Assembly: GCF_006539345.1 (NCBI RefSeq)
Contig: NZ_BJMV01000005.1
Location: 1-64,000, forward strand
Direction: 5' to 3'
Source of the DNA: Acetobacter peroxydans
Lineage (GTDB): Bacteria; Pseudomonadota; Alphaproteobacteria; Acetobacterales; Acetobacteraceae
DNA length: 64,000 nucleotides
The translations under genes were made by a program, and so were the position numbers. Positions 1 to 64,000 of this stretch are shown here, one piece after another. How positions within the stretch are numbered: position 1 is the stretch's first letter; each line of letters begins with the position of its first letter. A model generated the notes under the pieces. It was not told the origin of the DNA and did not search any database. It was given only the letters and a program-made list of their open reading frames with translations.

Positions 1-517
1 TTTAATTAATCCCCAGACGCCCAAGACATGCAAAATCACGACGACGCACAGAACGCCAACGCCCAACGCACCTCCGGCTTTCATCGCATAACGTCTCGTG
101 CTGTCAGATACAGCAGAACTGTCCCGCACCAGGCTACTCCTCTTCATTCAGTCGACGCGGCATCTGCAAGGAAAGACCTTCATGTTTTCCTATTACTCGC
201 CTTAATCTTTCAGCCGACAGGACAGACATTTGCGTCATCGGCAAAAGCTAGCTCATTGCCCGCGTTCGCACAAAAACAAAAAAAGCACTTTTTCATTGCC
301 TAATATAGAACGTATCGGTTCCGACACATTCTGACTTTCTGTACGACCCGGCCCCACACGCGTCGCCCCTGACAGCCTCACGTCCTACTCGACCACGGAG
401 TTCCCCGTCACGGGCTGGCTCGCCCTTTGCGCTTCAGGTTACGCGTCTTGCATCCGCCGGTCACAGTCGCCATGACTGTCTGAAGCCATCAGGAAGCTTC
501 AACCTACCGGAGTTCGC
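1..517. other. Upstream stretch without a recognised gene
   Basis: I see no convincing gene before the serine hydrolase. A 91-codon open frame at 28-303 (+) is low-complexity, Arg/Ser/Ala-rich, has no recognisable domain and no clear ribosome binding site, so I do not call it. The last 15 bases carry the GGAG ribosome binding site of the next gene. Confidence 0.5.
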
Positions 518-1765
518 ATGTCCCCCGCGTTTCCATCTGCCTCGCCTCACAGCCGCCGCACCTTTGTGCGCAACGGCCTTGCGTTAGGCAGCTTCGGGAC
601 TGCCGTCCGGCTCCTGCGGTCCCGGGCCTATGCCGCCCCCCAGCCGGACCCGTTCCAGGCCGTCGCCCGCCTATGCCAGAATGCCGTGGATACCGGGCTC
701 GTGCCCGGCGTAGTCGCTGCCGTCGGCCATCAGGGACACGTCGTATGGCGTGGCGTATTCGGCCAGAGCGCGTTGCTCCCCACACCTGCGCCCATGCTCT
801 GGTCTACCCTGTTTGATATGGCTTCTCTCACCAAGGTTCTCGTTACGGCGCCTGCCATCATGCAGTTGCAGGAGCGCGGCCTGCTGAATCTGGACACCCC
901 GGCGTGGCGCTACCTGCCGGGCTTTGAAGCACAAGGCAAACAGGCCATCACCCTGAGACTATTGCTGACCCATTATTCCGGCTTGCCCCCTGACTTACCA
1001 TTAGATACTGCCTGGCAAGGACATGCACAGGCAGTCCGGCTCGCCATGGACACCCGCCCCGCCACCAGACCGGGGGAGCGATTTGTCTACAGCGACATCA
1101 ATTACATCGTATTGGGGCTGATTGTTGAACGACTGAGCGGACTACCGCTCTCCGCCTACGCCAAACGGCATATTTTTGCGCCGTTAGGTCTGCGGCACAC
1201 CACCTTCTTACCCCACCCGGAAGCCGCCCCCGCCATAGCGCCCACGCAGTACGACGAAAACGGACACATGCTACAAGGGGTCGTTCATGACCCAACTGCC
1301 CGCCGAATGGGTGGCGTCGCAGGCCACGCCGGACTGTTTTCCTGCGCGCAGGACATGACCCTCTATACGCAGGCCATGCTGGCTAAACGTGCCGGGCTTC
1401 CAAGCCCTTTTCCACTAAAGACCCAGACGCTCCGCCTGATGTCCACCCCGCAGCAACCACCAGGGAAAACAGACCTGCGCGGACTAGGGTGGGACATCGC
1501 CACGCACTACTCGACACCACGCGGCGATTACTTTCCGGGAAATTCATTTGGACATACAGGATTTACCGGAACGTCTCTATGGGCCGTTCCAGATACGCGC
1601 AGTTTTATTCTGATCCTGAGCAATCGTGTACACCCGCACGGTGGACGCTCTATCGTTGCCTTGCGTCATGATATCGCCACAGCCGCAGCGCTGGCACTGG
1701 ACGATGCCACAGTGTCCTCATGCCTCCCTTTTCAGAAAGCGCACACAGATCTGTCGGGAAAATAA
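518..1765 (+). CDS. Serine hydrolase, beta-lactamase/class C esterase family, Tat-exported
   Basis: 415 aa. The start is backed by GGAG five bases upstream of the ATG. The N-terminus has a twin-arginine signal (SRRTFVRNG, residues 12-20) followed by a hydrophobic stretch and a likely cleavage site after AYA near residue 39, so export of a folded protein to the periplasm is expected. The beta-lactamase-related core shows the nucleophile motif S103-L-T-K106, the second motif Y191-S-D and an HTG triad at 346-348 in place of KTG. This HTG form is common in family VIII esterases and penicillin-binding-like hydrolases rather than true beta-lactamases. The substrate cannot be read from sequence: an ester, D-amino peptide or peptidoglycan fragment are all possible. 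It appears to be monocistronic, with an AT-rich gap after it. Confidence 0.85.
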   Translation: MSPAFPSASPHSRRTFVRNGLALGSFGTAVRLLRSRAYAAPQPDPFQAVARLCQNAVDTGLVPGVVAAVGHQGHVVWRGVFGQSALLPTPAPMLWSTLFDMASLTKVLVTAPAIMQLQERGLLNLDTPAWRYLPGFEAQGKQAITLRLLLTHYSGLPPDLPLDTAWQGHAQAVRLAMDTRPATRPGERFVYSDINYIVLGLIVERLSGLPLSAYAKRHIFAPLGLRHTTFLPHPEAAPAIAPTQYDENGHMLQGVVHDPTARRMGGVAGHAGLFSCAQDMTLYTQAMLAKRAGLPSPFPLKTQTLRLMSTPQQPPGKTDLRGLGWDIATHYSTPRGDYFPGNSFGHTGFTGTSLWAVPDTRSFILILSNRVHPHGGRSIVALRHDIATAAALALDDATVSSCLPFQKAHTDLSGK

Positions 1766-2291
1766 CAAACCCGACAATCTGTCGCGACATTCGTTACATA
1801 TTGTTATTATAAGCGGTTTTTCTCTGCATAATATTTTATAATCCCGTCTAGGGTTCTTTCAAACAGGCCCTCCCTATGCGTCGCACGTAGCGTGCCAAGT
1901 TTTTCAATGCGCACCCGTCGTGGGTAAAAATATTGCAAAAAAAATTTTCAATATCCCATACATTCAGAAAAATTTTCACCGATTAGATTAAAAAAACTCT
2001 TATTAAATAATGAGAATATAAAAGGTTTCCTCGAAATTGACCTGCACAATCAAGCATGACTCACGACACCACGAGCCGTAAAACGGCTTGCATCAGGGGC
2101 GATCAATTATTAGCATGAGAAAATCCGTTATCTTTGCTATATATTCCTGAATGAAGCTCAGGTGTGTTATTCCTGCACCACTCCACATCCATATTCGTTC
2201 ATATACGGGTTTATGCACCAACAGATATAGACAAGCCCACGGGCAACCCGGCAGAACATGCGCACCGTCACATTTCATAGGCGAACCCACC
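1766..2291. other. AT-rich intergenic region before the first TonB receptor
   Basis: No gene is recognised in these 526 bases. The second half is clearly AT-rich and holds a Fur-box-like sequence (separate entry). An open frame runs in from 2151 in phase with the receptor but lacks a signal peptide at that point, so I place the receptor start at 2292. A CTAGGGTTC string at 1848-1856 is discussed and rejected as a ykkC riboswitch. Confidence 0.5.
2007..2025 (+). promoter_or_regulatory. Fur-box-like site upstream of siderophore receptor
   Basis: By hand alignment AATAATGAGAATATAAAAG matches the 19-bp Fur consensus GATAATGATAATCATTATC at 11 positions. Ten of these lie in the left twelve bases, so only one arm is well conserved. 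The position upstream of a TonB-dependent siderophore-type receptor fits iron repression, but the right arm is poor. Confidence 0.35.
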
Positions 2292-4634
2292 ATGTCTATG
2301 CCTGACCGCCAGCACATTCTTTTTTTATCCGTAACATTTAGTACACTTCTTCTGACAACATCATTGCAGGCCGCAACATCAACACAACAAACCGCGGCCG
2401 GTTTACAGCCCGCAGCAAAAAATGCGGCAGTCAAGAAAACCACAGCCAAAAGCACTGCTTCGCAGACACCCTCCACCGCGCCCATTGCCGGCATTCTCGA
2501 CGGCTCAAACGGAGAAACCGTCAACGTCCACGGTCATCACGCGGCGGACGGTACTGCTGCAAAATACATGAACAAAATTGTCTATCTCGGCCCCTTGGGC
2601 AATCGGGACACGCTGGACACGCCCTATTCCGTCATGGGGGTTCCGCACGATGTCGTGGTTAACCAGCAACTCCGCAATATCAACGATATGGCCCAGTATC
2701 TGCCATCCGTACAGCTTGAAATCCGTGGCGACCCCAATACATCGCGCCCGCAGTCACGCGGGTTCGAAGCAGATGTAGTCGCCAACTCTCGTCTGGATGG
2801 ACTGAATGTTGTCTCCACCACGCCCTACCCGGCGGAGTGGGTCGATAACCTGCAGGTTCTCAATGGGCTGGCCGGGGCCATGTACGGGCCACAGAATCCG
2901 GCGGGCGTGTTTGAATACACGCTCAAACGCCCAACAAACCGTCGTACTGAACGCCTGTCAGTCGGGGTGGATTCCATCGGCACCCCCACAGTCAATGGCG
3001 ATATTTCAGGCCGCATCGGCAAAAACGGCTGGTTCGGTTATCGCCTGAACATGCTCCATGCCGATGGCACGGCCTACACAGAAGGAAGCTGGATCCGCCG
3101 GGAAATGGTGAGCGCGGATTTTGACATCCATCTGGACGACAAAACCGTTATCGAACTCGACGCCAGCCATTACACCTACGCCGCGCGCGGGCTGGCACCG
3201 GGTTTTGGCATTGCCAGCGTGACGGCCATTACCAGCATTCCCGAAGCGCCTGACCTGAGTAAGCCCTATCTGGCGCAGGACTGGAGCGGGTACAACATGG
3301 AGACCAATACGTTCCTCGCCAAGATAAAGCGTCAGATCAACAAAGACTGGAGCTTTACGCTGGGCGGGCTGTATCAGGACGCCATACGCCAGTCATTCTC
3401 TTCCACCGATACGCTCATCAATAACGCCGGCGATTACACCCAGGCGGTAACAGCCGCCGCTACGGCAGATGACTTCCGTACGGGCAGTAACATGGCCTAT
3501 TTTAACGGTCGTGTTTACACAGGTCCTGTCAGACATGATCTGGTCATTGGCACCAACGGTTACATCATGGGCACATACAACCCGACAACACCGGGCACGA
3601 CGCAGAATACGATCACCAGTGCCGACCCCGCCAGTATATACAACCCCCGCAAAGTTGATGGCACGCAGCCCTATTACCATGGCCGCTGGCAGTCCGGCGT
3701 TGTATCCAGCCAATCGCTTATCGTTGGTGATACGATGACCTTCAACAAGCACTGGTCGATCATGGGCACCTTTGCGTGGAGCTGGATAGACCAGGAAAGT
3801 GCACGCAATTACAAAAGCCCTCTGACTGAAGTAAATCCATCCCCTCCGGCAGCTGCTTTCAGCCCAACCGCCAGCCTCCTTTACAAACCAACTGATAACC
3901 AGACCGTTTATTTTACCTATGCACGCTCCGTGCAGGCAGGCCCTGTCGCCAATGCCTCCAACACCAATGCCTATCAGGCGCTACCCGTGGCACGCCCTGA
4001 AGAATATGAAGTCGGCTATAAGCTCCGTTACAGCAAAATGCAGTTTAATATTGCGGCATTCCGCATGACGTCGCAATATGCTGGCAACTTCTGCTCGACA
4101 GGCCTGACCTGCACAAAGCAGACATATGGTTACATCGGAACACAGCGCAATTACGGTGTCGAGGCGCAGATTTCTGGTGAAGTTCTGCCGAACCTGTCTG
4201 TTCTTGCGGGCATGACGTGGCTTGATGCGGAACTGGTGAGTAGCCAGACCGCTCAGTATAACAACAAAGAAATTGTCGGCGTAGCACCGTTGCAGGCCAA
4301 CCTGCTTCTGGACTACCGCCTTCCTTCGTCTTTGGGGTCGCTTGCTTCTGGCTGGGCTTTCAACGCCAATGTTCACTATGTAGGCGATCGCGCAGCGAAC
4401 CTGACGAATACGCTACACATCGGTTCCTATACCACGCTAGATCTCGGAACCCGGTATGGCTTCCATGTCTACCGGTTTCCGTGGGTCGTCCGTTTTGGGG
4501 TAAGCAACGTTACAAACGAACGCTACTGGGCCTCAGTTTACACGGGCTCGCCCGGTGCCACCAGCAATGCAGCGGAAAGCCTCTATGCCGGCCTGCCCCG
4601 CATCTATCACTTCACTTTTTCCGCCGAGTTCTGA
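2292..4634 (+). CDS. TonB-dependent siderophore receptor
   Basis: 780 aa from ATG 2292, chosen because a typical signal peptide follows (MSMPDRQ, then a hydrophobic stretch ending ...LQA). The open frame extends 47 codons further upstream without signal-like character. An Ala/Thr/Lys-rich linker precedes a plug domain of FhuA/FpvA/FhuE type (around residues 90-210, with the typical LPSVQ...SRGFE pattern). A long beta-barrel follows and ends in Phe (HFTFSAEF), the usual outer-membrane C-terminal signal. It should import a ferric siderophore, powered by TonB-ExbB-ExbD; the ligand cannot be assigned. A Fur-like box lies upstream and a hairpin downstream. A TetR regulator follows on the same strand. 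Confidence 0.88.
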   Translation: MSMPDRQHILFLSVTFSTLLLTTSLQAATSTQQTAAGLQPAAKNAAVKKTTAKSTASQTPSTAPIAGILDGSNGETVNVHGHHAADGTAAKYMNKIVYLGPLGNRDTLDTPYSVMGVPHDVVVNQQLRNINDMAQYLPSVQLEIRGDPNTSRPQSRGFEADVVANSRLDGLNVVSTTPYPAEWVDNLQVLNGLAGAMYGPQNPAGVFEYTLKRPTNRRTERLSVGVDSIGTPTVNGDISGRIGKNGWFGYRLNMLHADGTAYTEGSWIRREMVSADFDIHLDDKTVIELDASHYTYAARGLAPGFGIASVTAITSIPEAPDLSKPYLAQDWSGYNMETNTFLAKIKRQINKDWSFTLGGLYQDAIRQSFSSTDTLINNAGDYTQAVTAAATADDFRTGSNMAYFNGRVYTGPVRHDLVIGTNGYIMGTYNPTTPGTTQNTITSADPASIYNPRKVDGTQPYYHGRWQSGVVSSQSLIVGDTMTFNKHWSIMGTFAWSWIDQESARNYKSPLTEVNPSPPAAAFSPTASLLYKPTDNQTVYFTYARSVQAGPVANASNTNAYQALPVARPEEYEVGYKLRYSKMQFNIAAFRMTSQYAGNFCSTGLTCTKQTYGYIGTQRNYGVEAQISGEVLPNLSVLAGMTWLDAELVSSQTAQYNNKEIVGVAPLQANLLLDYRLPSSLGSLASGWAFNANVHYVGDRAANLTNTLHIGSYTTLDLGTRYGFHVYRFPWVVRFGVSNVTNERYWASVYTGSPGATSNAAESLYAGLPRIYHFTFSAEF

Positions 4635-4641
4635 CTATCGT

Positions 4642-4671
4642 GGTGGGGTAAGGCCATAGCCTCACTCCACC
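4642..4671 (+). terminator. Imperfect hairpin after the receptor gene
   Basis: GGTGGGGTAAGGC pairs with GCCTCACTCCACC around a CATA loop (11 of 13 pairs canonical). It sits seven bases after the receptor stop codon. No T-run follows, so it may be a weak terminator or mRNA-end stabiliser. Confidence 0.35.
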
Positions 4672-4882
4672 GCCCAGCGCCTCTCCCGTGCAAAATCGTC
4701 CGTATACGAAGCAATGCAACGATAACTCACACAGCCTGCTGGGACGGTTTTTTCTTCGTGTCTGTCTTGCTAAAACACTGATCTGTCAGGGGCGCCTGCC
4801 TTGACGCGGCCGCCTTCAGCGCCCAAGGAGAAAGCCGCATCTGATAAAATGTTTGGCACGCACAGATCAGGACATCGCAAAC

Positions 4883-5518
4883 ATGGCAAACAAAACAGCC
4901 GGGCAGAATCTTCCAGTAGCCCAAAAACGGCGCAAACGCCGTGCGCCCGAAGAATCCATTGCCCTGCTGACGACCGAATCCCTAGACCTGTTCGCCCGCA
5001 ACAATTACTCCTCTGTCACGATCAAAGATATATCGCGGTCAACCGGAATCAATTCCGGTCTGATCTATTATTATTTCAATAACAAGTCCGACCTGTTCCT
5101 GAAAACGGTGGAAAAAGCCACGCAAGAAGCGCTCGAAACTTTTGAAGAAGCCAGCGGCAACAACCAGACCCCGGCTGACACCCTCACTGGGTGGATACGG
5201 ATACACGCCACCCACTACGTCATGCTACAGAAGCTGGCCAAGGTTAGCCTCGACTATGCCACCACGCATGAGCGTGAAGACAGGCTGGATCAGGCCATCC
5301 AGCGCTTTTACCAGAAAGAATTCGAGATATTGGACAATGCGATCCTAGCTGGCATCAAAAGCGGAGAATTTCGTCCGGTTGAGCCGCACCGGATTTCCAC
5401 CTTCATTTCCACTTTCCTGGACGGCTGTCTGTTCCGTTCCTTCATGCTGCCTGACTTTGACTATAAAGAATCCATTAATGATTTGGTGGACATTGTCCTC
5501 AGCCACCTCAAAGCCTGA
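4883..5518 (+). CDS. TetR/AcrR family transcriptional regulator
   Basis: 211 aa from ATG 4883; an in-frame TTG at 4853 would add ten residues but has no better support. The N-terminal helix-turn-helix (roughly residues 20-75) is typical of TetR: a segment starting TTESLDLFARNNYSSVTIKDI and then the recognition region GINSGLIYYYFNNKSDLF. The rest is a helical ligand-binding and dimerisation domain of unknown specificity. It is convergent with the GlnT-type glutamine synthetase gene and follows the siderophore receptor. A role in controlling the nitrogen cluster is possible by position only. I found no copy of the ATTAATTG-N5-TTAAT motif upstream of its own gene, which weakens the idea that it binds that motif. 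Confidence 0.85.
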   Translation: MANKTAGQNLPVAQKRRKRRAPEESIALLTTESLDLFARNNYSSVTIKDISRSTGINSGLIYYYFNNKSDLFLKTVEKATQEALETFEEASGNNQTPADTLTGWIRIHATHYVMLQKLAKVSLDYATTHEREDRLDQAIQRFYQKEFEILDNAILAGIKSGEFRPVEPHRISTFISTFLDGCLFRSFMLPDFDYKESINDLVDIVLSHLKA

Positions 5519-5548
5519 AAAGACGCAGGCGGTCAGATAAAAGCAAAC

Positions 5549-5572
5549 GGCGTGCACTCTATGGCGCACGCC
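5549..5572. terminator. Hairpin between convergent tetR and glnT genes
   Basis: A perfect 7-bp stem GGCGTGC / GCACGCC with a 10-base loop lies between two converging genes. There is no strong T-tract on either side, so it is a candidate bidirectional terminator. Confidence 0.4.
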
Positions 5573-5615
5573 GCCCGTTAGGCGCTGGCAGGCAGGGCCC
5601 AGTCTGAAAAGCGCC

Positions 5616-6998
5616 TCAGAACATCGAAGCGTAACGCTCGACCTCCCAGGGCGAGATGCTCAGGTGGTAGCTGTTCCATTCCTCCAGCTTGTAGCGGATG
5701 AATTCCGCTTTAAGGTCCGCCCCCAGAACACTTTCCACAAACGGGTCTGCCTGAAACGCTGCCACAGCTTCCTGAAGGGTCTGTGGCAGGAATTCAATGC
5801 CCCGCTCCGCACGTTCCTGTTCGGAGATTTCGTACAGGTTATCCTCATTCGGGGCCCCCGGATCGAGCTTCTCGCGAATACCTTCCAAGCCTGCCGCGAG
5901 CACCAGAGCCGCCGCCAGATATGGGTTGACCGCCCCATCCGCATTCCGGGACTCACACCGTCCGCCACCCGCTGGCACACGCACCGAGTTCGTGCGGTTA
6001 TTCGAGCCGTAGGAGTTAAACACCGGCGCCCATGAGAAATAGCTCATGGCCCCACGTCGTACCAGACGCTTATAGCTGTTGACCGTAGGCGCGAAGGCTG
6101 CACACAAGGCACGCCCATGCTTGAGAATACCGCCGATGAAGTAGTAGCCAAGCTGGGTCAAACCGATACCGCGCGGGTCTTCCTCCGGGCTGCACTGGAA
6201 GAGATTCTGCCCGGTTTTGACATCCGCCAGCGACATGTTGAAATGGGCACCGTTGCCGGTTTTGTCGGCAAAGGGCTTGGGCATCATGGTCGCGATCAGC
6301 CCTTCTTCCTGAGCGTAGTGCTTGGCCATGAAGCGGAAGAAGGTCAGTCTATCGCAGGTCGTCAGGGCATCGGCATAGTTGAAGTCGAACTCGAACTGGC
6401 CGTTGGCATCCTCGTGGTCGAAGGAGTACAGGTCCCAGCCCAGATCGTTGATGCAGGAAGCCACCTTATTAAGCCAGCCGAAGCTGTTCACAAAGCCCTG
6501 CACGTCGTAACAGGGTTTTACAAGATTATCCGTTGGATCAGACGGCACCAGAGACCCATCCGCCTGCTGTTTGAGCAGGAAGACCTCGCACTCAATCCCG
6601 AGATTGAACTCAAAGCCCATGCTACGCGCAATATCGATCTGGTTTTTCAGCGCAACGCGTGTACTGAGCGGGTACGGTTTGCCCTTGAAAGACAGATCTG
6701 CCGGAATCCAGGCCAGCGCGGGTTCCCACGGCAGTTGCACGATATGGGAAAGATCGGGAATGGATACCAGTTCGTCCTCATTGGGCTTCTGGCCCAGACC
6801 GTCCAGCGCATAACCGGTGTAGCGTTCGGAACCGGCCGCCATGTGCGCCAGATGATCCACCGGCACAACCTTACCCTTCTGCACCCCGTGAATATCGACA
6901 TACGCGCCGATGCAGTATTTGATGCCGCGTTCGGACATGTCGGCCATCAGGCCTTTGATGTCCTGACCGCTGGACTCCACCATCCATTGCTTTGACAC
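5616..6998 (-). CDS. glnT: GlnT-type (type III-like) glutamine synthetase family protein
   Basis: 460 aa if translation starts at the GTG at 6998, which has GGAG eight bases upstream. The frame stays open to an ATG at 7058 (480 aa), but that ATG has no visible ribosome binding site, so I prefer 6998. The sequence is that of the GlnT branch of the glutamine synthetase superfamily: an N-terminal beta-grasp region ([16 protein letters not shown]), then a catalytic domain with GIECEVF and NGAHFN motifs and R-rich ATP-site segments ([10 protein letters not shown]). These enzymes join ammonia or an amine to the gamma-carboxyl of glutamate using ATP. As the last gene of a urea/guanidine-degrading cluster, it probably captures the released ammonia. 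Some GlnT relatives make gamma-glutamyl-amides instead. A shared AT-rich motif lies upstream. Confidence 0.85.
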
Positions 6999-7062
6999 TG
7001 TCTTTGCTCCGTTGTTGTGCCGCCCTGCTGCGCGGACTGCTGTTTCTGGTTCCTGCATATCA

Positions 7063-7080
7063 ATTAATTGAACGGTTAAT
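7063..7080 (-). promoter_or_regulatory. AT-rich motif ATTAATTG-N5-TTAAT upstream of glnT
   Basis: On the plus strand this reads ATTAATTG, five bases, TTAAT. The same arrangement with the same spacing occurs at 8239-8256, upstream of the MetX-like gene. It lies 65 bases before the preferred GTG start of glnT. This suggests a common operator or promoter element, although the AT-rich composition makes chance similarity possible. Confidence 0.4.
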
Positions 7081-7140
7081 CAATAACAAACCACCCTTCA
7101 TGCGCAGAAACTTCCAGAACGTTGTTCCAAAAGCGTTTTT

Positions 7141-8157
7141 TTAGCCCTCGGCCACGTCCACACCTGCAAACTCCCCTTCCAACAGGGCCATGACAGCACG
7201 GGCCAACGGCAGTGTCGCCTCGGCAAACCGCCCTGGTGCACCCGCACAATGGCCATAACGGGTAATCAGGGGCCACACATCTGCCTGAGTAATCCAGGCC
7301 GCTTCCATCCGAACTTCAGATTCAATGAAATACGCATCATTAACCGAAGGCAGAAGCAGTACTCGGGCGGTAATATCAGCCAGGTCCAGCACGTTATCTC
7401 CCGGCCCATGCCGGAAAGATGAGGTTTTCCACGTGCGCAGAACCGCAAGAAGATCAGCGGCATCCTGCTGAAGGTGATCATCTTCCCAATAGCGCAGGAA
7501 ACTTTCCAGCGTATGGTAACCCAATTCCCGATAGCCATGTGTTCGGAAAAAATCCGGCGAATAGGCCCAGCCGCAATAACTGCGTGCAAAGGCCTTCACT
7601 GTCGCAACAGGTGGCGCAGCAAACGCACCATCCGCATAGCCTGCGTCCGCCATCAGGATGCTTTCCATCCCTTCAAGGAAAACCCTGTTCTGAGGCCAGC
7701 AGTTTGCCGTGGCACAGGTTGCCAGAACCCGCCTGACTGCCTGCGGGTACATGGCCGCCCAGTACAGGGCCTGCATACCGCCCAAAGACCACCCAGCCAC
7801 CAAAGGCAGGCTTTCAATCCCGAACTGCTCGCGCAGCATCCGGTGCTGACAGCGCACATTGTCCCGCATATCCACCAGCGGAAAAACACTCCGGCTATAA
7901 GTGCTGGGGGATGTGGACTCACCAGCTCCCAGCAATCCGGGCGTGATCACACAATAGCGATCCGTGTCGAACACATTCCCCGGCCCGATCAATGGTGCAT
8001 AGGAGGCGGTACTGCCACCGTAGTAGGCGGGTATCAGAATGCAGTTATCCGCTCTGTCGGACAGCGTGCCCCACATCCGCCAAGCCAGCCGCGTATCATG
8101 CAGGATGTCCCCACTCACAAGCCTGACATCGCCACAGGAAAAGTATCCGCTCTGCAT
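7141..8157 (-). CDS. MetX-like alpha/beta-hydrolase (homoserine O-acetyltransferase family)
   Basis: 338 aa from ATG 8157, preceded by a purine-rich GGGAGAACGGGGA stretch; an ATG at 8190 would add eleven residues with a poorer site. The alpha/beta-hydrolase fold of the MetX family is clear: an oxyanion/early segment (LIPAYYGGSTASY), the nucleophile elbow GWSLGG about one third in, a late Asp region (LLLPSVNDAYF) and the catalytic His in YGHCAGAPGR. Classical MetX transfers acetyl to homoserine, but this copy sits between a GlnT synthetase and a transporter binding protein in a nitrogen cluster. A different acyl transfer or hydrolysis, perhaps on an amide, is therefore as likely. The motif shared with glnT lies upstream, and a terminator separates it from the preceding binding-protein gene. 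Confidence 0.75.
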   Translation of the reverse strand: MQSGYFSCGDVRLVSGDILHDTRLAWRMWGTLSDRADNCILIPAYYGGSTASYAPLIGPGNVFDTDRYCVITPGLLGAGESTSPSTYSRSVFPLVDMRDNVRCQHRMLREQFGIESLPLVAGWSLGGMQALYWAAMYPQAVRRVLATCATANCWPQNRVFLEGMESILMADAGYADGAFAAPPVATVKAFARSYCGWAYSPDFFRTHGYRELGYHTLESFLRYWEDDHLQQDAADLLAVLRTWKTSSFRHGPGDNVLDLADITARVLLLPSVNDAYFIESEVRMEAAWITQADVWPLITRYGHCAGAPGRFAEATLPLARAVMALLEGEFAGVDVAEG

Positions 8158-8238
8158 TCTTCCCCGTTCTCCCAGCCTTGCGTGCTGCATTGTCTGAATG
8201 CGCCTGATATTCAGCTTCGCAAGAAAAAAAGGTCAATT

Positions 8239-8256
8239 ATTAATTGTTTAATTAAT
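8239..8256 (-). promoter_or_regulatory. AT-rich motif ATTAATTG-N5-TTAAT upstream of MetX-like gene
   Basis: Same string and spacing as at 7063-7080. It lies about 80 bases upstream of the 8157 start and downstream of a terminator, where a fresh promoter would be expected. Confidence 0.4.
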
Positions 8257-8292
8257 GACTTTTCGTGATGCTCCTGTCCGCAGCTACAATAG

Positions 8293-8319
8293 AAAAAGGC
8301 GGGGCCAAATGACCCCGCC
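8293..8319 (-). terminator. Rho-independent terminator after the binding-protein gene
   Basis: On the minus strand a perfect 7-bp stem GGCGGGG / CCCCGCC with an 8-base loop is followed directly by TTTTT. It lies 30 bases after the stop codon of the substrate-binding protein. It would end the main operon, leaving the MetX-like and glnT genes to a separate promoter. Confidence 0.8.
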
Positions 8320-8348
8320 CCTTTCAGTCAACCGTGGAAACAGCAGGC

Positions 8349-9365
8349 TTATTTGGCAAGTTCGTGAATCAGCGCAGGGTCGATGTAAGTATCGATATTC
8401 TGCGCGGCCTTGTAGACCTCGTATTTCACGTTGAAGTTATCGGCATTCTGGGTTGAACCGTAAATGGAAGACAGCGTGTCGTTGCGTTCATAAACCTTCT
8501 GGTTATCTTCCAGCGTGAGCAGATGCGTGCCTTTGAGCAGCTTCTTATAGCTGGCAGGTTCAAGCCCCACGCGACGGGACATGATCTCCAGCGCCTCGCC
8601 CTGTGTATTCGGGTCTTCAATAAACGCCACAACGCGCTTCCACACGCCCACGACCTTCTTCCAGTCATCCGGGTGGGCCTTGAGGCTTGCCGGATCAACC
8701 GCAAGCACATCGTAAATCAGCCCGGGAGCGTCATGCGACGTATAGATAGGACGGGAACCCGGAACCTGCCGCAGCGCCTGCCCGGCACTGGGCTGCCACG
8801 CGCCAATGGCCGCCACGTCGCCCGAAGCCAGAACCTGCGGTGTTTCGTTGGTCTTGGTATCAACCAGCGTAATATCGGTTTCCTTCATCCCCGCGGCCTG
8901 CAGGGCATTGAGCAGCAGCAGGTGATCCACCAACCCGCGTTCAACACCAACCTTCTTGCCCTTGAGGTCTTTGATACTGGTCACGCCCGGCGCACCGATG
9001 ATCATGTCGTTGCCGTTGGAATAATCGTTCACCAGAACGATCATACCCTTATGGCCGCCCGAACCTGTCACCAGCACATCGCCATTGGTCGCGGTCACGG
9101 CATCGAGCTTGCCTGAGGCAAAGGCGTCAAGCGAGGCGGAATAGTCAAACCACTGGAAGGAAACATCCACTCCCGCTTCCTTGAACCAGCCCTTGTCCAG
9201 CGCAACCTGCCAGGCTACCCAGCCGGGCCAGTCGCTATAGCCAACCTGGAGCGGCGCCGCCTCGGCCTGCGCCAGACTGCCTGCCACGCCGCCTACCGCG
9301 ACAAGGCAGCAGGTCATGAGAAAGTTGCGAAACCTGGATCCCATGGTCTTGGTCTTCATCTGCAT
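8349..9365 (-). CDS. ABC transporter substrate-binding protein, nitrate/taurine (SsuA/NMT1) type
   Basis: 338 aa. An N-terminal signal peptide (hydrophobic stretch around residues 14-30 ending in ...SLAQAEA) precedes a type II periplasmic-binding fold of the SsuA/TauA/ThiY group, opening with LQVGYSDWPGW and carrying the usual GKLDAV and IKDLKGKKVGVERG segments. A GGAGAG site lies just before the first ATG; an internal ATG at 9359 is equally possible. It most likely delivers the nitrogen substrate (guanidine, urea or a related compound) to the permease and ATPase at 17.1-18.9 kb, the only transporter parts in the cluster. The 208-base gap to the upstream allophanate hydrolase gene contains a small hairpin but no clear terminator. 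Confidence 0.85.
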   Translation of the reverse strand: MQMKTKTMGSRFRNFLMTCCLVAVGGVAGSLAQAEAAPLQVGYSDWPGWVAWQVALDKGWFKEAGVDVSFQWFDYSASLDAFASGKLDAVTATNGDVLVTGSGGHKGMIVLVNDYSNGNDMIIGAPGVTSIKDLKGKKVGVERGLVDHLLLLNALQAAGMKETDITLVDTKTNETPQVLASGDVAAIGAWQPSAGQALRQVPGSRPIYTSHDAPGLIYDVLAVDPASLKAHPDDWKKVVGVWKRVVAFIEDPNTQGEALEIMSRRVGLEPASYKKLLKGTHLLTLEDNQKVYERNDTLSSIYGSTQNADNFNVKYEVYKAAQNIDTYIDPALIHELAK

Positions 9366-9460
9366 GACTCTCCTTCAATGTTATTCCGTAACAGGAACAA
9401 TGTAGACACACGATTCCCCCACGCAGGCCCGTTGGCCTGCTCAGGAAAAACCCATTCTCC

Positions 9461-9478
9461 ATGGCGGCCTGTCGCCAT
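9461..9478 (-). other. Small hairpin in the hydrolase / binding-protein gap
   Basis: Six-bp stem ATGGCG / CGCCAT with a six-base loop, in the 208-base gap between allophanate hydrolase and the binding-protein gene. No T-tract follows. It may adjust relative expression by processing or be incidental. Confidence 0.25.
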
Positions 9479-9573
9479 CATGGAGCAATTCACCCCAGCA
9501 AGGAAAGCGCCGCCTGTGCCCGAAACGCTTTTCCCCGCTGTGGGGCATCAACTCACTGGTGCCGTATGCGCCC

Positions 9574-11385
9574 TTATCCGGCCTGCACAGTTTGCAGGTA
9601 AGCCTTCCACCCGCCCAGCGCCGTAATATCCTGCCCCTTGCTGGCAAAAGCCTCGGCGCACAGAAAACTGTCCACCTCCTGCCCGTCGGCAAGGGTAATG
9701 CGCCCAATGGCCATAGGCTGCGGAACCGAGGCGACAAAACGCCCGAACCCGGCGGCTGAAAGTTCGTAAATTTCCACTTCCAGACCAGGGCCTTCAAAAC
9801 CGGGCTGCCTGAACAGGCCCGGCTTGGGCGGCACGGACGCTGGCAGAGCGAACAGTCTGTAATCCGGTGCCGTGCGGGTTGTTTGCACCAGCACCGCATT
9901 TTCCTGCTCAAGCTGATAATGCAGCGGCAACCCTTTGAGATGCGCCCCCACAACAGCCAGCCGCAATGCGCCTTGCGCCGCCGGACGGAGCGCGCCTTCC
10001 ACCGGCCCGACAGCGACCCGCGCCAGCCCTGCCCCGGTCTGGCTGGCCGCATGAAAACGCCCAGCCAACAGGCCCAGATCATGATCGGCAAAAGCCGGAG
10101 CCACAAATGTGACCCCAAAAGGCAGTCCATCATCGCGAAAAGCCGAAGGCACCGCACAGGCCGACATGTCCAACAGGTTGACGAAGTTGGTGTACACTCC
10201 ATGCAGGCTGTTGGCCGTCACCGGCTGCGCCGCCACTTCCTCCCGGCTGACAATCCTCGGCATAGTGGGCAGCAGCATGACATCGAACTGCTGCCACATC
10301 TGCGCCGCCACCTGCCGCAGTTCATGCTGGCGATAAATCGCCCGGAACACATCCGCGCCACTGTAACGTCTGCCCGAGCCGATGATACCCGCAACCGTTG
10401 GGTCCATCGCCGCTTCGTGCGCAGTGAAGAAAGGCTCTATGGCCGCCAGACGCTCAACCACGAATGCACCGCCATAAAGCAGCTCCGCCGTTTCGCGCAG
10501 GGGGGTGTAATCCAGCTCTACCGCTATCCCGCCCAACGCCTCGCACCGACGGATCGCCTGCTCGTACAGGGCCGCATTCTGCGCGTCGCCGTCAAAAAAA
10601 CGGTCTTTTTCAGCCAGAATACCGAAGCGGAATGTCTGCTGCGGCAAGGCATGATGCGCCATCGGACGCGAGTAGGGGGCCGCAGCATCCCACGCCGCGG
10701 CCTGTGCTTCCACCTTCAACGCATCCGCCACCGTGGTTGCGAAAATGGAAACGCAGTCCAGTGAAAGACAGGCCGGCACCACCCCGCTCGTGCTGTGCGC
10801 CCCGCGTGTAGGCTTGAGCCCGACAATATTGTTGATAGCCGCCGGCACCCGTCCCGAGCCCGCCGTATCCGTCCCCAGCGAGAACGAGACAAGCCCGGCG
10901 GCCACGGCCACTCCCGAACCGGAGCTGGAACCACCCGAGACATACCGCGCGTCAAACACGCAATGCGGCTGTCCGTAGGGAGAGCGTGTGCCCACCAGCC
11001 CGGTCGCAAATTGATCGAGATTGGTCTTGCCAATCATGATGCCACCGGCGGCCTCCAGCCGGGCTACTACCTCGGCGCTGGCCTGCGGCACATAGGCAAA
11101 ATCAGGACAGGCAGCCGTGGTAGGATATCCTGCGACGTCGATATTGTCCTTGACCGCAAAGGGAATGCCATACAACGGCAGGCTATCCACCGGCTGGTTT
11201 TCAAGAAAAGCCGCACGGGCCATAAGGTCTTCACGCCCCGCACGGGTAATCCATACGGCAGGATCCTTGAGAGCATAGGCGTCAGCCCGCTCCAGCACCT
11301 GTGCGACCAACGCGGTCGGACGCAGCGCGCCAGAACGGTACGCGGCAAGGATTTCATCAATCTGTAGCATGGCCGGCAAAGTCAT
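9574..11385 (-). CDS. atzF: Allophanate hydrolase
   Basis: 603 aa from ATG 11385, which has AGGAGAGG five bases upstream; the frame is open to 11415. It hydrolyses allophanate to ammonia and CO2 in the cytoplasm. The N-terminal 440 residues are an amidase-signature domain: catalytic Lys region (PFAVKDNIDVAGYPTTA), then GGSSSGSGVAVAAG and SLGTDTAGSGRVPA, which hold the cis-Ser and nucleophile Ser. The C-terminal 160 residues match the extra domain of AtzF/DUR1-type allophanate hydrolases (VVGAHLKGLPLHYQL to the end), which distinguishes it from general amidases. It lies 33 bases after the urea/guanidine carboxylase stop, on the same strand, and is the terminal step of that pathway. Confidence 0.93.
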   Translation of the reverse strand: MTLPAMLQIDEILAAYRSGALRPTALVAQVLERADAYALKDPAVWITRAGREDLMARAAFLENQPVDSLPLYGIPFAVKDNIDVAGYPTTAACPDFAYVPQASAEVVARLEAAGGIMIGKTNLDQFATGLVGTRSPYGQPHCVFDARYVSGGSSSGSGVAVAAGLVSFSLGTDTAGSGRVPAAINNIVGLKPTRGAHSTSGVVPACLSLDCVSIFATTVADALKVEAQAAAWDAAAPYSRPMAHHALPQQTFRFGILAEKDRFFDGDAQNAALYEQAIRRCEALGGIAVELDYTPLRETAELLYGGAFVVERLAAIEPFFTAHEAAMDPTVAGIIGSGRRYSGADVFRAIYRQHELRQVAAQMWQQFDVMLLPTMPRIVSREEVAAQPVTANSLHGVYTNFVNLLDMSACAVPSAFRDDGLPFGVTFVAPAFADHDLGLLAGRFHAASQTGAGLARVAVGPVEGALRPAAQGALRLAVVGAHLKGLPLHYQLEQENAVLVQTTRTAPDYRLFALPASVPPKPGLFRQPGFEGPGLEVEIYELSAAGFGRFVASVPQPMAIGRITLADGQEVDSFLCAEAFASKGQDITALGGWKAYLQTVQAG

Positions 11386-11448
11386 GATGCCCTCTCCTGA
11401 TTTCCTGTCCACCATACCGCAGCCAGCCGCCGCGCCATGGCACCTGTG

Positions 11449-14400
11449 CTAGTTGTCCGTGCGGATCACCATGACGCGTTCACCTCCGCGCACCTCGCGC
11501 CCCTTGCGGCACAGGATTTCCACCACCTCCCCCGCGACGGGAGAAGCCACTTTCATTTCCGTCTTCATGGATTCGATGATGACAACCGCATCCCCCACGG
11601 CCACCCGGTCACCCACGGCCACGGGAATCTGCCACACGCTGCCCGGCACCGGGCTGTCCACGGCGGCATGGCCTTCGGGCAGGGCGCTTTCCTCAGCCTG
11701 AGGGGTGGATGCTTCCTCTTCGAACGTATCCAGCCCCTTGGTAATCCAGTCCTGTCGCTCTGCCTCGTACGCCGCCTGCTGGCGGTCCTTGGCGATACGG
11801 ATTTCTGCCTCATGCTCGTTCAGGAACGCGCGATAGTCCTTGAGACTGAAAGTCGTTTCCTCGATCTGCACGGGAAAACGCCCATGCGGGAAGGCCGCAC
11901 GCGCCTCCATCAACTCATCATGCGAGACAGGGTAGAAGCGGATCTGGTCAAAGAACCGCAACAGCCAAGGACGGCCCGGCTCGAACACGTCCGTGCTGCG
12001 CCAGGTGTTCCACACCTGTATGGTACGGCCAAAAAGCTGATACCCACCCGGCCCTTCCATACCGTAAATGCACATATAGCTGCCGCCAATGCCCACTACG
12101 TTATCGGGTGTCCAGGTTCGCGCCGGGTTGTATTTGGTGGTCACCAGCCTATGCCGGGGGTCAACCGGCGTTGCGACCGGCGCACCCAGATAGACATCGC
12201 CCAGCCCCATGACCAGATAGGAGGCGTTGAAGATGATATCTTTCACATCCTCGATGGAGGACAATCCGTTAATCCGACGGATGAACTCGATATTGGACGG
12301 GCACCACGGCGCATTCGGCCGTACCAGTTCCTGATAGCGCTGCATGGCCAGCCGCGCCTGCTCGTCATCCCAGGAGAGCGGCAGGGTGACGATCCGGCTA
12401 GGCACCGTAATATCATCGTCATTCTCGGGCAGTGCCTGCTCGATCTCGTGCAGAAGGGTCATAAGCACAGGCAGGGGCAGCACATCGGGGTTGTAATGCA
12501 CCTGCAGGGAGCGAATGCCCGGCGTCAGATCCACAATGCCCTGTATATTCTTTACGCGCAGGGCTTCCAGCATGAGTTGCACACGCAAACGCAGGGGAAT
12601 GTCGAGAACCGGCTCGCCAAATTCCAGCAACAGGTACTGCTCGCCCGCACGGCGGTACACCACCGGCACCGTCCCTTCCGAACGATGCAATACAGGGTCA
12701 TCCCCGCCAACCGGCACGGACAGGAACGGCAAGGACAACTCCTGCGGCATCACCCTGCGGAAACGCACCTTATCGCCTGGATGCAACTGGCCCAGCTTCC
12801 ACAGCTCGTCACGCACGACCACGGCAGGGCAGACAAATCCACCCAGGCTCGGCCCGTCGGGCCCAAGGAGGATCGGCATATCTCCGGTGAAGTCGATCGC
12901 ACCAATGGCATAGGCGTTATCGTGAATATTAGACGGGTGAAGCCCGGCCTCGCCCCCGTCCGTCCGCGCCCAACGCGGTTTGGGGCCGATCAGGCGTACA
13001 CCCGTGCGCGCACTGTTGAAGTGCACCTCGTAGGTGCTCGAAAACAGGTCGGCAATATCGTCAGGCTGGAAGAAGTCCGGCGCACCATGCGGGCCGTACA
13101 ATACCCCGATTTCCCACTCGCCTGTCAGAACCGGGCGCTCGCCCGCCGGCACCATATCACAGACCGGCGGCGAGGAAGGTCTATGGAAGCGCAGCACATC
13201 ACCCGTGCGAAGCTGCCCTGTAGCGTGTCCGCCAAACTGCCCCAGCATGAATGTAGCACTGGAGCCAAGATACTGCGGTGCATCCAGCCCGCCCGCAACC
13301 GCAAGGTAGGTTCTATGGCCGGCCCCCTTGATCTGGCCCAGAGCCAGCACCTGCCCTGCCCGTATGTGCACAGGCAGCCAGTACGGCACGGGTTCACCAT
13401 CCAGCGTCGCGGGCATGAACGCGCCTGCCAGGGCAATGGTAGCGGAAGCATTGAAGCGCAGCACCGGGCCGGAAACCGTCAACTCCAGAGCGGGTGCGCC
13501 CTGCGGGTTCCCCACAATCCTGTTGGCCAGACGGAAACTACGATCATCCATCGGCCCATTGGGTGGTACGCCCACATCCCAGTAACCCACGCGGCCGGGC
13601 CAGTCCTGCACGGTAGATTGCAGGCCCGGAGCCAGCACTTCCATCGTGCTGGGCGTATAAGGAAAGACATTGAGGAACCCGGTGGTGACATTCCCCTCCA
13701 TCACCTGCGGGTGCGCCGTGATGGCGCGCAGATAGTCAAGGTTGCTTTCCAGCCCATCCAACCGCGTGGCGCACAGGGCTGTGTGCAGGTTGCGCAGCGC
13801 CTCGGTACGATCCGCGCCCGTTGCAATCACCTTGGCCAGCATCGGATCGTAATGCGGGGTAATTTCCGTGCCGGTTTCAACCCAGCCGTCCACCCGTACC
13901 CCAGCGGGGAAGGAAACTTGTGTCAGACGACCGGTAGACGGGCGGAAGTTTTCCGCTGGATTTTCCGCGTAAATACGCGCTTCCACCGCTGCCCCGACAG
14001 GCACGAGACTCCCCTGCTCAGGCAGAACGAAAGAACCATCCGCCTGACGGATCATCCATTCAACCAGATCGACACCAAAAGTCTCTTCGGTAACACAGTG
14101 CTCCACCTGCAGGCGGGTATTGACCTCAAGGAAGTAGAAACACCCTGTCTGGGTATCGTAAATGAATTCGACCGTTCCGGCTGATTCATACTGCACCGCG
14201 CCACACAGTGCCTTTGCGGCACGCCGCAGGGCCTGACGCGTTGTCTCGTCCAGCCCCGGCGCCGGAGTTTCCTCAATCACCTTCTGGTTACGCCGCTGCA
14301 GGGAGCAGTCGCGTTCACCCAGTGTCAGAATACCGCCACGGCCATCACCAAAAATCTGCACTTCGATATGCCGTGCGCTGGCAATGAATTTTTCCAGAAA

Positions 14401-14988
14401 AACGCGCGCATCGCCAAAATTATTGCCACCCAGGCGTGACACCGCCTCAAAACAGGTGCGCAGCGCAGTCTCATCCTGACAGACCTGCATACCGATACCG
14501 CCGCCGCCCGCCGTGCTTTTGAGCATGACCGGATAACCGATCCGGGCGGCCTCGCGCGCCGCCTCATCCGCCGTCGACAGAATATCCGTACCCGGCAGCA
14601 GTGGCACACCGTTTTCCTGCGCCAGAGCGCGAGCAGTATGTTTAAGACCAAACGCCCGCATATGCTCGGGCCGCGGACCAATAAAGCGGATACCCTCCGC
14701 TGCCAGACGTTCAGCAAACTCCGCGCGTTCGCTCAGAAAGCCATACCCCGGATGCACGGCCTGCACGCCAGTCTGGCGGCAGGCCTGCAGAATGGCATCC
14801 ATGTTCAGGTAGCTCTGAGCAACTGCCGCCGGCCCAATCAGCACGGCTTCATCCGCTTCAAGAACCGGGGGGGCGAAACGATCCGCTTCGGAGCAGACAG
14901 CAACCGAGCTGATCCCCATCCGGCGCAGGGTGCGGCCGATACGCCGGACGGTTTCACCACGGTTCGCAATCAGAACTTTCGAGAACAT
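11449..14988 (-). CDS. Biotin-dependent urea/guanidine carboxylase
   Basis: 1179 aa from ATG 14988 with GGAAAG upstream; a TTG at 15006 would add six residues. Domains in order: biotin carboxylase (about residues 1-450, starting FSKVLIANRGE, with the Gly-rich ATP loop KSTAGGGGIGM and the EVNTRLQVEH motif); a KipA/KipI-like carboxyltransferase region homologous to allophanate hydrolase subunits 2 and 1 (about 460-1080); and a C-terminal biotinyl domain with ESMKTEM, the biotinylated Lys near residue 1142. The enzyme uses ATP and bicarbonate to carboxylate urea to allophanate or guanidine to carboxyguanidine. Two DUF1989 genes upstream are the partners required for the guanidine route, so guanidine carboxylase is favoured, but this is inferred from context. 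Allophanate hydrolase is a separate polypeptide here, unlike the yeast DUR1,2 fusion. Confidence 0.93.
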   Translation of the reverse strand: MFSKVLIANRGETVRRIGRTLRRMGISSVAVCSEADRFAPPVLEADEAVLIGPAAVAQSYLNMDAILQACRQTGVQAVHPGYGFLSERAEFAERLAAEGIRFIGPRPEHMRAFGLKHTARALAQENGVPLLPGTDILSTADEAAREAARIGYPVMLKSTAGGGGIGMQVCQDETALRTCFEAVSRLGGNNFGDARVFLEKFIASARHIEVQIFGDGRGGILTLGERDCSLQRRNQKVIEETPAPGLDETTRQALRRAAKALCGAVQYESAGTVEFIYDTQTGCFYFLEVNTRLQVEHCVTEETFGVDLVEWMIRQADGSFVLPEQGSLVPVGAAVEARIYAENPAENFRPSTGRLTQVSFPAGVRVDGWVETGTEITPHYDPMLAKVIATGADRTEALRNLHTALCATRLDGLESNLDYLRAITAHPQVMEGNVTTGFLNVFPYTPSTMEVLAPGLQSTVQDWPGRVGYWDVGVPPNGPMDDRSFRLANRIVGNPQGAPALELTVSGPVLRFNASATIALAGAFMPATLDGEPVPYWLPVHIRAGQVLALGQIKGAGHRTYLAVAGGLDAPQYLGSSATFMLGQFGGHATGQLRTGDVLRFHRPSSPPVCDMVPAGERPVLTGEWEIGVLYGPHGAPDFFQPDDIADLFSSTYEVHFNSARTGVRLIGPKPRWARTDGGEAGLHPSNIHDNAYAIGAIDFTGDMPILLGPDGPSLGGFVCPAVVVRDELWKLGQLHPGDKVRFRRVMPQELSLPFLSVPVGGDDPVLHRSEGTVPVVYRRAGEQYLLLEFGEPVLDIPLRLRVQLMLEALRVKNIQGIVDLTPGIRSLQVHYNPDVLPLPVLMTLLHEIEQALPENDDDITVPSRIVTLPLSWDDEQARLAMQRYQELVRPNAPWCPSNIEFIRRINGLSSIEDVKDIIFNASYLVMGLGDVYLGAPVATPVDPRHRLVTTKYNPARTWTPDNVVGIGGSYMCIYGMEGPGGYQLFGRTIQVWNTWRSTDVFEPGRPWLLRFFDQIRFYPVSHDELMEARAAFPHGRFPVQIEETTFSLKDYRAFLNEHEAEIRIAKDRQQAAYEAERQDWITKGLDTFEEEASTPQAEESALPEGHAAVDSPVPGSVWQIPVAVGDRVAVGDAVVIIESMKTEMKVASPVAGEVVEILCRKGREVRGGERVMVIRTDN

Positions 14989-15033
14989 GTCAGGTCTTTC
15001 CAACAAACTTTACACGCCGGAGCCCCGGCAGTT

Positions 15034-15663
15034 TCAGGCCGGAACGGCTTCGCTGATGATCACGCGGATCGGCGTGGGCACAAAGCCGTTACAGGGGTTG
15101 TTGACCTGCGGACAATTGGACAGCACCACCAGCGTGTCCATTTCAGCCAGAAGGTCAACATACCCGCCGGGGTCGGACAGGCCATCGTCAATCACCAGCT
15201 CGCCGTTTTCCAGAACAGGCACGTTCATGAAAAAATTGACATTGCCGACAATGTCGCGCTTGCCCATGCCGTATTTTCCCACCTCGAGCAGGAAATTCTC
15301 GCGGCAGGCGTGCATGTATTTCGTCTCGTGCCCGAAGCGTACCGTGTTGGATTCACAGCTACAGGCGCCAGCCAGTGTATCGTGCCGCCCGCAGGTATCT
15401 TCCACCAGCGTCATCAGCACGCGCCCTTCATTGGAAAAGAGCCGCGTGCCCTTGCCAATATAGGCCGAACCCTGACTGATCAGCGTTTCCTGTGCGCTGT
15501 AGCGCTCTGAATAAGCATGGGCGTTATAAAAAAGTGCGTCCACCGCCTGCTGGCTTTCCAGATCAATAATCCGCAGTGTCTGGCCTTTTTTCACCACCGC
15601 CGACCAGGGAGCCCGCGCGGGCACAACCTGATCGAGCACGACGGAAGAAGAAGCATTGCTCAT
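15034..15663 (-). CDS. DUF1989 protein, urea carboxylase-associated; likely carboxyguanidine deiminase subunit
   Basis: 209 aa from ATG 15663, with AAAGG at a good distance; the frame is open further upstream but without support. DUF1989 (urea carboxylase-associated) family. In guanidine-degrading bacteria two such proteins together convert carboxyguanidine to allophanate and ammonia. This shorter copy keeps a Cys/His-rich centre: EDTCGRHDTLAGACSCE near residues 90-110, then a later Cys in HACRENF and NCPQVNNPC near the end. That pattern would suit a metal site and suggests it is the catalytic subunit; this is my inference. It lies between its paralogue and the carboxylase gene, in the same operon. 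Confidence 0.85.
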   Translation of the reverse strand: MSNASSSVVLDQVVPARAPWSAVVKKGQTLRIIDLESQQAVDALFYNAHAYSERYSAQETLISQGSAYIGKGTRLFSNEGRVLMTLVEDTCGRHDTLAGACSCESNTVRFGHETKYMHACRENFLLEVGKYGMGKRDIVGNVNFFMNVPVLENGELVIDDGLSDPGGYVDLLAEMDTLVVLSNCPQVNNPCNGFVPTPIRVIISEAVPA

Positions 15664-15683
15664 GATTGCGTGCCTTTCGAATA

Positions 15684-16487
15684 TCAGGCGAAAAGGGGAT
15701 CGGTGTTCTCGAAGCCGCGCTGTGCTTCTTCGCAGAACGTACGACACAGATCATCCGCCGCAGGAGCCGGAGCCTGCCAACGTACCACGTCGATGGGGCC
15801 GGGCGCGAAGGCGCTGTCCGGGCTGAACGGATGCGGGCAGTTCGACACCCCGACAAGAAGGTTCATTTCCGCACGCAGATCCACCACCCCGCCGGGCTGA
15901 ACGCTGCCGTCCACCCAGGACAGGCCGCCATCCGCGCCCACGCTCACATGAGAAAAGAACGAAATGCAGGCAGGAACATCGCGCACATCCAGACCATGCT
16001 TACCCGCGATCAGACGCATGTTGTTGCGGGTATTCCGCAGCGCGGCATTGCCAAAATTACGTTCGTTGGATGACGGAGTGCTGCCCCCCATGATGGTGTC
16101 AGACGTGCCGCAGGTATCGTTGATGATGGACGCAAGCACGCGCCCCATATCGGAAAACAGAACGCGGCCCGTGCTCAGGCGGGTTGTCCATTGCAGTTTG
16201 AGCGTATCCCCGGCGTTGAAGCGCTCGCTCAGGTCATCAGCGTTCCACAACATGACGGACACGCCCTTGTTGCCTGCGGTATTGATCAGGCGCAGGGCCT
16301 GACCGCGCGGCACGAATGTGCTCCAGTACCACCCGCCCGGCACGGTTTCACGGTGCAGGACAGCCCCCTCTTCCATGGCGATAAACCCCTGCCCGGTACG
16401 CTCCGCGCGCTCTTCCCCCAAAGCACGGTCACGCAACTGGTTGTACCGGGCCCGGTACCATTCCGGACTTTGCTGATCAATCTGCAT
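15684..16487 (-). CDS. DUF1989 protein, second subunit of carboxyguanidine deiminase pair
   Basis: 267 aa from ATG 16487, with AAAGGA upstream; the frame extends to 16544 without a better start. It is a larger DUF1989 paralogue of the next gene, sharing FVPRGQALRLIN, NDTCGTSDT and VSNCPHPF. In the central segment the extra Cys and His residues of the shorter copy are replaced (DTCGTSDTIMGG rather than DTCGRHDTLAGAC), so it may be a structural or non-catalytic partner. It has extra helices at both ends. The 20-base gap to its paralogue indicates co-translation and probably a heteromeric complex. Confidence 0.83.
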   Translation of the reverse strand: MQIDQQSPEWYRARYNQLRDRALGEERAERTGQGFIAMEEGAVLHRETVPGGWYWSTFVPRGQALRLINTAGNKGVSVMLWNADDLSERFNAGDTLKLQWTTRLSTGRVLFSDMGRVLASIINDTCGTSDTIMGGSTPSSNERNFGNAALRNTRNNMRLIAGKHGLDVRDVPACISFFSHVSVGADGGLSWVDGSVQPGGVVDLRAEMNLLVGVSNCPHPFSPDSAFAPGPIDVVRWQAPAPAADDLCRTFCEEAQRGFENTDPLFA

Positions 16488-16558
16488 GGTTCTGTCCTTT
16501 TTTATCCGAAAAGAATGCCGTGCCCACAGCGGGTTTTGCTCCACGGCACCACCATGAA

Positions 16559-17038
16559 TTATACGTCCCCCACATCCACCAGAGCCTCGCGTCCGGCCTC
16601 CTGCAAGGGCGGAATAAGAGAGGCGATAAGGTGCATACGCCCGGATATGACACCCGGAAGGGTCGAAAACCTGTTAGCTATCTCACGCAGCTTGGCAACG
16701 CGCCCTTGCACCAGAACGACCTCGAGCGTCTGTCTCCGGATCAGGTTGACATGCAGGGAGCTGATGACTTCCGCCAGGTTCTCGTACTGCATATCGGCCA
16801 ATTTCTGCTGCAGGCCAGTGGTAGAATTATTGTAAAACAACACGATTACACCAGCCATGATCTCATTATCATCTTCCTGACGGCAATCGATCAGGGCTTC
16901 GTGCAGAATATGCTGTATGGCCTGCGAACGGCTGACATAGCCCTTGTCCGCCACCATGCCATCCAGTTCGCGCAGAATATGCGGCGGAAGGGAGACGCTA
17001 ATACGGCTGACCTGCTCTTCTACTTTCTTGCGCGCCAT
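16559..17038 (-). CDS. NikR-like ribbon-helix-helix regulator lacking the nickel ligands
   Basis: 159 aa; ATG 17038 with GGGAG upstream. The N-terminal ribbon-helix-helix (residues 10-50: RISVSLPPHILRELDGMVAD, then SRSQAIQHILHEAL) and the C-terminal ACT-like domain align with NikR over their whole length, including LHV...LEVV.VQG and the GVISG turn. By hand alignment with E. coli NikR, the ligands His76, His89 and Cys95 are Tyr, Asn and Thr here; only His87 is kept. High-affinity nickel binding is therefore unlikely. It may sense a nitrogen compound or another effector. It is encoded inside the carboxylase operon, and a NikR-style palindrome overlaps the operon promoter at 19074-19115, the natural candidate for its operator. 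Confidence 0.8.
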   Translation of the reverse strand: MARKKVEEQVSRISVSLPPHILRELDGMVADKGYVSRSQAIQHILHEALIDCRQEDDNEIMAGVIVLFYNNSTTGLQQKLADMQYENLAEVISSLHVNLIRRQTLEVVLVQGRVAKLREIANRFSTLPGVISGRMHLIASLIPPLQEAGREALVDVGDV

Positions 17039-17052
17039 CTGCCTGCTCCCTT

Positions 17053-17964
17053 TTATTCCACTACATCCGTCACGAGAGTCAGAAGCGGCACTTCCGTTCC
17101 CTCAAACTCGTCCGCGGTTTCCTCTGCCGGAGTGTGAATGAGCGATTCAAGATGCGCCTTGGTCGCCTGAAATTCGGCGCTGGTCATCTGCTCCGCCCGG
17201 CGCGGGCGCGAAAGCGGTACTTCTATGACCTCTTCCATACGACCTGGATGCGCCTTGAGAACCAGAATCCGGTCCGCGAGATAAATGGCCTCGTCCAGAT
17301 CGTGGGTAATGAAAACAATGGTGATGTCGATCTTGCGCCAGATTTCCATCAGATGGGTCTGCATCCGCACGCGGGTCTGGGCATCCAGCGCGCTGAAAGG
17401 CTCATCCATCAGCAACACACGCGGCTGGGCCGCCAAAGCACGGGCAATGGCCACACGCTGCTGCATACCACCCGAAAGCTGGTGCGGCAGGGAGTCCGCA
17501 AAGCGTTCCAGCCCGATGGCCTGAAGCCACTGCATGGCCTGCCGCCGGCTTTCATCCTTGCTGATCCCGGCCATCTCCAGCCCGAACATGACGTTCTGAC
17601 ATACGGTCCGCCACGGAAAGAGCGTGTATTTCTGGAACACCATGCCCCGGTCAGGGCCGGGGCCATCGACCGGCTTGTCGTCAACCAGGATACGCCCTGA
17701 AGAGGCCTGCTCCAGACCAGCCAGAATCCGCACCAGCGTTGACTTACCGCACCCTGAAGGCCCAACCACGCAAACGAATTCGCGACGATGGACATTCATG
17801 TTGATGTCCTCAAGCGCTACTGTCTCACGGCCGCGCTGCGCAAAAACCTTGCCAAGGTTCTCGACCCGCAACACCACATCACGGCTCTTGATGCGGGCCA
17901 TACGCTCCGCCACATCAGGAGGCAGCACGCGATAGTCGACTGTCATACCATTGCCTGCACCCAT
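17053..17964 (-). CDS. ABC transporter ATP-binding protein, nitrate/taurine type
   Basis: 303 aa. The ATG at 17964 shares its A with the permease stop codon (TGATG), indicating translational coupling; a GTG one codon earlier is possible. Walker A GPSGCGKST, signature LSGGMQQRVAIARAL, Walker B VLLMDEPFSALD and the switch His in FITHDLDEA are all intact. It belongs to the SsuB/TauB/NrtD group that energises uptake of small nitrogen or sulfur compounds. It works with the permease just upstream and the binding protein at 8349-9365. Confidence 0.92.
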   Translation of the reverse strand: MGAGNGMTVDYRVLPPDVAERMARIKSRDVVLRVENLGKVFAQRGRETVALEDINMNVHRREFVCVVGPSGCGKSTLVRILAGLEQASSGRILVDDKPVDGPGPDRGMVFQKYTLFPWRTVCQNVMFGLEMAGISKDESRRQAMQWLQAIGLERFADSLPHQLSGGMQQRVAIARALAAQPRVLLMDEPFSALDAQTRVRMQTHLMEIWRKIDITIVFITHDLDEAIYLADRILVLKAHPGRMEEVIEVPLSRPRRAEQMTSAEFQATKAHLESLIHTPAEETADEFEGTEVPLLTLVTDVVE

Positions 17965-18923
17965 CACTCAGTCTCCTGCTTCCAGCGGAACAGAAAGCGC
18001 GCGGCAAAGCCGAGCAGCATGTCCGTACCCAGACCGACGATCCCAATCAGCGCCATCGCTGCGTAAACATTGGCAAAATGCTGGTAGCGCGCCTGCTGGG
18101 TTATGAACCACGTAATGCCCGACGATGTACCAATCAGTTCCGCCACGATCAGATAGGTCCATGCCCAGCCGAGCAGAATACGCTGGTCACGATAGAGATC
18201 GGGCAGGATACCAGGCACCACCACGCTGAACATCAGCCGCTTACCACGTGCACCCAACGTGCGGGCCGCTTCCATCAGGCCGAAATCGAGCTTGCGCGTG
18301 GTATTGGCGATCACCAGAATCTGCTGAAACAACGTGCCGATGACGATGATAGCAATCTTGGGCGCATCATAAATGCCCAGGATAGCCACCATGAGCGCCC
18401 CGAAAGCTGGCGCGGGCAGATAGCGCAGGAAGTCCACCGAGGGTTCAACAAGCCGTGAAAGCGCGGGCAGCGCCCCACACAGAACACCCAACGGTACCCC
18501 GATAACGGAGGAGATGACAAAGCCCCAGAAAATGATCTGAATACTGTGCCAGAACGCCTGCAGGATGGATTTTTCCGGCCCGTGTGAATCAGGCTGGACG
18601 AACGCCTGCACAAAGGCGGAAAACACGCCGCCGGGCGAAGGCAGATAAACCGGGTTAACCGGCACCCCTTCGGGCGCTTTCTGGCCCGCCGCGTGCATCT
18701 CCTGCACGGCGCGTTCGAAATCGGCACGCTTCATGCGCATACCTTCTTCCAGATAGTCCTCACCACCCGGATCAGTCACCAGAACCTGAGGGTGCCAGAT
18801 AAACGGCACATAACTGACCGCGCTCCAGATCAGCAGCGGCAACAGGATGGAAAGCCCACCCAGCACCACGCGGCTTTTCCGGCCGACCTTTCCGTATAGT
18901 GCCCATCCGGACATGCGTGACAT
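17964..18923 (-). CDS. ABC transporter permease, nitrate/taurine type
   Basis: 319 aa from ATG 18923, with GGGAGA eight bases upstream; the frame is open to 18962. It has a BPD_transp_1 inner-membrane domain with the EAA loop (ARTLGARGKRLMFSVVVPG) that contacts the ATPase. An unusual feature is about 60 hydrophilic residues between the first membrane segment and the conserved LPSPGGVFSAF entry, containing charged blocks (DYLEEGMRMKRADFER). Typical SsuC/TauC permeases lack most of this, so an enlarged periplasmic loop is likely. It is the first gene of the operon and overlaps the ATPase gene. The leader from the presumed promoter is about 140 bases long. Confidence 0.9.
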   Translation of the reverse strand: MSRMSGWALYGKVGRKSRVVLGGLSILLPLLIWSAVSYVPFIWHPQVLVTDPGGEDYLEEGMRMKRADFERAVQEMHAAGQKAPEGVPVNPVYLPSPGGVFSAFVQAFVQPDSHGPEKSILQAFWHSIQIIFWGFVISSVIGVPLGVLCGALPALSRLVEPSVDFLRYLPAPAFGALMVAILGIYDAPKIAIIVIGTLFQQILVIANTTRKLDFGLMEAARTLGARGKRLMFSVVVPGILPDLYRDQRILLGWAWTYLIVAELIGTSSGITWFITQQARYQHFANVYAAMALIGIVGLGTDMLLGFAARFLFRWKQETE

Positions 18924-19066
18924 CGCCCGCTCTCCCGTCCTGTCCGCTACCGTCTGTGCCAACAGGCCCAGTGGCGCAATGTCATTTCCCGGCGCCGGTT
19001 CGAGACCGAAATTCCTGTCGCAGAAGACCTTTTCATCCCTCTGCTTTTCGCCCTTACGCCACCAAG

Positions 19067-19095
19067 GATATGCTTAATGAGTAATACCGAGTCAA
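19067..19095 (-). promoter_or_regulatory. Candidate promoter of the carboxylase operon
   Basis: On the minus strand TTGACT (19095-19090) is followed after 17 bases by CATATC (19072-19067). The -35 element is good and the -10 element is weak (three of six). The -35 lies inside the spacer of the palindrome described next, so a bound repressor would block it. Confidence 0.4.
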
Positions 19096-19115
19096 CAAAT
19101 CGTATTACGCATTAG
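19074..19115. promoter_or_regulatory. Long palindrome, NikR-operator style, upstream of the carboxylase operon
   Basis: Left arm TTAATGAGTAATAC (19074-19087), 14-base spacer, right arm GTATTACGCATTAG (19102-19115). The arms match as inverted repeats at 12 of 14 positions, with the inner seven perfect. NikR operators have the same layout (GTATGA-N16-TCATAC). It is the only such palindrome I saw near the operon. It lies about 150 bases before the permease start, on top of the best -35 candidate. The NikR-like protein encoded in the operon is the obvious binder. Confidence 0.7.
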
Positions 19116-19399
19116 CGCAAAAACGCCCCCGATTGCCAGCAAAAACGTTCTGAGAAAGGAATAACATGAGGCCACGGCCTCCCCTCTCCGACTTTCCTGT
19201 CGCGGTTTTCTTGGAAAAAAGGAAATGGCCCTACCTGAAAAAATCCCCCTCCATGCCGTGCCCAGGCCGCGCGTGATCGACACGCCAACAAAAAACCCCT
19301 TCCGAATCCAATGTCGGAAGGGGTTGTTCACAAACAGGGACGAAACGAGCCACCACAGGGAGCTGGCTTGATATAGCCTGCCCGACTTGCGGGCTGTTG
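19116..19399. other. Intergenic stretch between operator and lipocalin-like gene
   Basis: Apart from the terminator at 19290-19325, I see no gene or repeat here. Confidence 0.5.
19290..19325 (-). terminator. Strong rho-independent terminator after the lipocalin-like gene
   Basis: A perfect 12-bp stem, AACCCCTTCCGA / TCGGAAGGGGTT, with an 8-base loop; on the minus strand it runs into TTTTTT. It ends transcription from the lipocalin-like gene and insulates the operon promoter downstream. Confidence 0.88.
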
Positions 19400-19879
19400 C
19401 TAGCCCGCCCGATGGAAACGAATAATACTGCGCGACATCTGGCCACCGCCCCAGTTGGGCATCAGGCGCCAGGGGGTAATGACGTCAGCGGTATTGCCAT
19501 CCACGGTCACGGTACGACGCTGCTGGGTGCCCACCCATTCGGGCGCCCACGCGGTTTCCACCTGCGTGATCCACTGGTTGTCTTCAATATGATAGCGCCC
19601 GATATAGGCCACGAGCGTCTGCATCAGGCGGGCGCGGTCGTCATCTGTCTTGGCGGGGGTACGCCCCGTTCCCTCAAGGTTGAAGGCCACCCAGTCATCC
19701 TGCGTAAAAATCACGCGCCCGCGCGGATGATCCCCCATGGCGTCAATCAGCGCGCCGCTTTCCTCTTCCTCCACTTTATAGGAGATGAGTTCCCATGTTC
19801 CCACCAAGGCGGCTTTCAGCGCGGCGCCGGTCAGGGGGGTGCTGGTCGAGGGCGTAATGGTCTGGCTATGGTTTGACAT
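19400..19879 (-). CDS. Lipocalin-like domain protein
   Basis: 159 aa from ATG 19879, with GGAGAG upstream. The family is recognised from LVGTWELISYKVE, the RGRVIFTQDDWVAF beta-strands and the C-terminal MSRSIIRFHR, typical of the small bacterial lipocalin-like domain (PF13924 type). No signal peptide is visible, so it is probably cytoplasmic. The function is unknown; relatives often sit beside regulators and oxidoreductases. It is divergent from the LysR gene at 20132, a classical arrangement for control of one by the other. Confidence 0.75.
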   Translation of the reverse strand: MSNHSQTITPSTSTPLTGAALKAALVGTWELISYKVEEEESGALIDAMGDHPRGRVIFTQDDWVAFNLEGTGRTPAKTDDDRARLMQTLVAYIGRYHIEDNQWITQVETAWAPEWVGTQQRRTVTVDGNTADVITPWRLMPNWGGGQMSRSIIRFHRAG

Positions 19880-20131
19880 GATCTCTCCGCGGACATGCTG
19901 TGCCGCCATACATGTGGCGACATCGTTTTTATGTGCTTCTTCGCTTTAGCGTCCGGCTATCCACTGCGTTCCCTTATCCGTGCTCCAACGCTATCGTTGC
20001 TGGCACACCAGAAACCGGGCTCGCCACAGAATGGCCTTTACGCTCGATCACTATGTCTTGAAGACCCATGGCTCCGGTAGCCATAAAACCGGAAAAACGC
20101 TTTTGCGTATGATGCAAAGATGGAGCATTTC

Positions 20132-21043
20132 ATGGCTTACGACGAGATCAGTGACCTGCGCTTCTTTACGGTGCTGGTCGAAGCGGGCAGTATTTCCGCC
20201 ACAGCCCGCAGCATGGGCACCTCGCCAGCCGTAGTTTCGCGCCGTCTGTCCCGGCTGGAGGAACGGCTGGGCGCGAGCCTTATTGTCCGCACCACACGCC
20301 ATTTCCGCCCCAGTGAGACAGGCCGGGTTCTGTATGAACGCGGCGTGCAGATCATTGCTGATATTGACCAGCTTCAGAACGATCTGTCCATCGCAAATAC
20401 CGTACCACAGGGCACGCTGAGCATTGGCGCCCCTGTGGAACTGGGCCGCAGGCAGATCGCCCCCTTTATAGCCAGCTTTGGTGAACGCTACCCGCAACTC
20501 AAAATCAGCCTGGCACTGGCGGGCGAAGGACTGCACGACTTCAGCGACTGCCTTGATGTCATCCTGCGTCTGGGTATGCCCGATACACAGGGCGCGACCG
20601 TAACCCTGCTGGCCACAACCCGGCGCGTACTCTGCGCCTCACCCGCCTATATCGCCCGCAAGACGCTGCCGCGCACCCCGCAGGAACTGATCCACCACGA
20701 CTGTCTGTGCCTGCGCCGCCACAAGACCATGACGGTACTGAACCGCTGGGCCATTGGGGATGACGAGAAACGCGATGTCATCACCGTTCCTTCCCGCCTC
20801 TCCACAACCAGTTGCGAAATCATCCATGACTGGGCGCTGGCCGGACAGGGTATTGCCTACAAGCTGCTCTGTGATGTGTCGCAGGATATAGAAAGCGGCA
20901 AGCTGATCCGCATATTCCCTGATCTGTACGGCGAAAAAACGGATCTTTACGCCGTCATGCCCCCGCGCCACAACGCCAGCGCCAATGTCCGCACCTTCCT
21001 GCACGCCCTGCGTGAATTCCTCCACAGTTCAGGAGGGTTCTAA
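20132..21043 (+). CDS. LysR family transcriptional regulator
   Basis: 303 aa from ATG 20132, with GGAG six bases upstream; an ATG at 20120 lacks this. The N-terminal winged helix (DLRFFTVLVEAGSISATARS to SRRLSRLEERLGASL) matches the DsdC/CrgA-type LysR group, followed by a periplasmic-binding-like effector domain. It is divergently transcribed from the lipocalin-like gene, with about 250 bases between, and probably regulates it. The effector is unknown. Confidence 0.87.
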   Translation: MAYDEISDLRFFTVLVEAGSISATARSMGTSPAVVSRRLSRLEERLGASLIVRTTRHFRPSETGRVLYERGVQIIADIDQLQNDLSIANTVPQGTLSIGAPVELGRRQIAPFIASFGERYPQLKISLALAGEGLHDFSDCLDVILRLGMPDTQGATVTLLATTRRVLCASPAYIARKTLPRTPQELIHHDCLCLRRHKTMTVLNRWAIGDDEKRDVITVPSRLSTTSCEIIHDWALAGQGIAYKLLCDVSQDIESGKLIRIFPDLYGEKTDLYAVMPPRHNASANVRTFLHALREFLHSSGGF

Positions 21044-21087
21044 CGCAAGACTGTCCCGGCAACGCACAGCATAGCGCACTACACCCA

Positions 21088-23352
21088 TCAAAGATCAGCG
21101 GTGACCGAGAATTTAAATGTTTCAGGATCGCCCATGATCAGATTGCTTTGATAGACTGAAGCCCAGTACCGCTGGTTGCCAACATTATCGACTTCAAAAC
21201 GCGTGGTAAGCGCCTTACCCCGCACAAGGAACGTATAACGCGCGCCCAGATCGAACCGTGACCATGCGGGCAGGTGTGTGGTGTTGGCGTTGTTGAACTG
21301 CTGTTTGCCCGTGCTGATAACACGCCCCACCAGCGTCAGTCCTTCGACGAAAGGCACATCGTATTCAAGATTGCCGTTGATGGTGTAATTGGGAACACCG
21401 ATAACGGTTTTCCCGTTGTTCGCATCATCGGCCGCGCGCATCTGTTTGGCGTCAATCAGGGTCAGACCACCGTTAAAGCGCAGCCCACGCAGGATTTCCC
21501 CATTAAAGGTCAATTCCATACCCCGGTTTCGTTCCCGACCGTTCTGGGTATAGATCAACTGGCTCGTATTGCCGTCGGTCTCCACCACCCCATACGGCAT
21601 GGAGGTCTGATAAAACGCAACACCTGCGGAAAAACGGCCAACATCATATTTGGCCCCCACCTCGTACTGCGTGCTTTCATAAGGCGCAAAAACCTGCCCG
21701 GCATTGACATAACCGGCACCCACCGTCGTGCCTGCGGACAGGCCCTGAATACGATTAAAATATACAGCAAAATGTTTAATCGGATGCACCACCAGACCGA
21801 TAACCGGCGAGAATGCGGCGGACTCATAATGCGTCAGCTTCTCTCCACTTCCATAGTTGTAGGAATTGGAGAGAATATCCTGATACCGAAAACCACCTGT
21901 CAGAGCGATGCGGTCATGCCAGAAGGTCATCGTATCCGACAGGAACAGACTGTACAGCTTGTTCCATGAGACGCGCCCCGGATTATTCATGTTGCCTCGG
22001 GCGTAAGTTTCGTTCGGGATAAACTGCGTCGGATTGTAGATGTTACCGGGCACGCCAGGCACGCTCATAGCGTAGGCCGAATCGGCCTCCTCCCAGATTG
22101 CCGATCCCCCGGCATTAATTTCATGCTTGATGAAACCCGTCGTCACATGGGCACGCACACCGGCCTGCGTCGCTTCGTTCATGACGTTATAGGCCGTTGC
22201 CATCGCTCCGACACTGCCGTCTCCCGTGCGGGAATTGGTCAGGGTCGTGGTGGCATAATTCCCCATTTCGTTGCCACTCTGCGCGCCGAACTTTCCGTAA
22301 ACGGTCATATGTCTCCCAAAGTCATGCTCTATGCCCATCGTGCCGAACAGATAGGAGAGGTCTGTATAGGCCCAGCGCTGACCCCAGTTTTTTGAAGGAG
22401 ATGTCGGGATTGGCACAGGCATGTCCGTCGCAAGACTGGAAACGATGATGGCGCTCCGTCCACCAAAAACCTGCTGTTTCTGATAATTCATATTCATATT
22501 GATGCGGGTATCATCATTATGCCAGTCAAATGCGCCACCCAGAGCAATATCGGCACGGCGTTCGCCATGAATCGGGGTTTCGCCATCCATCCCGGCCGCA
22601 TTAAAGCGGAAACCGTATGCCCGATCCTGACCGAACCTGCGACTGATATCGACCGCCCCGCCACCCTGAGCACTACTGGTATAATCGCCCGTAACCCGGG
22701 TTATGTCGGTTGCCGTTGCCCGTTTGGAAACAAGATTGACGTTCCCGCCAATGGCGGACCCACCGGGAGCCGCCCCATTCAGGAACGCGCTCGCGCCATT
22801 GAGCACCTGCACCGATTCATAAAGCTGGGGAGAAACAAGCTGGCGGGGCGTGACACCGTACAGCCCATCAATGGCGATATCGTCACCATACAGGGTAAAA
22901 CCGCGGATCTGGAAAAGCTGGGCATAATTGCCGTAACCCGTCGTTGTTCTGACAGTCGGGTCATTCAGCAGTACGTCCCCCAATGTCTGGGACTGCTGGT
23001 TCAGGATAAGACTGGCGTTATAGCTGCGGATATTGAAAGGCACATCAAGCCCTTTCTTCACTCCCAGCGCGCCCAGATCCCCTCCGCTTGAAACATACAT
23101 GCGGTTGTTACGCGCAGCCCGGACAACCAGATCCTCTTCCTTTGCCGCCGCTACAGGCGATGCGCCAACCGCAGGTTTGGAAGCGAGACTAGCCGTCTGT
23201 TTCTGCTTTTCAGCGCTCTGTGCCGTCACCACACGGTGCGATGCGTTCTGCTCCGCACGGGCCGAAGAAAGCGCAAGAAACCTAACAGGCCCTACTCCCG
23301 ACAACAAAGCGGACACGCATAATGTGTTCAGGCAAAGGGCACGAAAACTCAT
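21088..23352 (-). CDS. TonB-dependent siderophore receptor
   Basis: 754 aa. An N-terminal signal region and an Ala/Lys/Gln-rich linker (residues 30-75) are followed by a plug domain with VRAARNNRMYVSSGGDLG, QTLGDVLLNDPTVRTT and FQIRGFTLYGDDIAIDGLYG, characteristic of FhuA-like and catecholate/hydroxamate siderophore receptors. The barrel ends ...TFKFSVTADL. It imports a ferric siderophore across the outer membrane using TonB. A good Fur box lies about 45 bases upstream of the start codon, so repression under iron sufficiency is likely. No siderophore biosynthesis genes are nearby, suggesting use of foreign siderophores. Confidence 0.88.
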   Translation of the reverse strand: MSFRALCLNTLCVSALLSGVGPVRFLALSSARAEQNASHRVVTAQSAEKQKQTASLASKPAVGASPVAAAKEEDLVVRAARNNRMYVSSGGDLGALGVKKGLDVPFNIRSYNASLILNQQSQTLGDVLLNDPTVRTTTGYGNYAQLFQIRGFTLYGDDIAIDGLYGVTPRQLVSPQLYESVQVLNGASAFLNGAAPGGSAIGGNVNLVSKRATATDITRVTGDYTSSAQGGGAVDISRRFGQDRAYGFRFNAAGMDGETPIHGERRADIALGGAFDWHNDDTRINMNMNYQKQQVFGGRSAIIVSSLATDMPVPIPTSPSKNWGQRWAYTDLSYLFGTMGIEHDFGRHMTVYGKFGAQSGNEMGNYATTTLTNSRTGDGSVGAMATAYNVMNEATQAGVRAHVTTGFIKHEINAGGSAIWEEADSAYAMSVPGVPGNIYNPTQFIPNETYARGNMNNPGRVSWNKLYSLFLSDTMTFWHDRIALTGGFRYQDILSNSYNYGSGEKLTHYESAAFSPVIGLVVHPIKHFAVYFNRIQGLSAGTTVGAGYVNAGQVFAPYESTQYEVGAKYDVGRFSAGVAFYQTSMPYGVVETDGNTSQLIYTQNGRERNRGMELTFNGEILRGLRFNGGLTLIDAKQMRAADDANNGKTVIGVPNYTINGNLEYDVPFVEGLTLVGRVISTGKQQFNNANTTHLPAWSRFDLGARYTFLVRGKALTTRFEVDNVGNQRYWASVYQSNLIMGDPETFKFSVTADL

Positions 23353-23396
23353 AATTCAGCCTCACGATGGAAAACCTCGTGAGGCTTCGCCTAGTT

Positions 23397-23415
23397 AAGA
23401 ATAATTGTCAATATC
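23397..23415 (-). promoter_or_regulatory. Fur box upstream of siderophore receptor
   Basis: Minus-strand GATATTGACAATTATTCTT matches the 19-bp Fur consensus at 14 positions by hand count. It lies 45-63 bases upstream of the receptor start, where a repressor would cover the promoter. Confidence 0.6.
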
Positions 23416-23553
23416 ATTTACAAATCGCGTCCGCCCGGCCAGAGCCATGGCGCGACGTCCATTCCATGGCACCCAATGATGGACGCCTCACGCCATTACG
23501 CTGCCTGCCGACTGTCATGATTCTGATTGTGCATCCTGAAAAGCAGATAGGCT

Positions 23554-24930
23554 TTAACCGCCAAAGCTCCACAGCATGGCCAGAACAACTCCCCCCATCA
23601 TGACCGTCGCGACCCACCCCAACCACTTCAGTGGCCCACGAATGACAAACTGCCCCATAATGTCCGAACGGCTGGCCACAATCATCATGACAACCATGAC
23701 GGGCACAGCCACCACGCCGTTCAGCACAGCACTCCAGAACAGCGCCTTGATCGGATCAATGGGAGCGAAATTCAGGATCATCCCCACTAATGTCGCCAGC
23801 ACTAGCGTTGCATAAAAAGCCTGCGCCTCCTTGGGACGCCGCTCAAGACCAGTCGGCCACTGGCGGGCCTCGCCCACAGCGTAGGCAGCCGAACCAGCCA
23901 GAACCGGCACAGCCAGAAGACCCGTGCCCACAACCCCCAGCGTAAAAATAAGCGAGGCAAAACGCCCGGCAATCGGCCGCAGGGCCTCGGCCGCCTCGGC
24001 CGATGTCTGGATATCCGTTACACCATGCACATTGAGGGTGGCTGCAGTCGTAACCAGAATCGCCAGCGCCACAAGGTTTGAAAACGCCATCCCCACCAAA
24101 GTATCAACCCTGATGCGCCGCAGGGCGTTCTTACCCTGTACAGGAGCATCAACCAGATTAACCCGACGCGGATAGACGTGCATGTCCTCCACTTCTTCGG
24201 AAGCCTGCCAGAAAAACAGGTACGGACTGATGGTCGTACCCAGAATGGCAACAAGCGCCGTCCAGTAGCCGGCAGCATGGGTGCCTTTCCAGTCCGGCCA
24301 GACCAGTTGCCGGGCCAGTGCCCACCAATCCACCCGTACGCAGGCCAATGCAGCAAAATACGCAAAAAGCGCAAGCGTCAGCCATTTCAACACAGCTACG
24401 TAGCGCGTGTATTGTAAGAATAGCTGCATGGAAATAGCCACGGCGGCAAACAGCAGCACGTACAGCACCCGAGCGCTGGGCAGAAGTAGATCCAGCGCAT
24501 CCGCCATGGCGCCAAGGTCAGCCCCCAGATTGACGATATTCGCCACCAGAAGCAGCATGACTACGCCACTCAGAAGCCAGGATGGGCAATAAAGCCGCAA
24601 CACACCAGCAAGCCCATGTCCGGTTGTCCGACCCAGCCGCGCGCTGATCATCTGCATTGCGACCATAAGCGGATAGGTCACCACCAGAGACCACGCCAAC
24701 CCATAGCCGAACTGCGCCCCTCCCTGCGAATAGGTGGCGATGCCGCTCGGGTCGTCATCCGATGCACCGGTGACAAGCCCCGGCCCGAGCACCCGGAACA
24801 GGCGAGGACGACTCGGCCCCACAACCGAACTGGGCCACTCTGGGTCACTATCTTCCTGCACCGGGGGCGTATGGTCTTCCCCTTCAGGCAGGAATGGAGG
24901 CTCAGCCATGTCCGGCCTGTCTTTATTCAT
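23554..24930 (-). CDS. NRAMP-related divalent metal transporter
   Basis: 458 aa, about eleven membrane segments, SLC11/NRAMP superfamily. Helix 1 carries GASDDDPSGIATY where classical Mn/Fe NRAMPs have DPGN. Helix 6 has GTTISPYLFF where the classical MPH signature with its metal-selecting Met is expected. These changes are seen in NRAMP-related proteins outside the Mn/Fe clade, some of which carry Mg2+, so the substrate may differ from manganese. The N-terminal 40 residues are acidic and proline-rich. I see no Mn or Fe control element upstream. Its neighbours are a siderophore receptor and an Lrp regulator on the same strand. Confidence 0.82.
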   Translation of the reverse strand: MNKDRPDMAEPPFLPEGEDHTPPVQEDSDPEWPSSVVGPSRPRLFRVLGPGLVTGASDDDPSGIATYSQGGAQFGYGLAWSLVVTYPLMVAMQMISARLGRTTGHGLAGVLRLYCPSWLLSGVVMLLLVANIVNLGADLGAMADALDLLLPSARVLYVLLFAAVAISMQLFLQYTRYVAVLKWLTLALFAYFAALACVRVDWWALARQLVWPDWKGTHAAGYWTALVAILGTTISPYLFFWQASEEVEDMHVYPRRVNLVDAPVQGKNALRRIRVDTLVGMAFSNLVALAILVTTAATLNVHGVTDIQTSAEAAEALRPIAGRFASLIFTLGVVGTGLLAVPVLAGSAAYAVGEARQWPTGLERRPKEAQAFYATLVLATLVGMILNFAPIDPIKALFWSAVLNGVVAVPVMVVMMIVASRSDIMGQFVIRGPLKWLGWVATVMMGGVVLAMLWSFGG

Positions 24931-25110
24931 CCGTCACTCCCGCTATGCCGCCTTCACCCGGCAGCGTATAGCTTTCCCAGACACCGCAAATCATGACGGA
25001 GCCACCCTCTGCGGGGTAATTTATAGTAAAATTCCGCACTGGAAGCGTATGACATTACCATGAGCGCGTACTCGTTACACAGCTTGTACGACGCTACAAA
25101 GAACAGAACG

Positions 25111-25575
25111 TTAAAAATCCAGCGCGCGCGTATCCGCCACGGTTTTCAGGGTGAAAAAGGTACGTGTCTGGCGGACAGAGGGCAGGGTTATAAGCTTTGT
25201 TGCATGAAGGCGGTTGAATTCCGCCATGTCACGCACCCGAATCTTGAGAAAATAATCAAAATCGCCCGCCACCAGATAGCAGTCCAGAATAGAAGAAATC
25301 TGGCTGACCGCTCCCTCAAACTCGGCAAAACTGTCAGGTGTCGAACGATCCAGCACGACACCCACCAGCACAAGCGTACCCAGATCGACTTTCTCAGCGT
25401 TGATCATGCCCCGTACATTTTTGACGTAGCCTTCATCAAACAGACGCTGAAGACGCCGATGACACGTAGCCGGACTGATATTGACCTCTTCAGCCAGATC
25501 CGCATTGGAAATACGCCCGTTACTCTGAAGAAGACGCAGAATCTTCCGGTCGGTTCTATCCAGCACATCCCCCAT
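25111..25575 (-). CDS. Lrp/AsnC family transcriptional regulator
   Basis: 154 aa from ATG 25575 (a TTG two codons earlier is possible). The N-terminal helix-turn-helix (LDRTDRKILRLLQSNGRISN, then EEVNISPATCHRRLQRL) is followed by a RAM/ACT-like ligand domain (VAGDFDYFLKIRVRDMAEF). Such proteins respond to amino acids and often control their export or catabolism. It is divergent from the EmrE-type exporter gene with about 160 bases between them, so that gene is the likely target. Confidence 0.88.
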   Translation of the reverse strand: MGDVLDRTDRKILRLLQSNGRISNADLAEEVNISPATCHRRLQRLFDEGYVKNVRGMINAEKVDLGTLVLVGVVLDRSTPDSFAEFEGAVSQISSILDCYLVAGDFDYFLKIRVRDMAEFNRLHATKLITLPSVRQTRTFFTLKTVADTRALDF

Positions 25576-25737
25576 GATCAAATCTTCCGCATTTGCGCAT
25601 GTATCCGCATGATTATTCCGAACTTTTTAAAAAACCTCGTTTAATATACTCAAACTTGAACAAAAAACGGAAGCACATTCCATTGCATTTCCGGTATGGT
25701 TTCGTCTGTTTTCCATTACAGAAGCTCCTGCACAAAC

Positions 25738-26865
25738 ATGCCAGATTGTCCTGCTTCCGGTCATCCGGTTCCTCCCTCTCACACAAGGCAGCCCGTTACA
25801 AGACCGGCAGACAGAAGCACGGCGCATACCACCACGCCAAACACAGCACGCGCGCCCCGGCTGATCTGTCAAGGGTTGGTCGCGTCCGCGCTGTTCTCCA
25901 CCACGTTCGTGCTGAACCGCGCCATCAGCCTGCAGGGCGGACCGTGGGCATGGAGCGCCGCGCTCCGTTATATTGAAACCGCGCTACTGCTTACACTCTG
26001 GCTACTGCTCAGCAAAGGCCCGGCTTATCTGGCGATGCTAGGCCGTCTTTTCCTGCATAGAGCCGGGTTCTGGCTGGGGGCTGGCAGTGTAGGATATGGT
26101 GTATTCTACGCATGTTGCTGTTTTGCCGCGAACCATGCACCAGGCTGGATCGTAGCGGCCACATGGCAGGGTACTCTTCTCGCCACCCCCATCGTGCTGC
26201 GATTTTTTGGAGAAAAAGTACCACTGCGTGGGCTCGTATTTCTCGGTTTGATTTGTGCGGGAATCATAGGCCTCAATGCCAACCGGCTGCTGGACGGTGT
26301 GCCGCTGGAGCAGGTTCTGGCGGGTGTAGTACCGCTGGCCATTGCAGCTTTCTGTTATCCTGTGGGCAACCAGTTGCTCAACCGTCTGCGCCACAATACA
26401 ACGCCGCTCTATCGCCCCCTGCAAGACCCACTGGCCGCCGTGCTGCTGATGACACTGGGCGCCCTGCCCTTTCTCATCGGGCTGGTTGTCGTCATCCGCC
26501 CTCCCGCACCCGACGTTCAGCAAATCGCCAGTACTGGCATTATTGCTTTGGTCGCAGGCTGCCTCGCTACGCCACTGTTCATTCATGCGCGCAATACATC
26601 CTCAAACCCGTATCTCATCGCGGCTGTTGACGCGACTCAAGCGGGAGAAGTCGCCTTTACCTTGCTGGGAGAAACCCTCTTGACCGGCCACCTTGCGCTT
26701 GGTCTGGCCGACTATGCCGGACTGGCGGCTGTCATGGGGGGACTGACAGGCTTTGCACTGAGCGAGGAAAATGCCGCGCACCACCTCGAACAGGCACCCT
26801 CAGGGGAAACAGAGGCGCTCCCCAGTCCCCCTGAAGACGAAAAACCCTTTAGTAAAGAGCATTAA
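25738..26865 (+). CDS. Multidrug-resistance efflux family (EmrE/DMT-like) membrane protein
   Basis: 375 aa from ATG 25738; an ATG at 25696 would add 14 residues, and neither has a clear ribosome site. After a Pro/Thr-rich, hydrophilic N-terminus of about 40 residues, nine or ten hydrophobic helices follow (first near LICQGLVASALFS). The repeated pattern is that of the drug/metabolite transporter superfamily, closest to the bacterial EmrE-like family of about 300-350 aa. The C-terminus is a hydrophilic acidic tail. Substrate unknown; the adjacent Lrp-type regulator suggests an amino-acid-related export role. It converges with the outer-membrane protein gene, overlapping its 3' end by 17 bases. 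Confidence 0.75.
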   Translation: MPDCPASGHPVPPSHTRQPVTRPADRSTAHTTTPNTARAPRLICQGLVASALFSTTFVLNRAISLQGGPWAWSAALRYIETALLLTLWLLLSKGPAYLAMLGRLFLHRAGFWLGAGSVGYGVFYACCCFAANHAPGWIVAATWQGTLLATPIVLRFFGEKVPLRGLVFLGLICAGIIGLNANRLLDGVPLEQVLAGVVPLAIAAFCYPVGNQLLNRLRHNTTPLYRPLQDPLAAVLLMTLGALPFLIGLVVVIRPPAPDVQQIASTGIIALVAGCLATPLFIHARNTSSNPYLIAAVDATQAGEVAFTLLGETLLTGHLALGLADYAGLAAVMGGLTGFALSEENAAHHLEQAPSGETEALPSPPEDEKPFSKEH

Positions 26866-27841
26866 AAGCAAACTGGGGTGAAACTACGCGCTCCGTATTA
26901 TGCCCCGCATAATAAACGGATACGCCGGCAATGATACCGTAACGGGGGCTCCAGTTATATTCGACCGCGGGAGCGATCTGCCAGTCTCCCGAAGGCGTAC
27001 CCGTCTGCGAAATCGTCTGCTGCGTACTCGTATAAGTGCCGTGTAGCTTCGTGCCGTTGGACCAGTCACGCGCGACATCCAAAGCCAGAACCCAGCGCTG
27101 GGTCACCCCGTATTCAAGGGAAAACCCTGCCCCGCCATACATGCCGGGCTGCGCCCGCCCCTGGAATCCCTGCGTTGTTCCGTAACTGGTCACATCGTGC
27201 AGATGCGCCGTTGTCAGAGCGCGCCGAAACGTCGCCCAGACGCGCAGACGCAGTTCGTGGTTGTTGGGCAAGGTATAGGTGGACTGCTCGGTCAACGCCA
27301 CACGGTAGGTGTAGACGCCGCTCCCCACACCATCCTGCGCCCGCCCCAGACTGGAATAATCCCCCGTAGGAAAGGAAACGCCCGTAATCAGGTTGAGCGT
27401 CGGGATGTAACGAGCGGGGTCTGCCGTCAGGTAACGCCACATCAGATCCACGGGCACATCACCCAGCTTCAGGCCACTGCTGGTGTTGTCGCCGTGCTTC
27501 CAGCGATAGGCTATGGTCGGTTCAGTCTGAATACTAATCGTGTCTGTCACGGCATATCGATAGATTGTCAGATTGGTCACCGACTGTTGCCGGGGTGAGC
27601 TCATGGGAACGGCGTCATTGTTCGGGCCGATCATACCCGAAGGCACCGCGTAGTACATGTAGGGCTCCAGCAGGAACATGCCCTTTTTTGACAACGGCCC
27701 TGAGGGAGAAATAAGAGAGCCTGTGTACCACTGCTCCGCCATAGCCTGTTGGCTCTGCACCGCAACACCGCCAAATGCCACGGCCATGCCAGTCAGGTAC
27801 GCTCTTTTCGCACGGCCCCAAACATCTATCTTCCTGCTCAT
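26849..27841 (-). CDS. Outer-membrane transporter-like protein (phenol meta-pathway channel family)
   Basis: 330 aa from ATG 27841; the longer frame to 27952 is a shadow of the upstream permease gene. A signal peptide (MSRKIDVWGRAKRAY..., cleavage near QAMA) is followed by a beta-rich protein with alternating aromatic/polar strands and a terminal ...FAFNALY. It resembles the MetA-pathway phenol-degradation outer-membrane family (PF13557-like). Its ATG overlaps the amino-acid permease stop codon (ATGA), so the two are translationally coupled and may form an outer/inner uptake route. The substrate is unknown; the family name does not prove aromatic transport. Confidence 0.65.
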   Translation of the reverse strand: MSRKIDVWGRAKRAYLTGMAVAFGGVAVQSQQAMAEQWYTGSLISPSGPLSKKGMFLLEPYMYYAVPSGMIGPNNDAVPMSSPRQQSVTNLTIYRYAVTDTISIQTEPTIAYRWKHGDNTSSGLKLGDVPVDLMWRYLTADPARYIPTLNLITGVSFPTGDYSSLGRAQDGVGSGVYTYRVALTEQSTYTLPNNHELRLRVWATFRRALTTAHLHDVTSYGTTQGFQGRAQPGMYGGAGFSLEYGVTQRWVLALDVARDWSNGTKLHGTYTSTQQTISQTGTPSGDWQIAPAVEYNWSPRYGIIAGVSVYYAGHNTERVVSPQFAFNALY

Positions 27842-29346
27842 GGCGCGTACTCCCCATCCGTATCCGACCGGGGCGGAGCGGCATCTGTCAGAATGGCTGA
27901 AAACTGCGTCTGGGGCTCCACAGGCAAAGGACGGCCGCCCATCATTTTCCACCCGGCCACAAGCAGAAGCGCCAGAACAGGGACCGCCGCAATCGAATAG
28001 GTGCCCGTAGGATAGTCAAACACCATCAGGGCAAGGATACCCAGAAAGAAAATCAGTGTTGCCCATGTGGTATAAGGCGCGCCCGGCATGGCAAAACTGG
28101 TGGGGGCAATCCGTCCGGCAACAATAGCCTGCCGCAGTTTCATCTGGCACACCAGAATGAAACACCACGTACTGATAACACCGAGCGAGGCCATATTGAG
28201 CACGATTTCAAAAATCTGTGCTGGCAGAAGATAATTCAGCCCCACCCCGACCAGATAAATCGCCACAGTCGTCAGAATGGCGGCGGAAGGAACCGACTGC
28301 CTGTTCATGCGGGCCAGGTAGCGCGGCGCCGCACCATCCAGCGCCATGGTGCGCAGAACACGTCCCGTGGAATAAAGACCGGAATTCAGGCTGGACAGTG
28401 CTGCCGTCAGCACCACAAGATTCATGACCCCGCCCATGCCCGGCACACCCAGACGGGAAAAAAACGTAACAAACGGGCTGACACCGGCCTGATAGGAAGA
28501 CCAAGGCAGCAACAGCACCAGCAACGTAACCGTACCGACATAGAAAATCGCGATACGCCAGATAACATTATTAATGGCAGCCGGCACAACCTCACGCGGG
28601 TTCTGGCATTCGCCCGCCGCCGTGCCTATCATTTCTATGCCAAAATAGGCGAACACCACCCCTTGCATCAGGGTCAGGGCCGGCATGACACCATGCGGGA
28701 AAAGCCCGCCATGTTCGCTCACCAGTGAAAAACCCGGCGTAACGCCCGCCACTGGCGAGTGCATACCCAGAACCACCGATCCAACGGCAAAAAACACAAT
28801 CAGTGCCGCTACCTTGATCAACGAGAACCAGAACTCCATCTCGCCGAACCACTTCACCCCCACAAGATTCATGGACGTAATGACCACGAGCGCCATCAAC
28901 GCCATGACCCATTGCGGCACGGCAGCAAAAACACCCCAGTAATGCATGTACAGGGCCACGGCGGTGATATCGACAATGCCCGTCATCGCCCAACTAAAAA
29001 AAGACAGCGCCCCCGCCACATAAGACGCCCGCGGCCCCAGGAACTCCTGTGCGTAAGAAACAAAACTGCCGCTGGTGGGACGATACATCACCAGCTCGCC
29101 CAGGGCACGCAGCATCAGAAATGCAAACACGCCGCAGACAAGGTACACCACAGCCAACGCAGGCCCGACAGCCTGCAGCCTACTTCCCGCTCCTAGAAAA
29201 AGCCCGGTACCAATCGCTCCGCCAATTGAGATCATTTGGATCTGTCGTCTGTCCAACGCCAGATGATATCCTTCCGCACTTTTGTGCGCTGGGTATTTCT
29301 GCACTGGTTCTTTAAAGAAGCTCAAGTTTTCTTCTCCATATTGCAT
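27838..29346 (-). CDS. APC family amino-acid permease (AnsP/CycA-like)
   Basis: 502 aa, twelve predicted membrane helices. The amino-acid transporter signature is present from YHLALDRRQIQMISIGGAIG through GTGLFLGAGS, and FAYFGIEMIGTAAGECQNP in helix 6 is typical of the AnsP, CycA and GabP group. Overall it looks closest to L-asparagine permease AnsP. It imports neutral amino acids by proton symport. The C-terminal 30 residues are hydrophilic. It is the first gene of a two-gene operon with an outer-membrane protein; the 538 bases upstream are AT-rich and hold its promoter. Confidence 0.88.
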   Translation of the reverse strand: MQYGEENLSFFKEPVQKYPAHKSAEGYHLALDRRQIQMISIGGAIGTGLFLGAGSRLQAVGPALAVVYLVCGVFAFLMLRALGELVMYRPTSGSFVSYAQEFLGPRASYVAGALSFFSWAMTGIVDITAVALYMHYWGVFAAVPQWVMALMALVVITSMNLVGVKWFGEMEFWFSLIKVAALIVFFAVGSVVLGMHSPVAGVTPGFSLVSEHGGLFPHGVMPALTLMQGVVFAYFGIEMIGTAAGECQNPREVVPAAINNVIWRIAIFYVGTVTLLVLLLPWSSYQAGVSPFVTFFSRLGVPGMGGVMNLVVLTAALSSLNSGLYSTGRVLRTMALDGAAPRYLARMNRQSVPSAAILTTVAIYLVGVGLNYLLPAQIFEIVLNMASLGVISTWCFILVCQMKLRQAIVAGRIAPTSFAMPGAPYTTWATLIFFLGILALMVFDYPTGTYSIAAVPVLALLLVAGWKMMGGRPLPVEPQTQFSAILTDAAPPRSDTDGEYAP

Positions 29347-29884
29347 GTACCGCGCACCAAATGGCGTATTCGTTACATTATCAACACTAACAGAATTTAT
29401 ATGATGTGTATTTTCAAAGTAATGGCGTAAATTTTTATCATATTTTACAAATTGCCACAGATATGAATTACTATTTCATCACTGACCTTATGAATGAAAT
29501 TTATACTCATATCGTAACATTATATTTTAGAAATCGTTTTATACGATAATATATTTTCCAGAATTTGTCGTAATATCGAAAAAATTGTCCCACGGAGAAA
29601 GCGAGACCACAAGCCGTATTCGCGTCAGAAGAGACCTTGCAACCCGCACATGGATGCACCCGCAAGACAGATGCCACCCCGACAAATTACCCTTGCACGC
29701 GGCGCACACCGTGATGGAACCGCCCATGCCCAGAACGAGCGCACCCTCGTGCGCTTTGGTGACCGTCAGTTTCACAATTCATTGTGAGCAGACTGGCGCG
29801 CAGTAGACGACTGGTCTATTCTTCGTTAAGAGGGTATCAATTCTCGCATCAGACGCCAAGAGCAACGGCAAGGAGAAAAGAGTA
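29347..29884. other. AT-rich intergenic region between divergent permease and oxidoreductase genes
   Basis: 538 bases. The first 230 are strongly AT-rich and should contain the permease promoter. No convincing gene: a 78-codon minus frame (29539-29775) and a 73-codon plus frame (29585-29806) have no domain or ribosome site. The right end holds the TAGAC-N5-GTCTA palindrome (separate entry). Confidence 0.5.
29804..29818. promoter_or_regulatory. NemR-box-like palindrome upstream of oxidoreductase gene
   Basis: TAGAC-GACTG-GTCTA, a perfect 5-bp inverted repeat 67 bases before the start codon. The E. coli NemR box is TAGACC-N4-GGTCTA, one base longer. A NemR-like TetR gene lies two genes downstream, which makes this a credible operator. 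Confidence 0.5.
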
Positions 29885-30895
29885 ATGAAAGTAGCAAGCC
29901 TGTCCGCACCCGGCGGCATTGACCGGATCGTATTCCGCGACGTTGCCGACCCCGGCCAGCCCGGACCGGGCCAAATTCGCGTTGCGCTCCACGCGACGTC
30001 GCTGAATTATCATGATCTTCTGGTTGCCAATGGGGGCATTCCCGCCGCAGACGGACGCATCCTTATGTCTGATGGCGCCGGTATCGTCGAAGCCGTAGGT
30101 GAAGGCGTAGTAGAGTTTCAGCCCGGAGATCGGGTGGTTTCATGCTTTTTCCCGCAATGGCAGGACGGACTGCCGTCCGATGCTGTAGGCAGTTTTGCGG
30201 GCACACCCGGTGACGGCATCAACGGCTTTGCCGCCGAATATGCCGTCTGCGCAGCAACAGCCTTCACCCATGCGCCACGTGGCTGGAGCGACGCTGAAGC
30301 GGCAACGATTACAACGGCCGGGCTTACTGCATGGCGCGCCCTCGTCGTGAATGGCCAGCTTAAGGCGGGCGATACTGTCCTCGTGCTCGGCACAGGGGGC
30401 GTTTCCATCGCGGCTTTGCAGATCGCCAAGGCAATGGGCGCCACTGTCATTGCCACCTCCTCCTCAGACGAGAAACTCGAGAAGGTGCGCGCCCTTGGCG
30501 CCGATCACGTCATCAATTACCGCCAGAACCCCAACTGGGGAAAGCAGGTGTATTCATTAACGGGCGCAGGCGTGGATCATGTCGTCGAAGTTGGCGGCCC
30601 AGGAACCCTTGCTGAATCCATTACGGCAGTTTGTGTCGGTGGACATATTGCCCTGATCGGGGTTTTGACTGGCCGCCAGGGAGACGTTCCAACAATGGCG
30701 CTGATGGCAAAACAGGCGCGCCTACAGGGGCTTGTGGTCGGCAACAGGCGTCAGCAGCAGGATTATATTGCAGCGCTCAACCAGAATGGAATGCGTCCGA
30801 TCATCGATCGCCGTTTTGCTCTGGACCAACTGCCAGAGGCCTTCGCTTATCAGGCAAGCGGCGCGCATTTCGGAAAAATTTGCGTCGAGTGGTAA
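29885..30895 (+). CDS. Zinc-type alcohol dehydrogenase / quinone oxidoreductase (MDR family)
   Basis: 336 aa; ATG preceded by GGAG and nine bases. Medium-chain dehydrogenase fold: GroES-like N-terminal domain (LHATSLNYHDLLVANG, SDGAGIVEAVGEGV) and Rossmann domain with the nucleotide motif VLGTGGVSIAALQIA followed by ATSSSDEKLEKV, suggesting NADP(H). Catalytic zinc Cys ligands are not evident (the usual Cys at the first site is Asn-Tyr-His here), so it behaves like a zinc-independent quinone/enal reductase. It is followed by an Old Yellow Enzyme gene and a NemR-like TetR, which fits defence against reactive electrophiles such as quinones or enals. Confidence 0.87.
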   Translation: MKVASLSAPGGIDRIVFRDVADPGQPGPGQIRVALHATSLNYHDLLVANGGIPAADGRILMSDGAGIVEAVGEGVVEFQPGDRVVSCFFPQWQDGLPSDAVGSFAGTPGDGINGFAAEYAVCAATAFTHAPRGWSDAEAATITTAGLTAWRALVVNGQLKAGDTVLVLGTGGVSIAALQIAKAMGATVIATSSSDEKLEKVRALGADHVINYRQNPNWGKQVYSLTGAGVDHVVEVGGPGTLAESITAVCVGGHIALIGVLTGRQGDVPTMALMAKQARLQGLVVGNRRQQQDYIAALNQNGMRPIIDRRFALDQLPEAFAYQASGAHFGKICVEW

Positions 30896-30992
30896 TGTTT
30901 GCTTTTTGTATCCGAGGCTTTTCTCTTCATTTCATAGAAAATCCGGCCGATACGGACTGAGCCGTCCGACCGCATCGCTCATGATTTTTACA

Positions 30993-31031
30993 CGTCCCAT
31001 CTATTATTGCCATTTAACGCAATAATGGACG
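30993..31031. promoter_or_regulatory. Inverted repeat upstream of Old Yellow Enzyme gene
   Basis: ATTATTGC (31003-31010), eight bases, GCAATAAT (31019-31026), flanked by a second pair CGTCC (30993-30997) and GGACG (31027-31031) with an extra five bases on the left. It ends 21 bases before the ATG, so it covers the promoter or leader. It may be an operator or an RNA hairpin. Confidence 0.4.
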
Positions 31032-31052
31032 GGATAGTCACAGGAAGTAAGA

Positions 31053-32180
31053 ATGCACCATAAAATTCTTTTCCAGAAATCTCGTCTTGGGCCTTATGCA
31101 TTGCGCAACAGAATCGTGCTGCCGCCGCTCACACGCTCGCGCAGTTCACAGCCGGGCGATATTCCCAACGAATTGATGGCAACCTATTACCGCCAGCGCG
31201 CAGGCGCAGGCTTTATGGTAACGGAAGGCACACAGATCGAACCGCGAGGGCAAGGTTATGCCTGGACACCAGGCATTTACAGCGCGGAACAAATCGCCGG
31301 GTGGCGCAAGGTAACCGAGGCTGCACATGCTGCCGGTGGCATCATCTTCGCCCAGCTATGGCATGTGGGGCGCGTCTCACACACAGCATTGCAGCCCAAC
31401 AATGCTGCCCCCGTTGCTCCGTCCGCCATTCAGGCCAAAGGTGTCAGTGTATTTATCGAAACTGGCCCCGGCACCGGAGAACTGGCAGAACCTTCCATGC
31501 CGCGCGCCCTGACAACGGCAGAAGTCAAAGAGCTGGTTCAGCTATACGCTCAGGCCGCACGCAATGCCTTGGCAGCAGGGTTTGATGGCGTTGAACTCCA
31601 TGCAGCCAATGGCTACCTGATCAACCAGTTCATTTCCGAGCATAGCAACCAGCGCACCGATGAATATGGCGGCAGCCTTCATAATCGCCTCAGATTTTTG
31701 CGTGAAGTTGTCGCAGCCGTTGCCGAAGTTGTCGGAAAAGACCGGATGGGCGTTCGATTTGCGCCTCTCTTTACCAGCACAGATGAAGCCAGGGTTTATC
31801 TCGGTCTGGTCGAATCCAACCCCCATGAAACCTATATAGAAGCCATCAAGGTTCTTGAGGATGCAGGCATTGCCTATCTTTCAATTGCCGAAGCAGACTG
31901 GGACAACGCACCCGATCTCCCGGAGGATTTCCGTGATGATGTCCGCAGCACATTCTCAGGCCGGATCATCTATGCAGGTCGCTACACGGCAAGCCGTGCG
32001 GATAAGGTTGTCGGAGCTGGATGGGGAGACCTGATTGGTTTTGGTCGACCCTTTATTGCCAATCCCGATCTCCCAGCGCGGATCGCACATGACTGGCCAC
32101 TGAATCCGCTTGATGCAGCCACCATGTATGGTGGTGGCGAACATGGATATACGGACTACCCTACGTACAAAGAGAAGTGA
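31053..32180 (+). CDS. Alkene reductase, Old Yellow Enzyme family (NemA-like)
   Basis: 375 aa; GGA site upstream. FMN-dependent TIM barrel: LRNRIVLPPLTRSRS at the N-terminus, GFMVTEGTQIEPRGQGY, the FMN/substrate pair motif DGVELHAANGYLINQFI, and the HSNQRTDEYGGS segment with the catalytic region. The late FMN-phosphate motif GRPFIANPDLPARI is present. It reduces activated C=C bonds (N-ethylmaleimide, enals, nitro compounds) with NAD(P)H. The preceding oxidoreductase and the following TetR gene form an electrophile-response set. A strong terminator follows. Confidence 0.92.
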   Translation: MHHKILFQKSRLGPYALRNRIVLPPLTRSRSSQPGDIPNELMATYYRQRAGAGFMVTEGTQIEPRGQGYAWTPGIYSAEQIAGWRKVTEAAHAAGGIIFAQLWHVGRVSHTALQPNNAAPVAPSAIQAKGVSVFIETGPGTGELAEPSMPRALTTAEVKELVQLYAQAARNALAAGFDGVELHAANGYLINQFISEHSNQRTDEYGGSLHNRLRFLREVVAAVAEVVGKDRMGVRFAPLFTSTDEARVYLGLVESNPHETYIEAIKVLEDAGIAYLSIAEADWDNAPDLPEDFRDDVRSTFSGRIIYAGRYTASRADKVVGAGWGDLIGFGRPFIANPDLPARIAHDWPLNPLDAATMYGGGEHGYTDYPTYKEK

Positions 32181-32195
32181 TCTTTTGTAATCATC

Positions 32196-32233
32196 CTGTG
32201 ATTGGCAGGTACTGCTTGCCAATCACAGTTTTT
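32196..32233 (+). terminator. Strong rho-independent terminator after the OYE gene
   Basis: A perfect 12-bp stem, CTGTGATTGGCA / TGCCAATCACAG, with a nine-base loop is followed by TTTTT. It separates the reductase gene from the TetR regulator gene. Confidence 0.9.
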
Positions 32234-32263
32234 ACGCTGGACGATTAGTCTGGTATTCCGTAT

Positions 32264-32884
32264 ATGCGATTGACCATGCCCACACAGCACACACCCCCTA
32301 CCCGCGACACCAGGCAGGATATTCTTGATGCCGCCCAAATCATAATCAGCGGGAAAGGTTTTGCTGCGGTTGGCCTTAATGAAATTCTCTCTGCTGCGGG
32401 TGTTCCCAAAGGGTCTTTCTACCATTACTTCCAGTCTAAAGATGCCTTCGGGGAGGCACTGCTGGAAAGTTACTTTGACGCCTATCTGAAGGCTCTGGAC
32501 ACCTTACTGCAAACGCCCGGCCTGACTGAAGGTGAGCGGCTGATGCTCTATTGGCGCAAATGGGTCGATACCCAAACCAATGGCGACCCTGAGGGCAAGT
32601 GCCTTGCCGTGAAATTGGGCGCCGAGGTATCGGACCTATCCGAACCCATGCGGAAAGTACTCCTCCGGGGTACCTCCGCCGTCATAGAACGACTTTCAGG
32701 CGCGATGAAAAATGGTATCGCCGACGGCTCCGTAAAGATCGCCGGAGAACCGGGGCAGATCGCCGAGATGCTTTATCAGACATGGCTCGGCGCAAGTCTA
32801 CTCGCCAAAATTGCGCGTGATGCTCAACCGCTTTTGAGCGCTCTGGCCACAACAAAGCGGATACTTGGGAAACTCGGCGAGTAG
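32264..32884 (+). CDS. TetR family regulator, NemR-like
   Basis: 206 aa from ATG 32264, or 202 aa from ATG 32276; neither has a clear ribosome site. TetR helix-turn-helix (TRQDILDAAQIIISGKGFA, GVPKGSFYHYFQSKDAFG). The ligand domain has a single Cys in DPEGKCLAVKLGAEVSD near residue 110, placed like the redox/electrophile-sensing Cys106 of E. coli NemR. With the adjacent Old Yellow Enzyme and oxidoreductase genes, a sensor of quinones, aldehydes or hypochlorous acid is likely. It probably binds TAGAC-type palindromes such as the one at 29804. Confidence 0.82.
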   Translation: MRLTMPTQHTPPTRDTRQDILDAAQIIISGKGFAAVGLNEILSAAGVPKGSFYHYFQSKDAFGEALLESYFDAYLKALDTLLQTPGLTEGERLMLYWRKWVDTQTNGDPEGKCLAVKLGAEVSDLSEPMRKVLLRGTSAVIERLSGAMKNGIADGSVKIAGEPGQIAEMLYQTWLGASLLAKIARDAQPLLSALATTKRILGKLGE

Positions 32885-33026
32885 CTCTTGAAGACAATCT
32901 GTCTCGTTGCGCTCTTTCCACCTCAGCGAATAATGAGCAGACACCCAGCACTCAAACAGAAAGCGTTTCTGAATCTTCAAGGCTGCTACAAAAATAGTAG
33001 CTATAGCGATTCCAAAATCGCCGGAT

Positions 33027-33920
33027 CTAGAAATGGGGTGAAGCTGCGAATTCGATAAAACTCTCCAGATACTGAACCTCTTCGTCTGTCTCACGACGAC
33101 CAAGAAAAATCTGTTTTGCAATGCCATTTTTCCCAAGCTTTATGGGATAAAGCTCGAAACGTGACGCATATTCTTCTACCAACCAGCGCGGCAGTGCAGC
33201 AACGCCCCTGCCGTGCGTGACCATCACCAGCATGATATCTGTCGTTTCTATCTGCTTCTGCTGCCGTGGCGCGATCCCCGCTGGCTGTAGAAACTGCGTA
33301 TAGATATCAAGTCGCTCGGACGGAACAGGGTAGGTTATCAGCGTTTCCGCCATAAGCTGCTCTGGCAAAACAAATTCCGCCTCGCGCAAAGGGTGCTGGG
33401 CGCCAACAACCAGAACGAGTTCATAATCAAAAACCGGTGTGAAATTCAGGCCCGGTTTGTAAAGTGGGTCTGGCGTAACCAGAATATCAATCTCGTTGCT
33501 GAATAACGCACCAATTCCGCCGAACTGAAACTTCTGCCTTACATCAACATCTACTTTCGGCCACCGTTCCAGATACGGTGAAACAATTTTGAGAAGCCAC
33601 TGATAGCAGGGGTGACATTCCATCCCGATACGCAGTGTACCGCGCTCGCCATTCCCAAATTGCTGAAGCCGTGTCTCTGCCAACTCAAACTGTGGGAGCA
33701 CACGGTCCGCCAGCGACAGTAACCACTCCCCTGCCTGAGTGAGTACAAGTGACCGCCCTTCCCGCCGCCATATCTTGACGCCCAACTGGTTTTCAATCTT
33801 GCGGATGGCATGACTGAGCGCCGGCTGGGTCAAATTCAGGCGCAGTCCTGCGGCCGTCAACGAACCCTCGCGCGCCACTTCCTGAATGATTGTCAAATGA
33901 TTGCGTTCAAGGATGCCCAT
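33027..33920 (-). CDS. metR: LysR family regulator of methionine synthesis (MetR)
   Basis: 297 aa. The LysR winged helix (residues 1-65: HLTIIQEVAREGSLTAAGLR, NLTQPALSHAIRKIE) and the effector domain (GTLRIGMECHPCYQWLLKIV) match MetR, whose GMECHPC segment is characteristic. MetR binds homocysteine and activates metE. The gene is divergent from metE with a 112-base intergenic region, the standard metR-metE arrangement. Confidence 0.9.
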   Translation of the reverse strand: MGILERNHLTIIQEVAREGSLTAAGLRLNLTQPALSHAIRKIENQLGVKIWRREGRSLVLTQAGEWLLSLADRVLPQFELAETRLQQFGNGERGTLRIGMECHPCYQWLLKIVSPYLERWPKVDVDVRQKFQFGGIGALFSNEIDILVTPDPLYKPGLNFTPVFDYELVLVVGAQHPLREAEFVLPEQLMAETLITYPVPSERLDIYTQFLQPAGIAPRQQKQIETTDIMLVMVTHGRGVAALPRWLVEEYASRFELYPIKLGKNGIAKQIFLGRRETDEEVQYLESFIEFAASPHF

Positions 33921-33954
33921 GTCCCGCCCTATAATGCATAGAATTTATATATTC

Positions 33955-33967
33955 ATGAAAATATATC
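33955..33967. promoter_or_regulatory. MetR-like site in the metR-metE intergenic region
   Basis: TGAA-AATAT-ATCA fits the MetR consensus TGAA-N5-TTCA at seven of the eight fixed bases. An overlapping AT-rich near-palindrome centred on TTCATGAA (33952-33959) lies beside it. The position between divergent metR and metE is right for MetR control. Confidence 0.5.
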
Positions 33968-34032
33968 ATTTCCGCTCATTTTATTGAACCCCTATCGTCA
34001 CGCACCTTCACGATTTAACGGGGTATTTCTCC

Positions 34033-36309
34033 ATGGTCACAACCCACAATCTTGGCTTTCCTCGTATCGGGTTCAAACGTGAACTGAAATTCGCGCTTGA
34101 ATCTTACTGGAAAGGACAATCATCGCGTGATGATCTCCTTCAGGTCGGCATCGCGCTGCGTGGACGGCACTGGCAGGAACAGAGCGAACTCGACCTGGCC
34201 CCTGTTGGGGACTTCGCATTTTACGATCAGGTGCTAGACATGAGCTTCACGCTCGGCAACCTGCCATCGCGTGTGCGCCACTTTGATGACGATGTGCTGG
34301 ACAATTATTTCCGTGTTGCGCGCGGTCGCTCCGCCACCGGGATCGAAGGGCACGTTGCCGCAGGTGAAATGACCAAGTGGTTCGACACCAACTACCACTA
34401 CATCGTGCCGGAATTCGACGCCGCGACTGAATTCACCCTTGATGCGACGCGACTTCAGACACAGCTTGCCGAAGCAAAGGCCCGAGGCGTAAAGGCCAAG
34501 CCTGTCATTATCGGCCCTGTCACCTACCTTGCGCTCGGCAAGGCAAAGGATGGCTCCGAAAAGCTCGCGCTGCTGCCACGCCTTCTCGCGGTCTACAGTG
34601 AATTGCTGACAACACTGGCCAACGCTGGCGTCGAATGGGTGCAGATTGATGAGCCGATCCTGGTCACTGAACTCGAAGCCGACTGGCAGAACGCCTTCAT
34701 ACGGGCCTATCAGGCGCTTGATACCGGCAGGGTGAAGCTGCTTCTGGCCACCTATTTCGGCCAGTTGCGTGAAAATCTGCCCCTGGTCGCAGGACTGCCC
34801 GTCGCCGGAGTGCATCTTGACGCAATCAATGCCCGCGACGAAGTCGCTGAATTGGTGGCATCCAGCCCTGCGGATCGCGTTATCTCGCTCGGCATCGTCA
34901 ATGGCCGCAACATCTGGAAAACAGATCTGGAAGCCACACTCGACTGGCTGGAGCCTATCGCAAAAACATTGGGCGAACGGCTGTGGATCGCACCCTCCTG
35001 CTCGCTCCTACACGTTCCCGTCGATCTGGCAGGCGAAGCAAAAATGGACCGCGAAATTCGCTCGTGGCTGGCTTTCGCCGTGCAAAAACTCACGGAGATC
35101 AAGGTTCTGGCAACGGCTCTTCGTCAGGGGCGTGCCGCTGTGGTTATGGAGCTTGCCGCCAACCGGGCGGCTCTTGACTCTCGCCGCAAATCGGCCCGCG
35201 TGAATAATCCTGCGGTCAAGGCAGCCGTCGCAGCAATCACGAAAACCCTCGGCCACCGCAAGAGCGCGTTCGCGGATCGGGCCAGAAAGCAGGCCAACAT
35301 TCTGCAACTGCCGCTCTACCCCACGACAACAATCGGTTCCTTCCCCCAGACTACGGAAATCCGTTTAGCACGCAGCGGCTTCAAATCCGGCAAGCTGGAT
35401 GAACGCACCTATAATGAAACCATGCGTCGTGAAATTGAACATGCCATACAGGAGCAGGAAAAGCTCGGTCTGGACGTGCTGGTACATGGCGAAGCTGAAC
35501 GTAACGACATGGTGGAATATTTTGGCGAGCAGCTCGACGGTTACGTATTCAGTCAGAATGGATGGGTGCAATCCTATGGCTCACGTTGCGTAAAACCACC
35601 GATCCTGTTCGGCGATATCAGCCGCCAAAAGCCGATGACCGTCGAGTGGATCAGCTACGCCGCATCGCTGACCGACAAGCCTATGAAAGGTATGCTGACC
35701 GGCCCGGTCACAATCCTCAACTGGTCGTTCGTGCGGGACGATCAGCCCCGCTCCATTTCCTGCTTCCAGCTCGCACTAGCCATCCGGGACGAAGTGCTCG
35801 ATCTGGAAAAAGCCGGCATCAGAATCATCCAGATTGACGAAGCCGCCCTACGTGAAGGTCTGCCACTCCGCAAGTCGCAGTGGCAGGATTACCTCACCTG
35901 GGCCATTGAGGCCTTCCGTATCACGGCGAATGGTGTGGAAGATGAAACCCAGATCCACACCCACATGTGCTATTCCGAGTTCAATGACATCATCGCTGCC
36001 ATCGCAGAGATGGACGCCGATGTCATTACAATCGAAACATCACGTTCCGACATGGAACTCCTCGATGTGTTCGAGACATTCAGCTACCCGAACCAGATCG
36101 GGCCGGGCGTGTACGACATCCATTCGCCCAACATCCCGACTGCAACACAGATGGTCGCATTGATCCATAAAGCGGCAGAACGTATTCCGCCCGAGCGCCT
36201 GTGGGTAAACCCGGATTGTGGCCTCAAGACCCGCCAGTGGAGCGAGGTCATTCCCGCTCTGACCAATATGGTCGATGCAGCACGGAAATTACGCGAGACC
36301 GCCGCCTGA
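34033..36309 (+). CDS. metE: Cobalamin-independent methionine synthase (MetE)
   Basis: 758 aa, the normal length. 5-methyltetrahydropteroyltriglutamate-homocysteine methyltransferase makes methionine without B12 in the cytoplasm. Both halves of the duplicated barrel are present. N-terminal: [21 protein letters not shown]-terminal: [17 protein letters not shown]. The zinc ligands can be seen in the second half: His and Cys in [10 protein letters not shown], Glu in [11 protein letters not shown] and Cys in NPDCGLKTR. It is under likely MetR control from the divergent gene, with a hairpin terminator downstream. No cobalamin riboswitch is visible in the short leader, although cob genes exist in this genome. 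Confidence 0.97.
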
Positions 36310-36337
36310 ACAGACCGAAAACATCAGACTCGATACA

Positions 36338-36359
36338 GGGCGTAGCAGCCGCTACGCCC
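36338..36359 (+). terminator. Hairpin terminator after metE
   Basis: A perfect 9-bp stem, GGGCGTAGC / GCTACGCCC, with a four-base loop, 29 bases after the metE stop codon. Only a short TT follows, so efficiency is uncertain. Confidence 0.55.
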
Positions 36360-36618
36360 TTAACCAGATCACGCTCAAACGGCGCAACCTGAGGCGCCAA
36401 TCAACATTCCGGCGATGAACCAGCCCCTCAAACCCATCAGGCTTGTCTGCCTTCCGTAAGCATTGTGGCAATGACCGGGCTTGAAAAGCCTGACAGCCCC
36501 CGCACCGAGAGAGGCTCCCCCACCAATCTGACACATGTCCTTGTGCTCCAGCACATCAGAACACGGACTGTCAGACCTGTACCCAAGAAACCGGGCAGGC
36601 GCAGAAGGGGCGCGGTGA
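36360..36618. other. Non-coding gap after metE
   Basis: No gene recognised. A minus-strand open frame covering this area (36375-36683) has no ribosome site and runs into the next gene, so I treat it as chance. Confidence 0.45.
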
Positions 36619-36981
36619 CTAATCTGCCGTCTCAGGAAGGTTTTGCGAAAACTGCTCGAAAGCCATGATCGCGTCGGCTGCATACATGAGCGAAGGGCCG
36701 CCCCCCATATAAACCGCTACGCCCAGCACTTCCTCAAGCTCTTCACGTGTAACGCCGAGTTTAACCAGAGCTTCAACATGAAAGCCAATACAGCCGTCGC
36801 ATCTCTGGGAAACGCCGATAGCCAGCGCGATCAACTCCTTGGTTTTTGTGTCAACAGCACCGCCCTTGGTCGCGGCTGCCGCCAGCGCCGAAAAACCTTG
36901 CATGGTTGCGGCAATGTCCTTGCGCAGGACTTTCATATTGGCGGATATGCGCTTGGTTATTTCAGGGTAGGACTTGGACAT
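36619..36981 (-). CDS. Carboxymuconolactone decarboxylase / AhpD-like family protein
   Basis: 120 aa. The CMD domain shows the AhpD-type redox motif C-D-G-C-I-G-F-H (near residues 63-70), with the proton-relay His and the ALVKLGVTREELEEVLGVA helix. Such small proteins are alkylhydroperoxidase-type disulfide reductants. The CxxC-containing form favours peroxidase/reductase activity over lactone decarboxylation. It is divergent from the ArsR-rhodanese genes, with 68 bases between; that regulator may also control it, linking it to sulfur or peroxide stress. Confidence 0.88.
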   Translation of the reverse strand: MSKSYPEITKRISANMKVLRKDIAATMQGFSALAAAATKGGAVDTKTKELIALAIGVSQRCDGCIGFHVEALVKLGVTREELEEVLGVAVYMGGGPSLMYAADAIMAFEQFSQNLPETAD

Positions 36982-37049
36982 GAGAACCTCACCTAACGAC
37001 CTTCTGAATTAGACCTTGCTAAAATAGAATCTCCCGATAAGATGTCAAT

Positions 37050-37382
37050 GTGAAAAAACAGAATCCCCCTTCCCCTCCCGTTGAGGCCATGCAACAGCAC
37101 GCAGCCAAAGCGGAAGCATTGCTTAAGGAACTCGCCAACGCCAACCGGTTGATGGTGCTCTGCCACCTTGTTTCGGGTGAAAAAACCGTCAGCAACATTG
37201 CCGATACTGTTGGATTATCACAGTCAGCGCTTTCCCAGCACCTGGCTCGGCTGAAGGAAGCCGGTCTGGTAGAGTCCGAAAAGCGCGGGCTGATGGTCTA
37301 TTACCGGCTTTGCAGCGTTGAAGTGCAGGCGCTGCTTGCCGTGCTCCATCTGATTTTTTGTCGTGAACCCACACTTGATTAG
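37050..37382 (+). CDS. ArsR family regulator, BigR/SqrR-like persulfide sensor
   Basis: 110 aa from GTG 37050; an ATG at 37089 is an alternative. Winged helix of the ArsR family (LANANRLMVLCHLVSGEKTV, GLSQSALSQHLARLKEAGLV). Two Cys residues, one in VLCHLV (about residue 38) and one in IFCREP (about residue 105), match the pair that forms a tetrasulfide bridge in BigR and SqrR. It therefore probably senses reactive sulfur species. The rhodanese gene starts 15 bases downstream and is the likely target; the divergent AhpD-like gene may be another. Confidence 0.85.
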   Translation: MKKQNPPSPPVEAMQQHAAKAEALLKELANANRLMVLCHLVSGEKTVSNIADTVGLSQSALSQHLARLKEAGLVESEKRGLMVYYRLCSVEVQALLAVLHLIFCREPTLD

Positions 37383-37396
37383 AGGACGCTTATAAA

Positions 37397-37915
37397 ATGG
37401 TCATACAATCTGTTGACGCGAAAACCTTGAATAACTGGCTCGAACACAACGAAGCCGTGCTGGTTGACGTACGGGAGCCCGCGGAGTTCGCATCAGAATC
37501 CATCCCCGGCGCCACTCTTGTGCCGCTTAGCACGGTCAAAATATCGACGCTGCCGCCTCATGAAGGCAAGAAACTGGTTATCTACTGTCGCAAAGGCGGC
37601 CGCGGCGGTTCAGCATGTCAGAAACTCCTTGCCGAAATGCCCAACCTTGATCTCTACAACCTCACAGGTGGTATCGAGGCATGGATGGCCGCGCGGATGC
37701 CAGTGACACGCTCCGGCCGGAAAGTTCTGCCGCTTGACCGTCAGGTACAACTGGCCATCGGCACACTCGTTCTTATCGGCGTCCTGCTCGGATTTTTTGT
37801 AAATCCGGCTTATTTCCTACTGAGCGGGTTCTTCGGCGTCGGCCTGATCATCGCTGGTTTGAGCGGATTTTGTGGCATGGCACGGATAATGGCCCTGATG
37901 CCATGGAACCGCTAA
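37397..37915 (+). CDS. Membrane-anchored rhodanese (YgaP-like)
   Basis: 172 aa; GAGGA upstream. An N-terminal rhodanese domain (residues 1-105: DVREPAEFASESIPGA, active-site loop YCRKGGRGG with catalytic Cys near 64) is followed by a C-terminal YgaP/DUF2892-type region with two membrane helices (QLAIGTLVLIGVLLGFF and FLLSGFFGVGLIIAGL). It transfers sulfane sulfur at the inner membrane. It is co-transcribed with the persulfide-type ArsR gene, a pattern seen in hydrogen sulfide and persulfide detoxification operons; no sulfur dioxygenase is present here. Confidence 0.9.
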   Translation: MVIQSVDAKTLNNWLEHNEAVLVDVREPAEFASESIPGATLVPLSTVKISTLPPHEGKKLVIYCRKGGRGGSACQKLLAEMPNLDLYNLTGGIEAWMAARMPVTRSGRKVLPLDRQVQLAIGTLVLIGVLLGFFVNPAYFLLSGFFGVGLIIAGLSGFCGMARIMALMPWNR

Positions 37916-38060
37916 CCCCCTGCGACCAAACAGCCATCATGACATGACTGCCAGCAGCGATAGCCGAAATCACGCAGCAGTCACTTCCCATACCACATGG
38001 GACATTCACCAAACTCGACACAGTAAGTTGGCCTAAAGTTAACCGGCCAATGGAGACACG

Positions 38061-38672
38061 ATGGATCACGCAAGCCAATGGAATACCCGCTTTGCCACTG
38101 ATGACTATGTTTTCGGCAAAGCACCAAATGTTTTCCTGACCCAGCAGGCCTATCGTCTGCCAGCGGGCGCTAAAATACTCAGTGTGGCGGATGGCGAAGG
38201 GCGCAACGGCGTTTGGCTCGCAGGACAAGGGCACAACGTCACGGCTATCGACATTGCCGAAGCTGGTCTGCTCAAAGCACGCAAGCTGGCGCAGGAATGC
38301 AATGTACATATTGATCTGCAACAGATTGATCTTGATAGCTGGGTATGGCCGACAGCTGATTTTGATGCGGTCGTGGCCATCTTCATTCAGTTTGCTGATC
38401 CCGAATTTCGCACCAGAATCTTTGCCGGTATGCAGCAGGCCACAAAGCCGGGTGGGTTGATCCTGTTGCAGGGCTATCGTCCTGAGCAAATCGCCTATGG
38501 CACTGGTGGACCACCGACACCGGAAAATCTCTATACCGAAACTCTGCTGCGCGAAGCTTTTGCCGGGTGGACCATTGAGCATCTGGCCAGCCGTGACAGC
38601 GTGATTGAGGAGGGCGCGGGGCATAGCGGCCTGTCAGCCCTCATCGATTTGGTCGCACGCAAGCCCATTTGA
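38061..38672 (+). CDS. Class I SAM-dependent methyltransferase
   Basis: 203 aa; GGAG five bases before the ATG. The SAM-binding motif I is ILSVADGEGRNGVWLA and motif II is VTAIDIAEAGLLKARKLA. The WNTRFATDDYVFGKAPNVFL opening is typical of the TehB/thiopurine-like small methyltransferases that handle metalloid or sulfur species and other small molecules. The position between a rhodanese and a truncated haemoglobin suggests a stress or detoxification role. The substrate is unknown. Confidence 0.88.
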   Translation: MDHASQWNTRFATDDYVFGKAPNVFLTQQAYRLPAGAKILSVADGEGRNGVWLAGQGHNVTAIDIAEAGLLKARKLAQECNVHIDLQQIDLDSWVWPTADFDAVVAIFIQFADPEFRTRIFAGMQQATKPGGLILLQGYRPEQIAYGTGGPPTPENLYTETLLREAFAGWTIEHLASRDSVIEEGAGHSGLSALIDLVARKPI

Positions 38673-38749
38673 GGCGGGTGCAGAAATACGCTCATAAACC
38701 AGCATAATACTATCGACATCGGTGAGAAGCCGAACAAGGAAATATATTG

Positions 38750-39121
38750 ATGACACTCTATGATGCCATTGGCGGCGAACCTGTTGTGCGTGAACTCACA
38801 AAACGTTTCTATGCACTTATGGATGCCCTTCCCGAAGCCAAAGCCTGCCGCGACATTCACCCACAAGACATGACACGCAGCCAGGAGAAGCTATTTGAAT
38901 ACCTCTCGGGCTGGCTCGGCGGCCCGCCGCTTTTTACCGATAAATACGGCCACCCGATGTTAAGGTATCGCCATCTGCCAGCTAAAATCGGCACAGAAGA
39001 AGCCGCCGGCTGGTTATTATGCTTCCGTCAGGCCCTGGATGAAGTAGTGGAAGACAAGGCTGTGGCTGACATGATCTGGCCGAAGGTTGAAGCGCTTGGC
39101 CAGCATATGATCAATGTTTGA
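38750..39121 (+). CDS. Group II truncated haemoglobin
   Basis: 123 aa from ATG 38750 (TTG one codon earlier). Two-over-two globin with LYDAIGGEPVVRELTKRFY, the YLSGWLGGPPLF turn, RYRHLPAKIG and AAGWLLCFRQAL containing the group II Trp at position G8; the proximal His lies in the HPMLRYRH segment. These haem proteins bind oxygen or NO and work in redox or nitrosative stress. It lies 77 bases after the methyltransferase gene and probably belongs to the same stress operon. Confidence 0.92.
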   Translation: MTLYDAIGGEPVVRELTKRFYALMDALPEAKACRDIHPQDMTRSQEKLFEYLSGWLGGPPLFTDKYGHPMLRYRHLPAKIGTEEAAGWLLCFRQALDEVVEDKAVADMIWPKVEALGQHMINV

Positions 39122-39325
39122 CGCTATCTGAAAACAAGATAGAGATCGAATAAGGGCTAAAAGATACTTCCACTTGATGTTTTTCGTACTGCTGTTGTGG
39201 GGAGTGCTTTCTTTGGACACGCCCCACGCTCAAGCTCTAGAAACCGGGCGCTCTCTTTTTGATTGGCAACAGAAAAGGAGTGCACATCAGATTGCAGATT
39301 AACCGAATTGTGCTCCAGACGTTCT

Positions 39326-41104
39326 TCAGTGACTGAATTCACAAACACGATCACGTCCCGAACGCTTTGCATCATACAAGGCCGAATCTGCCTCCTGTAT
39401 CAGCATGTCTATACGCTTACCCGGCTCATAAGAAGAAAAGCCGCAGCTAATTGTTATATTTATTTTTTTATCTTTACTTATTTCAAATGCTTCTAATCGA
39501 ACGCGATCAACAACCCTCTGCAATATAGCTTTTGTCGTGCTTTTGTCACTTAAGGTAGCTATAACGAATTCGTCTCCACCAAATCTTGAAACAATATCTG
39601 ATTCTCTCATTTCAGACAGAAGTATATTTGACAGCTTTCCAAGCATAAGGTCTCCAACCTCATGCCCATAGGTGTCATTGATTGATTTAAAATGATCTAT
39701 ATCTATATAAGTTACACAAAATACAGGCTCTGAGAGGCATGTAAATTCTTTTATTCCTTCATAAAATCCAAACCTGTTGAACAAATGTGTTAATTGATCC
39801 CTTTCCGCACGTTCCTCTGCTTCATCAACTTTTTCGGCTTCCACAGTAATATCATGTATGGTCACAATCGCTCCTGCGGTGATGCCCTCTACAATCAATT
39901 TCCTCAAACTTACACTCAGAATGAGTGGAGTTCTACACCGTGAATTAAAAGAAAAGTTGTTTAAATCAGTCGAATCGTCAGAAAAGAACGACCGCATTTT
40001 TGCATTGTCTGCGGCATTACACCCTAAAATTTCTATTATACTTTCACCAACAATATCAGAGGAGCTTTTCCCTAGTAACTCTAGACATGCACCGCCACCC
40101 CAGCGACACAAACCATTCCGATCAACACTTACAACGCAATCTGTAGCATTTGATAGAATCAGATCAAGCATCTGCTCTCTTGCCGAAATACTCCGAACAA
40201 GATTTTCGTTTCTCATAAAAATTATAGATACGGCACGTTCTGTAAAAACCATGAAGCTCAGGTAAACTTGCAATACCACCGTATGACCAAGATGGCCTGT
40301 CGGCATTAAAGAAATACGCCCATAGTCTTCAAATGTAAGCACTATCGCAATTATTGATAATATCATGACAGTGGTAGATCCAAATATCTCTCCACAGAGC
40401 AATGAATTTCCAATAACAAGAGCATTTGGTATAAAAAGAAATGGATATTGATCCTGATAAAATACAAAAAAAGATACAGATATTGTAAACAAAATAGAGA
40501 CAATAAATATCGATGCGTTAAACTTTTCTGCAAAAACGGACTTACATTTCCTCCATGTCTCTCCCGTCAAAAGGTACGTAAACGGCCGTGTAAAGGCGAT
40601 ATTTCCTAAGGAAAGACTAAAAAACCAGCCAGAAAAATTTGCGATAGAGAAAATCCCCGATTGCGTTGCGTTAGCAACTGTCCCAAGCAATGCACACACC
40701 GAGGGAAAAATAATTCCAGAACTTAAATTGAATAATAAAATTGACCTATAACTTGAAAAAACAACCCCCTTAGGAATATACTTTTTAAAAGCATAAAAAG
40801 ATAATAGTATTTGGAAAGCATGAATAGATGCATAAAAAATGCTCAAAAAACTGTAGCGACCACATAAAATGTGAACAAATAAATCAGAGACAAATGTCAG
40901 GGATGTTGCTGTCTTTATACTTTTTATTTTTCCGGAAAATATTGACGCGAGCATCAACGCGTCTGCCGGCCAGATAGTGGCGTGATCAGATTGGTAAGAC
41001 GTAAATTTTATCGCAAAAAAGGCTATAAAGACGTATGATATTGAGAATATCATACCCACCACGAAAGAATTACTCTCCTTGTTTTTCATTTGTATAGTAC
41101 TCAT
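39326..41104 (-). CDS. MASE1-PAS-GGDEF diguanylate cyclase
   Basis: 592 aa. About eight N-terminal membrane helices form a MASE1-type sensor (IWPADALMLA near residue 45), followed by a PAS domain (about 305-420, LDLILSNATDCVVSVDRNG) and a GGDEF domain (about 430-590). The active-site motif RFGGDEFV is intact, and the inhibitory RxxD site (RESD) lies exactly five residues before GGDEF. It should make cyclic-di-GMP with product feedback, in response to an unknown membrane signal. The gene is visibly AT-rich with many A/T-ending codons and Lys/Ile/Ser-rich protein, unlike all its neighbours, which suggests recent transfer. IS debris lies right behind its start. Confidence 0.93.
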   Translation of the reverse strand: MSTIQMKNKESNSFVVGMIFSISYVFIAFFAIKFTSYQSDHATIWPADALMLASIFSGKIKSIKTATSLTFVSDLFVHILCGRYSFLSIFYASIHAFQILLSFYAFKKYIPKGVVFSSYRSILLFNLSSGIIFPSVCALLGTVANATQSGIFSIANFSGWFFSLSLGNIAFTRPFTYLLTGETWRKCKSVFAEKFNASIFIVSILFTISVSFFVFYQDQYPFLFIPNALVIGNSLLCGEIFGSTTVMILSIIAIVLTFEDYGRISLMPTGHLGHTVVLQVYLSFMVFTERAVSIIFMRNENLVRSISAREQMLDLILSNATDCVVSVDRNGLCRWGGGACLELLGKSSSDIVGESIIEILGCNAADNAKMRSFFSDDSTDLNNFSFNSRCRTPLILSVSLRKLIVEGITAGAIVTIHDITVEAEKVDEAEERAERDQLTHLFNRFGFYEGIKEFTCLSEPVFCVTYIDIDHFKSINDTYGHEVGDLMLGKLSNILLSEMRESDIVSRFGGDEFVIATLSDKSTTKAILQRVVDRVRLEAFEISKDKKINITISCGFSSYEPGKRIDMLIQEADSALYDAKRSGRDRVCEFSH

Positions 41105-41309
41105 AGCCGATTCGCGAAAATTTTTGACTCTCTATCACGGCGCAACGACTACGATAATAGAATTATCTAAATAAATTAATCCTATTTCATATAAAAATGG
41201 TGCATTTTATTAGAAATTTAAATAATTAATGATGTCATCCGATCGCAGCGGCACCCGATTTTCGGACAGGGGCGTAAGCTATCATCCAGCCTGAGGGAGG
41301 AGGCGTCTT

Positions 41310-41472
41310 ATGAGCAAAGTTACATGCAAGAGGCACGCGGTGGAGTTCAAATCGAAGGTCGCCCTGGAGGCGATCCGGGGTGAACTGAGGCTGACGGACC
41401 TGACGTGAAACATGCCGTGCGTCAGACGGTGATCGCCCAATGAAAACGGTGGATGATCAAGGGAATGGCGAC
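41310..41472 (+). pseudogene. Decayed IS3 family transposase orfA fragment
   Basis: Reading from ATG 41310 gives MSKVTCKRHAVEFKSKVALE..., the typical opening of IS3-family OrfA (KRHxxEFKxKVALEAIRGE). Stop codons interrupt it after LTDLT and again after VIAQ, with WMIKGMA, another OrfA-like piece, beyond. The downstream OrfB is missing. The GAGGGAGGAGG ribosome site just upstream is preserved. It is a dead insertion remnant marking the edge between the AT-rich cyclase and the GC-rich operon. Confidence 0.75.
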
Positions 41473-41683
41473 ATAACGACAACTGGGCATAACTTATTCA
41501 AATTCAAAACTGGGCGAAAAAAATCGATAGTTGTGCAGTGAAAAATTCGATTTAGTCGTGCATGTAGCTCATGCCGATCATGGATTCTCAAGAATGGTGG
41601 GATATCCAACAAATTACTCGGACCAAGTTCCAAAACGCCTGGATGAACACGACCGCACGATTGCGGATTCCGTCTCTCCGCAG

Positions 41684-43090
41684 TCAATGGCAGGATTGCG
41701 GATCGGAAGTGGAGGCTCCGTGCGCCTCCTCCCCGTCCCGCCCCAGTGCGACGAGCCCTGCTCCGTCATATTTATTGCCGGGATTCCACAACATCCAGCC
41801 ATCCGAACCGAAATCCATCGCCGCGCTAATCTGCGCCTTTACTTCCACCGCACCAAAGGCACGACGATCGAAGGCGTAGTCGCGGAAAGCCTGTAGCCAC
41901 GGTCGGAACCGTTTTGGTGACACGCCCAGACGGGCGCGGGCCGTCTCCAGAGACCGGTACACGATCTCGTAAGGATGGCTGACAGGATCACGAAAGCCCG
42001 GGATACCGAACTGGAAACCGGACGGATAGAGCATCGGAGAGAGGTAATCTACGTTCTGCACGACAGTATCCAGACGCTGGCCAATGCCGCTATCGTCGCT
42101 GTTCCAGCAGACATAGCCGAAGATATCCGCAGCCAGGTACACGTTCCATGGGCGCAGAGCCTGTCGTGCCTCGCCAAGAAAGCTGGAGATCGCCGCCACG
42201 CGCTCGTCAGGGCCGACCGCCTCCGAGAAGCGGAGACGCTGCGGCGAATCCGGAAAACGCAGGTAATCAAACTGAATTTCGTCAAAGCCAGCCGCTGCAG
42301 CTTCGACGGCAATGGCAATGTTGTAGCGCCTCACCTCAGGACGAAGCGGGTCTGTCCAGGACAGCCCTTCCCGGTCATGGAACACCCCGCCGCTCGCGTC
42401 CCTGACCGCGAGATCGGGGCGGAGGGTGGCAAGCGGCTGATCTTTGAAGGTAACAATACGTGCGATGAGGTAAATCCCACACGCGTGCAATGTACGCACC
42501 AGCGTGGGAAGATCAGGAATAGTGGTGAGTTGCCGCGCGCCGCCTGCATTCACCAGAGCGATGCCGCTTGGATAAGGAACGAGGCCCCTGTCGCCCTTGA
42601 CGTCGATTACCAGTGCATTCGCACCTCCGTCTCGGATCAGGTTCAGGGCCGCACCGCGCAGAACGTTGGAGCCGATACCGTAGACAGTAAGGTAGAGCGC
42701 CCTAGGCGTGAACGGATCAAGGCGCTGGGTCGCGATTTCTGGCGTCGTGTTTCCAGGCGTAACTTCCACAGTTGCGGCGCGGTAGCCGGGCGCACGAAGG
42801 AAGACAGACCCGGCTGCGCCGTCGAGATGAAAACGGCCAGAAGTGTCGGTCGCAACCTGCTGGTTTCCCAGAATCGCCGTTCCATCACTGATTGGAGCGC
42901 CGGTCACTGAATCAACCATTCGTCCGTCGTAGGCGGCGGCGCGATGACCGGACAGAAACACGGCGACGAGCAGCGTCCAGCAAAGCCAGCGAGAGATCAC
43001 GCCGCGTATTCCAGATGTGAAGGACGTCGGTGTAAAAGCGTGAGACGTACCGGACGCGCAGACCGGAAAATATCCTTCAGATAAAATCAT
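41684..43090 (-). CDS. Putative glycoside hydrolase (DUF4015/GHL type) with N-terminal beta-sandwich
   Basis: 468 aa. The ATG overlaps the deacetylase stop codon (ATGA). After an N-terminal membrane or signal segment (WLCWTLLVAVFLSG, about residues 35-50) comes a small carboxypeptidase-regulatory-like beta-sandwich (GRMVDSVTGAPISDGTAILG, to about 125). A TIM barrel of the DUF4015 putative glycosidase family follows: ALVIDVKGDRGLVPYPSG, CGIYLIARIVTFKD and FDEIQFDYLRFPD, where the Asp residues are probably catalytic. It should act on an extracytoplasmic polysaccharide. It is the last gene of a four-gene, GC-rich operon with a polysaccharide deacetylase, so a shared glycan substrate is likely. 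Confidence 0.82.
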   Translation of the reverse strand: MILSEGYFPVCASGTSHAFTPTSFTSGIRGVISRWLCWTLLVAVFLSGHRAAAYDGRMVDSVTGAPISDGTAILGNQQVATDTSGRFHLDGAAGSVFLRAPGYRAATVEVTPGNTTPEIATQRLDPFTPRALYLTVYGIGSNVLRGAALNLIRDGGANALVIDVKGDRGLVPYPSGIALVNAGGARQLTTIPDLPTLVRTLHACGIYLIARIVTFKDQPLATLRPDLAVRDASGGVFHDREGLSWTDPLRPEVRRYNIAIAVEAAAAGFDEIQFDYLRFPDSPQRLRFSEAVGPDERVAAISSFLGEARQALRPWNVYLAADIFGYVCWNSDDSGIGQRLDTVVQNVDYLSPMLYPSGFQFGIPGFRDPVSHPYEIVYRSLETARARLGVSPKRFRPWLQAFRDYAFDRRAFGAVEVKAQISAAMDFGSDGWMLWNPGNKYDGAGLVALGRDGEEAHGASTSDPQSCH

Positions 43091-43881
43091 TTCTCTGATG
43101 TGGCCTCTGTGAGAAGTCCGGCGAAGAGTGACCCGGGCATCTGGTTGGCAACGGGAATACGGGGAATGGCAAAAGCATCGGCTCCGGGCCGCGCGAGACC
43201 GCCCGAGAAGGCGAAACCGGCGATGTAGCCCGCGCGGGCAGCGGCTGCCTCCAGTTCGGGATCGACGATACCATAGGGCCAGGCCAGCATTTCCACCGGC
43301 TGGCCAAGCCGCTTTTCCAGCACGGCACGCGAGCGGGAAAGCTGCGTGTCAACGAAAGCGCGATAGTCCTGCGGCGTGCGGTGCGCGCGCTCCTTGTGGA
43401 AATCGGGATGCCAGAAGGTATGAGACTGAATATCGACCAGTCCCGAATTCTCCATCTCCGCCAGTTGCTCCCAGGTCAGTGCGTACGGGGCATTGGAGAT
43501 TGCCGAGGGGTAGATGAACAGCGTCACCGGCAGATGCCGCTGGCGGATAATGGGATAAAGGTAAGTGTAGACTGATTCATGGCCGTCATCGACCGTCAGC
43601 ACGGCCTCACGACCGGACACCGCCGGGCCACGCCCCTGCCAGCCCTCGAACAGATCACGCAACCGCACGATTGTGTATCCATGAGCCGCGAGCCAATCGA
43701 GCTGACGTTCGAAGACGGGCACTGTCGTTGTCGTCGGACCAGCCCGCGCGGGATCGAAGCGATGATAGGCAAGGATGGGAATGCCCTCCCCAAGCGCGCG
43801 CAACGGCGCAAAGAGTAGAAGCAGCAGAACAACGCAGGAAGCGACCTTGTGCCGGGTCGCCGTGGGGAGAGCTGCCGTCAT
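43087..43881 (-). CDS. Secreted polysaccharide deacetylase (NodB family)
   Basis: 264 aa; start and stop both overlap neighbouring genes by four bases. An N-terminal signal peptide (CVVLLLLLFAPLRALG) precedes a NodB fold opening with IPILAYHRFD. Motif 1 LTVDDGH supplies catalytic and metal Asp, motif 2 SHTFWHP supplies the metal His residues, and EMLAWPYG is motif 3. It should remove N- or O-acetyl groups from an extracellular or periplasmic glycan, in the manner of PgaB-type proteins. It is paired with the DUF4015 glycosidase downstream; PgaB itself combines a deacetylase and a DUF4015-related hydrolase domain, so these two genes may represent a split version of that idea. Confidence 0.88.
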   Translation of the reverse strand: MTAALPTATRHKVASCVVLLLLLFAPLRALGEGIPILAYHRFDPARAGPTTTTVPVFERQLDWLAAHGYTIVRLRDLFEGWQGRGPAVSGREAVLTVDDGHESVYTYLYPIIRQRHLPVTLFIYPSAISNAPYALTWEQLAEMENSGLVDIQSHTFWHPDFHKERAHRTPQDYRAFVDTQLSRSRAVLEKRLGQPVEMLAWPYGIVDPELEAAAARAGYIAGFAFSGGLARPGADAFAIPRIPVANQMPGSLFAGLLTEATSEK

Positions 43882-44558
43882 GTCGCGGTGCGCGCCTCCG
43901 CCAGGAGCTGCCGCACCTCGGCATCCTCGACCTGCCGGAAATCGGCATAATGGACCCCGACCGCCCGGAAGTCAGACGGCGCAACGAGGCACACAAGGTC
44001 GTCGCACTCCGCCGCGAGATCAGCCAGCGCTTCAGGGGGCGCCACGGGCACAGCGAGCACGACCCGCGTGGCGCCGCCATGCCGTACCGCCCGGAGTGCA
44101 GCGCGCATTGTGCCGCCCGTGGCAATTCCGTCATCGACCACCACCACCAGCCGCCCGGCGATTGCGGGTGCCACGCCATCATACGCCGCCTGCTGCCGGG
44201 CGATTTCCGCGCGCTGCCGCTGCACCGCAGGCGTAAGCACCTCCCGTGAGACGCCGACCTGCCGCATCAAGGCCTCGTTCAACACCGGCTCCGCATTGCC
44301 GTCACCCGCGGCCGCGATGGCGCCGAGGCCGACCTCCTCCACACCGGGCACACCGATCTTGCGCACGAACAGCAGCCCGAGCGGGGCGCGGAGGCGGCGC
44401 GCGACCTCGAACGCCACCGGCACCCCGCCGCGCGGCAAGGCCAGCACCACCGGATGCGCCGGGGCCAGCGGGACGAGCGCTGTCGCAAGCCGCTGCCCGG
44501 CCTCCCGCCGGTCGCGAAATTCCGGCGGACCGGAGGCGACGAGAGCCGACGCAATCAT
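43878..44558 (-). CDS. Phosphoribosyltransferase family protein
   Basis: 226 aa, with four-base overlaps at both ends. Type I phosphoribosyltransferase fold: an N-terminal region (REAGQRLATALVPLAPAHPV, LALPRGGVPVAFEVARRL) and the PRPP-binding loop VVVVDDGIATGGTM. This family is regularly found next to, or fused with, erythromycin-esterase-like domains (fusions are known in mycobacteria), exactly as here. The base or nucleophile it uses is unknown. Confidence 0.88.
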   Translation of the reverse strand: MIASALVASGPPEFRDRREAGQRLATALVPLAPAHPVVLALPRGGVPVAFEVARRLRAPLGLLFVRKIGVPGVEEVGLGAIAAAGDGNAEPVLNEALMRQVGVSREVLTPAVQRQRAEIARQQAAYDGVAPAIAGRLVVVVDDGIATGGTMRAALRAVRHGGATRVVLAVPVAPPEALADLAAECDDLVCLVAPSDFRAVGVHYADFRQVEDAEVRQLLAEARTAT

Positions 44559-45892
44559 AGGCCGAACGGCCAGGTTTCGGGCGCACCGTGCGGCCGCTCC
44601 TCGCCCAGCGGCGTGACAGCGCCCGTCCGCGAGAACCAGACCCAGGCATCGAACTGTTCAGCCAGCGAGGCCTCGAAATAATGGCTCTGCAACTCGGTTT
44701 CCGGCCTGTAAACTACGCCGATCGCCCGCTCGCGCGCCAGCGAGGCTTGTAGCATCCGGGCCAGCGGGCCTTTGCGATTGCGCCATTCGGTGAGCGAGCG
44801 ATCATGACCTGCGCGGAGGAACGCGTGCTCGTAGCTATCAGGCCGGGCCGGGCGGACGGTTTTGACCTCCATCGGCGCATCCCAGTCGCTGGCTGCGGCC
44901 ACTGTGCCGGTGTCGGTGCCGAAGCCAATCAGCACGGCTTCGTCACCGTGGGCCATGCGACACAGTTCGCCGATATTGAACTGGCCTTCCCAGCCCATCG
45001 CTGTCGCCGCCGCGTTGCCAACATGCGAGTTGTGCGCCCAGACAACCGCCTTCGCGCCATCTCCGCGATGGGCGAGCACCGCTTGCAAGGTGGAAAACAT
45101 ATGCCGGTCGCGGAGATTCCAGCTCTCGGTCGAGCCTTGGTACATCACACGGTAGTAGCTTTCGGCGGCTCGGACGACACGGGCATTCTGCACCGCATCG
45201 AACCATGCCTCGCCATCGTTGCGCATATACTCGAGCCGGTGGACAAGCAGATCGCGAAGCTGGGCCACCACCGCATCCTCGCACCCATCGCGCCCGTGGA
45301 CGACAACCTCGCGGCCATAGGCGGCGGGCTGGTCCTGCCAAGGCGTAAGGCGGGCATAACGTCGGCGCGCGGCAGCGGCGGTCTCGGGATTCACCCGGTC
45401 CAGATAGGTCAGCACGGCATGGATCGACTCGCCAAGGCTGTATATGTCGAGGCCATGGAACGAAACCCTCTCGGCGGCTGCGTGGGCCTCGTTATGGCCG
45501 CGTAGCCAGTCCGCAAACCCTGCGACCTCGGCGTTGCGCCACATCCATGTGGGAAAACGCGTGAAAGCTGGCCCGCGCCACGGGCGGGCTGCGTGGTGAC
45601 GAACATAGTCATCAATACGCGCGGCGTCCGGCCAGTCGGCTTCGACCGCAACGATAGTGAAACCGTGGCGCTCGATCAGCCGCCGGGTGATAGCGGCGCG
45701 GGCACGGTAGAATTCCGACGTACCATGCGTCGCCTCGCCGAGCAGCACGACGCGCGCATCGCCAAAGCGATCGAAGAAGGCACCGAACGCTTCATCGTCT
45801 TCCGGCGAGGGAAGTGGTTCGGCGTGGCGGGCAAGAGCCGCGACCAGTTCCGGTGTGATGTCACGGCGATGAGCCGTTGCGTTCGTAGGCAT
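44555..45892 (-). CDS. Erythromycin esterase family protein
   Basis: 445 aa from ATG 45892, with AAAGG upstream; the frame is open to 46009 without support. EreA/EreB superfamily signatures: VVLLGEATHGTSEFYRAR with the key His, the FTIVAVEADWPDA segment, the RFPTWMWRN region and AVVWAHNSHVGN with a second conserved His. Only some members open macrolide lactones; most, like this one, have unknown substrates. It is the first gene of the ATGA-coupled operon, followed by a phosphoribosyltransferase. Very GC-rich compared with the genes on both sides. Confidence 0.88.
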   Translation of the reverse strand: MPTNATAHRRDITPELVAALARHAEPLPSPEDDEAFGAFFDRFGDARVVLLGEATHGTSEFYRARAAITRRLIERHGFTIVAVEADWPDAARIDDYVRHHAARPWRGPAFTRFPTWMWRNAEVAGFADWLRGHNEAHAAAERVSFHGLDIYSLGESIHAVLTYLDRVNPETAAAARRRYARLTPWQDQPAAYGREVVVHGRDGCEDAVVAQLRDLLVHRLEYMRNDGEAWFDAVQNARVVRAAESYYRVMYQGSTESWNLRDRHMFSTLQAVLAHRGDGAKAVVWAHNSHVGNAAATAMGWEGQFNIGELCRMAHGDEAVLIGFGTDTGTVAAASDWDAPMEVKTVRPARPDSYEHAFLRAGHDRSLTEWRNRKGPLARMLQASLARERAIGVVYRPETELQSHYFEASLAEQFDAWVWFSRTGAVTPLGEERPHGAPETWPFGL

Positions 45893-46066
45893 AGGCACAA
45901 CCTTTCTCTGCGGGCCATTTCCGGTACGATGACCAATTAGCCGCAAAAGCACTCCGAACCACCTTGATCCAACGCAAGACGATAGCCGCTCGACTATGGT
46001 ATAATGCAATAGTTTTTGAACATATCTCCGCCTGACAGTTAAAATCTGAACCGATGGAGTACACTG

Positions 46067-46285
46067 ATGCCTTATTCATCCGTTAACGATCTGCCGGACC
46101 GGGTTCGCCTACATCTGCCATACCATGCCCAGGAAATCTTTCGGGCAGCGTTCAACAACGCGTGGGTTGAATACGGCGCAAAAGGAGAAGACCCGGAAGA
46201 GGCCGCCAATCGCGTCGCATGGGCAGCGGTGAAGCGCAAATACGTCAAAAACGGCGACGTCTGGGTGGCACGCGACCGCGCCTGA
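46067..46285 (+). CDS. chaB: ChaB family protein
   Basis: 72 aa, normal for the family. The whole sequence is ChaB-like: MPYSSVNDLPDRVRLHLP, HAQEIFRAAFNNAW and the C-terminal AWAAVKRKYVKNGDVW. In E. coli ChaB was linked to the cation transporter ChaA, but the domain also occurs widely as a stress-associated protein. It is divergent from the erythromycin-esterase operon. Confidence 0.92.
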   Translation: MPYSSVNDLPDRVRLHLPYHAQEIFRAAFNNAWVEYGAKGEDPEEAANRVAWAAVKRKYVKNGDVWVARDRA

Positions 46286-46560
46286 GGGGCAGCCCGCCTG
46301 CGCGAATGCTGGAGCGACAAAGGTGAGCCGGTGTGCGTGCCCGATTTTTTACGCGTATCCGCCTGAAGCGGACCTTCTGGTTCCGCCTTCAGCCCGGACG
46401 TTCTAGGTCAGAGAGTTTGACCAGAAAAGCAGTCACTCATAATGACGGTTCGAACTCTACTCTCAATGAATTTTTACCACGCCTATACGTGGTCTCAGGT
46501 GATAAGTATATTTTTCATGGTCGAAGTGCAGCTTGCACAGCTAGGAATTGGGAGAGGGTA
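46286..46560. other. Leader region before the HNH gene
   Basis: 275 bases. An imperfect hairpin at about 46363-46393 (CTGAAGCGGA pairing with TCCGCCTTCAG, one bulge) may end chaB transcription. A TTGACC (46417-46422) and CATAAT (46438-46443), 15 bases apart, form a possible promoter with short spacing. An open frame runs through here in phase with the HNH gene but has no family resemblance. Confidence 0.4.
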
Positions 46561-47241
46561 TTGGCTATTGCGGAAAAAGATATCAAGCTGCTCTGGGGAC
46601 GAGCTGCTGGCCGTTGTAGCAACCCGGATTGCAGGGAGAAAGTATCGGAAATCAATGAAGCAGGAGAAAGCTATCTCGTTGGTGAGATGGCGCACATTAT
46701 CGCACGCCAAGCCAGTGGCCCCCGTGGGCAGACGGGCGGCGGCTCGAATGCCTACGACAATCTCGTTCTGTTATGTCCTACTTGCCATACCAAGATTGAC
46801 AAGTCGCCGGAGGGCAGCTTCCCAACTGAGCTGCTGTTAGGGTGGAAGGAACAGCATGAAAATTGGGTAGACAGTTGGTGTACAACAAGCAGAATGGCGT
46901 CTACCCAAGAATTGATGGAATTCATTGACGCGCTATTGGTGGAAAACAATCATTATTTTCGCAATTATGGCCCTCAATCGCAGGTGGCAGTAAACGATCC
47001 TGCCTCGTCGGCCTACACAATCTGGGTGGCTAGACGCCTTGACACGATTCTGCCGAATAACCGCAAGATTGTTCAAACCCTCGACTTGAACAGGAATTTG
47101 ATTCCAATCGAGATGGCACCGGTCGTAATGCTATTCAAGGACCACGCCACCAGCTACGAACAGAATCTCTATGAGAGAATAGCCGGATATCAGCAATTCC
47201 CTACTTCCTTCGCCGAAGCTGTCCGAAAGTGGAAAAAATGA
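46561..47241 (+). CDS. HNH endonuclease domain protein, first gene of a three-gene unit
   Basis: 226 aa from TTG 46561, which has GGAG six bases upstream. The frame is open to 46333, but that part shows no domain. N-terminal HNH/zinc domain: C-S-N-P-D-C (about residues 16-21), EMAHIIARQ with the first His, then SNAYDNLVLLCPTCHTKID with Asn, the second Cys pair and the terminal His. All expected residues are present, so DNA cleavage is plausible. The C-terminal 120 residues form a second domain (ENNHYFRNYGPQS, LPNNRKIVQTLDLNRN, KDHATSYEQNLYERI) that I do not recognise. The next gene starts inside its stop codon (ATGA). GC content is lower than in the flanking operon. It may be the effector of a defence or toxin-like system. 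Confidence 0.8.
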   Translation: MAIAEKDIKLLWGRAAGRCSNPDCREKVSEINEAGESYLVGEMAHIIARQASGPRGQTGGGSNAYDNLVLLCPTCHTKIDKSPEGSFPTELLLGWKEQHENWVDSWCTTSRMASTQELMEFIDALLVENNHYFRNYGPQSQVAVNDPASSAYTIWVARRLDTILPNNRKIVQTLDLNRNLIPIEMAPVVMLFKDHATSYEQNLYERIAGYQQFPTSFAEAVRKWKK

Positions 47242-47633
47242 CCAATGGATCAAACGATTTCGGCGTCGAGTGGCATCAGATTTGCTGGATTGAGCGCTGG
47301 CTCGGCAGGCACATAAATGTCCTGGATTTTACACGCGTAAATGACATTCAGTTTGACGTAATTCGCAAACGAGGTTGCGATATACACTTAATATGCCTCG
47401 ATGAATATACATGCACTCTGTCGCGCGTTCTAGAGGTGCTTGACGCTTTCCCCGTTGCCAATTTTCTTTATATTGGCGGCAATTGGAATAGCTATGAGAG
47501 GGCAGCAAAAGAATATTGCCTCGAAAACAAAATTGGCCTTTTCAACACCAATGAGATCTCAGGGGCTTTTCATCGCAATGATTTCTGGACTTACCATCGA
47601 AAAGCTCAGGATGGAAATCCGATCTACGGTTGA
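47238..47633 (+). CDS. Unknown protein, middle gene of the HNH/nucleotidyltransferase unit
   Basis: 131 aa from ATG 47238, sharing four bases with the HNH stop codon (ATGA); a GTG at 47229 is less likely. I do not recognise the family. It looks like an alpha/beta protein with alternating hydrophobic strands: DIQFDVIRKRGCDIHLICLDE, then VANFLYIGGNWNSYERA, and a C-terminal segment ending in HRKAQDGNPIYG. No signal peptide or membrane helix. Acidic and aromatic residues are frequent. The tight overlap with both neighbours suggests the three products work together. Confidence 0.65.
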   Translation: MTNGSNDFGVEWHQICWIERWLGRHINVLDFTRVNDIQFDVIRKRGCDIHLICLDEYTCTLSRVLEVLDAFPVANFLYIGGNWNSYERAAKEYCLENKIGLFNTNEISGAFHRNDFWTYHRKAQDGNPIYG

Positions 47634-47901
47634 ATCTCTACCCTTCGTTCAAGCTGTCTGGGGGTTCGGATCCTATTTTCGGGGAGAAACCAGTAGGGAC
47701 ATCGACTTACTCGTGATCGTCAATTGTCCTATTGACGAGTTATTGCACAATACGAAGACATTGCGTCACGCAATAGCCAAATTAGAGGACACGTTCGATC
47801 AACCCATTGATTTGCTGATCGTTACTCCCACGGAGTTTTTCGAGCGTCCTCTTCGCGACATGGATCAACTCGTCATGGTCTATCTGGCTGACGAGAAATA
47901 A
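47578..47901 (+). CDS. Minimal nucleotidyltransferase (MNT-like)
   Basis: 107 aa from ATG 47578; starts at 47551 and 47611 are also possible. The gene begins inside the previous one (56-base overlap in another frame). The pol-beta nucleotidyltransferase signature is clear: VWGFGSYFRGETSRDIDLLV gives G-S followed by the D-x-D metal pair. A third acidic position lies in PIDLLIVT. The size matches MNT proteins, which in known systems AMPylate a toxin partner (MNT/HEPN) or act in defence. Here the partner would be the HNH protein or the unknown middle protein instead of HEPN. Confidence 0.78.
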   Translation: MISGLTIEKLRMEIRSTVESLPFVQAVWGFGSYFRGETSRDIDLLVIVNCPIDELLHNTKTLRHAIAKLEDTFDQPIDLLIVTPTEFFERPLRDMDQLVMVYLADEK

Positions 47902-48310
47902 GGGCTGCGTTCGCGAAGGAGGATTCACCAGAGCTTAATGCCCTGCGGTTTGGAACCGCGAGACGCCAATCATTCCCCATCCCCAGGCCAGTCTTGTAAC
48001 TCGTCCGTTGCTAATAAAACGGCCAACTTCAGGCTCGACGCCGATGTCCGGCTTCTCGTCGTGTAGCTTCACACCGGACCTTCCGTATACCCCCCATAGT
48101 CGCCTGCCTGCTCGGCGATACGGCAGTAGACAGGCGGCAGATGCCCTTATTTCAGGCATTCATTCTTATCCGATACTTTTCATAAAACCAGACATCGGAA
48201 GTAAGACGGTCGTATTTATGCGCTGCTTCCATACTACGTGTTATTTTTGTGCATTTTTACAAAATGCACAATTTTTCGCTCCTTGAAAACTGCATAATAC
48301 TTTAGCCACA
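47902..48310. other. Gap between nucleotidyltransferase gene and broken hydrolase
   Basis: 409 bases without a supported gene. A minus frame at 47935-48159 (74 codons) contains a segment that could be the end of a beta-rich protein, but it has no start site or family and may be debris. A perfect AT-rich hairpin lies at 48248-48270 (separate entry). Confidence 0.45.
48248..48276 (+). terminator. AT-rich perfect hairpin with T-run
   Basis: TGTGCATTTT / AAAATGCACA, a 10-bp perfect stem with a three-base loop, followed by A and five T. It could terminate the HNH-nucleotidyltransferase unit, though it lies about 350 bases after the last stop; it could also be an operator. Confidence 0.45.
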
Positions 48311-48833
48311 GAGAATCTCTCCATACTTCGTCCAAAATCTCCATCCAAGCAAGCACCGTCGTCTCAGGATGATGACAAAATTACCAAACAGAATATTGAA
48401 GACCTTGCGCGCATTATCGCATCCGAAGCGCGCGGTTCCAATGAAACAGCGCAGACTATGGTTGGGTGGACTGACGTCAACCGCATGAAGAAACATCATT
48501 CCAAAAATGGTTTCTTCTGTCTGGGCAAATCATAGATCTGCACATGGCTACCCTCCTACCACGACCAGCCGTAGGATCGCGAGCGCCATCCTGACCGGTA
48601 AGGAAAAAAATAATAGTCAAGGCGCCGTTTTTTTCTATTCACCGCTTATCATGCCCAAAGAAGGAGATAAAAATCTTTCCCGATATGATATCAAGGGGGG
48701 ATTAGAAACAGTTGATGGCGTTCGCCGGAATGGCAAGCCCGTCAAGAACTATGCTCCAGGGTGGGCTGTTCCAGAGAGACGTGTACTGACGCCGGACATT
48801 CCGGAATGCACATTTAAATTCTATGAAGAGTAA
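48311..48833 (+). pseudogene. Frameshifted cell-wall hydrolase (SleB-like)
   Basis: Two frames together give one cell-wall-hydrolase-like protein. The first frame (about 48311-48505) reads NIEDLARIIASEARG...VGWTDVNRMKKHH, matching the LARIIYAEARGE...VLNRM core of SleB-type hydrolases. The second frame (48507-48833) continues ASAILTGKE, GAVFFYSPLIMPKEGD, GGLETVDGV and KNYAPGWAVPE, matching the later GAxxFYSP...W part. The frames differ by one base, and the switch falls at an AAAAA run at 48503-48507, a typical slippage site. No start codon with ribosome site is seen in the first frame. It could be a true pseudogene or a sequencing error. Its stop is six bases from the next gene. Confidence 0.65.
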
Positions 48834-48839
48834 TGAGAC

Positions 48840-49466
48840 ATGCGGTATCTGCTCCTTCCTTTGGTATTTTTGCTATTAACACCTGTTGCCTATGCAGACA
48901 CGTCGCTCCCTGTATCGAAAAACGTTCCCATTCCTCGCACATTCGAAGCACTTGAAGCGGCCGCAGCGCGGGCCAAAGTTACTCATTGTGGAACAGATGA
49001 CTGCAAATCCATGACTCTTCTGGATTATCTCGTTCGCAATGCAGCGCTTTATGAGGCAGGTGATGCAAACGGCATTGCGAGTATTACGGGAAGAAACCGA
49101 CTTGTACGGGCGGGTAAACGCCTTGATGCGCATCTTCTTGATCACCCAGAACTTTACGCACGTACGTGTACATTTTTTGTAAAATATCTTGATATCGTCG
49201 CAAGTGGTAACGAGACATATGATTCACTCTATGCTTCCATGGTTCCTGCTCAGATATTTCTGAGCGCAGTTGATATGGATCTACTGAGCGGCGGCCATTG
49301 CACGGAAAAAATTTCGCCTTTTTACCGACGAAAAGTTGAACGTACCAATACTGATTATGTCACACGTCTATGTATAGGTGGTTTTGAAAATCATAATCGG
49401 CCTGAGTCTACGTGTAGTATTATCAAGAGCAACGCGTTACCGGACGAGCAGATATCTCGCCCCTAA
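48840..49466 (+). CDS. Secreted Cys-containing protein of unknown function, possible immunity partner
   Basis: 208 aa. A clear signal peptide (MRYLLLPLVFLLLTPVAYA, cleavage after AYA near residue 19) sends it to the periplasm. The mature part is helical, with paired Cys residues (HCGTDDC, RTCTF, GGHC, RLCIGG, STC) likely to form disulfides. I recognise no family. It begins six bases after the broken cell-wall hydrolase, on the same strand. A periplasmic inhibitor or immunity protein against that hydrolase is one reading; an accessory factor is another. Confidence 0.6.
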   Translation: MRYLLLPLVFLLLTPVAYADTSLPVSKNVPIPRTFEALEAAAARAKVTHCGTDDCKSMTLLDYLVRNAALYEAGDANGIASITGRNRLVRAGKRLDAHLLDHPELYARTCTFFVKYLDIVASGNETYDSLYASMVPAQIFLSAVDMDLLSGGHCTEKISPFYRRKVERTNTDYVTRLCIGGFENHNRPESTCSIIKSNALPDEQISRP

Positions 49467-49857
49467 AGTTAATTCTTGAACGAGGTTTCCTACCTTTCTG
49501 TGTAGTACCATCTGTCAGGTTCTGACATTCAAAAATCCTACTTCAAATCTTCCGCTGGACCCCACCCCATTAGCTGCGTGTCTGTTCAAGGCATGAAAGA
49601 GACACGCAACTATCACTGACCTGGCCTGCGGTGATTCAGACACGCCCCCGAGAAGAAGCCCACAGACTGTTCGGCCTCCGGCACCCGTTCCGACAGGCTT
49701 CGCTTTAGATGCAACAGGCGTCAAAAACGATGATTTTCAGATTGTCGTCAGGCTCTCAAGTTCTGGCTTGTTCGTCGCACGCTCAAAAAGCAGCTTTTTG
49801 ATGAACCCAAGGCCGCGTAATACGCTGAATCGTCGAAAACGACGCTCGCCAGAAGAT
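49467..49857. other. Non-coding stretch before tRNA-Glu
   Basis: 391 bases with no convincing gene. It contains an inverted repeat TGCGTGTCT (49575-49583) / AGACACGCA (49600-49608) with a 16-base loop; a further CAGACACGC copy lies about 30 bases on. This looks like decayed sequence at the end of the accessory region. Confidence 0.45.
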
Positions 49858-49933
49858 TGGCGTCCCGTACGGGATTCGAACCCGTGTTGTCGCCGTGAGA
49901 GGGCGATGTCCTAGGCCTCTAGACGAACGGGAC
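49858..49933 (-). tRNA. tRNA-Glu (anticodon CTC)
   Basis: A 76-base cloverleaf on the minus strand. The acceptor stem GTCCCGT / ACGGGAC is perfect, the anticodon stem TCGCC / GGCGA encloses the loop CTCTCAC (anticodon CTC), and the T arm ACGGG-TTCGAAT-CCCGT is perfect. CCA is encoded. It borders the accessory region 39.3-49.5 kb and could have served as an integration site, although no integrase or repeated tRNA 3' end was found. Confidence 0.95.
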
Positions 49934-49985
49934 AAGCTGAGGCATGGCGCTTCTTAAGGAAAAAACGACCCGTGCACAAGTTTTA

Positions 49986-50732
49986 TTATTGAATGTGAAA
50001 CGCCACGGGTATCCGCCCGGTCAGAGGAGGATGGGCCGGCGGCGTGCACCGGATGGAGCGCGCGGTTAGTACGGCCTGTTCATCCAGATCATCGTAGCCC
50101 GTGCTGCGAACGAGGTGCGCTTCCACCACCACGCCGCCCGCGTCCAGCACCACCTGTACCAATGCCTCCCCTTCTTCCTTCAACTGACGGGCCATAACCG
50201 GGTAATGCGCGTGCACGGGCGAGCATGACAGGCTTTCAGCGCCTTCAGGCTGCGCCTCAGCGGGCCGCCGGGAAAACACAGGCACTGCTGCCTGCGTCGC
50301 AGCACTCCGGGCCACAGAAGGCGCAGCCACCGGCACGCGTGATGCAGACAATTTGCGCGGGAGAAGCGTAGATGGCAGTTCGCCGTCCTCCTCTGGCACG
50401 GTTGGCGGAGCCACACTCTGCAGCAATTTATCGCTCAGCACTGTATTTTGTTCCGGCAACGGTACGGGGCGGAGCACGGGAGGAACAGGCGGCTCAAAAA
50501 CCATAGCGACCGTAGCATTTTGCCCCCCTGCGGGACGCTCATGCGGCCAGAATAGCAATCCGCCAGCCACAAGCGCATGAACCGCCAGCACGCCGAGAAC
50601 AAGACAGCCCAACCGCCCATAGGCGCGCGGGGCGTAATCACCCTCAGCCCCGCCATCAGGCGGGATCAGCCGCTGCCGCATCTGGCTGGAAAACCATATA
50701 TCCGCATTGGGGGCTGTTCTTGCGTCATCCAT
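49986..50732 (-). CDS. tonB: TonB family energy transducer
   Basis: 248 aa. A cytoplasmic N-terminus of about 40 residues, one membrane helix (GCLVLGVLAVHALVAGGLLFW), a proline-rich periplasmic linker (EPPVPPVLRPVPLPEQ) and a C-terminal TonB domain (YPVMARQLKEEGEALVQVVLDAGG, RSTGYDDLDEQAVLTA) are all visible. It carries proton-motive energy from ExbB-ExbD to outer-membrane receptors. It is divergent from the DUF2946 and copper-receptor genes, with 136 bases between, so it may be dedicated to that receptor. No exbB or exbD is in the window. Confidence 0.92.
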   Translation of the reverse strand: MDDARTAPNADIWFSSQMRQRLIPPDGGAEGDYAPRAYGRLGCLVLGVLAVHALVAGGLLFWPHERPAGGQNATVAMVFEPPVPPVLRPVPLPEQNTVLSDKLLQSVAPPTVPEEDGELPSTLLPRKLSASRVPVAAPSVARSAATQAAVPVFSRRPAEAQPEGAESLSCSPVHAHYPVMARQLKEEGEALVQVVLDAGGVVVEAHLVRSTGYDDLDEQAVLTARSIRCTPPAHPPLTGRIPVAFHIQ

Positions 50733-50868
50733 CGCGTTTCAACCTGCCTTCCAGCATGAAGTCATGCCATAGGACACGAATGTTTGACAGAGACCCGGTA
50801 ACTGACGCACAACCGGGACGCCGCAGCCCGTAGGTTCGCGGCCCAGTTGCAGCCAACCGGATTGCCCG

Positions 50869-51399
50869 ATGCCTGTCCGCCACCTCATGCTCAGAAAGCT
50901 GTTGCTTTGGCCGCTCCTGCTGCTGACGCTGAGTGGCTTTACGGGCTTGCAGGCCATAAGAGCACTCTCTCTCCCTAACGAACTCCCGCGCGCAACCCTG
51001 ATCCGCGTTGCGGGGATCGATATTGCCCCCCATCAGACCGCGGCGCCTATCCATCAGGCCATGCCGGTCGACATGGATATGGGCGCAACCGCGCAGGATG
51101 CCCGCACGGTATCGGCTGACAGGCGCACGGCTCTTCACCACCGGGCAGGCATGGCCCCACCGGGTCAGGCACCACCTGCGAACTGCCCGGTACACAACCA
51201 CGATAACGGCGGCTGTCCGCTCTGTTCCTTCCTGACGCTAACTGCGGCGGTTCCTTCCGTCGTTGCCGTGCTGCCTACCCTGCTGCTGGTCTGGCACCGG
51301 CCTGTCCTGACGGCCCCACGCCTGCGGCATTATCCGGCCATCAGCCTCGGTCTGCCGCCCGCCTGTGGCCCTCCCACCTTCCTCGCAGAGCTTCTGTAG
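50869..51399 (+). CDS. DUF2946-like small membrane protein
   Basis: 176 aa (an ATG at 50887 is an alternative). An N-terminal hydrophobic segment (LLLWPLLLLTLSGFTGLQA) is followed by a region rich in His and Met (PHQ, HQAMPVDMDMG, HNHDNGGCPLCSF) and a second hydrophobic helix (LTLTAAVPSVVAVLPTLLLVW). The CPLC motif with nearby His is the hallmark of DUF2946 proteins, which regularly precede copper TonB receptors. A role in copper handling at the membrane is likely; the biochemical function is unknown. Confidence 0.8.
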   Translation: MPVRHLMLRKLLLWPLLLLTLSGFTGLQAIRALSLPNELPRATLIRVAGIDIAPHQTAAPIHQAMPVDMDMGATAQDARTVSADRRTALHHRAGMAPPGQAPPANCPVHNHDNGGCPLCSFLTLTAAVPSVVAVLPTLLLVWHRPVLTAPRLRHYPAISLGLPPACGPPTFLAELL

Positions 51400-51606
51400 C
51401 CCGGTCATGCACCTGCCGCTTTAAGCATCCTGAACCGGATGCCACCAGGGCAAGGCAAGCCGACCAGCAGCACGACACACTGCACCTGCGCTTTTCCCGC
51501 TCCGCACCTGCTGACGGGCACGAGCAGCGCAAGCGCACGCGAGCACTGTCGCGTTGAAGGCCGGGGCATGGCCCCCTGAGGATTCCAGTTTCAGGATCAT
51601 TTGAGT

Positions 51607-53781
51607 ATGTCCCACCTCCAGAACAACCGTATCGTTTACGGTTGCCCTTGGGTCGTTGCGTTTTTTAGCGTGATTCAGCCTGCCTTTGCCGGAACCATCG
51701 TCACCCTGCCCCGCGTGGATATTTCTACTACGCACGCCGACGGCACGCAGGATGAACCCTCTCTTGCCGATGCACCGCTTTCCGCCTCCAGCCCCGATCA
51801 GGGAAGCCTGCGGATGTCGCGCCTTTCCAGCCCGGATGCGGCTTCGCTGCTGCGCAACCTGCCCGGCGTTTCCACGTACAGCGGCGGCCGTCTGGCCGAC
51901 CTGCCCGTGCTGAACGGCATGGCGGATGATCGCGTGGCGACCGTGGTCGACGGGGTGCGCATAGCCCCCGCGTGCCCCAACCACATGAACCCCGCTCTAT
52001 CGTACATAGACCCCGACAGCGTGCAGACCGTCACCGCCACAGCGGGTCTGACGCCCGTCAGCAACGGCGGCGACAGTCTGGGTGGCACCATCAACGTGGA
52101 AAGAGCCGACCCGCGCTTTGCCCGCCACGGCAAAATTCTGGTGACGGGGCGGGCGCGCGGCACCTATCGCAGCAATGGCGGTGCCTATTCGGCTGCGGGC
52201 AGCATGACCGTCGCCAATGACATACTGAGCCTGCGCTATAGCGCATCATACGATGAATCAGGCGATTATGACGCCGGCGACGGGCTGGGCCGTGTGCTGT
52301 CCACCGAATATCTGCGCTACACGCATGATGTCACGCTGGGCATACACAAACGCAATCACCTCTTTGTGCTGACGTTCAGCCAGCAGGATGCCCCGCGCGA
52401 AGGTTTTCCCAACCAGTTCATGGATATGACCAACAACCGCTCTACCGGCGTGAACGGCAAATACGTGGGCACATTCAACTGGGGCACGCTGGAAGCCCGT
52501 GGCTACTGGCAGCGCGTCATCCACGCCATGAACATGCTGCCCGACAAAACCGGCAACATGCCGATGAACGATGATTCCCGCACCGCCGGATACGCGCTCA
52601 AGGCCACCATTCCGCTTGGGCTGGCCCATACGCTACGCCTTGGCAGTTCGTTCGACCATGAAGGGCTGAACGACTGGTGGCCCCCCGTCACGGGCAGCAT
52701 GATGATGGGGCCGGATACGTTCCACGCCATCAACAATGGCCATCGTGACCGGCTGGGACATTTTGCCGAATGGGAAGCCCACTGGACCAACCGCCTGTCT
52801 ACCCTGCTGGGCTTGCGGAACGATCTGATCATGATGGATACCGGCAATGTCGCGCCCTATTCATGGACCGGCATGATGAATGCAACCGATGCGCAGGCGG
52901 CAAAAGCCTTCAACGCCCGTAGTCATGGCCGTACGGACGTCAATTTCGATGTCACGGCCATGGCGCGCTACCGTGTGCTCGACAGTCTAGATGTCGAGGC
53001 CGGTTACGCCCGCAAATCCCGCGCGCCCAACCTGTACGAACGCTACGCCTGGGGACCAAGCAACATGGCGTCAACCATGATCGGCTGGTTTGGTGACGGT
53101 AACGGTTATGTCGGTAATCTCGATCTGAAGTCAGAAGTCGGCCATACGGCCAGCGTTACATTCCGCTGGCACGACCCCTCGGGGCAAAATCGCTGGGAGC
53201 TGAAAGTACAGCCCTATTACACGTACGTTCATAACTACATCAACGTTCAGGTACTGCGCTCGCTCTCTAGCAGCAAAAACAAGCTGAACGGATCGCTCCT
53301 GCAGTTTGTCAACCATGACGCCCAGATGTACGGCATCAACTCGTCAGGCCATTACACGGTGTGGAACACACACGCCTACGGCAAGGGCGAACTGACCGGC
53401 TCGCTCAGCTGGGTTCGGGGGCAGGATATGGTCAGCCATTCAGGTCTGTACCAGCAGATGCCGCTCCACGGCACGCTGGCCCTGAACGAAACCATCGGCC
53501 CATGGACAGGACGGGTGGAGCTTGAGCTGATCAAATCAAAGACCACAGTTGATCAAATCCGCCTTGAGCCTCGCACACCGGGTTATGCCCTGCTCAATCT
53601 CGGAGGTAGCTACACCTGGCGGATGATGACGCTGAGCGCTGGGATCGATAACATTTTCAACCAGCGCTACTACATGCCGCTGGGCGGCATTCTGGTGGAA
53701 ACTGAAAAAAGCACCGGCCAGCACATTGCGGTACCCGGCATGGGGCGCTCCTTCAATGTGAGCCTTGCGGCGTCGTTCTGA
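51607..53781 (+). CDS. oprC: TonB-dependent copper receptor (OprC/NosA-like)
   Basis: 724 aa from ATG 51607 (TTG two codons earlier). After a signal peptide, a plug domain shows SRLSSPDAASLLRNLPGVST and GMADDRVATVVDGVRI. The copper-binding CxxxM motif is present as C123-P-N-H-M127, and HxM as H306-A-M308, the two parts of the OprC copper site. The barrel ends FNVSLAASF, giving a C-terminal Phe. It imports copper across the outer membrane using TonB. It belongs with the DUF2946 gene 200 bases upstream and the divergent tonB. A GC-rich hairpin follows. Confidence 0.93.
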   Translation: MSHLQNNRIVYGCPWVVAFFSVIQPAFAGTIVTLPRVDISTTHADGTQDEPSLADAPLSASSPDQGSLRMSRLSSPDAASLLRNLPGVSTYSGGRLADLPVLNGMADDRVATVVDGVRIAPACPNHMNPALSYIDPDSVQTVTATAGLTPVSNGGDSLGGTINVERADPRFARHGKILVTGRARGTYRSNGGAYSAAGSMTVANDILSLRYSASYDESGDYDAGDGLGRVLSTEYLRYTHDVTLGIHKRNHLFVLTFSQQDAPREGFPNQFMDMTNNRSTGVNGKYVGTFNWGTLEARGYWQRVIHAMNMLPDKTGNMPMNDDSRTAGYALKATIPLGLAHTLRLGSSFDHEGLNDWWPPVTGSMMMGPDTFHAINNGHRDRLGHFAEWEAHWTNRLSTLLGLRNDLIMMDTGNVAPYSWTGMMNATDAQAAKAFNARSHGRTDVNFDVTAMARYRVLDSLDVEAGYARKSRAPNLYERYAWGPSNMASTMIGWFGDGNGYVGNLDLKSEVGHTASVTFRWHDPSGQNRWELKVQPYYTYVHNYINVQVLRSLSSSKNKLNGSLLQFVNHDAQMYGINSSGHYTVWNTHAYGKGELTGSLSWVRGQDMVSHSGLYQQMPLHGTLALNETIGPWTGRVELELIKSKTTVDQIRLEPRTPGYALLNLGGSYTWRMMTLSAGIDNIFNQRYYMPLGGILVETEKSTGQHIAVPGMGRSFNVSLAASF

Positions 53782-53791
53782 GTAATGAACA

Positions 53792-53813
53792 GGCCCCGGT
53801 ATAGACCGGGGCC
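53792..53813. terminator. GC-rich hairpin between copper receptor and aldo/keto reductase genes
   Basis: A perfect 8-bp stem, GGCCCCGG / CCGGGGCC, with loop TATAGA, between convergent genes and without a long T-run. A likely shared terminator. Confidence 0.6.
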
Positions 53814-53828
53814 GCCCTTACCGTAGCC

Positions 53829-54827
53829 CTATCGCTCGAGCGCGGACAGGCTACGTTCGATCTGCCCCAGTTCCTCCGCACTAAAGACAGGCTGCTTGAG
53901 AGCATCGAGCGTTTCATCAAGCTGGGCGACTGTGCGCGCGCCTACAATGGCGGATATCACCCGCCTGTCGCGCAGAGTCCAGGCAATGGCCATCTGCGCG
54001 AGGCTCTGCCCCCGTGTCCGGGCAAGATCGTTGAGCGCACGCACAACGGTCAGCAGGGCTGGCGTCAGCGTGGCTTTGTCCAGAAAACGGCTTTTCGCCG
54101 CGCGGGATTCCTCGGGCACACCGTTGAGATATTTGTCTGTCAGCAGGCCCTGCGCCAAGGGTGAAAACACGACACAGCCCGCGCCGATCTGTTCAAGTGC
54201 ATCCAGCAGCCCCTTCTCGATCTCACGATTGAGCAGGGAATAGACCGGCTGATGCACCAGCAGGGGCACGCCCTCGCGCCGTAAAATCTCAGCGGCTTTC
54301 AGCGTACCGGGCACATCGTAAGAGGAAATGCCCACATAAAGCGCCTTACCCTGGCGGTACGCGTGCACCAGCGCGCCGAGCGTTTCTTCCAACGGCACAT
54401 CGGGGGTCGGGCGGTGCGAATAGAAAATATCTACATACTCAAGCCCCATGCGTTTAAGGCTTTGATCCAGCGATGCCAGTAGATATTTGCGTGAGCCGCC
54501 CTGCCCATATGGCCCCGGCCACATATCCCACCCAGCCTTGGTGGTAATGACCATCTCGTCACGATGGGCCTGAAAATCTCTTCTGAGAATCTCACCAAAA
54601 TTCCGCTCGGCAGAACCGTAAGGGGTTCCGTAGTTATTGGCCAGATCGAAATGGGTCACACCCCGGTCAAAAGCCCGCCGCACCACTGCACGGGCCGTGG
54701 CGAACACATCGGTATCGCCAAAGTTATGCCAAAGCCCAAGAGAAACAGGCGGCAGATCCAGACCGGACAAACCACAACGCCGGAAAGGTGCTGCTTCATA
54801 CCGTGTGAGGGAGGGAGACCAGTTCAT
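53829..54827 (-). CDS. Aldo/keto reductase (YghZ-like)
   Basis: 332 aa. The NADPH-dependent TIM barrel has the tetrad visible: Asp and Tyr in THFDLANNYG, Lys in VITTKAGWDMWPGPYG, His in DIFYSHRPTPD. The GSRKYLLASLDQSLKRMGLE segment and overall length match the L-glyceraldehyde-3-phosphate reductase (YghZ/GpR) subgroup, which detoxifies aldehydes such as methylglyoxal. It lies 49 bases after the MFS transporter gene on the same strand and may be co-transcribed with it and the receptor. Confidence 0.9.
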   Translation of the reverse strand: MNWSPSLTRYEAAPFRRCGLSGLDLPPVSLGLWHNFGDTDVFATARAVVRRAFDRGVTHFDLANNYGTPYGSAERNFGEILRRDFQAHRDEMVITTKAGWDMWPGPYGQGGSRKYLLASLDQSLKRMGLEYVDIFYSHRPTPDVPLEETLGALVHAYRQGKALYVGISSYDVPGTLKAAEILRREGVPLLVHQPVYSLLNREIEKGLLDALEQIGAGCVVFSPLAQGLLTDKYLNGVPEESRAAKSRFLDKATLTPALLTVVRALNDLARTRGQSLAQMAIAWTLRDRRVISAIVGARTVAQLDETLDALKQPVFSAEELGQIERSLSALER

Positions 54828-54876
54828 ATAATAATCCTGTCAGAAAACAAAAAATACCAACACAAAAGAGAACATT

Positions 54877-56244
54877 TCAGTGGCCATGCACCACGGCCGG
54901 TACCATACCATCCACCGGCGCGCGGGCGGCATTCCACTCCTGGCGGGATAATCCCGTCTGTGTCCCGCCGCCCTGTCCGGGAGCGCCCAAGACGCGCTCA
55001 AGCCAGTCAGGAGAGGCCCAGATCCACAGCAGTCCCCATGCGACCAGATAGGACAGGCTGCAGAGCCCCAGAACGAACGGTATGGGCACCCGCCCCGTCA
55101 GCCACAGCAGTCCGGCTCCGCCCAGATTGCCGCAAAACGCGCCTATTCCCATGATCCGGCCAACTAAAAAACCCGGTGCCCACTCTGTCATGAGCGCAAA
55201 AAGATTGGTCGCAAAAACCTGATGGGCCATCAGCGCCAGCGCAAACACACCCATGCTGACAAAAACCGTGTGGCTATCATAGACAAACAGCATGGGCACC
55301 ACACAGAGCGCCGCCCCTCCCATCACCAGACGCCGTGCATGTTCACGCGAACGCAGGATAGTCTGGAACAGATTCGGCAGCAGTCCTCCGGCAAATGCTC
55401 CCAGACCGGCCCCCAGATACACCCCGCCAGATGCCACGCCCACGCCTCGCAGGCTCAGACCCAGATGCGTGTGCAGGATATCAGGCAGCCAGTACAGCAG
55501 AACCCACCATGTTGCGTCGGACAGCACCTTGCACAGCGCAAACACGGCGACAAAACGTCGTACGCCCGCCTGCATGAAACCGCCTGTTGTGCCCAGCACT
55601 TTTCCCGTGCTCTCAACAGAGACCGGTTGCGACTGTTCGTCCTGCACGCCCGAGGGCACAGCGCCCCACGGCCCTGTCTGATCACGCCACCAGAACCCCG
55701 CCAGTAGCAGGCCAACCACGCCCAATGCCACCACCAGAGCTTTCCAACCGATCCACGGGAGCAGAAGCCCCGCCAGAACCGGCGTAACGACGGCAGCACC
55801 ATTCGGTACGGCGTTCACCAGCCCGATAACGCGCGCACGTTCAGCACGCGGCACGCGCGTTGCAATAAGCTTCATCAGGCTGGGCATACCGGCCCCTTCC
55901 AGCGCGCCCAGTGTGGCGCGCACAAGCACGAACGCCCGTACTGACGTCACCACTGCATGTAGAACGGTCATCAGGCTCCAGCCAGCAAGAGCCGCACCCA
56001 GCACCCTGCGCGAGCCCAGCCTGTCCACCAGCCAGCCCGATATGAGCAGGCTGCAGGCTGAAGCAACCTGCGTCCAGAAAGAAATCCGGGCATAGTCCCG
56101 CACGCTCCAGCCAAAAGTCTGATCCAGCACGGGCTTGATCAGGGCGATGATCTGCCGGTCCGCCGTGGAGACCACGATAATCAGACACAGCAGCAGCATC
56201 GCCCCCCAGGAAAAAGCCCTTTCCTTGCGCGGCGCGTGCGACAT
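54877..56244 (-). CDS. Major facilitator superfamily transporter
   Basis: 455 aa, twelve membrane helices, closest in pattern to the anion/cation symporter group: STADRQIIALIKPVLDQTFGWS in helix 1, then the loop motif GWLVDRLGSRRVLGAAL between helices 2 and 3, and GALEGAGMPSLMKLI in helix 4. These usually import organic acids by proton symport. It starts three bases after the stop of the TonB receptor gene, so the two form an outer/inner membrane uptake pair. The likely substrate is an organic anion processed by the divergent TauD-type dioxygenase. Confidence 0.88.
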   Translation of the reverse strand: MSHAPRKERAFSWGAMLLLCLIIVVSTADRQIIALIKPVLDQTFGWSVRDYARISFWTQVASACSLLISGWLVDRLGSRRVLGAALAGWSLMTVLHAVVTSVRAFVLVRATLGALEGAGMPSLMKLIATRVPRAERARVIGLVNAVPNGAAVVTPVLAGLLLPWIGWKALVVALGVVGLLLAGFWWRDQTGPWGAVPSGVQDEQSQPVSVESTGKVLGTTGGFMQAGVRRFVAVFALCKVLSDATWWVLLYWLPDILHTHLGLSLRGVGVASGGVYLGAGLGAFAGGLLPNLFQTILRSREHARRLVMGGAALCVVPMLFVYDSHTVFVSMGVFALALMAHQVFATNLFALMTEWAPGFLVGRIMGIGAFCGNLGGAGLLWLTGRVPIPFVLGLCSLSYLVAWGLLWIWASPDWLERVLGAPGQGGGTQTGLSRQEWNAARAPVDGMVPAVVHGH

Positions 56245-56247
56245 GAC

Positions 56248-58536
56248 TCAGAAATCCTTGCGCAGGATAAAGCCGCCATACCGCCCGTAATCACGCGGGA
56301 TAGAGTCCATCGTGCCGCCCACGGCCCCGTAGCTGATATAGGAAGCATAATGGGTGTTGATCGCATTGCGCATAACCAGCGACAGTTGCAGCCGAAGCTT
56401 GCTGTCACGCAGGGTCGTGCTCATGTTCCAGATCCCGTAGGCCTTCTGCACCGTATCAGGTGTTTCCGTCAGAGCGAACTGGGTGCGGCTCTGCCATGTG
56501 TAATCGCTATCGACTGAGAGCACATAACGATCGCTCAGCGCGTGAGTGTAGTCCGCGTTAAGGACAAACTTCCAGCGCGGCGCAAAAGGCAGTGGCTGGC
56601 CGTTGACATTGCACGAGGCAGGCGCACCGGCAGGGCAGTTGAAATGATCCACCACGGCATAGTCATAAGTGAAATTCCCGCCCAACGTGACATCATGCAG
56701 AACATGGGCTGAAATATCCGCCTCCACCCCTTTGGAGGAAACCGACCCGGCATTGATCATGCGATAGACGGTGCCACCGTTTACGGAATCGAGAAAATTG
56801 GCTTGAAAATTGGAAAAGTCTTCAATGAATGCGGCGAGATTCGCCGTCACCCGACGGTGCCAGAACTGGGATTTCAACCCGATTTCATACGTATTGTTCT
56901 GTTCGGGCTTGAGCACCTTCGCATCGGTGGACTGCATATTGAAGAATGTGTTGTACGCCGGCCCCTTATACCCGTGCGAATACGTAAAGTATGCGTGCAC
57001 ATCAGGCATAATATCGTATTGAAGACCTATGCGATCCACGTAGCCATTCTGTGAAGTCGAGCCGTTCGAGGCATAGGACGGACGAATACCCAAGACCGGA
57101 TTAGACGCCGTCGCTGTCGAATTGCGCGCCATCGTATAGGACAAATCGTCACGCAGCAGACGCAGGCCAAGAATGGCCCGGAAACGCTTTGTAAAATTCA
57201 GGTTCCCTTCGGCAAAAATGGCGTAGTTATTGTTAGTCACTCCGTAATTTGAAACACCGCGGCCCGGATTGGGACTGGCGGCGCTCCCTGTCACCACGTT
57301 GCGCCTATAGACCTCCGAGTCCACACTATGGAGGTAGTAGAACCCCGCCACGTAATCAAAAAAATGCCCGCGTGGCGAGGCAATCCGCAGTTCTTCGGAA
57401 GCCTGCCAGAAGTTAAGCTGCCCGTGGTCACGCACATCGGTCACACCCGCCGGGGTGGAACCAAGGCCGTCGTAGTCCTGATCCTGAATGTTCTGCCACC
57501 GCCGGTAAGCGGAAATGGACGTCAACCGATACCCCCGCCCCAGATCACGATCGACCGTAACCGCAGCGCCACCGGTATGATCAACCGAGCGGCTCTGCAC
57601 GTTGTTGTTGACCTGCGTGTTATTGCGCGAAGGGGTAATACCCTGCGCATTCAGCGTTGCTGCCAGCACCCTGTTGGGCGTCGTTACATTCGTGGGAAAC
57701 GCGACCTGCGAGGTGGAGGAGTACACGCCCGTCGGCACAAGGTCGTTCTGATACATATAGTCCAGAGCGAGCGTTACCTTTGTTTCGTCATCCGGCGTCC
57801 AGAGGAATTTCGAGCGCACGCCGCGATGCTCGTATCCGTTCACCGTGGTATTGTTGGCAATGTTGGTGACGTTGCCATCGAATCCGCCCACCAGAAAATC
57901 CGCGTTGGCGACCAGTTTTGACGGCACGAGCGTACCGGATACACCACCTGTCAGACGGTATTCGTTACCCGAAAAGTATCCGCCCTCCATATAGGCATGA
58001 AAATCCGCCGTGGGCCTGTTGGTGGTAATGTTCACCGCACCAGCCGAGGCATTCTTGCCAAACAGTGTGCCCTGCGGACCGCGCATGACTTCCACCTGGC
58101 TCAGCCCCACGATATCGGTCGTAGCCATACCGGGACGGGCCATCACCACGCCATCAATCACGGTGGAAACTGACGGTTCCACCCCCGGCGACGTGGAAAT
58201 AGTGCCGATCCCGCGGATGAACACTGCCCGATCCTTGGATGAGGCATTGGCCCGGAAGTTGGCCGAGGGAATGAATTCAAAAATTCCCTGAAGATCATGG
58301 ACGTTATCCCGCCGTGCCTGACTGGCGGTATAAACCGAGGTTGCCACAGGCACTTTCTGTAATGGTTCGCTGCGCCGACGCACGCTGACCGTTACTTCCT
58401 CCGCACTGGCTGCTGGCTGTGATGCACCTGCCGCATGGGCTATCCCCCCGTTCAGGCCACCGCCAAAACCGCAGCCAAGCGATGTCGCTGACATAGTCCA
58501 AACAATTCGTCGCACACCTGCTGACATGACTGACAT
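56248..58536 (-). CDS. TonB-dependent receptor
   Basis: 762 aa from ATG 58536; the frame is open five codons further with GTG starts. An N-terminal signal stretch is followed by an ASAEEVTVSVRRRSEPLQ TonB-box/linker and a plug domain (FIRGIGTISTSPGVEPSVS, VEVMRGPQGTLFGKNASAGA) of the iron-complex/vitamin type common in Alphaproteobacteria. The barrel ends GGFILRKDF. Such receptors often import organic compounds rather than siderophores. It is coupled with the MFS gene and divergent from the TauD-like gene, suggesting uptake of a sulfonate, sulfate ester or other oxygenase substrate. A palindrome lies in the divergent promoter region. Confidence 0.88.
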   Translation of the reverse strand: MSVMSAGVRRIVWTMSATSLGCGFGGGLNGGIAHAAGASQPAASAEEVTVSVRRRSEPLQKVPVATSVYTASQARRDNVHDLQGIFEFIPSANFRANASSKDRAVFIRGIGTISTSPGVEPSVSTVIDGVVMARPGMATTDIVGLSQVEVMRGPQGTLFGKNASAGAVNITTNRPTADFHAYMEGGYFSGNEYRLTGGVSGTLVPSKLVANADFLVGGFDGNVTNIANNTTVNGYEHRGVRSKFLWTPDDETKVTLALDYMYQNDLVPTGVYSSTSQVAFPTNVTTPNRVLAATLNAQGITPSRNNTQVNNNVQSRSVDHTGGAAVTVDRDLGRGYRLTSISAYRRWQNIQDQDYDGLGSTPAGVTDVRDHGQLNFWQASEELRIASPRGHFFDYVAGFYYLHSVDSEVYRRNVVTGSAASPNPGRGVSNYGVTNNNYAIFAEGNLNFTKRFRAILGLRLLRDDLSYTMARNSTATASNPVLGIRPSYASNGSTSQNGYVDRIGLQYDIMPDVHAYFTYSHGYKGPAYNTFFNMQSTDAKVLKPEQNNTYEIGLKSQFWHRRVTANLAAFIEDFSNFQANFLDSVNGGTVYRMINAGSVSSKGVEADISAHVLHDVTLGGNFTYDYAVVDHFNCPAGAPASCNVNGQPLPFAPRWKFVLNADYTHALSDRYVLSVDSDYTWQSRTQFALTETPDTVQKAYGIWNMSTTLRDSKLRLQLSLVMRNAINTHYASYISYGAVGGTMDSIPRDYGRYGGFILRKDF

Positions 58537-58840
58537 CGCTAATTTCACCACAAAAAAGTGTTTTTCTGTAAGTCCGATAACGAATCGTTTTATCGGTCAT
58601 AAATTAACTAAAAGTCAATGTTGTTATTTTCTAATTTCAGATTATATTCACGACTCGAAGGGGTGATTCGCTCCGCACGGTGTCGCACCATACGGAAAAA
58701 AGCTCCTGCTCCGCCTTTCCGGCAGCGGAAGACATTCAATAAGCAACTGTTCTTAAACGGCTTTATTGGATGTAAGCTCAATGCTCCCTGGCGGGGAACA
58801 ATTAACGTTTGATATTCGTTATTTATGGGGATTTGCTCTG
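58537..58840. other. Divergent promoter region between receptor and TauD-like genes
   Basis: 304 bases. Open frames enter from both sides, but the gene starts chosen are supported by signal peptide or conserved domain start. The palindrome at 58574-58596 is the main visible element; the rest is moderately AT-rich, and no further gene is seen. Confidence 0.5.
58574..58596. promoter_or_regulatory. Palindrome in the receptor/TauD divergent promoter
   Basis: CCGATAA (58574-58580), nine bases CGAATCGTT, TTATCGG (58590-58596): a perfect 7-bp inverted repeat with an inner CGA-A-TCG dyad. It lies 38 bases upstream of the receptor start. This is a good candidate operator for joint control of both transcripts; the binding regulator is not encoded next to it. 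Confidence 0.5.
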
Positions 58841-59797
58841 ATGTCACTCAGCCCGCTTGCAGCACCCGCCCAACCCACCCTGACCAGACTGGGAGGGAAT
58901 ATCGGCGCCGAAATTCACGGCATTACGCTTTCACCCGACCTGCCCGAGCAGGACATCGACTTCATTTACAAGGCGATGCTCGAATACAAGGTCGTCTTCT
59001 TCCGCCGCCAGACGCTCGACAGTGCCCAGCAGGAACAGCTTGGCGCGCGCTTTGGCACGCTGGTTTCGCACCCGACCGTTGCCAGCGCCAAAGGCACCAA
59101 CCACATTTTTGAACTCAAGGCGCGTAAAGGCCGCGCGGCCAACACCTGGCACGCCGACATGACCTTCATGGCATCCTATCCCAAGGCTTCCATCCTGCGC
59201 TGCATTCAGCCTGCGCCCTACGGTGGCGCAACGCTGTGGGCCAATACCGTCGCCGCCTATCAGGCGCTGCCCAAGCCCCTACAGGAACTGGCCGACAGGC
59301 TATGGGCCATCCATACCAATGATGATTACGACCACACGGATCTGATCGCCGAGCGGGACTGGGAGTTTGTGCAGTGGTCGGCCAATGTGTTCGCAGCACG
59401 TATTTTCGAAACACGGCATCCGCTGGTTCGGGTTCACCCCGAAACGGGTGAGAAAAGCCTGATTCTGGGCAATTTCATCAAACGTCTGGCTGATTTCAAC
59501 CTGCCCGACTCCCGCACCCTGCTGGAACTGTTTCTGTCCCATGCCACCCGGCCGGAGAATACGCTGACATGGCACTGGCAGGCAGGCGACATCGCCATGT
59601 GGGACAACCGCGCCACTCTGCACCGCGCCGTTGCTGATTTTGGTGATTTCCCGCGCCTGCTCCAGCGCGTTACGCTTGTGGGTGACGCGCCCGTCAGCAC
59701 CGACGGACGTGCGAGCGAGCAGATCGTCAATGACCAGCCCAACCCGCGCGTACTGCTGGAAACGCCGCACCAATGGGCAGAGCGCGCGCAGGCCTGA
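58841..59797 (+). CDS. TauD/TfdA family Fe(II)/2-oxoglutarate dioxygenase
   Basis: 318 aa from ATG 58841; upstream frame to 58766 rejected because the domain starts at TLTRLGGNIGAEIHG. Iron ligands H104-x-D106 (NTWHADMTF) and distal H261 (RATLHRAVADF) are present, and the 2-oxoglutarate-binding Arg is in PRLLQRVTL. Members hydroxylate taurine, alkyl sulfates, aryloxyacids or similar, usually releasing an aldehyde plus sulfite or another leaving group. A semialdehyde-type dehydrogenase is the convergent neighbour, which would oxidise such an aldehyde. The receptor and MFS transporter are divergent. The substrate is not determined. Confidence 0.9.
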   Translation: MSLSPLAAPAQPTLTRLGGNIGAEIHGITLSPDLPEQDIDFIYKAMLEYKVVFFRRQTLDSAQQEQLGARFGTLVSHPTVASAKGTNHIFELKARKGRAANTWHADMTFMASYPKASILRCIQPAPYGGATLWANTVAAYQALPKPLQELADRLWAIHTNDDYDHTDLIAERDWEFVQWSANVFAARIFETRHPLVRVHPETGEKSLILGNFIKRLADFNLPDSRTLLELFLSHATRPENTLTWHWQAGDIAMWDNRATLHRAVADFGDFPRLLQRVTLVGDAPVSTDGRASEQIVNDQPNPRVLLETPHQWAERAQA

Positions 59798-59817
59798 ACG
59801 ACTTTACCAATAGAGAG

Positions 59818-59845
59818 CCCCTCCGCCCGCAGCCGGGCAGAGGGG
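59818..59845. terminator. Convergent hairpin terminator between TauD-like and aldehyde dehydrogenase genes
   Basis: CCCCTC-c-GCCCG, loop CAGC, CGGGC-a-GAGGGG: 11 base pairs with one C-A mismatch. It lies in the 57-base gap between converging genes; T-runs are absent. Confidence 0.6.
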
Positions 59846-59854
59846 TACCCGCGC

Positions 59855-61309
59855 TCAGAACGGCGCGGGAACGTGCTGGCTGCTCACCAGTTTGATGATG
59901 GTGTGCGCCTTCAGGGCATCCGGCCCACCTTCCGTACCGTAGCCGGAATCCTTCATCCCGCCGAAGGGCGCTTCAGGCGCGCCGATACCATGGTGGTTCA
60001 CGGCCACCATGCCCGCTTCCAGCGCCTCGCCCAGCAGGCGTTCGGTCCGCTCATTACGAGTATAGACATAAGCGGCCAGCCCGTACGGCAGGCGGTTGGC
60101 TTCACGCACTGCATCGGCCAGTTCGGTAAACTCATCCACAATCACGATGGGGCCGAAGGGCTCCTCGTTCATCAGACGCATGGCCAACGTGGGCTTGCTG
60201 ACCAGAGTGGGCGGGAAGAAAAAGCCCGTATTGGGCAGCGGCGTATCAGGCTGCCACAGCTCGGCGCCTTTCTCCCGGGCATCCTCCACCAGTTCGGTCA
60301 GGGCTTTCACGCGCCGTTCGCTGACAAGCGGCCCCATGGTCACGCCTTCCTGCAGACCGCTACCGATCTTGAGCGCGCTGACCTGCGCCTTGAACTTTTC
60401 AAGGAAGGACGAAGCGATATCCCGGTGCAGCAGGAAGCGCGTGGGAGCAATGCACACCTGACCAGCGTTACGGAACTTGGCACCCGCCAGCCGTTCGGCA
60501 GCAGCGTCCAGATCCGCATCGGGGCAGATAATGACGGGGCCATGCCCGCCCAGTTCCATGGTGACAGGCTTCATCTGCGCACCCGCCAGAGCCGCCAGAT
60601 GCTTGCCAACCGGCGTGGAACCCGTGAACGAGATCTTGCGTACCACCGGATGAGCGATCAGATATTCCGAAATCTCGGCCGGATTACCGTAAACAAGGGT
60701 CACAGCCCCGGCGGGCATACCGGCATCGCAGAAGCAGCGGATCAGCTCGGCGGGCGAGGCAGGGGTATCTTCCGGTGCCTTGACAATAACGGCACACCCG
60801 GCCCCGAGTGCGGCGCCCAGCTTGCGGGCGATCTGGTTGATGGGGAAGTTCCACGGTGTGAAGGCCGCCACAACCCCCACCGGGCGGCGCAGCACACGCT
60901 GCTCCACATCACGCACGCGGGCGGGCACCAGCTCGTCATTCAGACGGCGGCCTTCCTCGCCGAAATATTCAATGACATCGGCCGCAACCATGATTTCGAT
61001 CACCGCCTGCGCCACAGGTTTACCCTGCTCGCGGGTCATGATCCGCCCGATGTCCTGCGCGCGTTCACGCAGCAGGGCGGCCGCCTTGCGCATAACCCCG
61101 AAGCGCTCCCACGCGCTCATGCTGCGCCACACCTCAAAACCGGCGGCGGCGCCAAGGGCGGCCTGCTCCAGATCCGACTTGTCCGCATGAGCGACATGAC
61201 CGATGACTTCCGCCGTGGCCGGGTCCAGCACGTCAATCGTGCGGCCACCCGTCGCGTCACGCCATACGCCGCCGATCAGAAGCTGCGTGTTCAACAATTT
61301 TTCAGCCAT
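59855..61309 (-). CDS. gabD: NAD(P)-dependent succinate-semialdehyde dehydrogenase family
   Basis: 484 aa, normal length. Aldehyde dehydrogenase fold: TPWNFPINQIARKLGAAL, cofactor loop FTGSTPVGKHLA, catalytic Glu in MELGGHGPVI and catalytic Cys in NAGQVCIAPTRF. The sequence follows the GabD subgroup (EQGKPVAQA, PEDTPASPAELI, GGMKDSGYGTEGG). It oxidises succinate semialdehyde or a related omega-semialdehyde to the acid. It converges with the TauD-like gene, so it may process that enzyme's aldehyde product. A shadow frame of similar length on the other strand is not a gene. Confidence 0.92.
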   Translation of the reverse strand: MAEKLLNTQLLIGGVWRDATGGRTIDVLDPATAEVIGHVAHADKSDLEQAALGAAAGFEVWRSMSAWERFGVMRKAAALLRERAQDIGRIMTREQGKPVAQAVIEIMVAADVIEYFGEEGRRLNDELVPARVRDVEQRVLRRPVGVVAAFTPWNFPINQIARKLGAALGAGCAVIVKAPEDTPASPAELIRCFCDAGMPAGAVTLVYGNPAEISEYLIAHPVVRKISFTGSTPVGKHLAALAGAQMKPVTMELGGHGPVIICPDADLDAAAERLAGAKFRNAGQVCIAPTRFLLHRDIASSFLEKFKAQVSALKIGSGLQEGVTMGPLVSERRVKALTELVEDAREKGAELWQPDTPLPNTGFFFPPTLVSKPTLAMRLMNEEPFGPIVIVDEFTELADAVREANRLPYGLAAYVYTRNERTERLLGEALEAGMVAVNHHGIGAPEAPFGGMKDSGYGTEGGPDALKAHTIIKLVSSQHVPAPF

Positions 61310-61420
61310 AAAGCCCTCTCAAGCAGATAGGACGGGAACAGGCCCGCCTTTTGCCGGTTCTTTTAACAGCAGGCTGGCCTCGCCTCAAACCCCCATACCG
61401 CACATAAGAGCGCCGGGGTG

Positions 61421-61978
61421 TCAGGCAGGTTTCTGACCTTTGAGGATCATGGGCAGCCCCGCCGCCACAAACACAACCCGAGCGGCCTGCGCCGCCAGCC
61501 TCTGGTGCAGGCGTCCTGCTTCATCTCGAAAGCGACGGGCCAGCGCATTATCCGGCACGATACCAAGCCCCACCTCGTTTCCCACCAGTACCGTAGGAGC
61601 CAGACGGACGGACAGACTTTGCAACAGGCGCACACTTTCCGCCTCCACGTCGCGCTCGTCCAGCAAAAGGTTGGTCAGCCACAGGGTCAGGCAGTCTAAC
61701 AGGGCGGGCGTACTGGCGTGACGTTCCAGAACGCCCGGCACATCCAGCGGTTCCTCCACTGTCTGCCAGCCCGCATGGGCACGCTCTGCCTTATGATGCG
61801 CAATCCGCGCACGCATTTCCTCATCCCATGCGCGGCCCGTGGCAACATAAAGCCGGGGGCCGGGCAGCGCTGTCAGGCAGGCCTCCGCCAGACGGCTTTT
61901 GCCTGAGCGCGCACCGCCCAGCACCAGTACGGTTCCGGCCAGCCCCGTATCGGAAAGGTTGAGCACAACGCCACTCAT
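61421..61978 (-). CDS. cobU: Bifunctional adenosylcobinamide kinase / guanylyltransferase (CobU/CobP)
   Basis: 185 aa. P-loop GGARSGKSRLAE near residue 25, followed by LYVATGRAWDEEMRARIAHHKAER containing the His that becomes guanylylated, then LLDCLTLWLTNLL and VGNEVGLGIVPDNALARRFRDEAG, all typical of CobU/CobP. It phosphorylates adenosylcobinamide and then activates it with GTP to adenosylcobinamide-GDP in the nucleotide-loop assembly of B12. It is divergent from cobT with 110 bases between. No cobalamin riboswitch was recognised there. Confidence 0.93.
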   Translation of the reverse strand: MSGVVLNLSDTGLAGTVLVLGGARSGKSRLAEACLTALPGPRLYVATGRAWDEEMRARIAHHKAERAHAGWQTVEEPLDVPGVLERHASTPALLDCLTLWLTNLLLDERDVEAESVRLLQSLSVRLAPTVLVGNEVGLGIVPDNALARRFRDEAGRLHQRLAAQAARVVFVAAGLPMILKGQKPA

Positions 61979-62088
61979 GCGATAATCCGCCCTTTCAGGG
62001 AATCACATCCCCACCCAGTTTACGGGCAGCCGCACCATACGGGCGCGGACCGCCTTGCCGTTTTTGCCACCGCACAGGACATTCCGCC

Positions 62089-63183
62089 ATGCCGTCCGCG
62101 CCGCTGCCAGCCCCTCACCCGTTGTCCAGTGCCCCTGCGCCGTCAAGACCGGACGCTCCGGCGGCCCCTGAGTCCCTCCAGGCCCTTGCCCGCCTGTGCA
62201 CCACCCTGCCCGGCCCCGACTCCACGGCGCAGGAACGGATCGCCCAGCGCGAGGCGCAACTGACCAAACCCCCCGGCAGCCTTGGCAGGCTTGAAGAACT
62301 CACACGCTGGCTGGGCGGCTGGCAGGGCCGCGCCACACCCCAGCTGGAACGGGTGCAGGTGATTATCTTCGCGGGCAATCACGGCGTGACAACTCAGGGC
62401 GTTTCCCCCTGGCCGCAGGAAGTCACCGCTCAGATGGTCAGCAACTTCGAGCGCGGCGGAGCTGCTATCAACCAGCTTGCCCGCACGGCAGATGCGGCGC
62501 TGGCGGTCGTGTGCGTCAACGATCTGCGTCCTACGGCGGACTTTACCGCACAACCCGCCATGAGCGAGCAGGCGTTCATGCAGGCCGTAGCAACAGGCTA
62601 CAATGCCGTGCCAACGGACTGCGACCTGCTATGTCTGGGTGAAATGGGTATCGGCAACACCACAGCCGCCGCCGCCATGGCCGCCGCCGTGGCTGGCGGT
62701 TCCGGCGCGGACTGGGCGGGCGCTGGCACCGGGCTGGATGAAAACGGCATGGCCCACAAGGCCACCGTAGTACAGGCCGCCCTGTACCACCATGGCGGAC
62801 ATCTTGCCAACCCGCTGGAAGCCGCCCGCCGTGTAGGCGGATTTGAACTGGCCGCCATGCTGGGGGCGACTCTGGCCGCACGTCATCTCGGCGTGCCCGT
62901 GCTGCTTGACGGTTTTGTCTGCCTCGCGGCTGTTGCCCCGCTGGCGCGCCTGCATCCGCAAGGGCTGGCGCATACCTGCCTTTCGCATTGTGCCACTCCG
63001 CAGGGCCGGACACACCGTCTAGCGCACCATCTGGGGATGGAACCGCTGCTGGGCCTTGGCCTCCGGCTGGGTGAAGGCTCCGGCGCGGCCCTTGCGGTAT
63101 CTATCCTGCGTGGGGCGCTGGCCTGCCATACCGGCATGGCTACCTTTGCCGAAGCCGCCGTCTCCCGCTCGGAAGCACTTTGA
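62089..63183 (+). CDS. cobT: Nicotinate-nucleotide-dimethylbenzimidazole phosphoribosyltransferase (CobT)
   Basis: 364 aa. Activates dimethylbenzimidazole to alpha-ribazole phosphate for the lower ligand of cobalamin. The family motifs are KPPGSLGRLEELTRWLGGWQG, VIIFAGNHGVTTQGVSPWPQEVTAQM, CLGEMGIGNTTAAAAMAAA and LRLGEGSGAALAV with the catalytic Glu. The first 25 residues are Pro/Ala/Ser-rich and probably unstructured; a later start is possible but no in-frame ATG has a better site. cobS follows after six bases. Confidence 0.95.
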   Translation: MPSAPLPAPHPLSSAPAPSRPDAPAAPESLQALARLCTTLPGPDSTAQERIAQREAQLTKPPGSLGRLEELTRWLGGWQGRATPQLERVQVIIFAGNHGVTTQGVSPWPQEVTAQMVSNFERGGAAINQLARTADAALAVVCVNDLRPTADFTAQPAMSEQAFMQAVATGYNAVPTDCDLLCLGEMGIGNTTAAAAMAAAVAGGSGADWAGAGTGLDENGMAHKATVVQAALYHHGGHLANPLEAARRVGGFELAAMLGATLAARHLGVPVLLDGFVCLAAVAPLARLHPQGLAHTCLSHCATPQGRTHRLAHHLGMEPLLGLGLRLGEGSGAALAVSILRGALACHTGMATFAEAAVSRSEAL

Positions 63184-63188
63184 CACCC

Positions 63189-64000
63189 ATGCCCGCCCTC
63201 CGGCCCACACTGGACACGCTACGCCTGCACCTTGCCTGCGGCCTTGGCCTGCTGACGCGCCTGCCCATCACCCGGCTGGTGCCCGCGCCATACCGCAACA
63301 CCACAACCGTATGGCCCATGGCGCGCTCACTCTGGTGCTGGCCGCTGATCGGTGCGGGTATCGGCCTGTTTTCCGGGACCGTCCTGCTACTGACCCGCCT
63401 GATACACGTGCCGCCGCTCGTTGCCGCCTGTCTGGCGTTGACAGCACAGACCATCGTGAGCGGCGGCCTGCATGAAGACGGACTGGCCGACATGTCCGAT
63501 GGCTGCGGCGGGGCCACGCCCGCGCGTAGGCTAGAGATCATGCGTGACAGCCGGGTGGGCAGCTATGGTGTCATGGCGCTGTGTCTCTCCTTTGGCCTGC
63601 GTGCGGCGAGCCTGGCCAGTCTGCCCCTACCCGCCATTCTGCCCGGCTGCATCGTGGCGGCGTGTCTGGCGCGCGCGTCTATGCTCATCCTGCCCGCCAC
63701 CCTGCCCCCGGCCCGACCGGACGGGCTGGCGCTCATGTTACGCCCCATACCCCGCCGCCCTTTTGCGCTCGCCATGCTCTCCGCTCTGCTCTGCGTACTG
63801 GGGGCTACGCTGCTGGGCTGGATCGCGCACCCCAACCCCGCCGCCAGTCTGGCGGCCATGCTGGGCGCGCTCCTGACTGCCGCACTCACCGCGGCAGTCA
63901 TGACCAGAGCCGCGCTGAAAATGCTGGGCGGCTATACGGGGGATGTACTGGGCGCCTGCGCCGTGCTGACGGACTCGCTAGTGCTGGCCACCCTCGCCAC
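63189..64000 (+). CDS. cobS: Adenosylcobinamide-GDP ribazoletransferase (CobS), 3' end outside window
   Basis: Partial: 270 codons are present from ATG 63189 without a stop before the window ends. Inner-membrane enzyme that joins adenosylcobinamide-GDP and alpha-ribazole (phosphate) to finish cobalamin. Seen: GLGLLTRLPI near the N-terminus, several membrane helices, the active-site motif GGLHEDGLADMSDG, then RRLEIMRDSRVGSYGVMAL and GGYTGDVLGA, all diagnostic of CobS. It starts six bases after the cobT stop, so the two are co-transcribed. The normal family length is about 250-290 aa, so only a few residues are probably missing. Confidence 0.94.
   Translation, partial: MPALRPTLDTLRLHLACGLGLLTRLPITRLVPAPYRNTTTVWPMARSLWCWPLIGAGIGLFSGTVLLLTRLIHVPPLVAACLALTAQTIVSGGLHEDGLADMSDGCGGATPARRLEIMRDSRVGSYGVMALCLSFGLRAASLASLPLPAILPGCIVAACLARASMLILPATLPPARPDGLALMLRPIPRRPFALAMLSALLCVLGATLLGWIAHPNPAASLAAMLGALLTAALTAAVMTRAALKMLGGYTGDVLGACAVLTDSLVLATLA

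Follow-up and report, generated by a model that had tools for sequence, protein, structure and literature searches.

A three-gene unit that encodes an HNH nuclease, a middle protein (MID) and a minimal nucleotidyltransferase (NTase) was found to be conserved and obligately linked far beyond the window, i.e. the 64,000-nucleotide stretch of Acetobacter peroxydans DNA analyzed here. It is a widespread obligate operon that is unnamed within the libraries and literature searched. No entry in PADLOC, Pfam or NCBIfam covers all three genes together, and within these three libraries the statement of an earlier note on this DNA that the unit matches no named system holds. In a literature search, none of the titles and abstract openings listed named it, an absence that applies to this scope and is not proof that the unit is unpublished.

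The three open reading frames are all intact and lie where the earlier note had placed them, with an overlap of 4 bases between HNH and MID and of 56 bases between MID and NTase (Table 1). Upstream of the TTG start of HNH (46561) the sequence reads GGGAGAGGG. Database versions of two of the proteins are longer at their 5′ end (HNH 250 aa, NTase 153 aa). Starts of the form M-[AP]-I are found for HNH in close relatives and M-[IT]-S-G for NTase in three relatives; the downstream starts (HNH 226 aa, NTase 107 aa) were chosen because they are conserved among relatives. Translation of HNH and MID is probably coupled through the ATGA overlap, which measures exactly 4 bases in 48 of 69 related loci, with some overlap in 64 of the 69.

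Table 1. Coordinates of the module and of adjacent features in the window.
Feature	Position	Strand	Details
HNH nuclease gene	46561..47241	+	TTG start, 226 aa, stop 47239-47241
MID gene	47238..47633	+	ATG 47238, 131 aa, stop 47631-47633
Minimal nucleotidyltransferase (NTase) gene	47578..47901	+	ATG 47578, 107 aa, stop 47899-47901
ATGA stop/start overlap, HNH/MID	47238..47241	+	sequence
Low-GC tract with module	46250..49750		GC 0.44-0.55 per 500-base window; flanks ~0.6
tRNA-Glu(CTC)	49858..49933	-	ARAGORN; 3′ end towards low-GC tract

An HNH-alignment scan of public genome contigs yielded 98 relatives, and 80 loci were kept. The HNH protein reaches the C-terminal domain in 71 of the 80. MID is the next gene in 71/71 (as a fragment in L038) and NTase follows in 70/71 (69 by filter; L035 by eye in a long open frame), counts that are partly circular for the long form of MID since some of these loci had themselves gone into the long-MID (MID2) and NTase models. 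The lone NTase exception is L038, whose contig ends 548 bases past HNH and truncates MID. Among nine loci with only the N-terminal part of HNH, two (L028 and L080) end at HNH and none of the seven readable ones carries MID.

Profile searches for HNH, short MID and long MID were also run on 398 genomes of the window's phylum. Some HNH-profile match was present in 35 of them and a full-length one in five, including Acetobacter peroxydans, which puts the prevalence of the module at about 1%. MID and NTase adjoin HNH in all five full-length loci, and MID was found in none of the 25 other HNH loci examined in this sample. The long-MID profile hits the same five genomes and no others; the short-MID profile hits four of these five and none else. 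The contig scan had already yielded three of these loci (the window, L026 and L069), so that the sample adds two new ones (L103 and L104) and the reverse test, i.e. no MID without HNH.

In viral contigs, the HNH profile detected ten loci, nine of them with the C-terminal domain. MID and NTase are present in the six readable copies and the three others end at or within HNH; one of the six, L147, is identical in DNA to L061. HNH, MID and NTase also occur together in 5/5 annotated plasmid and E. coli records examined. The pairwise distances of the three proteins are correlated (r = 0.72, 0.63, and 0.76 for 25 loci; 0 of 2000 permutations as high). On each of these counts the three genes travel together, as the earlier note had left to be verified, and they form a conserved unit.

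Record titles of the HNH loci name Erythrobacter, Photobacterium, Marinobacter, Nitrosospira, Pseudomonas, and Rossellomorea, as well as Tenacibaculum, Chitinophaga, Chryseobacterium, Actinokineospora, and others. Judging from these genera and the phyla to which we take them to belong, the module spans several phyla. It is also mobile, being carried by prophages and plasmids and as cargo of integrating conjugative elements (ICE). In the flanks of the viral-contig loci, 8 of 10 proteins scanned had matches; the neighbors comprise (i) portal, terminase, and scaffold proteins in L141; (ii) a portal protein in L139; (iii) a terminase in L142; (iv) a tail protein in L145; and (v) an integrase in L146. 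The single flanking gene tested in L147 matched a family of unknown function only. The viral copies surfaced only with the HNH profile: no relatives were obtained with the window MID in the viral contigs, or with a long MID by tblastn in 50,697 phage records. On two Klebsiella conjugative plasmids, which encode identical module proteins, the module lies among integrating-conjugative-element genes. It sits beside transposases on an Acinetobacter plasmid, and in the neighborhood of an integrase on a plasmid of Ensifer.

Two loci lie near defense or CBASS-like genes. In Advenella (L017), the module is flanked by SIR2-HerA and Lamassu genes. On the chromosome of E. coli I4, the only one of 5426 E. 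coli genomes with a DNA-level match (71%) to a long-form module, it lies about 10 kb from an operon of nucleotidyltransferase, ThiF, Mov34, and SAVED genes that we read as CBASS-like. The same region (L083:14989-31598) contains an antirestriction gene, a gene for a CbtA-family toxin, and two HNH genes besides that of the module. For a broader survey, 291 flanking ORFs were picked in 27 short-MID loci, and 195 of them, from 23 loci, were scanned. Among the matches listed (25 of 41 families in one part of the scan), the neighbors in these 23 loci belong mostly to metabolic families, and the defense genes that could be traced to a locus (SIR2, HerA, and Lmu) all come from one, L017. These results speak against residence in defense islands as a general rule. 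Further defense-type matches of the survey carry no locus attribution (PDC-S48, DEDDh, pVip, two mad3, and one of two mad8). Of ten flanking proteins picked from L019, L022, L023, L026, and L029, the sole one with a match was a second HNH protein just downstream of the module in L019 (L019:9598-11406; 603 aa), which has a PDC-M68A/Cap5-like N-terminus.

The HNH protein consists of a Cap5-type zinc HNH domain (residues 1-108) and a predicted helical C-terminal domain (residues 109-226). Its metal and catalytic residues, which had been described as intact, are so throughout the family: C19, C24, E42, H45, N67, C72, and H76 are identical in 44/44 aligned relatives, and C75 is conserved in 41/44. 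By fold, the closest solved relatives of the HNH domain are Cap5 effectors, and the fold lists also include the type IV restriction enzymes EcoKMcrA and ScoMcrA. Cap5-type matches end by about residue 123 and PADLOC SAVED_HNH matches at residues 96-115; no SAVED match was obtained on the C-terminal half. This half, a predicted helical bundle, marks the three-gene module and may have a new ligand-binding role. The parts that the earlier note had left unrecognized are partly resolved: the HNH domain is of the Cap5 type and MID has a predicted restriction-endonuclease-like fold, but the C-terminal domain of HNH is still without a clear relative. When 339 genomes were searched for this domain on other effectors, the four clear matches all fell in genomes with a known HNH. 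One marginal match (L153, G506:C136:2937-3128; E = 6.7 × 10−4) lies in a long open frame that contains a single stop; its genome has no HNH or MID match among the matches listed.

The NTase carries the motif GSX8DID and matches Pfam Polbeta and NTP_transf_2 above the cut-off. The GS...DxD signature of a small nucleotidyltransferase, on which its first identification was based, is identical in 37/37 relatives, with a GS-DxD spacing of 8 in 25, 9 in 7, and 7 in 5 of them. The third catalytic acid is D in 26/37 and is replaced by His in 9/37. As judged from the alignment, this replacement, which occurs in both the short-MID and the long-MID group, speaks against activity in every member.

For MID, a restriction-endonuclease-like fold is predicted. 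The predicted element order is H-EEE-H-E-H-E-H and contains the alpha-beta-beta-beta-alpha-beta core of the PD-(D/E)XK fold. Among solved structures, those closest to MID in fold are for the most part endonuclease domains (Can2, NucS, LlaBIII, BspD6I, FokI, and Ecl18kI). Most of the best structural matches of MID likewise point to the PD-(D/E)XK fold, to which Can2, NucS/EndoMS, and Mrr-like proteins belong, as does the RPB5 N-terminal domain. PD-(D/E)XK nucleases carry (D/E)xK, whereas MID has an invariant Asp36 and Tyr57 (36/36) instead: the (D/E)xK motif is missing in 36/36 sequences, with N, D, or R at position 55, mostly E at position 56, and Tyr at position 57.

MID occurs in two forms. 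Short MIDs (119-139 aa) accompany HNH proteins that are 43-64% identical to that of the window (L002-L027), plus L029 (40%) and L036 (34%), and long MIDs (190-224 aa) go with the remaining distant HNH proteins. In hhalign, with a long-MID alignment that held one spurious ORF (L033, left out of the MID2 model), the short-MID profile fits columns 110-217 (97.7%) and 6-116 (97.3%) of the long form. Because the short-MID profile aligns to both halves, the long MID is a tandem duplicate of MID, and the short MID presumably acts as a dimer. The equivalent of Tyr57 in the C-terminal half (Y156) is invariant in 22/22 aligned long MIDs.

Each component resembles parts of known or candidate systems. CBASS Cap5, an HNH-SAVED effector, has the Cap5-type HNH nuclease domain in common with the module, but it goes with SAVED and a CD-NTase; the module contains neither a CD-NTase nor a SAVED domain on its effector, and in their place it has MID and the helical C-terminal half of HNH. 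The best PDB sequence match of HNH (residues 1-116; E = 9 × 10−30) is 9om4, an "HNH endonuclease" of 435 aa; this match stops at the end of the HNH domain, and our literature search found no paper on 9om4. The PADLOC candidate PDC-M68A (model of 253 aa) likewise matches HNH residues 3-110 (E = 3.1 × 10−25) and ends with the domain, and neither MID nor NTase matches any PDC-M68 model. A small NTase that PADLOC lists under its own candidate name, PDC-S09, matches the module NTase weakly (E = 2.4 × 10−6), with no PDC-S09 match for HNH or MID. HepT-MntA (HEPN/MNT, type VII toxin-antitoxin) shares with the module the pairing of a minimal GS...DxD nucleotidyltransferase with a nuclease, and in NCBIfam the module NTase matches MntA alone (E = 3 × 10−5; score 23.8 vs. 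a cut-off of 60). It differs in that the nuclease of the module is HNH and a third protein is present. In HEPN/MNT systems the partner is a HEPN protein with RX4HXY; no HEPN domain was detected in the module. The spacing of the nucleotidyltransferase motif differs as well (GSX7-9DXD in the module vs. GSX10DXD for HEPN/MNT in PMC7641770).

Because the trio is obligate, its catalytic residues are conserved, and it is mobile and carried by viruses, we consider the best reading to be a mobile three-component conflict module, serving in abortive-infection phage defense or as a toxin-antitoxin system used to that end, in which the NTase restrains HNH via MID. We hold this reading tentatively, at somewhat less than an even chance. 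The toxin-antitoxin or phage-defense role proposed in the earlier note would fit the mobility, the carriage in prophages, and some defense neighborhoods; the neighbors identified in the 23 short-MID loci are mostly metabolic.

In the scheme we infer, the Cap5-type HNH nuclease would be the effector, by analogy with Cap5, and its helical C-terminal domain would provide a docking site for the partners. MID would act as an adaptor that senses DNA or infection, with its fold present twice, either as a dimer (short form) or as a fused tandem (long form). According to PMC7641770, MntA adds three AMPs to Tyr104 of HepT; the NTase might similarly hold the complex off by nucleotide transfer to a partner, as MntA adenylylates a HepT tyrosine. 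The invariant Tyr57 of MID would be a good candidate for the acceptor, a proposal made because this tyrosine is invariant in a fold that lacks its usual catalytic motif. Upon infection the block would be lifted and HNH would degrade DNA. The full version, i.e. a new immune system in which the NTase nucleotidylates a tyrosine of an inactive restriction-fold sensor and thereby restrains a Cap5-type HNH until phage infection, is doubtful as a whole. If it is true, Cap5-type HNH effectors could be governed by protein nucleotidylation rather than by cyclic nucleotides, the MNT family would gain a new kind of client, and the toxin-antitoxin logic of HepT-MntA would be joined to a DNA-degrading CBASS effector without a second messenger. 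Because MID is duplicated in the long form, the adaptor hypothesis lends itself to a direct test.

Other readings were weighed against the conflict module. By analogy with CBASS, the NTase might make a nucleotide signal on infection that is bound by the C-terminal domain of HNH or by MID and leads to DNA cleavage. We regard such signaling as distinctly improbable. With 107 aa, the NTase has the size of protein-modifying MNTs (those of HEPN/MNT systems have <150 aa according to PMC7641770), and the third acid is His in the 9 of 37 NTases described above. For the C-terminal 95 aa of the window protein, PADLOC gave no cyclase match with E values allowed up to 1; the NTase of a relative, L031, has a weak one (E = 8.2 × 10−5). 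Moreover, the Cap5-type matches break off by about residue 123, and the remainder is the predicted helical bundle, with no match to SAVED. Direct recognition of foreign or modified DNA by the MID fold together with HNH, with the NTase in a regulatory role, would agree with the endonuclease domains among MID's nearest solved folds and with the presence of EcoKMcrA and ScoMcrA among the HNH fold matches. The unit has no methylase, however, and the loss of (D/E)xK throughout MID also argues against restriction of this kind, which appears unlikely.

If the unit were a toxin-antitoxin cassette of the stability type that serves mobile elements and plays no part against phages, this would account for the occurrence on plasmids, as ICE cargo, and in viral contigs, for the compact, overlapping genes, and for the mostly metabolic neighbors. 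Against it stand the defense genes that adjoin the Advenella locus and the island that the E. coli I4 module shares with the CBASS-like operon. A pure stability cassette would not usually have three components or so large an effector, and we consider this reading rather unlikely. A chance neighborhood is excluded because the co-occurrence is conserved. For a set of chance neighbors or housekeeping genes we found no support; their co-occurrence over several phyla, combined with their rarity (5/398 genomes), leaves this explanation with a negligible probability.

As for the setting of the module in the window, the region is accessory and of mixed composition, in agreement with the earlier description: the module has a GC content of 48% between flanks of 63% and 61%, and a DNA search of 40 other Acetobacter genomes listed no match across it (with seven candidates per genome scored at most). 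At the protein level, nine of those genomes were searched and none yielded a full-length HNH. One Acetobacter genome (G387) encodes two proteins, L154 and L155, that match the N-terminal domain of HNH only (E = 8.1 × 10−12 and 5.5 × 10−10), and this HNH type therefore has other architectures in the genus.

The tRNA-Glu gene about 2 kb downstream of the module is a possible integration site, although no repeat of at least 18 bases that pairs with the tRNA end was found within 43500-50500. As a general rule, a tRNA-targeted island was rejected, given this result and the presence of a tRNA in just 9 of 60 related loci (ARAGORN). Between the module and the tRNA gene lie a cell-wall-hydrolase-like gene that is apparently split across two frames (48390-48833; its second part resembles Pfam Hydrolase_2 weakly, E = 0.031) and, after it, a gene for a protein with a signal-like start and no Pfam match (48840-49466). 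Where the earlier note had placed IS debris beside the module, the analysis found a short dispersed repeat near 48077-48195, which recurs with 72-81% identity in many Acetobacter genomes and is possibly left over from a mobile or repetitive element.
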